From a virus: DNA of 23,617 bases. The position numbers were made by a program, and so were the translations under genes. This document shows positions 1 to 23,617 of this stretch, piece after piece; the stretch's first letter is position 1, and the number at the start of each line of letters is the position of its first letter. The notes beneath the pieces are model-generated. The model ran no database searches. It had not been told where the DNA came from and saw only the letters and a program-made list of their open reading frames with translations. The stretch covers positions 1-23,617 of the IMG/VR virus record IMGVR_UViG_3300042691_024805, one strand, 5' to 3'.

Positions 1-2497
1 TAGATCCATACAATGCAGGTCCTACTATCCAAGGATAATCAAATGTTGTGAAATATGCATATGTACCTTGAGGGAATTCGGGAGTTTTACAAAATCTTCC
101 ATTATAAACATCTAGATCATATGCAGGTCTTTCACCTGGAACAATTGATTGATGAACCATGTCTTCTATAAAACTGCCTGGTTCAAATTCAAAACGTAAT
201 ACAGTACCTGCAGAATAAGTCACTGATCTGTCCAATAGTACAGTGAAATCTCCAACATAATCCTTTAATCCTACTGCAGTTTTTAAAGAGTTATTAATTA
301 CTACAGGACGTTGTTCGGGTAAGACAAAAATACCGTCTACCCGAACAATTTTCATTCCAGGATTGATACCATTTGTTGTGCTTACCGCAATCGTGTTTGA
401 TGTAACAATGTCCGATGTAATGGTAACATCTAATGCAGGCGGTCTGTATTTTGACAAACTTAAATTTGCGTAATAGCCGCTGACCATAGTTTTTACATTG
501 GTTGTACCATCTTCAGGATCGGGATTCACATAACCATATGGACCATATATGGGATACCCGTCTGCAGCAAATCCTATGATTTTACTATGACCGTCGGGAT
601 GTGTGTATGATCCGCCTGAAAACCCTGACACATTACCCCAAGCATTTGCAGTTATAAAATCATTTTTTGTATAGAAATATTCACCATTAACTGTTACACC
701 TCCCCCATACTGATCCCGACCTACTAGGTTCGTGTAATTTGTATCATAATGCCAAATTGTACCATTTTCTCCTGGAACATAAGCACCATTACTGACTCCG
801 TTGATTAGTATGCCTGGTAGGGTCACTCCAACTGTATCTGTACTAAAACGAAAATCGTCGTGATTGCCTTGACTATTACGGCCCGCTTTATAAGGATATC
901 TAAATATTCTATCTTGTTCACTGATATAATTTGAATTTAAACTGTTTGGAAATTCTCCAATTTTTAAATTTGTCCCATCAGGAAAATCTGAAGTCGAAAT
1001 AGTTACTTCATCTCTTGCAGCATTTAATACCGCGTTAGCATAAAGCACATATGTAGATTCTGGGTTATAATTACTTGTACTGCTTTCAAAATTAATAATT
1101 AAATCATTGACAGGAATCAATTTAATTGCTGTGCCTACTCCCTCAACATAATATTGTTTATTTTGATAAGAAGTAGGAGTCACACTGTCGTCAAAAACTA
1201 TTTTAAGTCCGTTAGTAAAAATTACTCCATTAGGGGATACATAATTAGATTTTCCTATTATTTCACTATCAACTGCGATTTCATTTGCTGAAGGATCTAC
1301 TAATCTTATAACTCCATACTGGTCAGGATTTTCACTGTCCTGATAGTACAAAACATTTAAAGGAGCCGTAATTACATTAATTTTAGTTAAAATGTTGGCT
1401 ATACTAGTATACCATTCTGTGTTACCATATTCTATACCCGACAGTATTAAAACTTTATTGTTAACCGGAATAGATCTGTAGTAAGTTAAATTAACAACAA
1501 AGTCACTGCCCGAAGGAACTAAATTAATTGTCCAAATTCCGTACCGTTGATTTACAGGTACTTCTACAGAGTTGTGTGTCCAATCTGTTGGATTAACTGT
1601 ATATCTAACAAACACTAAACTTTTACCACTTAAATTAGATATTTGTCCATCTATGCCATTGTAGGAATTTTTTAACTGCGTTAGTGTTTTTCCTTGTATA
1701 TCTGCGTATGTGATGTCTGTGGCTAAATCAACAGTTTGAATCACTGGCATATTAATAAAAGCGTCTTGATCTGTGGTCAACGGAACATTGAAATAAATCG
1801 TGCCAGATTCAACACCATTATTGGTTACTCCGTAAATTTCTCTCGTTGACAAATTAGTAAGATCACTACGCCCAGTAAGGCCTGGTTGTGTCTGAATATA
1901 GAACTTTTTGCCAGGCTGATTAATAATAAATTGGTAATTTCCACTTCTTGCTAATACAATATCTGGATTTTGTGTTTGCCCGTATCCACTAAAATTGTAA
2001 ATATTTAAATTATCATTAGGAATAACATAGAAAGTTCTTTCTAATTGTGCACTGCCAGCATACACAGGCACAGGATCTGGTCCATTGGGCACCCAGTAAT
2101 ATTGATTAAAATTTATAAATGTGTCTGCATTAATTCTGGGATTATAACTGTAATAATCACTTCTAAATAAATTGTTTTGATTGCGTACATTAGCGCCATA
2201 AAAATTTAATTTATCTAGTAGATCAGGATAGTTTGCATAAAAATCTATTTTGTCTGTGTCTGGATTTCTATGAATTACTGAGGGTTCTAATTGATAATCT
2301 GCTCTTGCTGTTGTGGGTTCGTTAATATAAGAAGATATACTAGTAAACCCTGGTGCAAATTTTCTTCCTACATAGCCATTAATAGGCTTTAAGTTTGCTT
2401 CAGTAATTAATTGATCTAAAGTTGCATTTAGAAATTTTTTGTTGGTTTCAGTTTGAAAAACCGTAGGTAAAAAATTTATTGTTTGTCTATTGCGCAT
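1..2497 (-). CDS. Large tail/baseplate structural protein with YHYH-like domain (partial, C-terminus off the left edge)
   Basis: Open reading frame of 832 codons with no stop before the left edge, starting at ATG 2497, seven bases after the gp6 stop. The start of the protein (MRNRQTINFLPTVFQTETNK) and the following stretch with FAPGF, YQLEPSV and FNQYYWVPNGPD resemble a large structural protein found after gp6 in marine T4-like phages (from memory). Near bases 525-605 the frame reads GFAADGYPIYGPYGY, preceded by a His/Asp/Gly segment. This is the hallmark of the YHYH domain, known from many phage structural and secreted proteins. A GTYAYF segment near the left edge fits the same fold. The position after gene 6 is where T4 carries gene 7 (baseplate wedge), but I see no direct proof of gp7 homology. 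No Shine-Dalgarno sequence is visible, so translation may be coupled to gp6. A virion role is likely; the exact role is open. Confidence 0.8.
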   Translation of the reverse strand, partial: MRNRQTINFLPTVFQTETNKKFLNATLDQLITEANLKPINGYVGRKFAPGFTSISSYINEPTTARADYQLEPSVIHRNPDTDKIDFYANYPDLLDKLNFYGANVRNQNNLFRSDYYSYNPRINADTFINFNQYYWVPNGPDPVPVYAGSAQLERTFYVIPNDNLNIYNFSGYGQTQNPDIVLARSGNYQFIINQPGKKFYIQTQPGLTGRSDLTNLSTREIYGVTNNGVESGTIYFNVPLTTDQDAFINMPVIQTVDLATDITYADIQGKTLTQLKNSYNGIDGQISNLSGKSLVFVRYTVNPTDWTHNSVEVPVNQRYGIWTINLVPSGSDFVVNLTYYRSIPVNNKVLILSGIEYGNTEWYTSIANILTKINVITAPLNVLYYQDSENPDQYGVIRLVDPSANEIAVDSEIIGKSNYVSPNGVIFTNGLKIVFDDSVTPTSYQNKQYYVEGVGTAIKLIPVNDLIINFESSTSNYNPESTYVLYANAVLNAARDEVTISTSDFPDGTNLKIGEFPNSLNSNYISEQDRIFRYPYKAGRNSQGNHDDFRFSTDTVGVTLPGILINGVSNGAYVPGENGTIWHYDTNYTNLVGRDQYGGGVTVNGEYFYTKNDFITANAWGNVSGFSGGSYTHPDGHSKIIGFAADGYPIYGPYGYVNPDPEDGTTNVKTMVSGYYANLSLSKYRPPALDVTITSDIVTSNTIAVSTTNGINPGMKIVRVDGIFVLPEQRPVVINNSLKTAVGLKDYVGDFTVLLDRSVTYSAGTVLRFEFEPGSFIEDMVHQSIVPGERPAYDLDVYNGRFCKTPEFPQGTYAYFTTFDYPWIVGPALYGS

Positions 2498-2504
2498 ATT
2501 ATTT

Positions 2505-5500
2505 TTATGTTATAATACTATTTACCGCTGTAATTTCTAGGTTTAATTGGGCTGCAGTAATGGCACTTATTACTTCAATATTTTCAACAGTTGCACAACT
2601 TAAAAATATTTCATCCGGTTCACATCCTATTTGTTGCAAACTTCCGTATGTTTGATTGATACTGTTAGGTACAATTATGATGCTACTGATACTGGGTGCC
2701 ATTCCCTGTTGTATGAATGTCGCAAGTTCAGTGAAATAAAATGTCTCACCAAAATCCCAATTACCTACAGCAAAAAATGCATTAATATACGCTAATACTT
2801 GGCTTCTAATTTCAAAATCTGACAGATTAATATTATTATTTTTAACAACTTTAAACGTTGCTCTAAATTCGTTATTTGCTTTGTTACCGAATAGTAATTT
2901 AAATTTAGCAGCATTATAAATGATAGAATCGCTCACTGATTTATAATTATCTAACGTTCCATATTCAATTTTAAGCGACTCACCAGTGGGCCTGTCAGGC
3001 ATTTGAATTTTTCCTGTAGTATCAAGTGCCCACGCTCTAAAACTATTTTCATAATCTTTGGTTAAGATATAAAGATCAATTAAGTTACTGGGACTAGGAT
3101 CTATTCTTCTGTCCCCGGGTGCATTATGCTTATATTGGAAGTATAGATCTACTCTACCAGTTTTAACAATATAGTTAGTATTTCTGGTCAATGATCTTGT
3201 ATTTCCATTTAATGTTATCTCATAGAAAGTTTCATCTTCATAAGTATAGAATATTTGCCCAACATTATAATTTTGAATATTGGCTGCAAGACTTATCTTC
3301 GTGGGATATTCTGAAATTATTGTTCCTGATCGAACTGGTTCGTAAGTTATGAATTTATCGTATCCTAAAGTTCGTTTAAAATAAACAAATTTTCTATCGA
3401 TAAGATTTATATTAGAAGTAACCTTCTGTAAAGTTCTTACACCTGTAGTTGCAATATTTAATTTCCAATATGTAGCAGAACTACCGATATAAAATATTTG
3501 TCCGTTTTGATACAAATAAACTAATTTAGTAGGATCAGTTATTTGTGTAATTGGATTTATATCCATACTATCAGAAAGTGTTTGCGAAATTGATGTTATA
3601 GAAGTAAGATTAAGTATAGGCATGACAATGTTTTGGAAAATATCAGGGTCATCTGGAGCCCCGTTGTCATTTATATCACTATATGTTATTAATATTTTAC
3701 TGCTATCTACATATCCATCTTCTTCAACAATTTGATTGTATACATAAAAAAGAAAATCTTCATTTAATGGTTGATTGGTATTAGCATTACCATTTAATTT
3801 CAAAACTTTGATACTGTCATTTACAGTGTAACCTGTAATAGGATCAAATATTTTTAATCTATTGTCAAAGTAGAATTTAGTTTCTGCCACACTTTCGAAT
3901 ACATAATTCAGTCCTCTGGCTGTGATTGTATAAACCACGCCATTTGCCTGTAAACTAATTAACCAACTAGAATTACGTTGTCTGTTACTGGTGTCATACT
4001 GATAGTCTAAACTAAAATTGCTGTTTAAATCTAAATCTGTTTCGTCAATGATTGCCCACGCCTTTGATCTCTGATCAAATCTTAAACCAAATGAAGAATA
4101 GTTTGTCACGTTAGTAATAATTTGTGATTTAAGTGCAGTAGTAAAAGAATTATTAAATGCTGGGAAAACACAAATCACTTCAGGAACTGACCCGGTGGAA
4201 GAAGGTAAATTTAAACTTATAGTCACTGGACCTTGGCCGTTAGCCAACGGAACTTGTGTCCCGTTGTTGCTTAATGATAGTACAGTTGCATATAATATAG
4301 GTTGTCCATTAGCAGGTATTATCCCGTCTGATGGTAAAGTTTCTATTTCATTTGCACTATTAAAATATTTTCCTACCCCTGGATAAAGCACAATTACACT
4401 ACCTTCAGTAATGTATGCATATGGTAATGCTGTACCTGTGCCTACCGCAGTGGCCTGAGAAGTTGACGTAGTATAGAAATACCCAGTACAAGAACCAGAT
4501 CCCGGAGTAACTCTTGCCCAGTTTAAGTTAGGAAATATAAACTTCTCAAAATTACTATAGTAAAATTGTAACATAGATTGACCTCTTACCAAAGGTAAAA
4601 GTTGGTTTTCGATCATTCTGTTTACGTCTGAAGTTGTAGTAAATGTAAAGGTAAAACTAGAAGTATCGTCTTGTTGAAAAACAATTCCGTCTGCAGCAAA
4701 TATGTTTGTACTACTGTACCTACCTGTAGTATCAATCACATCTAGATATCTACTTATACCACTACTAGTTCTATTAACTGCTTTAACTCTACTAATTGAA
4801 CTAAATGCACCATAAGGGAAGACATTATAATCTTCTGCGGTGATCATTCTGTTCTGGGTATAGTAAAGTTGTGGTGCCTTAGTTCTTATGTCAGCAAGAC
4901 TTTCCCTTGGTTGAGCATTGGCTACGGTATACTTTAGATTAGCAATAACTGTTAAAGTTTCTGCTTTACCAGATTTACTAATATAAGGTATGTTAAGTCT
5001 CACATTAGTCATTTCATCGGGAGTAATATTATAAGACAGTCCTGAACTAACTCGGTAATAAACTCTATAATTACCCGCAGGTATGGCAGCAAACGTTCCA
5101 TCACCAAAAACTAAATCAATTTGATCACCATCTCTAGATACAACCTGATAACTTTTTTGAGGAGCATTATTATTGTAAATTATGTTTTGTCCTACCACTG
5201 CAGGAATTTGATTCCAAAGTAAATTATCTTGACCTTGATTATTAATTTCATATAACCAAACATCAGTATTATTAATATTATTAATATTAACGCTTACCAA
5301 GTTATTAGGTATACTTTCTAAAAAACTAATTGTTTGGTTTTGTGAGGTTCCTTGTTTAAAATAAAAGAAGAAACCAGTATTGTTGCTGGCATTTCCTAAA
5401 TTATCATTTTTATAAATTATGTTCAACGGTTTTCCAGGAGACGGGCTGGACTCATATATATAAGTTTTGTCAACGCTAGTTCCACTGATTATTTCAAAAG

Positions 5501-6131
5501 GTAAATTAGCACCGTCCACTGTTGCACTAAAAGGAAATATCGGTAATGTTCCGCCAGGAAGACTGATGTTGTATTCGTCTGTAACTACACCAGAAATAAG
5601 TTGGCTATTCGCAGGTTTACCTATTTGTTGATTATTTGGTAAGGTTGCATTTAATACCGTAACAAACTGCTCATACCAATTTGGATTAGTGCCATCGTTC
5701 CACTTCACAACTAAATTTGACAAATCTATTCCGTTACTGTCTATAATTCTTTCTGAAGTTTGTACGCTGGTAAATTTTAAAAAACCAGTAGAAGTTAAAT
5801 TACGTTTGGGATTATAACTTATAAGTTTTGCAAGTTTAATAACACTGTCTCTACGTTCAGCAGTGTCAATGAAATTTTCTCTTGCATTCAAATCAGTTCT
5901 AAATGCTAAATTTTGTCCTAAAAATGCAATTAGATCAATCAGCGCAATATATTCACTGGATTCTACAAAATCATTAAAATTTTCTGGATAGTATAATTGA
6001 ATGTAATCCAGCATTGCTTTCCGCAATGTTTGGAAATCATAACTTTGGAAGTCTGCATTTCTAAAACTTTCGTATAATACAGTCCAGTCTTGATTAATTA
6101 ATAAATTGTTTTGTCTGTTAGTTGCAGCCAT
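2505..6131 (-). CDS. 6: Baseplate wedge protein gp6
   Basis: 1208-residue homologue of T4 gp6, the protein that joins neighbouring wedges into the inner ring of the baseplate (same superfamily as phage Mu/P2 baseplate protein J). The N-terminal 110 residues are the most telling: a Trp/Tyr-rich start, then LDYIQLYYPENFNDF, the SSEYIALIDLIAFLGQNLAF segment and the NARENFIDTAERRDSV helix, a conserved gp6 signature. The protein is about twice as long as T4 gp6 (roughly 660 residues), as in other environmental T4-like phages. The added middle part is Asn/Ser/Thr-rich and probably beta-structured. The start is preceded by a weak AAGAGA ribosome-binding site and a late-type box at 6150-6157. It lies directly downstream of gene 25, as in T4-like baseplate clusters. 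Confidence 0.92.
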   Translation of the reverse strand: MAATNRQNNLLINQDWTVLYESFRNADFQSYDFQTLRKAMLDYIQLYYPENFNDFVESSEYIALIDLIAFLGQNLAFRTDLNARENFIDTAERRDSVIKLAKLISYNPKRNLTSTGFLKFTSVQTSERIIDSNGIDLSNLVVKWNDGTNPNWYEQFVTVLNATLPNNQQIGKPANSQLISGVVTDEYNISLPGGTLPIFPFSATVDGANLPFEIISGTSVDKTYIYESSPSPGKPLNIIYKNDNLGNASNNTGFFFYFKQGTSQNQTISFLESIPNNLVSVNINNINNTDVWLYEINNQGQDNLLWNQIPAVVGQNIIYNNNAPQKSYQVVSRDGDQIDLVFGDGTFAAIPAGNYRVYYRVSSGLSYNITPDEMTNVRLNIPYISKSGKAETLTVIANLKYTVANAQPRESLADIRTKAPQLYYTQNRMITAEDYNVFPYGAFSSISRVKAVNRTSSGISRYLDVIDTTGRYSSTNIFAADGIVFQQDDTSSFTFTFTTTSDVNRMIENQLLPLVRGQSMLQFYYSNFEKFIFPNLNWARVTPGSGSCTGYFYTTSTSQATAVGTGTALPYAYITEGSVIVLYPGVGKYFNSANEIETLPSDGIIPANGQPILYATVLSLSNNGTQVPLANGQGPVTISLNLPSSTGSVPEVICVFPAFNNSFTTALKSQIITNVTNYSSFGLRFDQRSKAWAIIDETDLDLNSNFSLDYQYDTSNRQRNSSWLISLQANGVVYTITARGLNYVFESVAETKFYFDNRLKIFDPITGYTVNDSIKVLKLNGNANTNQPLNEDFLFYVYNQIVEEDGYVDSSKILITYSDINDNGAPDDPDIFQNIVMPILNLTSITSISQTLSDSMDINPITQITDPTKLVYLYQNGQIFYIGSSATYWKLNIATTGVRTLQKVTSNINLIDRKFVYFKRTLGYDKFITYEPVRSGTIISEYPTKISLAANIQNYNVGQIFYTYEDETFYEITLNGNTRSLTRNTNYIVKTGRVDLYFQYKHNAPGDRRIDPSPSNLIDLYILTKDYENSFRAWALDTTGKIQMPDRPTGESLKIEYGTLDNYKSVSDSIIYNAAKFKLLFGNKANNEFRATFKVVKNNNINLSDFEIRSQVLAYINAFFAVGNWDFGETFYFTELATFIQQGMAPSISSIIIVPNSINQTYGSLQQIGCEPDEIFLSCATVENIEVISAITAAQLNLEITAVNSIIT
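2519..2526 (-). promoter_or_regulatory. Weak late-promoter-like box before the left-edge gene
   Basis: Minus strand reads GGTAAATA, six of eight bases of the late consensus, 21 bases before the ATG at 2497. The spacing agrees with the two better boxes, but the match is weak and the site lies inside the end of gene 6, so it may be chance. Confidence 0.25.
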
Positions 6132-6149
6132 TTTCGTTCTCTTATTCAG

Positions 6150-6157
6150 TATTTATG
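6150..6157 (-). promoter_or_regulatory. Late-promoter-like box before gene 6 (CATAAATA)
   Basis: Minus strand reads CATAAATA, one base from the T4 late consensus. It lies in the only sizeable gap inside the baseplate operon (33 bases between genes 25 and 6), at nearly the same distance from the start codon (18 bases) as the operon's first late box. It probably boosts gp6 and the gene after it. Confidence 0.6.
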
Positions 6158-6164
6158 GTGTAGA

Positions 6165-6545
6165 TTATATGGTACTTCTACTATCCGTAATCATACTTTG
6201 ATCGAATTTGGCAATTATTTTGTCTATTTGATTTGTGCTAAGATAAATTAATTCTAGTTCTATTTGTATTCCTCTGTCATATTCAGTGACCAATACATTT
6301 CTGGCTGCTACTCTAGGATCTGTGGCTATGATTCTTTTAATATCCTGCACTATGGTATTTTTTGTATCTTGATTTAAAGGCTCAAACAGCATATTCCAAA
6401 TTACAGTCCCAAATTCGGGATTCATTAATTTTTCGCCACGACGTATAGCAAAATGATTTTGAATATCTCTTTTTACAAGATCAAAGTCAGTTAATCGATA
6501 TTTTTGTGGATTATCCACAGTGCTAAAACCATTATACATTGCCAT
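6165..6545 (-). CDS. 25: Baseplate wedge protein gp25
   Basis: 126 residues, close to the size of T4 gp25 (132). Member of the GPW/gp25 family, also represented by TssE of type VI secretion. It helps form the wedge core and links the baseplate to the first sheath ring. Visible signatures are the FDLVKRDIQNHFAIRRGEK segment, NPEFGTVIW, and the FEPLNQDT turn, which corresponds to the family's conserved Glu-Pro motif before the long helix (KNTIVQDIKRII, then DPRV). The start codon follows the stop of the upstream spike gene with no gap (TAAATG). A GAGGG ribosome-binding site about nine bases upstream lies inside that gene. A second ATG two codons in is possible but less well spaced. Confidence 0.95.
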   Translation of the reverse strand: MAMYNGFSTVDNPQKYRLTDFDLVKRDIQNHFAIRRGEKLMNPEFGTVIWNMLFEPLNQDTKNTIVQDIKRIIATDPRVAARNVLVTEYDRGIQIELELIYLSTNQIDKIIAKFDQSMITDSRSTI

Positions 6546-8693
6546 TTAAGTTACCCTCGATTGATTGGATGCCACTAACACCGGAGTCTGAGTGTTACTG
6601 TAAATTCCTTGTTTGTACGCCTGCACTAAATTGCTGTTTTCACCTTGTGGCAATGTGCCTTTAGTGTACCACGTAGATACATCTTTAGTACTGGTACTGA
6701 TACTAGCATTAATTAAGCCTGCTGCTTGCTGGGGCGTTGTTTTTGGTGTAATAAGACCTTGTGCTTCTAATTCTGTATATACCTTTCTAGTCTTATCATA
6801 TTGAACACGTTCTTGAACAGAAGAAGCAGATAAAAATCCATCTAAATCATTTATTGCATCCTGTCCTCTCCAATTATTTGGATTTTGTAATGCTGTTAAA
6901 TCGTTAGGAGTTCCTTCTTTAAGGTAACCGCTGGCCACTAAATCATCAACTTTTAATCCATATTTTCCGACTTGATTGGTTTCTGCGTTTAATGACGTAT
7001 AATCACCTTGACTAACAGTATGACCTATTTGAGCATTTAATGCTGTTAAATCAGTTACACTTAAAACTCCTAAACTGTTAGGAGCAGGTACTTGTGCTAT
7101 AAATGATTCCGTAGGTGCACCGTTGGTTAAAATCACATTCTCCGACGATTGAGGCCCTACACTATCTATATTCACCGGCGGTTCTATATAATTACCATCA
7201 ATGTCCTGAGAGGGAGCGTTTAAAATTTCTACTTGTTGTTGGACTTCTGCGGCGATGTTTCCTCTTACGTAAGGTTCATGTGTAGGCACTTTATAATTAA
7301 TAGATGTAAAGGAGTTGGGTTGTGAAGACCATACTAACCCATTAAAATCTGTATCAGCAACATAGAATTTAGGCAAGGGCTGAGGCGGGGCAACACCACC
7401 TCCGCCGCCTTCGCCGTTGAGTGCTATTTTTGAACCATTAACCATTACAGTACCAGATGCACGGAGCATCATTGATCCACCGGACATAACTGCAGTTTGG
7501 CTTGCACCCCTCAGTTGTGCTACTTTGCCAAACAAATTAAGTCCTGTTTCTGCTCTGGCTTGAATTATTTGTGATTCAAATTTGATACTGTTTTCAGATT
7601 TAAGATTAATACTTCCTTTTGCATCAAAATTAATATTTCTATCACTGCTCATCATGATGTTACCAGTAGTTCTCACTGCAAAATCATTTAATCCATACAA
7701 TAGTATATCGCCTTCTTGAGTAAGTTCTACCCAAGCACTGCCTAAACTATTAGAAATATAAATGAATCCTTCGGAATCATTCATCATGATTTGATGACCA
7801 GCAGATGTACGCAGTCTGATCATTTGATTTTTGTTGTCAAAATCCCCGTCATCCATTATAATACTATGACCTTGAACCCTATTTTTTACAATAAGGTCTG
7901 CGGGATTTACAGTTCCGGATTTTATTTGATTCTTTAATTCTGTGTTAATTGCAGGGTCTTGATCGCCATAGGGTCTGCCGGGACTGCTAATTCCAAACAC
8001 TGTACTTACAGGATCTCTTTGACTACTGCTTGTAATTGGTCCTCTTTTATTATCACTTATTAATCCTTGAATATAATATTGCAGTGTCAATGATTCATGT
8101 AGAGGTTTCAACATTAAACTGGGATCTGTGTTAGATTCAGATTCAGGTAAATTAATCACTGTTTCACTGGCAGGATAGTTCCAACTGGGATCTATATACG
8201 GCCGTAAATAATCAGGAATACTTTCAGGCTGAATAGAACTAAGTTTAACGCTGCCTATTGCTGGGGTCATTTGGCGTGTTCTATTGCTGTTTACACAGGC
8301 AAACCAATAACCCTCAAATCTATTTGGACTGAAAAAACATAATACTTCGTTGCCAAGGTCTGGTGGCACCATAAACATACCGTAACTTTGACCTGCATTT
8401 ATAAATGTATTATCTACTGCGGTTGATTGTTCTGTCTCTGGATAATTACCTGAAGTTTTTCCCATAAACGGACTTGCATAGATTACGTCTTTCCAACTAC
8501 TAGCAAGATCCGGATCTCCACCAAAGTCTGGTATATAAACTTTTAAATGCCCGTTTCTCGTGCTGAATACTTGTTGTTTGACCACCCCAACAAATATGCC
8601 CTGCATTTGCGATTGAGGAAATTCAGCAGTACCATCATATACAATCTGACTGGCTACTGCTTTTGAACTATTTCTGATACTATCTATGGCCAT
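6546..8693 (-). CDS. 5: gp5-like baseplate hub/central spike protein, no lysozyme domain seen
   Basis: 715-residue spike-type protein. Residues about 31-135 form an OB-fold-like domain (GIFVGVVKQQ, VYIPDFGG, MVPPDLGNEVLCFF, GYWFACV), as at the N-terminus of T4 gp5 and VgrG proteins. Residues about 270-425 hold a regular string of short beta strands (HSIIMDDGD, MIRLRTSAGHQIMMND, GFIYISN, GDILLYG, NIMMSSDRNINFD, SINLKSENSIKFE) typical of the membrane-piercing triple beta-helix. A glycine run (GEGGGGG) then leads to a Pro-rich linker. T4 gp5 carries a lysozyme between OB fold and helix; here that interval shows no lysozyme motif. Instead a C-terminal domain of about 170 residues follows (with YGLKVDDLVASGYLKEGT and WRGQDAINDLDGFL). 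Its role is unknown; it may be cell-wall related. The start overlaps the upstream stop by one base (TAATG). Confidence 0.85.
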   Translation of the reverse strand: MAIDSIRNSSKAVASQIVYDGTAEFPQSQMQGIFVGVVKQQVFSTRNGHLKVYIPDFGGDPDLASSWKDVIYASPFMGKTSGNYPETEQSTAVDNTFINAGQSYGMFMVPPDLGNEVLCFFSPNRFEGYWFACVNSNRTRQMTPAIGSVKLSSIQPESIPDYLRPYIDPSWNYPASETVINLPESESNTDPSLMLKPLHESLTLQYYIQGLISDNKRGPITSSSQRDPVSTVFGISSPGRPYGDQDPAINTELKNQIKSGTVNPADLIVKNRVQGHSIIMDDGDFDNKNQMIRLRTSAGHQIMMNDSEGFIYISNSLGSAWVELTQEGDILLYGLNDFAVRTTGNIMMSSDRNINFDAKGSINLKSENSIKFESQIIQARAETGLNLFGKVAQLRGASQTAVMSGGSMMLRASGTVMVNGSKIALNGEGGGGGVAPPQPLPKFYVADTDFNGLVWSSQPNSFTSINYKVPTHEPYVRGNIAAEVQQQVEILNAPSQDIDGNYIEPPVNIDSVGPQSSENVILTNGAPTESFIAQVPAPNSLGVLSVTDLTALNAQIGHTVSQGDYTSLNAETNQVGKYGLKVDDLVASGYLKEGTPNDLTALQNPNNWRGQDAINDLDGFLSASSVQERVQYDKTRKVYTELEAQGLITPKTTPQQAAGLINASISTSTKDVSTWYTKGTLPQGENSNLVQAYKQGIYSNTQTPVLVASNQSRVT

Positions 8694-11494
8694 TATAAAA
8701 AGTCCCCAAATCCTGGAGCAAAGTCTAAACTAGTTATTTGAGATGGATCGGGTATAAACTGACCAACATCCTGTGTTACTTCAAAACCGAAATTATTTTC
8801 TATTCCACTCAGACCATTTTGATACAAATCAGTCACTGAGTCTGACACTTTACTAGCTGCATCTGTTAAAAATTTGGTGCCTTCACCAAATGCTTTCGTT
8901 AAACTTTTACCGACCAATTGGCCTACTGTTTGTCCAATAATTTGCCCACCGATCTGTTGTACCAAAGCAGATATTGCATTAGGTGCATTTGCCAGTGTTC
9001 GCAAACTTGGCAATAGTGCAGGTGCTACACCTACAGAACCTTGCGCCAGATTAATTAATGGACCTGCATATCTACTCGTAGCTAATCTATTAGAAGGTAC
9101 ATAAGAAAGCGGAGTTTCCCTAGCAAAAATTGAAGGCAATTCTTTGCCTTCTTGATCGTAAAATAATTTGGCCAACATTAATGTTTGTTCAAATCTTCCT
9201 TTAGCAAAAACGTTGTCCACAGTAATAACTTTATACACGCCACTATATTTACTGAATCTATACGTAGTATCAAAATCTGCCAATCCTGTTTGTTCATCAT
9301 AATCTACTGGAGTTTGAAAATTAAGGAAAATATAAAGTTCACCGCCATCCATGTATAAACTTGCACCGGTATTGGTTTGTTGTTGTCCTAACACAGGATT
9401 GTATCCATTGGTAAACTGAGCATTTCCTTGTTTCAACGGATTTAATACATCAGCAAAAATATCATCTTGTTTTATAAAATGCGGATCCCCTAAAATTTTA
9501 AGTTGAATTTGCACCATGTCGCCTTTGGCTGAATTAGTCAACGATCTTTGAATGTCGCCTGCAATATATTTTTCAGGTTGATTGGCACCTGGTGCTGCTC
9601 TAGTTGCATTATTTTGACTAACTGCATGTACTGCGGGTGTATCGCCAGTAACTGGAATAGTTCTATAAGTTTGCCTACGATAAAAAGAATAAGGATTAAA
9701 TTCATCATCTGTAGATGGTGTGTTATCTATGGCCGGACTGGGACTAATTTGTAAATCTTTATTTTGAACACTACTCATTTCTACTAGATACAAAGCATTT
9801 AATTCTATGTTTAAATCTAATATATCTTTATTCTTTCCTGTAAAAATATAATCGTATTGTTTAACAAATCCAGGAACTTTGCCTTTAGGACTAGAAGGAT
9901 GCTTACCGCTTAGTTTATACGTTTTTACATAATAGATTATATCCAGTGCATATCTTTTTAGTTTATTATCGTATTGTCCTATTTTAATTTTAGGAACAAT
10001 TTTAAACCAATTTAACCATGTAATTGAATTTGGATTTTCCCCTTGTTGAATTTTTTTTAATCTTTCCTGCTCTGCCTTTAATTGAGTTCCTATATAATCG
10101 CTGTTTCTTACTGCCCAGTCTATTAATTTAGTAATATCAGTCCCGGATGGAATATTAATAGTGCCCCCGTTAAAATTTAAACTAACAGGTTGACCTGCGC
10201 TGGCTCTTGCTTGATCAGTGCTTGCACTACTTGAACTAGTGGGCGATGCTAAAGGACCGTCTAATAAATTAGCGTTACCTATTTCTTCATCAAATATCAC
10301 TGCAACAGAATTTACAGTTTCAGCGATACCCGAGGTTTTTAAATATTGATACCATTCATTCATTGCATCACAAAACCCAGTAATTCCTAATCTACTAAAT
10401 TGAGTAGACAGTGTGGTATTAATTGTTGTGATCTGATTAATAATATCTTCGCGTTGCGATCTTAATCCAAGTCTATTAGATTCTGCAGCAGATTCGTTAT
10501 TAACATATTCACTTAAACTTTCTCTTTTTTCCTCTAACTCTCTGCGTTGATTAAAGAAATTAGAAACATCTGATCGAGTTCTCGCTTGATCAACAGTCAG
10601 TCTTCCAAAAATATCTTTAACTGTTTTACCAGTAATTGTAGTGTTGATTTGTAGTGCTGCATAGATTTCTCTGAAAGCTTCATGATTATAAGGTGAAGCA
10701 GATATTTTATATTCTGTTCCTTTGTTGGTAATTTTAGTATCTACTTTTCTAATTCTTATAGGAATAAATTTTCTATAATCATCTAGCGGATTGTTTAACA
10801 AGTTTCCACTATCATCGTAACCATAGAAATCAATTTGTAACATGTAAGGCACATTTAAAAAGTTGCCCGGTTTGCCCTGTTCTACTTGGACAAATGCTTC
10901 GATCATTCTATCAACAAATGTAAAACCATTAGGTTCTACTAGAGTAAATTCCATGTCTATTAAATTTGAATTACGATTTCTGTGAGTTGTGTTAATATAA
11001 GTTTTCATTTTGAAATCTTCAAAATAAAAATCTTCTTTAAAATTAGCATTCCTTGCAAATTGACTGCTGTATCTTCCTGCACTGGCTACTAAAACATTTC
11101 TTGGAACATAATCTTTAGCAGGATTAGCACTGTCTAACAATAAATTAAATTGCTCTATTCCTATTAGGTGTAAACTTAAATTGTAAGTATAATTATTAAA
11201 AGCGTGTAACGGGTTTTCTAAAGGAACTTGTTTAACTACAGTGCCTGAACCGTTGGTACTAACAACATTTCCTGTTATAATAGACTGGGTCTCTACAGGA
11301 AATTCCCAATTAAAATTAGTAGTAGTTCTGACAGTTTGTCCTGTGGCTAAATCTGTGACTATATTTTCCCTAGTAACTGGAATTACTTCTTGATTACCTG
11401 GATCTATAGTTCCATCACCCGCTTCACTGGGCAATTGTCTTACAGGCAGTGATCCTGGAATATTTAAGGGTACCGGAGTGGCAACTGCAGTCAT
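8693..11494 (-). CDS. Large baseplate hub-associated structural protein
   Basis: 933-residue protein between gp53 and the gp5-like spike. I cannot tie it to a T4 protein by motif. The order matches the large structural protein found at this place in T4-like marine phages, and the location suggests hub or wedge assembly, perhaps covering the role of gp27. Residues about 95-290 look like a compact beta-rich domain (HAFNNYTYNLSLHLIGIEQF, RNVLVASAGRYSSQFARNA, YINTTHRNRNSNLIDMEFTL, PYMLQIDFYGYDDSGN). Residues about 310-375 are a predicted coiled coil (FNQRRELEEKRESLSEYV onward). The C-terminal part has beta strands and a Gln/Gly-rich helical tail. It starts one base after the gp53 stop without an obvious Shine-Dalgarno sequence, so translational coupling is likely. 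Structural role probable; exact identity open. Confidence 0.75.
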   Translation of the reverse strand: MTAVATPVPLNIPGSLPVRQLPSEAGDGTIDPGNQEVIPVTRENIVTDLATGQTVRTTTNFNWEFPVETQSIITGNVVSTNGSGTVVKQVPLENPLHAFNNYTYNLSLHLIGIEQFNLLLDSANPAKDYVPRNVLVASAGRYSSQFARNANFKEDFYFEDFKMKTYINTTHRNRNSNLIDMEFTLVEPNGFTFVDRMIEAFVQVEQGKPGNFLNVPYMLQIDFYGYDDSGNLLNNPLDDYRKFIPIRIRKVDTKITNKGTEYKISASPYNHEAFREIYAALQINTTITGKTVKDIFGRLTVDQARTRSDVSNFFNQRRELEEKRESLSEYVNNESAAESNRLGLRSQREDIINQITTINTTLSTQFSRLGITGFCDAMNEWYQYLKTSGIAETVNSVAVIFDEEIGNANLLDGPLASPTSSSSASTDQARASAGQPVSLNFNGGTINIPSGTDITKLIDWAVRNSDYIGTQLKAEQERLKKIQQGENPNSITWLNWFKIVPKIKIGQYDNKLKRYALDIIYYVKTYKLSGKHPSSPKGKVPGFVKQYDYIFTGKNKDILDLNIELNALYLVEMSSVQNKDLQISPSPAIDNTPSTDDEFNPYSFYRRQTYRTIPVTGDTPAVHAVSQNNATRAAPGANQPEKYIAGDIQRSLTNSAKGDMVQIQLKILGDPHFIKQDDIFADVLNPLKQGNAQFTNGYNPVLGQQQTNTGASLYMDGGELYIFLNFQTPVDYDEQTGLADFDTTYRFSKYSGVYKVITVDNVFAKGRFEQTLMLAKLFYDQEGKELPSIFARETPLSYVPSNRLATSRYAGPLINLAQGSVGVAPALLPSLRTLANAPNAISALVQQIGGQIIGQTVGQLVGKSLTKAFGEGTKFLTDAASKVSDSVTDLYQNGLSGIENNFGFEVTQDVGQFIPDPSQITSLDFAPGFGDFL

Positions 11495-11495
11495 A

Positions 11496-11795
11496 TTATA
11501 CTATGGCGCTTAAATTTTCTTTTTTTGGTATGAATATGACTTTGCCTATATGCATATCAAAAATTGGGTCCTCTATCAGATGTGGGTTTCTTAACGCAAA
11601 AACATACCATAATTTACTATCACCATACAAATCAAAAGCCAATAAATCTGGTCTAAATTGATAAGTTTTATTAATAGTAAATTTTACATCATCTGCTAAT
11701 TTAGGCACTTGGGGAAAGTTAGCGATATCTAAAAATTTACCATATATCCCTGTTCGTGCATAAGGACTTTTTCTATCATAGACTACTTTGTTCAT
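11496..11795 (-). CDS. 53: Baseplate wedge protein gp53
   Basis: 99 residues. It matches the compact form of the gp53 family seen in T4-like environmental phages; T4 gp53 itself is longer. In T4, gp53 clamps neighbouring wedges around the hub and contains a LysM-like fold. Signatures are SPYARTGIYGKFLDI near the N-terminus, then DDVKFTINKTYQFRPDLLAF and DLYGDSKLWYVFALRNPHLI, ending with the short hydrophobic GKVIFIP strand that is typical of LysM-like ends. A strong AGGAGG ribosome-binding site lies about 11 bases before the ATG, inside the end of the upstream gene, with a one-base gap between the genes. Confidence 0.88.
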   Translation of the reverse strand: MNKVVYDRKSPYARTGIYGKFLDIANFPQVPKLADDVKFTINKTYQFRPDLLAFDLYGDSKLWYVFALRNPHLIEDPIFDMHIGKVIFIPKKENLSAIV

Positions 11796-11796
11796 T

Positions 11797-12732
11797 TTAA
11801 ATAAATCCTCCTACTGGTGAGGTCCCATTTTCGATTAAACTTCCGTTAGCATATTTCTCTAATGTAAAGTTGGAAGAAACATTTCTTCTACTGTATAGAG
11901 GCTGTAATGTTATAGATAATTCACTATGTGTAGGCAAATTCACTAGACTACCATATGCTTGCCCTGTTTGAGCTAAGTCATCTATATCGCCAGGACCCAA
12001 CTGTGATTGAAATGTTCCTGCAGTTACTCCAATCGGTACTGGGATGTAATCTACTTCTTTTGGAAGTACATGACTAAATTCTGTCAGTACACAGGGCACA
12101 TGTGGAAAGTATGGTCCGTATCCGTCTAAAAATACTAGTGGCGGAGGACTACCAGCCCTAACACTATTTCCATAAAACATTTTTGTACAGGCTCTGAAAA
12201 AGTGTATAGCAGCCATTAAATATTGACCTTCAGCAATATTTTGACAGGTAAAATCTCCTGCGATTCTAATTGCACCAACTTCGCTGTATTCATAAAAATA
12301 ACTACTGTAGTTACTGTGAGTCAAAGGCTGACTACCGTACTTGGCGCTATGAGTGACCTGTATGTTAGGGGTATAAGGAAAAATAACTCCTTTAGTGCTT
12401 CTCAAAGGAGCCATGATTGCATTTTGTGAACTACCATAAAATACTTGGCTGGCAAGACTTGGCGCTACACTGACTCTAACTCTCCAATCCAATTCTGGGT
12501 CTAAGGGCTGACCATTGGCAGATTGAAAATTAATGTCCAGTACCTTGCCTGCAATTTCACCCAAGAGTCCGACTCCCCCGGGGGCTAACCCTGCTTGTTG
12601 CAATCTTGCACCGCTGTTATCATAAGCAGTGTACGCAGTTAATTTTTCAGAAGGTAAAACCTGGCCCAGATAAGTTTGGGAACTTCCATTATTTAGATAA
12701 TTATTAGTAAGTGGTTTTACAACATCTGCCAT
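11797..12732 (-). CDS. Baseplate tail-tube cap/initiator-like protein (gp48/gp54 type)
   Basis: 311 residues, first gene of the leftward late operon. Size and context fit the T4 tube-cap and tube-initiator proteins gp48 and gp54, which sit on the hub and start tail-tube assembly. The visible beta-rich pattern agrees with a tube-like fold: GVIFPYTPNIQVTHSAKYG, then a helical stretch (QYLMAAIHFFRACTKMFYG), then FPHVPCVLTEFSHVLPKEVDYIPVPIG, and a final strand LPTHSELSITLQPLYSR. The pairing of a late PCVLTEF-type strand with a closing SITLQPLY strand parallels the end of T4 gp48. Sequence alone does not separate gp48 from gp54, so no symbol is given. It is driven by the exact TATAAATA late box 20 bases upstream. 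Confidence 0.65.
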   Translation of the reverse strand: MADVVKPLTNNYLNNGSSQTYLGQVLPSEKLTAYTAYDNSGARLQQAGLAPGGVGLLGEIAGKVLDINFQSANGQPLDPELDWRVRVSVAPSLASQVFYGSSQNAIMAPLRSTKGVIFPYTPNIQVTHSAKYGSQPLTHSNYSSYFYEYSEVGAIRIAGDFTCQNIAEGQYLMAAIHFFRACTKMFYGNSVRAGSPPPLVFLDGYGPYFPHVPCVLTEFSHVLPKEVDYIPVPIGVTAGTFQSQLGPGDIDDLAQTGQAYGSLVNLPTHSELSITLQPLYSRRNVSSNFTLEKYANGSLIENGTSPVGGFI

Positions 12733-12751
12733 GATTTTGATCCATTTTTAG

Positions 12752-12759
12752 TATTTATA
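12752..12759 (-). promoter_or_regulatory. T4-type late promoter box (TATAAATA)
   Basis: On the minus strand this reads TATAAATA, identical to the T4 late promoter consensus recognised by gp55. It ends 19 bases before the ATG at 12732 and heads the whole baseplate operon. The gene for gp55 starts just across the divergent region, so the sigma factor and its target promoter face away from each other. Confidence 0.8.
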
Positions 12760-12787
12760 GATGTAATTATAGTATGTTATTATACCG

Positions 12788-12816
12788 TTGACATAGTGAT
12801 ATTTTTGCATTACAAT
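12788..12816 (+). promoter_or_regulatory. Sigma70-type promoter for gene 55
   Basis: A perfect -35 hexamer TTGACA (12788-12793), exactly 17 bases of spacer, and a -10 hexamer TACAAT (12811-12816; one base off TATAAT). Transcription would start near 12823, ten bases before the AAGGAG ribosome-binding site of gene 55. This is a host-type promoter, so gene 55 can be expressed before any phage-made sigma factor exists. A weaker leftward sigma70-like pair (ATGTCA, 17 bp, TATAAT at 12766-12771) overlaps it on the other strand. Confidence 0.8.
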
Positions 12817-12832
12817 AAGTCTACTTGCGGCC

Positions 12833-12838
12833 AAGGAG
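12833..12838 (+). promoter_or_regulatory. Ribosome-binding site that decides the gene 55 start
   Basis: AAGGAG, six bases before an in-frame ATT codon at 12845 and about ten bases after the predicted transcript start. There is no ATG, GTG or TTG at usable spacing in any frame. The peptide that follows (KHNYLNNKDILKEI) aligns with the N-terminus of T4 gp55 (KYNYVNNKELLQAI), which confirms the frame. Confidence 0.7.
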
Positions 12839-12844
12839 AACAAA

Positions 12845-13714
12845 ATTAAACATAATTACCTAAACAACAAAGATATTTTAAAAGAAATACACAAAAGCAA
12901 AAATTCTTATTGCTGCTACGCAGATCCCGATGCCGCAGATTACGATATAATTTTAGATAATGTATCAAAAATTAATAAGAAAAATATATTAGAGGGTAGA
13001 AAGTTTCGCGCAGAAAGATTAAGCAAATTGGCCTACGAAAAAGCCAATGAAACTTCAACAGAAAAATTAAAACAAGATCAATTTGAAATAAAGTATACCA
13101 AAATACCTGCGAATGAAGTTGTGTTTCGTGTTATGACTTGGGATCATATACCAGTTGATGATAGTAAAAAGAAAAAAGAACAAATTAAAAATGTAAATCT
13201 TTTTGATATCGAGGAAGACCTACATACCGAATACGATGACACAGATACCAAGCCTACCAAATTTGTTAAAGTTAATTTTCCCCCGTTCTATCACTACAGG
13301 ATAGATCAAGATAACGTTCCCTATATTGTAGGAAAAAGTCATTGGAAAGGTACTTTAGAAAACGGATCTTTCAGTAAAGACCATGGCAGTATGACTCCAA
13401 AGTTAGCTCATATGTTCATAAAATTATGTGAACGATATGCTACACGTAGTAATTGGAGAGGTTATACTTATAATGACGAAATGCGTAGTCAAGCACTATT
13501 ACAACTAAGTCAAATTGGATTACAGTTTGATGAAAGTAAAAGTCAAAATCCATTTGCTTATTATACTGCTGCTATCACTAATAGTTTTACTAGAGTACTC
13601 AACATCGAGAAACGTAATCAAAATTTACGCGATGATATACTTGAAATGAACAATCTCAACCCAAGTTATACAAGACAAAACTGGCAATCAGGCACTAGCA
13701 CGTATGACGAATAA
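12845..13714 (+). CDS. 55: Late transcription sigma factor gp55 (ATT start)
   Basis: T4-type sigma factor that directs host RNA polymerase to late promoters of the TATAAATA kind, working with the sliding clamp and gp33 in T4. Length from the ATT start is 289 residues, against 185 in T4. The conserved core lies in the C-terminal third: KLAHMFIKLCERYATRSNW, GYTYNDEMRSQALLQLSQIG and LQFDESKSQNPFAYYTAAIT correspond to the sigma region-2-like part of T4 gp55 (for example FNFSGYTQSWKQEMIADGI). Between the N-terminal HNYLNNKD motif and this core is a long insert, including FPPFYHYRIDQD and SHWKG, that I recall as shared by marine T4-like gp55 proteins. A shorter form from TTG at 13028 would lack the conserved N-terminus and has no ribosome-binding site, so the upstream start is preferred. 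A sequencing error (ATG read as ATT) cannot be excluded. Confidence 0.85.
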   Translation: MKHNYLNNKDILKEIHKSKNSYCCYADPDAADYDIILDNVSKINKKNILEGRKFRAERLSKLAYEKANETSTEKLKQDQFEIKYTKIPANEVVFRVMTWDHIPVDDSKKKKEQIKNVNLFDIEEDLHTEYDDTDTKPTKFVKVNFPPFYHYRIDQDNVPYIVGKSHWKGTLENGSFSKDHGSMTPKLAHMFIKLCERYATRSNWRGYTYNDEMRSQALLQLSQIGLQFDESKSQNPFAYYTAAITNSFTRVLNIEKRNQNLRDDILEMNNLNPSYTRQNWQSGTSTYDE

Positions 13715-13716
13715 GA

Positions 13717-13725
13717 TGTTATAAT
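13717..13725 (+). promoter_or_regulatory. Extended -10 promoter before gene 47
   Basis: TGTTATAAT: a consensus -10 hexamer with the TGn extension, which can act without a good -35 (none is seen). A start about seven bases downstream would fall on or next to the ATG at 13732, giving a leaderless or nearly leaderless mRNA. No Shine-Dalgarno sequence precedes that ATG, consistent with this reading. Confidence 0.45.
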
Positions 13726-13731
13726 GTATCT

Positions 13732-14748
13732 ATGAGTAATCTATTTAAAAAAGCGGCTTTATTTACTGATATACATTTTGGGCTGAAATCAAACAGTCAA
13801 CTTCACAATGAAGATTGTTTGAACTTTGTAAAATGGGCCACTGACAAAGCCAAACAGGAAGGATGCGAAACTGCATTCTTCCTGGGCGATTGGCATAACA
13901 ATCGTGCCAGTCTGAATATAGTCACTTTGAATTATAGCCTACGGGCATTGGAGCACCTTAATGCAAACTTTGATCGACTTTTCTTTATTCCTGGCAACCA
14001 TGATTTGTATTATCGGGATAAACGTGATATTCAAAGCGTGGAATGGGCCCGTCACCTCCCCAATGTCCAAATCGTTAACGATTGGTTTAGCGATGGCGAT
14101 GTTATTATTGCTCCTTGGCTGGTGGGGGATGATCACAAACGTATTCCTAAATTAAAAGGCCGATACATGTTTGGACATTTTGAACTGCCACATTTTTACA
14201 TGAATGCTATGGTACAAATGCCCGATCATGGTGAACTAAAAAGAGAAACGTTCGATCATTTCGATCATGTTTTTACAGGACATTTTCACAAACGGCAATC
14301 ATATAAAAACATAACGTATATAGGAAATTGTTTTCCTCACAATTATGCGGATGCTGCCGATGATGAGCGCGGACTATGTATTTTAGAATGGGGACAAAAT
14401 CCTGTATATCATGCATGGCCAGATCAACCTACTTACAGAGTATTAGGGTTAGGCGCTATTTTAAATCATGCAGACACTATACTGAAACCAAATATGCATG
14501 TACGAGTAAATATTGATATAGACATTAGTTACGAAGAAGCCAATTTTATAAAAGAAACTTACATGGAGAGCCACAATCTACGCGAGATTACATTGATTCC
14601 TCAAAAAAATGTTGATCTAGTAGACTACGTGATTCAAGGAAATATTGCTTTTGAGAGCGTGGACCAAATAGTAACTAATCAAATTACTAACATAGACAGC
14701 AATCAATTTGACAACACACTATTATTGGACATTTATAGGAATCTATAA
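13732..14748 (+). CDS. 47: Recombination endonuclease subunit gp47 (SbcD/Mre11-like)
   Basis: 338 residues, the same size class as T4 gp47 (339). Metallophosphoesterase nuclease that pairs with gp46 to resect DNA ends for recombination-dependent replication and repair. Metal-site motifs are in the family order: D13-I-H15, G52-D-W-H-N56, G88-N-H-D91, then the GHFELPH segment and TGHFH. The C-terminal part (after about residue 220) is the capping domain that contacts gp46. The first half of the gene is GC-richer (about 43% over 13801-14160) than most of the window. Gene 47 is normally followed at once by gene 46; here three foreign-looking genes intervene. Confidence 0.95.
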   Translation: MSNLFKKAALFTDIHFGLKSNSQLHNEDCLNFVKWATDKAKQEGCETAFFLGDWHNNRASLNIVTLNYSLRALEHLNANFDRLFFIPGNHDLYYRDKRDIQSVEWARHLPNVQIVNDWFSDGDVIIAPWLVGDDHKRIPKLKGRYMFGHFELPHFYMNAMVQMPDHGELKRETFDHFDHVFTGHFHKRQSYKNITYIGNCFPHNYADAADDERGLCILEWGQNPVYHAWPDQPTYRVLGLGAILNHADTILKPNMHVRVNIDIDISYEEANFIKETYMESHNLREITLIPQKNVDLVDYVIQGNIAFESVDQIVTNQITNIDSNQFDNTLLLDIYRNL

Positions 14749-14751
14749 ATT
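14744..14751 (+). promoter_or_regulatory. Late-promoter-like box at the head of the 47/46 insert
   Basis: TATAAATT, seven of eight bases of the late consensus, overlapping the gene 47 stop codon and 14 bases before the next ATG. It could give the inserted genes late expression, unlike genes 47 and 46. In such AT-rich sequence a chance match is quite possible. Confidence 0.3.
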
Positions 14752-14757
14752 ATAAAG
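14747..14757 (+). repeat. 11-bp direct repeat, left copy
   Basis: AAATTATAAAG, overlapping the last two bases of gene 47. An identical copy lies at 17273-17283, just before gene 46. The two copies bracket the inserted three-gene block. They may mark the insertion borders or be shared expression signals. Confidence 0.5.
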
Positions 14758-14765
14758 TTTCCATC

Positions 14766-15620
14766 ATGATATCAATTGATTTTGTGCCGGGATCTCATGG
14801 CAATTTTTTAGAATATATTTGTAATAAATTTGTAGCCAATGTTCCCGCCGACTTTATGCCCTTTAATTCCTTAGGAGCATGTCACAACAAATCTCAAAAT
14901 TATCAACAATATAAAATTTTTATAGCAGATCATTATAGTTTAAATTCATTATCGTTATATCAAAAAATAATAAGAATCAATTTCGATTTCGAAGATTTAC
15001 TAGCAGTGTCGTCCTTATGTTTTTTAAGAGCAGGTGATTCAAATATAGATATAGACACCTTAGAATTCGATACTTACAACAAATTAATGCAAAGTAAATA
15101 TTTTTCATCTTTGATTGATCGGATTAATGTTGCATATCCAGAACATAAAATTTCAGAAGAAACCACAAACTGTCCTAGATATGTATTAAGAGAATTTTTT
15201 AAATTTGGCTTCAAGCATCCAGAATTACATGGATTAATTCAATATCAAAATTTGTTAAAATATCCCGACAACTATAATGTGTTTGACTTTAATTTTAAAG
15301 ATTTTTATAACTACAAGATTTTCTGTGACAGAATTCATACACTATCGATTTGGTACGGTAATACAGATATAAATCTAAATTTAAAAACAATTTGGAATGA
15401 ATTTATAAAAAGACAAATTTATAAAAACAATAAAAATGAATGCGATTTTATAATAGACAGTGTTATAAATTTACAGAATGTACAGATTAAAAAATTGACA
15501 CTACTGCAAGAAAGTTATATAAACGGTAAATTAGAAAAAACATTTAATTTAGAAATGCCATTTGTTCAACCTAATTATTTTACAGATACAAAAGATATCA
15601 TTGAATATCTATGCTTATAA
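14766..15620 (+). CDS. Unknown protein with a GSHGNF motif at the N-terminus
   Basis: 284 residues; I do not recognise a named family. The protein opens with a hydrophobic strand and a glycine turn, ISIDFVPGSHGNFLEY (residues 2-16), which resembles the nucleotide- or sulfonucleotide-binding loop of sulfotransferase-like and other P-loop proteins. It then has FIADHYSL around residue 52. The rest is rich in Phe, Tyr, Asn, Lys and Ile, with no transmembrane segment or Cys cluster. Base composition is extreme: the stretch 15361-15480 has only 21 G or C in 120 bases. It is first in the insert between genes 47 and 46, next to an SDR and a radical-SAM gene, so a part in the same modification pathway is a reasonable guess. 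A transferase role is possible but unproven. Confidence 0.75.
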   Translation: MISIDFVPGSHGNFLEYICNKFVANVPADFMPFNSLGACHNKSQNYQQYKIFIADHYSLNSLSLYQKIIRINFDFEDLLAVSSLCFLRAGDSNIDIDTLEFDTYNKLMQSKYFSSLIDRINVAYPEHKISEETTNCPRYVLREFFKFGFKHPELHGLIQYQNLLKYPDNYNVFDFNFKDFYNYKIFCDRIHTLSIWYGNTDINLNLKTIWNEFIKRQIYKNNKNECDFIIDSVINLQNVQIKKLTLLQESYINGKLEKTFNLEMPFVQPNYFTDTKDIIEYLCL

Positions 15621-15651
15621 TAGTTGTTTAAAACTTAATATCCATTAATTT

Positions 15652-16110
15652 ATGAAAATAGCAATATCAGGACATACAGCACGATTAGGCAAAAGTTTTT
15701 ATGATGCCTGTATTGCTAAGGGACACATTGTCGCAGGATTTAGCCGTTCTAACGGATATGATCTTAGAGACTATTCTTGTGTGACAAGAATGTTAGAAGA
15801 AATAAAAGGATTTGACGTTTTTATAAATAATGCCAAACCTGACTATTCTCAAACACAAATATTGTACAGAATAGTGAGAAGTTGGAACCATGGCATCATT
15901 GTTAACATAGGTAGTTCAGTCATAGACAAAATGCCAAACTGGAGTGATACTTTTTTATTAGAGTATGTAACACAAAAATACGCATTAGCTCATGCAGTGA
16001 ATGTGCTTTCTCCTGTAACATCATGTAATTTAATTTTACTAAATCCTTCTCATCTAGGCGACAATACTCAAGATTATGTACAGGAACAATTAAAAATATT
16101 AGGATTATGA
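15652..16110 (+). CDS. Minimal short-chain dehydrogenase/reductase-like protein
   Basis: 152 residues with the order of motifs of classical SDR enzymes: dinucleotide-binding turn G7-H-T-A-R-L-G13, N59-N-A61 after the fourth strand, an NIGSS strand end with a candidate catalytic Ser at 88-89, and Y105-V-T-Q-K109 as the YxxxK catalytic pair. Family members are usually about 250 residues. This one lacks the C-terminal substrate-binding region, so it is either a minimal enzyme, half of a heteromer, or one that borrows its substrate pocket from a partner. Its stop overlaps the start of the next radical-SAM gene (ATGA, 16107-16110), which indicates translational coupling and probably joint function. 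No Shine-Dalgarno sequence before its own ATG. Confidence 0.8.
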   Translation: MKIAISGHTARLGKSFYDACIAKGHIVAGFSRSNGYDLRDYSCVTRMLEEIKGFDVFINNAKPDYSQTQILYRIVRSWNHGIIVNIGSSVIDKMPNWSDTFLLEYVTQKYALAHAVNVLSPVTSCNLILLNPSHLGDNTQDYVQEQLKILGL

Positions 16111-17264
16111 ATCTTAAAGAATTCGTATTACACGAAACTGTGTGCCCAGTTCCATGGTCAGGTATGTATTTAGACCCGGCCGGCAATGTAAGAAATTGTT
16201 CTGTCAGTCAAAAAACTCTGGGCAATATTAATGATAAAGACTCCATTATTGATATTTTAAACTCACAGAAGAATGTAGAAATAAAAAAGGATCTATTAAA
16301 CAAAGTAAAAAATCCTTCTTGTAATTATTGCTGGGTTACTGAATCAATGAATACTTCTGTGTTAAGCACTAGTAACCGTTCGCATTTTAAAAAAACGATC
16401 GGTAAAATTATTCCACTTACAGTGTTCGATTCGGCCAATAATTTTGACCTTAAGCAAGTAGATTTGAGATGGCGTAATACTTGTAATTTAGCGTGTGTTT
16501 ATTGTGATAGTAGCCTGAGCAGCACGTGGGCTAAAGAATTAAATGTAGAAGTATCCACAAACGAAGCCGAAATAGAACGTACTAAACAATATATATTTGA
16601 AAAAATTGCTAGTCTGCGCTACATTTATCTATGTGGGGGTGAACCTCTATTGATGAAGGAAAATGCAGATCTCATAAAACTAGTACAAGAAAAAAACCCC
16701 GATATTTACATTAGAGTTAATACAAATTTAACAAACATTAATTCACCGATCTATAAATTGTTGCTTAACTGTAAAAATGTACACTGGATTATTAGTGTAG
16801 ACAGTATTAAAGAAAACTTTGAATACATAAGGTACGGTGCAAAATGGGATAATTGGTTTGCTAATCTAATTCAATTAAAAAACGAAGTTCAACCCAACGG
16901 ACATAAAATTACATTTAATATGGTTTGGTGCTCATTGACTTCGTTGGCTATATTTGAAGCCGTGGATCTATTTCTGTCTTTAGGATTTAGTCCAAACTCT
17001 TTTATAATTCAATTATTAGATACACCGGAATATTTAAGAGTACATTATATTAATCAAAAATCCAAAGATCTAATCAAGACCATGTTGGATTCTAGAATTC
17101 CAAACACTGCCGACAGCTGGTTAAAAACTGGATATAAACTAATGCAGACAGAATTAGATAATAATTATGATATCAACAATAATAGTTCATTATTGAATTT
17201 TATTCACGAGTTAGATAATAGACGCAATTTAAACGGCAAATCGTTATTTGCTAACTTGTTATGA
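16107..17264 (+). CDS. Radical SAM protein with N-terminal SPASM/twitch-like Cys region
   Basis: 385 residues. The radical-SAM cluster motif is C126-x3-C130-x2-C133, followed by the GGEPLL segment (CGGEPLLMKEN) that contacts S-adenosylmethionine. Ahead of the core is a separate Cys region, C13 (in VCPVPW), C31 (in GNVRNC), C72 and C75 (NPSCNYC). This has the layout of an auxiliary iron-sulfur site placed at the N-terminus, as in radical-SAM proteins of the twitch/SPASM type common in marine phages. Such enzymes use a 5'-deoxyadenosyl radical to modify peptides, sugars or other metabolites; the substrate here is unknown. It is coupled to the mini-SDR by a four-base overlap and is the last gene of the insert before gene 46. 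Confidence 0.88.
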   Translation: MNLKEFVLHETVCPVPWSGMYLDPAGNVRNCSVSQKTLGNINDKDSIIDILNSQKNVEIKKDLLNKVKNPSCNYCWVTESMNTSVLSTSNRSHFKKTIGKIIPLTVFDSANNFDLKQVDLRWRNTCNLACVYCDSSLSSTWAKELNVEVSTNEAEIERTKQYIFEKIASLRYIYLCGGEPLLMKENADLIKLVQEKNPDIYIRVNTNLTNINSPIYKLLLNCKNVHWIISVDSIKENFEYIRYGAKWDNWFANLIQLKNEVQPNGHKITFNMVWCSLTSLAIFEAVDLFLSLGFSPNSFIIQLLDTPEYLRVHYINQKSKDLIKTMLDSRIPNTADSWLKTGYKLMQTELDNNYDINNNSSLLNFIHELDNRRNLNGKSLFANLL

Positions 17265-17276
17265 TTAGTGTAAAAT
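17248..17276 (+). promoter_or_regulatory. Possible sigma70 promoter for gene 46
   Basis: TTGCTA (17248-17253), 17 bases, TAAAAT (17271-17276): four of six and five of six consensus matches with ideal spacing. Initiation near 17283 would leave only a few bases before the ATG at 17286. No Shine-Dalgarno sequence is visible. This would let gene 46 be expressed independently of the inserted genes. Confidence 0.4.
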
Positions 17277-17283
17277 TATAAAG
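17273..17283 (+). repeat. 11-bp direct repeat, right copy
   Basis: AAATTATAAAG, identical to 14747-14757. Removing the DNA between the copies would leave gene 47 followed 11 bases later by gene 46, the usual close arrangement. Confidence 0.5.
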
Positions 17284-17285
17284 AT

Positions 17286-19058
17286 ATGTTCAAAATAAAA
17301 TCATTGTCAGTTAAAAATTTTATGAGTGTGGGCAATAGCACTCAGGGAATCGATTTTGATCGAAAGGATCTAACACTAGTTTTAGGTGAGAACTTAGACC
17401 TAGGAGGTGACGATAGTGGTGCCCGCAATGGTACTGGTAAGACTACAATTATTAATGCCTTGAGTTATGCTTTGTTTGGTCAAGCATTAACTAATATAAA
17501 AAAAGATAATTTGATTAATAAAACTAATAGTAAACATATGTTAGTTACCATTAACTTTGAATTAGACAATCAAAGTTATAGAATTGAACGTGGCCGTAAA
17601 CCTAATGTTTTAAAATTTTACATTGGGGATGTAGAACAAGAAAGCAAAGATGACAACAGTCAGGGTGACAGTAGAGAAACTCAACATGAAATTGAACGTA
17701 TGTTGGGTATGAGCCATGACATGTTTAAGCATATAGTAGCCCTAAACACCTATACTGAACCTTTTTTAAGTTTGAAAGCAAATGATCAACGCACTATTAT
17801 AGAACAATTGTTGGGTATTACTTTGCTGTCAGAAAAAGCAGAAAGTCTTAAAGAACAGAACAAAGCAACTAAAGACGCCATTCAGTCTGAAGAATTTAGA
17901 ATTAAAGCAGTGAGTGATGCTAACAAACGGATACAAGATCAAATTGATGCATTGATTCGCCGCCAAACTTTGTGGCAAAAGAAAAAAACTGAAGATTTAG
18001 AAGTTCTACAAACTGCATATGATCAATTAGCTAAACTAGACATAGAAACAGAATTGTCTGCACATAAGGATTTATTAAGACATCAAACCAAATCTATACA
18101 AATTGATGACTTAGCGAAATCCGTCAAACTGCTTAATAAAGAAATTGAAAAAGAAACAAAAAATCGAATTCGACTGCAGGATGAAGTAGTAAGCCTCGAA
18201 AATCATATTTGTCCTAGTTGCAGTCAGAAATTTCACAGTGATGAACATGCTCGAGCATTATCAAATAAAAAACAACTACTTTCTGATTCTATATCTTGTA
18301 TAACAGAACTAGAGGCTAATTTAGTAGATATAGAATTGCAAAAACAATCTCTGGGCCCGCTCGGTATTGCACCAAAAACTTTTTATGATCTTGAGTCAGA
18401 CGCTTTCGAACACAGAAGTAGTATGGCAAATCTCTTAACTCAAATTACTGCTAAACAAGAAGAAGCAGATCCATACACCGAGCAAATTAGAGATATGCAA
18501 GAAACTGCAGTACAAGAAATCAGTTATGATACTATTAATACATTAACTAATATTAAAGAACATCAAGAATTTTTGTTGAAATTGTTGACTAACAAAGACA
18601 GTTTTATACGTAAAAAAATAATTGATCAAAACTTAAATTATCTAAATGCCAGACTAGGGTACTATTTAGATAAAATTGGATTGCCACATACGGTAAGATT
18701 TCAAAATGACTTAACTGTAAGTATTGAAGAATTAGGCAGAGAATTAGATTTCGATAATTTAAGTCGTGGAGAACGTAACAGATTAATCCTAAGCTTAAGT
18801 TGGGCATTCAGGGATGTATGGGAGAGTTTATATCAATCTATTAATTTATTGTTTATTGACGAACTGGTAGATAGTGGTATGGACAGTTCAGGCGTAGAAA
18901 ACAGCCTTGCAATTTTGAAAAAAATGAGCAGGGAGGGTAATCGCAGTGTTTGGCTGGTCAGTCATAAAGATGAACTTGCAGGTAGAGTTAATAATATTCT
19001 AACTGTCATAAAAGAAAATGGATTTACTAGTTACAATACAGATTTGGAAATTCATTAA
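17286..19058 (+). CDS. 46: Recombination endonuclease subunit gp46 (SbcC/Rad50-like ATPase)
   Basis: 590 residues, near T4 gp46 (560). ABC-type ATPase of the gp46/gp47 end-resection complex. Walker A lies at residues 45-53 (GARNGTGKT). A long coiled coil begins around residue 190, is broken by the zinc-hook C-P-S-C near residue 308, and returns to the C-terminal ATPase half. That half has the ABC signature LSRGERNRLILSLSW and Walker B NLLFIDELVDSG, with the downstream VSHKDEL switch His. It is separated from its partner gene 47 by three accessory genes but both are intact. The stop is followed after one base by the ATG of the next radical-SAM gene. Confidence 0.95.
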   Translation: MFKIKSLSVKNFMSVGNSTQGIDFDRKDLTLVLGENLDLGGDDSGARNGTGKTTIINALSYALFGQALTNIKKDNLINKTNSKHMLVTINFELDNQSYRIERGRKPNVLKFYIGDVEQESKDDNSQGDSRETQHEIERMLGMSHDMFKHIVALNTYTEPFLSLKANDQRTIIEQLLGITLLSEKAESLKEQNKATKDAIQSEEFRIKAVSDANKRIQDQIDALIRRQTLWQKKKTEDLEVLQTAYDQLAKLDIETELSAHKDLLRHQTKSIQIDDLAKSVKLLNKEIEKETKNRIRLQDEVVSLENHICPSCSQKFHSDEHARALSNKKQLLSDSISCITELEANLVDIELQKQSLGPLGIAPKTFYDLESDAFEHRSSMANLLTQITAKQEEADPYTEQIRDMQETAVQEISYDTINTLTNIKEHQEFLLKLLTNKDSFIRKKIIDQNLNYLNARLGYYLDKIGLPHTVRFQNDLTVSIEELGRELDFDNLSRGERNRLILSLSWAFRDVWESLYQSINLLFIDELVDSGMDSSGVENSLAILKKMSREGNRSVWLVSHKDELAGRVNNILTVIKENGFTSYNTDLEIH

Positions 19059-19059
19059 A

Positions 19060-20559
19060 ATGTTTGCAGTAATTTTGTCAGTTCCTAGAATAGCAGCAAT
19101 AAGACCGGCAGCAGCACCGAGTATTATAAAATCGCTTTTACAAAAAAGATCTTTAGACTCTAAGGTACTAGACATAAATTTAAATTTTCATGATGATTTT
19201 AGAAAATTTTACGGTGATAAATTATATTTCCGCCTAGATGATTATTTTTTTAATTATCAAATTACATTAACTGATAATGAACAGGCAATATACACTCAAT
19301 GGATGATAGATTGGATTCATAGAATAAAATTTTATAATCCTAAGTGGCTTATGATTAGTGTGTTTACTTGGCAAGCCCAACGCTTTACTAGAGACTTTTT
19401 AACTCTATGGAAACAATATACTGATATTCCAGTATTAATAGGTGGTCAAGGATTAATCAAACAGGAAAATGGTAGTTATTCTGATCGTCCAGATTTTGCA
19501 TATGAATTAAAAGAAAAAGATTTAATTGCACACTGGATTCGAGGTGAGGTAGAGTCAACTATAGATTCTATTATTTCTAATAGATTTGATGTATTAGGAA
19601 TTGACTCTGACAGTTTCTCTGAACGGAGCGATGTTAATACTCACGAATATATGAATTTCGACGATTTCGAAATTCGAAATTACTATAGTGGGTATGAAAA
19701 TGGTGTGCTACCGATGGAAACTAGCAGAGGATGCGTTCGTAATTGTGTATTTTGTGATATCCCCTCTATGCATGGCGGATATAGATACAAAACTGGAGAA
19801 AGATTGTTTAATGAACTAGTTTATTATTATGAACGTTACGGAGTAAAGGATTTTTTCTTTCATGATGCACTATGTAACGGCAGTGTTAAAGATTTTAGAA
19901 TTTTTAATCAAAAATTAATCGAATATTATAGAGCACACAATTTGCCAGATCGTTACTTTAAATACAGCAGTCATTTTATTATTCGAAGTGAACAAATTAT
20001 GAAAGAAAGAGATTATGAATTAATGAGTAAAGGTGGTGCTGAATGTATGGTTATAGGTGTCGAGTCCGGCAGTGATCGAGTACGAGAACATATGAAAAAA
20101 GGATTTAATAATCAGGATCTTGATTTTACAATGAAAATGTTTAGCAAATACAGTATGACTGCATATTTTTTAATTGTAATAGGATTTCCCACTGAAACCC
20201 GAGAAGACTTCGAGCAAACGTTAACTATGCTGCGTAAATATCAACCATATGTGGCTGATGGAACTATTATTGGAGTTAACTTAGGAACTACACTAACTAT
20301 AGAAGAAGGCACACCAATTTGGAATGATTATTCCAAATTGAATATTATCGGTATTAATGGTAACAGACCTCAAGGCCCAGACTGGCGATGTACCGACAAT
20401 CTGCAACTAACTTACAAAGAACGTATACAAAGAAGAATTGAAGCACAAGAAGTAGCAATGAAATTAGGATATACTTTTTGGAAAGGCGACGATCAACTTA
20501 AAGTATTAATGGACAATTATTCTAATAGGTTAAGTCGTTTCGCAGGAGTAATTCACTAA
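19060..20559 (+). CDS. Radical SAM protein with Rossmann-like (B12-binding-type) N-terminal domain
   Basis: 499 residues from the ATG at 19060. An ATG at 19018 overlaps gene 46 and would add 14 unrelated residues before the natural MFAVILSVPRIAA start. Residues 1-200 look like the Rossmann domain of B12-dependent radical-SAM enzymes (AAIRPAAAPSIIKSLLQKRS, MISVFTWQAQRF, IPVLIGGQG), but the cobalamin-ligand motif DxHxxG is not seen. The cluster motif is C225-x3-C229-x2-C232 after METSRG. Then come FFFHDALCNG, a GVESGSDRVREHMKKG segment and FLIVIGFPTETREDFEQT, all typical of this superfamily's TIM barrel. Possible roles include methylation, ring formation or sugar/lipid modification; none can be chosen. 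The next gene overlaps its stop by one base (TAATG). Confidence 0.88.
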   Translation: MFAVILSVPRIAAIRPAAAPSIIKSLLQKRSLDSKVLDINLNFHDDFRKFYGDKLYFRLDDYFFNYQITLTDNEQAIYTQWMIDWIHRIKFYNPKWLMISVFTWQAQRFTRDFLTLWKQYTDIPVLIGGQGLIKQENGSYSDRPDFAYELKEKDLIAHWIRGEVESTIDSIISNRFDVLGIDSDSFSERSDVNTHEYMNFDDFEIRNYYSGYENGVLPMETSRGCVRNCVFCDIPSMHGGYRYKTGERLFNELVYYYERYGVKDFFFHDALCNGSVKDFRIFNQKLIEYYRAHNLPDRYFKYSSHFIIRSEQIMKERDYELMSKGGAECMVIGVESGSDRVREHMKKGFNNQDLDFTMKMFSKYSMTAYFLIVIGFPTETREDFEQTLTMLRKYQPYVADGTIIGVNLGTTLTIEEGTPIWNDYSKLNIIGINGNRPQGPDWRCTDNLQLTYKERIQRRIEAQEVAMKLGYTFWKGDDQLKVLMDNYSNRLSRFAGVIH

Positions 20560-21104
20560 TGCATCTACTAATCGAATTTGAGATAGGAGGATTATTAGGT
20601 ACTCCGATGATTAAAATTCTAATAGATGATTATATCGTATTGTATGAAGGGCCTGCTTTAGAAATATTTGATCGTAAATTTGATATCGACTCTGGAGAAC
20701 ACGAACTTAAAATTGTTCATTTTGGAAAGACAGATAATGATCATCGATACCATCCAGATGGATCCATTGCTGTAGATAAGTACGTTATAATTAAATCCAT
20801 CATTATCGATCAAGTTAAACTGTTAGAGTCCGAACTACAAACTGGACAATTTTGGCCTGTGTACGGATTATCCTATGTATCAGACATGGTCGATGCAGGT
20901 AAAGAATTACCATCATTCATAAGTCCTAATTTATACTTAGGTCATAACGGCACTTGGAGGTATACTTTCTTTTATCCATTTGTAGACTGGATTATAGAAT
21001 ATAGGCGTCCTCAAAGACAAAATTTAGACAGTACAATTTTTAGAACTAGTCAATCAGTGCTTGATGAAGCAAAAGAATTTTTTAAAGATTTACCAGAATT
21101 CTAA
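20559..21104 (+). CDS. Unknown beta-rich protein between two radical SAM genes
   Basis: 181 residues, not recognised. The first 80 residues alternate short hydrophobic strands and polar turns (LLIEFEIGG, MIKILIDDYIVLYEG, FDIDSGEHELKIVHFGKTDNDH). This pattern recalls a small jelly-roll or carbohydrate-binding-type sandwich. The second half has an aromatic cluster (FWPVYGLSYVSDM, YLGHNGTWRYTFFYPFVDWI) and ends in a charged helix. No Cys cluster, signal peptide or membrane segment. A good AGGAG ribosome-binding site lies about ten bases before the ATG, inside the end of the radical-SAM gene. Translational linkage on the left and a two-base gap to the next radical-SAM gene place it in the same pathway, perhaps as a substrate-binding partner (inference). 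Confidence 0.78.
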   Translation: MHLLIEFEIGGLLGTPMIKILIDDYIVLYEGPALEIFDRKFDIDSGEHELKIVHFGKTDNDHRYHPDGSIAVDKYVIIKSIIIDQVKLLESELQTGQFWPVYGLSYVSDMVDAGKELPSFISPNLYLGHNGTWRYTFFYPFVDWIIEYRRPQRQNLDSTIFRTSQSVLDEAKEFFKDLPEF

Positions 21105-21106
21105 AT

Positions 21107-22237
21107 ATGTTTAATTATAATTTGATATCGGAATATCAACTTAGTATTACTAATTATTGTAATGCTGCTTGTCCCCAATGTCCACGAAACATTTGTGGGG
21201 GCGCCATCAATCCGTTTTTACCACTACGGCATTTAGAAAGAAAAGTTATAGATAAAACCTTTACACCTGAATTAGTTAATCGTTTAAGTCAAATATTTTT
21301 TTGCGGCGGATTCGGCGATCCTACTATGCATCCACACTTTTTAGATATACTCAGAGATTTTAGGCATAAAAGTCCTACAGTATGGTTGTATATCCATACT
21401 AACGGCGGAGCACACGATAAAGAATGGTGGGCAGAATTATCTAACCTAATAGGACCTTACGGTAAGATTGACTTTGGAATTGATGGTCTTGAAGATACCA
21501 ATCACATTTATCGTAGACATATTAACTGGTCTCAATTAATGAGTAATGTATCTAGTTTTATTGATAATGGTGGTAAAGCCCAGTGGAATTTTATAATATT
21601 TAAACATAACCAGCATCAAGTCCACGAGGCAAAAAAACTCAGTGAAAAAATGGGATTCCAAACTTTCCTGGCCAGGCGCACTGGTAGATTTTATAATGCA
21701 AATACCTCTTCTATTATCAATAAATGGCCAGTCCATGATCGTAATAATATGATAGAATATTATATTGAACCTAGTGAGTTGCCCGAAGCACAAAATGCCA
21801 GTTTAAATAGGATAGAGTGGATTAAAAGCCAGCCGGGTGGATGGAGAAAATATCATGACACTACTAAAATTAGATGCGACGCATTAATTGGTAAAAAGGT
21901 TTTAATTACATCCGACGGTTTAGTTTTGCCTTGTAATTTTTTTGAACATCATTTGTATGACGCAAGATATCATGATCCCACATATATTCCTGGATCTGAC
22001 AGTTTATCTAGAGATAATCAAGGCGATAATCAAATAAGAAAATTACTAGAATCTGTAGGGCATAATAACATTAATATAAACTTTAATAACTTAGAAACTA
22101 TATTTAAGAACAATTTTTGGAATATGATTGTTGACAGTTGGAACAAAACTCTAGCAGAAGGCAGAATTTACGAATGTGCTAATACTTGCGGAGAAACATT
22201 TACTAAGGTATGGGATCAAGGAGGATCTATTAGATGA
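21107..22237 (+). CDS. Radical SAM/SPASM-type protein
   Basis: 376 residues. The cluster motif sits at the very start, C18-x3-C22-x2-C25 (NYCNAACPQC), followed by an FCGGFGDPTMHP strand-turn that binds S-adenosylmethionine and a YIHTNGG segment. The C-terminal part has a SPASM-like set of cysteines: C257 in the RCDAL segment, C276 in LVLPCNFFEH after a TSDG turn, and C357/C361 near the end (CANTC). These would hold an auxiliary cluster. SPASM enzymes modify ribosomal peptides, proteins or sugars; the substrate here is unknown. No ribosome-binding site is visible, so translation may depend on the gene before it. Its stop overlaps the following SDR gene by four bases (ATGA). Confidence 0.88.
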   Translation: MFNYNLISEYQLSITNYCNAACPQCPRNICGGAINPFLPLRHLERKVIDKTFTPELVNRLSQIFFCGGFGDPTMHPHFLDILRDFRHKSPTVWLYIHTNGGAHDKEWWAELSNLIGPYGKIDFGIDGLEDTNHIYRRHINWSQLMSNVSSFIDNGGKAQWNFIIFKHNQHQVHEAKKLSEKMGFQTFLARRTGRFYNANTSSIINKWPVHDRNNMIEYYIEPSELPEAQNASLNRIEWIKSQPGGWRKYHDTTKIRCDALIGKKVLITSDGLVLPCNFFEHHLYDARYHDPTYIPGSDSLSRDNQGDNQIRKLLESVGHNNININFNNLETIFKNNFWNMIVDSWNKTLAEGRIYECANTCGETFTKVWDQGGSIR

Positions 22238-22827
22238 CAATATTGATTACTGGTGGTAATAAGGGTTTAGGCGAATATATTTGTCAAACACTAGGTGCTA
22301 CAAGTCTAAGCAGAGAAAATGGCATGGATATAACTGATGAAAAATGTATTTTACAAATTGCTCAAGAAAGTTTAAAATATCGGGTGTTTATTAATAATGC
22401 ATTTGACGGGCCCCCACAAGAGTCTTGGGCTAATTTTGCACAAGTAAATCTTTATTTGGCAATTTACGACACATGGAAAGCCGCAGATAAAGATGGGTAT
22501 ATTTTTAATATTGGATCGATCGGAAGTCAAAATATTGTTTCCCCTGAACCAAGATTTGAAACTTATCGTATAAGCAAAGCAGCATTAGATCATGCTAGCC
22601 GTCAAGGTTCGATGGCTTTTAAACAAAATCAAGTAAAATTTAAAACAACTCTGATTATCCCCGATAGACTTGATACTCCTTTAGTAAGAAGCAGACCAAA
22701 TTGGACAGGAAATGGGATCAACTGCGGCGACATCGCAGAAACAATTAAATTTGTTTTGACATGTCAATCAAATACTTGTATAGAACAAATTGTATTATCA
22801 CTTAATTATCATTTTAAAGACAATTAA
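22234..22827 (+). CDS. Short-chain dehydrogenase/reductase (SDR)
   Basis: 197 residues with all core SDR motifs: cofactor turn G7-G-N-K-G-L-G13, N54-N-A56, the NIGSIGS strand end with catalytic Ser near 95-98, and Y111-R-I-S-K115. A SLSRENGMDITD segment follows the second strand, where NAD(H) or NADP(H) preference is set. Shorter than typical SDRs (about 250) but more complete than the 152-residue one at 15652. It has the strongest ribosome-binding site of this region (AAGGAGG at 22218-22224), lying inside the radical-SAM gene with which it shares an ATGA overlap. Probably a redox step paired with that enzyme. Confidence 0.88.
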   Translation: MTILITGGNKGLGEYICQTLGATSLSRENGMDITDEKCILQIAQESLKYRVFINNAFDGPPQESWANFAQVNLYLAIYDTWKAADKDGYIFNIGSIGSQNIVSPEPRFETYRISKAALDHASRQGSMAFKQNQVKFKTTLIIPDRLDTPLVRSRPNWTGNGINCGDIAETIKFVLTCQSNTCIEQIVLSLNYHFKDN

Positions 22828-22864
22828 TTTCAAATTATACTTACATAAAATTTAATATATTTAA

Positions 22865-22893
22865 TTTACACAGTAAATGGCATAAATTATAGT
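22865..22893 (+). promoter_or_regulatory. Sigma70-like promoter for the GIY-YIG gene
   Basis: TTTACA (22865-22870), 17 bases, TATAGT (22888-22893): five of six matches in each hexamer with ideal spacing. It lies in the 92-base AT-rich gap before the nuclease gene; transcription would begin about 20 bases before the ATG at 22920. The same gap also holds CATAAATT (22881-22888), a poorer match to the late box. Confidence 0.5.
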
Positions 22894-22919
22894 AGAAACA
22901 ATAAATTAATAATACTAAC

Positions 22920-23348
22920 ATGATTTGGTTATTCGAAGGCGCAGAGGTTGAGAATTTACCCGATCATTGTATAGGTTTTGTTTATCTAATCACTAATCTA
23001 ATATCAGGGCGCAAATACATAGGTAAAAAATTAGCAAAATTCTCAAAAACTCAAATCAAAACAGTAAAACTCAAAAACGGCACTAAAAAGAAAAAAAAGA
23101 TTAGATCAAAAATAGACAGCGATTGGCGTGATTATTATGGTAGTAATAGTGAACTACTCAAAGACGTAATGGCATTAGGGCACGAAAATTTTAAAAGAGA
23201 AATATTATTTTTTTGTAAATCTAAAGCAGAGTGTTCATATATTGAAGCAAGAGAACAATTTTCAAGGCGTGTACTAGAATCTACAGAATATTATAATGGT
23301 CACATACAAATCCGCATTCATGGCTCCCACATTTTAAACAAAATATAA
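22920..23348 (+). CDS. GIY-YIG endonuclease (SegE-like)
   Basis: 142 residues. The GIY-YIG nuclease core is visible: the GFVYLITN strand (VYL in place of GIY), RKYIGKK (YIG) about ten residues on, a Lys-rich loop (GTKKKKKIRSKI), DWRDYYGS, and the metal-binding Glu in YIEAREQF, with an Asn in the final YYNGHI segment. It resembles the small putative SegE-type endonucleases carried by many T4-like phages. T4 seg genes are free-standing homing endonucleases that cut related phage genomes and spread themselves with flanking DNA. No DNA-recognition domain is attached. No Shine-Dalgarno sequence. The nearness of cargo genes and a GC-rich, apparently untranslated tract suggests a possible role in mobility of this region (inference). 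Confidence 0.85.
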   Translation: MIWLFEGAEVENLPDHCIGFVYLITNLISGRKYIGKKLAKFSKTQIKTVKLKNGTKKKKKIRSKIDSDWRDYYGSNSELLKDVMALGHENFKREILFFCKSKAECSYIEAREQFSRRVLESTEYYNGHIQIRIHGSHILNKI

Positions 23349-23617
23349 AATTAAACAGGCAGTAAAGGCTAGCACAGGCCAATTTCTTGTGCTCTATACC
23401 TGGATCTCGGATCGCAGGGACGAAAGTCTTGCCGCGCCAGCAAGCACTCAATCACTATCCTTTACAGGACGAAGATCGCAAAATGCCGCGGTTTGATTGT
23501 TTGAACAGGTTTATCTAAGGCAAAAAGACGTTGCAGTGATGTGACAAGTATTGTGAGTAGGCTAGCATCTACACTCAATACCGCCGTTGTTATAAAGACT
23601 GGGATGGAGGTACCGGA
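23349..23617. ncRNA. GC-rich gene-free tract, possible structured RNA (partial, runs off the right edge)
   Basis: No convincing coding frame on either strand in 269 bases. GC content jumps: 34 of 60 bases in 23401-23460 are G or C, whereas the neighbouring genes are around one third. Hairpins that form in RNA: 23371-23378 with 23386-23393 (eight pairs including one G-U, seven-base loop); 23414-23421 with 23426-23432 (seven pairs, one bulge, GAAA tetraloop); 23554-23560 with 23569-23577 (seven pairs, two-base bulge). In an AT-rich phage, such a compact GC-rich tract with a GNRA loop points to functional RNA rather than spacer. Class unknown; large phage RNAs such as GOLLD are one idea to test. 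The strand is not certain. Confidence 0.4.

Follow-up and report, generated by a model that had tools for sequence, protein, structure and literature searches.

Paired radical SAM cassettes at a recombination-gene hotspot of uncultured T4-like phages, with a possible part in glycan decoration

Introduction

Radical SAM (rSAM) enzymes of the twitch and SPASM types are recognised by a CX9-15GX4C signature with further cysteines for an auxiliary Fe-S cluster, the SPASM domain having seven cysteines and two clusters (PMC6231123). The twitch enzyme BtrN is the rSAM alcohol dehydrogenase of butirosin biosynthesis, in which it oxidises a ring alcohol (PMC9012708), and in apramycin biosynthesis the rSAM diol dehydratase AprD4 has the NADPH-dependent reductase AprD3 as its partner (PMC5461906). 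Among phages, one report describes pelagimyophages with rSAM cassettes and GT8 glycosyltransferases in a hypervariable region adjacent to the tail fibre genes, for which modification of the host O-chain was proposed (PMC7029224). The T4-like environmental marine genome TARA_ERS488813_N000010 has 12 rSAM genes, which its source discusses in terms of iron-sulphur metabolism (PMC5332604). Marine phages that carry many rSAM genes beside glycosyltransferases have already been reported.

Here we analyse a 23,617-base linear IMG/VR record (hereafter the window), a fragment of a T4-like myovirus in which three rSAM genes lie around the recombination gene gp46. This locus and its relatives share with the pelagimyophages the setting of T4-like aquatic phages and the combination of rSAM cassettes with GT8 enzymes, and with TARA_ERS488813_N000010 the abundance of rSAM genes in one T4-like genome. 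As far as the available portions of the two reports go, however, the former only mentions its cassettes, without gene pairing, an I-J fusion, a gp46 hotspot or a five-rSAM gene order (PMC7029224), and the latter contains neither cassette anatomy nor a link to sugars (PMC5332604). In the open literature that we searched, neither the cassette pairing nor the I-J fusion nor the fixed five-rSAM operon reported below was described, and both the fusion and the anatomy of the cassettes appear to be new.

Results

Gene content of the window

The minus strand of the window carries a T4-like baseplate block, and the plus strand encodes, in this order, a late sigma factor, gp47, C, D, E, gp46, G, H, I, J and a SegE-like GIY-YIG protein (Table 1). 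The gp47-like gene was assigned from its synteny with gp46 in relatives, at 60-84% identity. The closest DNA relatives of the window are L080 and L309, with 65-79% identity in blocks; L309 (together with L225) belongs to record G042 and L080 to record G009, both of which also have the five-rSAM operon.

Positions 14766-22827, around gp46, had been annotated initially as three rSAM proteins, two SDR-type proteins and two unrecognised proteins separated by small gaps, and our analysis bore this out. E, G and I all exceeded the Pfam Radical_SAM (PF04055) cut-off, and their CX3CX2C motifs lie exactly at the cysteines that had been named, namely C126/C130/C133 in E, C225/C229/C232 in G and C18/C22/C25 in I. 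The numbering of G counts from 19060, the aligned start one base past the gp46 stop, although the longest open reading frame begins at 19018, inside gp46. As for the SDRs, J exceeded the adh_short cut-off, and D is SDR-like by its alignment with J, in which the SDR-fold Gly, Asn, Ser, Tyr and Lys are all kept; the profile search of D gave no adh_short match, a weak RmlD match only, and no SDR model over cut-off. C and H had no match in Pfam, NCBIfam or PHROGs. The intergenic gaps are at most 31 bases, and three pairs overlap, D/E and I/J by 4 bases each and G/H by 1 base (TAATG), as expected of translationally coupled partners.

Table 1. Plus-strand genes of the sigma factor-gp47-gp46-SegE region (positions in the window)
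Gene	Position	Strand	Description	Basis
Late sigma factor	13028..13714	+	gp55-like; hotspot left flank	phrog_12791 E 9e-64
gp47-like	13732..14748	+	Recombination nuclease subunit; left border of first insertion site	Weak SbcD match
C	14766..15620	+	Unrecognised, 284 aa	No family match
D	15652..16110	+	Short SDR-like, 152 aa; first half of cassette D-E	Alignment with J
E	16107..17264	+	rSAM enzyme with N-terminal twitch	NF033640, motif scan
gp46	17286..19058	+	SbcC-like recombination subunit; core phage gene between cassettes	phrog_77 E 6e-99
G	19060..20559	+	B12-type rSAM enzyme, 499 aa; first half of cassette G-H	PF04055 E 1e-16
H	20559..21104	+	CBM60-like beta-sandwich partner, 181 aa	Predicted fold
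I	21107..22237	+	rSAM enzyme with C-terminal twitch	PF04055 36.5 bits vs 29.5
J	22234..22827	+	Short SDR, 197 aa; 4-base overlap with I	PF00106 31.7 vs 26.6 bits
SegE-like	22920..23348	+	GIY-YIG protein; right border of second insertion site	PF19835 E 6e-32

Three separable two-gene cassettes

We then compared about 150 IMG/VR loci, with identical sequences merged for counts; since G or I was used to retrieve the loci, the fractions given here measure pairing and not frequency in nature. The comparison ruled out the seven-gene, single-pathway reading of the initial annotation, because the cassettes D-E, G-H and I-J occur independently of one another: I-J follows gp46 without G-H in 21 of 97 distinct cases, D-E is found without I-J, and C is nearly private. 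The check proposed earlier, whether the same set co-occurs in other phage genomes, thus gave a mixed outcome: the genes are not scattered singles, their relatives co-occurring in many phages, yet the seven do not move together. D-E, G-H and I-J are interchangeable cassettes of the gp47-gp46-SegE hotspot.

I is succeeded directly by J in 86 of the 97 distinct cases and fused to it in 10, giving proteins of 564-600 aa, and in the last case the contig ends inside J; the tree of I requires at least two changes between the fused and unfused states. The gene before I is H in 43 of these cases. Relatives of I are encoded in 401 viral IMG/VR stretches. In an alignment with 40-60% overall identity, all nine tested motif positions of I were invariant in 25/25 sequences; likewise, the Ser-Tyr-Lys residues of J (S95, Y111 and K115) were conserved in 20/20 aligned sequences. 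After its radical core, I has the twitch set CX13GX4C plus CX3C, which would serve a candidate auxiliary cluster. E has a corresponding set, CX12GX4C plus CX2C, that precedes the core and likewise marks a candidate cluster. The SPASM-like architectures suggested earlier are twitch cysteine sets, N-terminal in E and C-terminal in I, and a full SPASM domain in I was rejected: I has only four candidate auxiliary cysteines (257, 276, 357 and 361), not the seven of SPASM, and is of the twitch type.

These features invite comparison with the two antibiotic systems. I resembles BtrN in combining an rSAM core with a C-terminal twitch cysteine set, but differs in its near-obligate SDR partner and shows no sequence relation to it at E 1e-3, the threshold at which I had no PDB profile match at all. 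The two-protein unit of an rSAM enzyme and a reductase recalls AprD4-AprD3, which acts on a sugar; however, I did not match the AprD4 model (NF033070), which G alone matched, at 14.7 bits, far under the cut-off of 500. I thus belongs to neither family by these profile tests, and its mechanism can be discussed by analogy only. With NF033640, a model of N-terminal-twitch rSAM proteins whose name states no function, E scored 240.3 bits against the cut-off of 170, whereas I reached only 40.6 bits.

G was found in 73 IMG/VR loci, with H directly behind it in 56 of 62 distinct cases, and the pair recurs at 34%/27% identity in a contig of a Flavobacterium MAG. An alignment of 29 G sequences contains 47 invariant columns. 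B12-rSAM families gave the best NCBIfam matches of G, none of which reached the cut-off, and the N-terminal domain of G scored 14.5 bits with the B12-binding model PF02310, below the cut-off of 32.1. For the partner H, an AlphaFold model built from 33 sequences (mean pLDDT 88) gave 2xhh and 2xfd as the top Foldseek matches (probability 1.00, TM 0.66-0.70 on the target, E 0.014-0.017). Both are calcium-dependent carbohydrate-binding modules of the CBM60 type, so that the predicted fold of H matches CBM60 best and sugar binding by H is predicted. By sequence, H could not be assigned to CBM60: a search of 15 related phage records, the majority of which contain H, returned nothing for PF16841 at E 1. 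In the loci L062-L068, the place of I-J behind G-H is taken by two different proteins together with a further H-like gene, and in several jumbo contigs H-like proteins adjoin rSAM enzymes of other subfamilies.

D-E was found in about ten loci; D stands directly before E in 8 of 10 distinct cases, the remaining two lying at contig ends, and in L081-L088, which lack I-J, the pair is beside gp32- and uvsX-like genes. Relatives of C, at 38-40% identity, occur only in L115 and L127, between gp47 and gp46, and the viral scan returned none. Among isolate phages, E and I had remote rSAM matches only, and C, G and H had no match.

Relatives differ greatly in the genes that they carry between gp47, gp46 and SegE, and the border gene encodes a SegE-like endonuclease, as would suit a hotspot that gathers horizontally moved metabolic genes as selfish or neutral cargo without a common role. 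We regard this as very unlikely, because the strict pairings, the fusions and the catalytic residues that stay invariant in every aligned I argue for a selected function. The hotspot also lies within the replication and recombination region, and rSAM enzymes take part in some phage DNA hypermodification pathways, so that the enzymes could tailor a modified base of the phage DNA. The hypermodification marker PF00303 matched in 13 of 22 records, but the one match examined was an apparently ordinary ThyA next to a DHFR gene, and a non-exhaustive look revealed neither a DNA kinase nor a base transferase; DNA hypermodification thus seems equally improbable.

A five-rSAM operon beside the tail genes of relatives

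Related contigs, which like all records used here are metagenomic fragments, contain from 1 to 13 rSAM genes each. In a 148-kb relative and five others, a second rSAM cluster, lying outside the fragment represented by the window, adjoins tail-like structural genes. This operon starts with two glycosyltransferase-like proteins, a protein of about 120 aa and a 310-aa 'DGDN' protein, followed by five rSAM enzymes in fixed order (rA-rE), a protein of about 400 aa and a carbamoyltransferase; in many contigs a DegT-type aminotransferase and an epimerase are also found at its end. All five of rA-rE exceeded the NF033640 cut-off, as E does, and the Pfam assignments in the operon include PF01041 (sugar aminotransferase), PF01370 (epimerase) and PF02543/PF16861 (carbamoyltransferase), with an FkbM methyltransferase in some. 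The operon was detected in at least 588 IMG/VR stretches. Among the 80 that were kept, in which contig ends frequently truncate the flanks, both rE and the ~400-aa protein were present in all 80, rC in 78, rB in 75, rD and the carbamoyltransferase in 74 each, the DGDN protein in 71 and rA in 70. The operon had no close relative among isolate phages, in which rE gave rSAM matches at 23% identity only and the ~400-aa protein gave none. By eye, clusters 21 and 22 were read from motifs as PLP enzymes and a 346-aa neighbour as an amidinotransferase, all without Pfam confirmation; SGNH readings were also mostly made by eye.

Several observations connect the DGDN protein with glycosyltransferases. 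Its family-2 glycosyltransferase Pfam matches are all below cut-off, and the commonest fold matches of its model are GT-A glycosyltransferases and sugar nucleotidyltransferases, at a TM-score of about 0.3. In a Bdellovibrionia MAG, it makes up the N-terminal region of a protein that also contains two family-2 glycosyltransferase domains (PF00535, E 1e-34). For another operon member, the best PDB profile match, a weak one, was the GT8 enzyme glycogenin.

We next consider how the cassettes relate to this operon. Eleven related contigs reach 60 kb or more and have a cassette at the gp46 hotspot, which is D-E in one of them and I-J or G-H in the others; rE is present in 8 and missing from 3. Conversely, of 25 long contigs that contain the five-rSAM operon, only 3 have an orthologous I, which indicates that the operon does not require the cassettes. 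In L077, I-J sits between rA and rB, and in L160, the Flavobacterium-MAG contig, G-H sits between rB and rC of a version of the operon; these insertions link both cassettes to that pathway. The cassettes of the window appear to be accessory to the tail-adjacent operon.

The nature of the substrate

The sugar enzymes of the operon, the links of the DGDN protein to glycosyltransferases and the H-like proteins favour a sugar over a peptide as the substrate. The same holds for the short gaps of 14766-22827, which leave no room for a precursor gene, in keeping with the initial impression that no precursor peptide was obvious. A sugar-type product, which had been slightly favoured from the outset, is accordingly the better-supported class. 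The enzymes might instead modify virion or tail-fibre proteins, introducing thioethers, C-C links, or epimerised or methylated residues, since peptide modification is common among twitch/SPASM rSAM enzymes (PMC6231123) and the five-rSAM operon directly abuts tail-like genes. However, the sugar enzymes neighbouring the operon's rSAM genes, together with the missing precursor, weigh against a protein substrate, and SDR and CBM-like partners would be unusual for peptide maturases, so that we consider it unlikely.

A small molecule or cofactor (a nucleoside, lipid or amino-sugar) through which the phage would change host metabolism or keep other phages out is to our mind no more probable than a protein substrate. 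Sets of rSAM, SDR and oxygenase genes resemble natural-product gene sets, TauD, aspartyl-hydroxylase and epimerase genes occupy the same hotspot in relatives, and similar clusters are found on Bdellovibrionia chromosomes. Nevertheless, we saw neither a transporter gene nor a carrier-protein or synthetase core gene, and glycosyltransferase-like genes abound in the partner operon next to the tail genes.

Discussion

The sigma55-gp47-gp46-SegE region can be viewed as a hotspot at which an uncultured T4-like, probably jumbo, phage takes in two-gene tailoring cassettes, and the three cassettes probably help to build an unusual sugar coat by decorating a phage-directed glycan, because relatives with the cassettes also keep the five-rSAM/glycosyltransferase operon beside their tail genes. 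We give these two statements, taken together, a probability of about one half. Within the glycan model, we infer the sugar substrate, the individual reactions and the coupling to the tail operon from the gene content, the pairing, the fusion and the co-occurrence observed, and from the predicted fold of H.

In this glycan model, the sugar chain would be carried either by the virion tail or by the infected cell surface. The operon, with its five rSAM enzymes, glycosyltransferases and carbamoyltransferase, would be the main assembly line, and the cassettes would tailor its product. I may abstract a hydrogen from a sugar carbon to give a keto or dehydrated intermediate, which J would then reduce with NAD(P)H, for a net epimerisation or deoxygenation. 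By analogy with the antibiotic enzymes, I-J might thus constitute a radical alcohol oxidase or dehydratase with its NAD(P)H reductase. From the predicted fold of H and its pairing with G, H may dock G on the sugar chain, and G could alkylate or rearrange the chain so docked.

A broader proposal is more tentative, and we hold it to be somewhat less probable than its negation: that a large group of uncultured, often jumbo, T4-like phages encode their own radical-based glycan biosynthesis, with a conserved operon and plug-in two-gene cassettes (an rSAM enzyme with either an SDR or a CBM-like docking protein) that diversify the sugar, and that I-J is a new bifunctional radical oxidase/dehydratase-reductase, in some phages a single polypeptide, acting on the assembled chain. 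If this is true, many uncultured aquatic phages would devote up to 13 rSAM genes per contig to a sugar chemistry that no isolate phage of the searched collection shows. Small units suited to expression and testing are available in the fused I-J protein and in the tightly paired G and H, and the system would open a new radical carbohydrate enzymology, together with a testable account of how virion or host surfaces are diversified.

Five-enzyme radical-SAM operon and its neighbourhood

At least 588 IMG/VR stretches were found to hold an operon of five twitch radical-SAM enzymes (rA-rE) in fixed order, with glycosyltransferase-like proteins and a carbamoyltransferase, whereas no close relative of it was found among isolate phages. 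The conserved operon adjoins tail genes in L200, L201, L197, L198, L195, L189-L190 and L202-L281. ThyA adjoins DHFR just past the operon in L196, and most long contigs with a ThyA-family gene have it about 6-15 kb from rE.

Clusters of radical-SAM genes like E, G and I of the window also occur in Bdellovibrionia MAGs (L165, L166, L168, L171 and L324), on contigs of up to 0.9 Mb, and in L165 an SDR gene adjoins the I-like gene. L322, also from a Bdellovibrionia MAG, encodes a 1,220-aa protein that combines two family-2 glycosyltransferase domains with a DGDN domain, known from the operon's 310-aa glycosyltransferase-like protein, and carries the motif CTSSCSYC in an interior segment.

Cassette genes around gp46

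The adjoining radical-SAM gene I and SDR gene J were also found fused, as a single protein of 564-600 aa. Proteins of 146-177 aa resembling H (CBM60 fold) were encoded in L297, L298, L300, L303, L306 and L308, either directly adjoining radical-SAM enzymes of different subfamilies or flanked by a PLP-enzyme-like pair.

The SegE-like GIY-YIG protein matches phrog_447, a family probably mislabelled as "NAD synthetase". The N-terminal G-rich loop of C, GSHGNF, recurs as GGFGHF, GGSYGTY and GGFGNF in proteins of the same gp47-gp46-SegE insertion hotspot in L004, L039 and L310, and C and these proteins possibly form a nucleotide- or PAPS-binding family.

Positions of the features discussed
Source	Positions	Feature
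Window	14766-15620	C
Window	22920-23348	SegE-like protein
L196	1479-2941	ThyA and DHFR
L322	5894-9556	1,220-aa protein
L004, L071, L128, L130, L133, L138, L143, L152, L283, L284		I-J fusion
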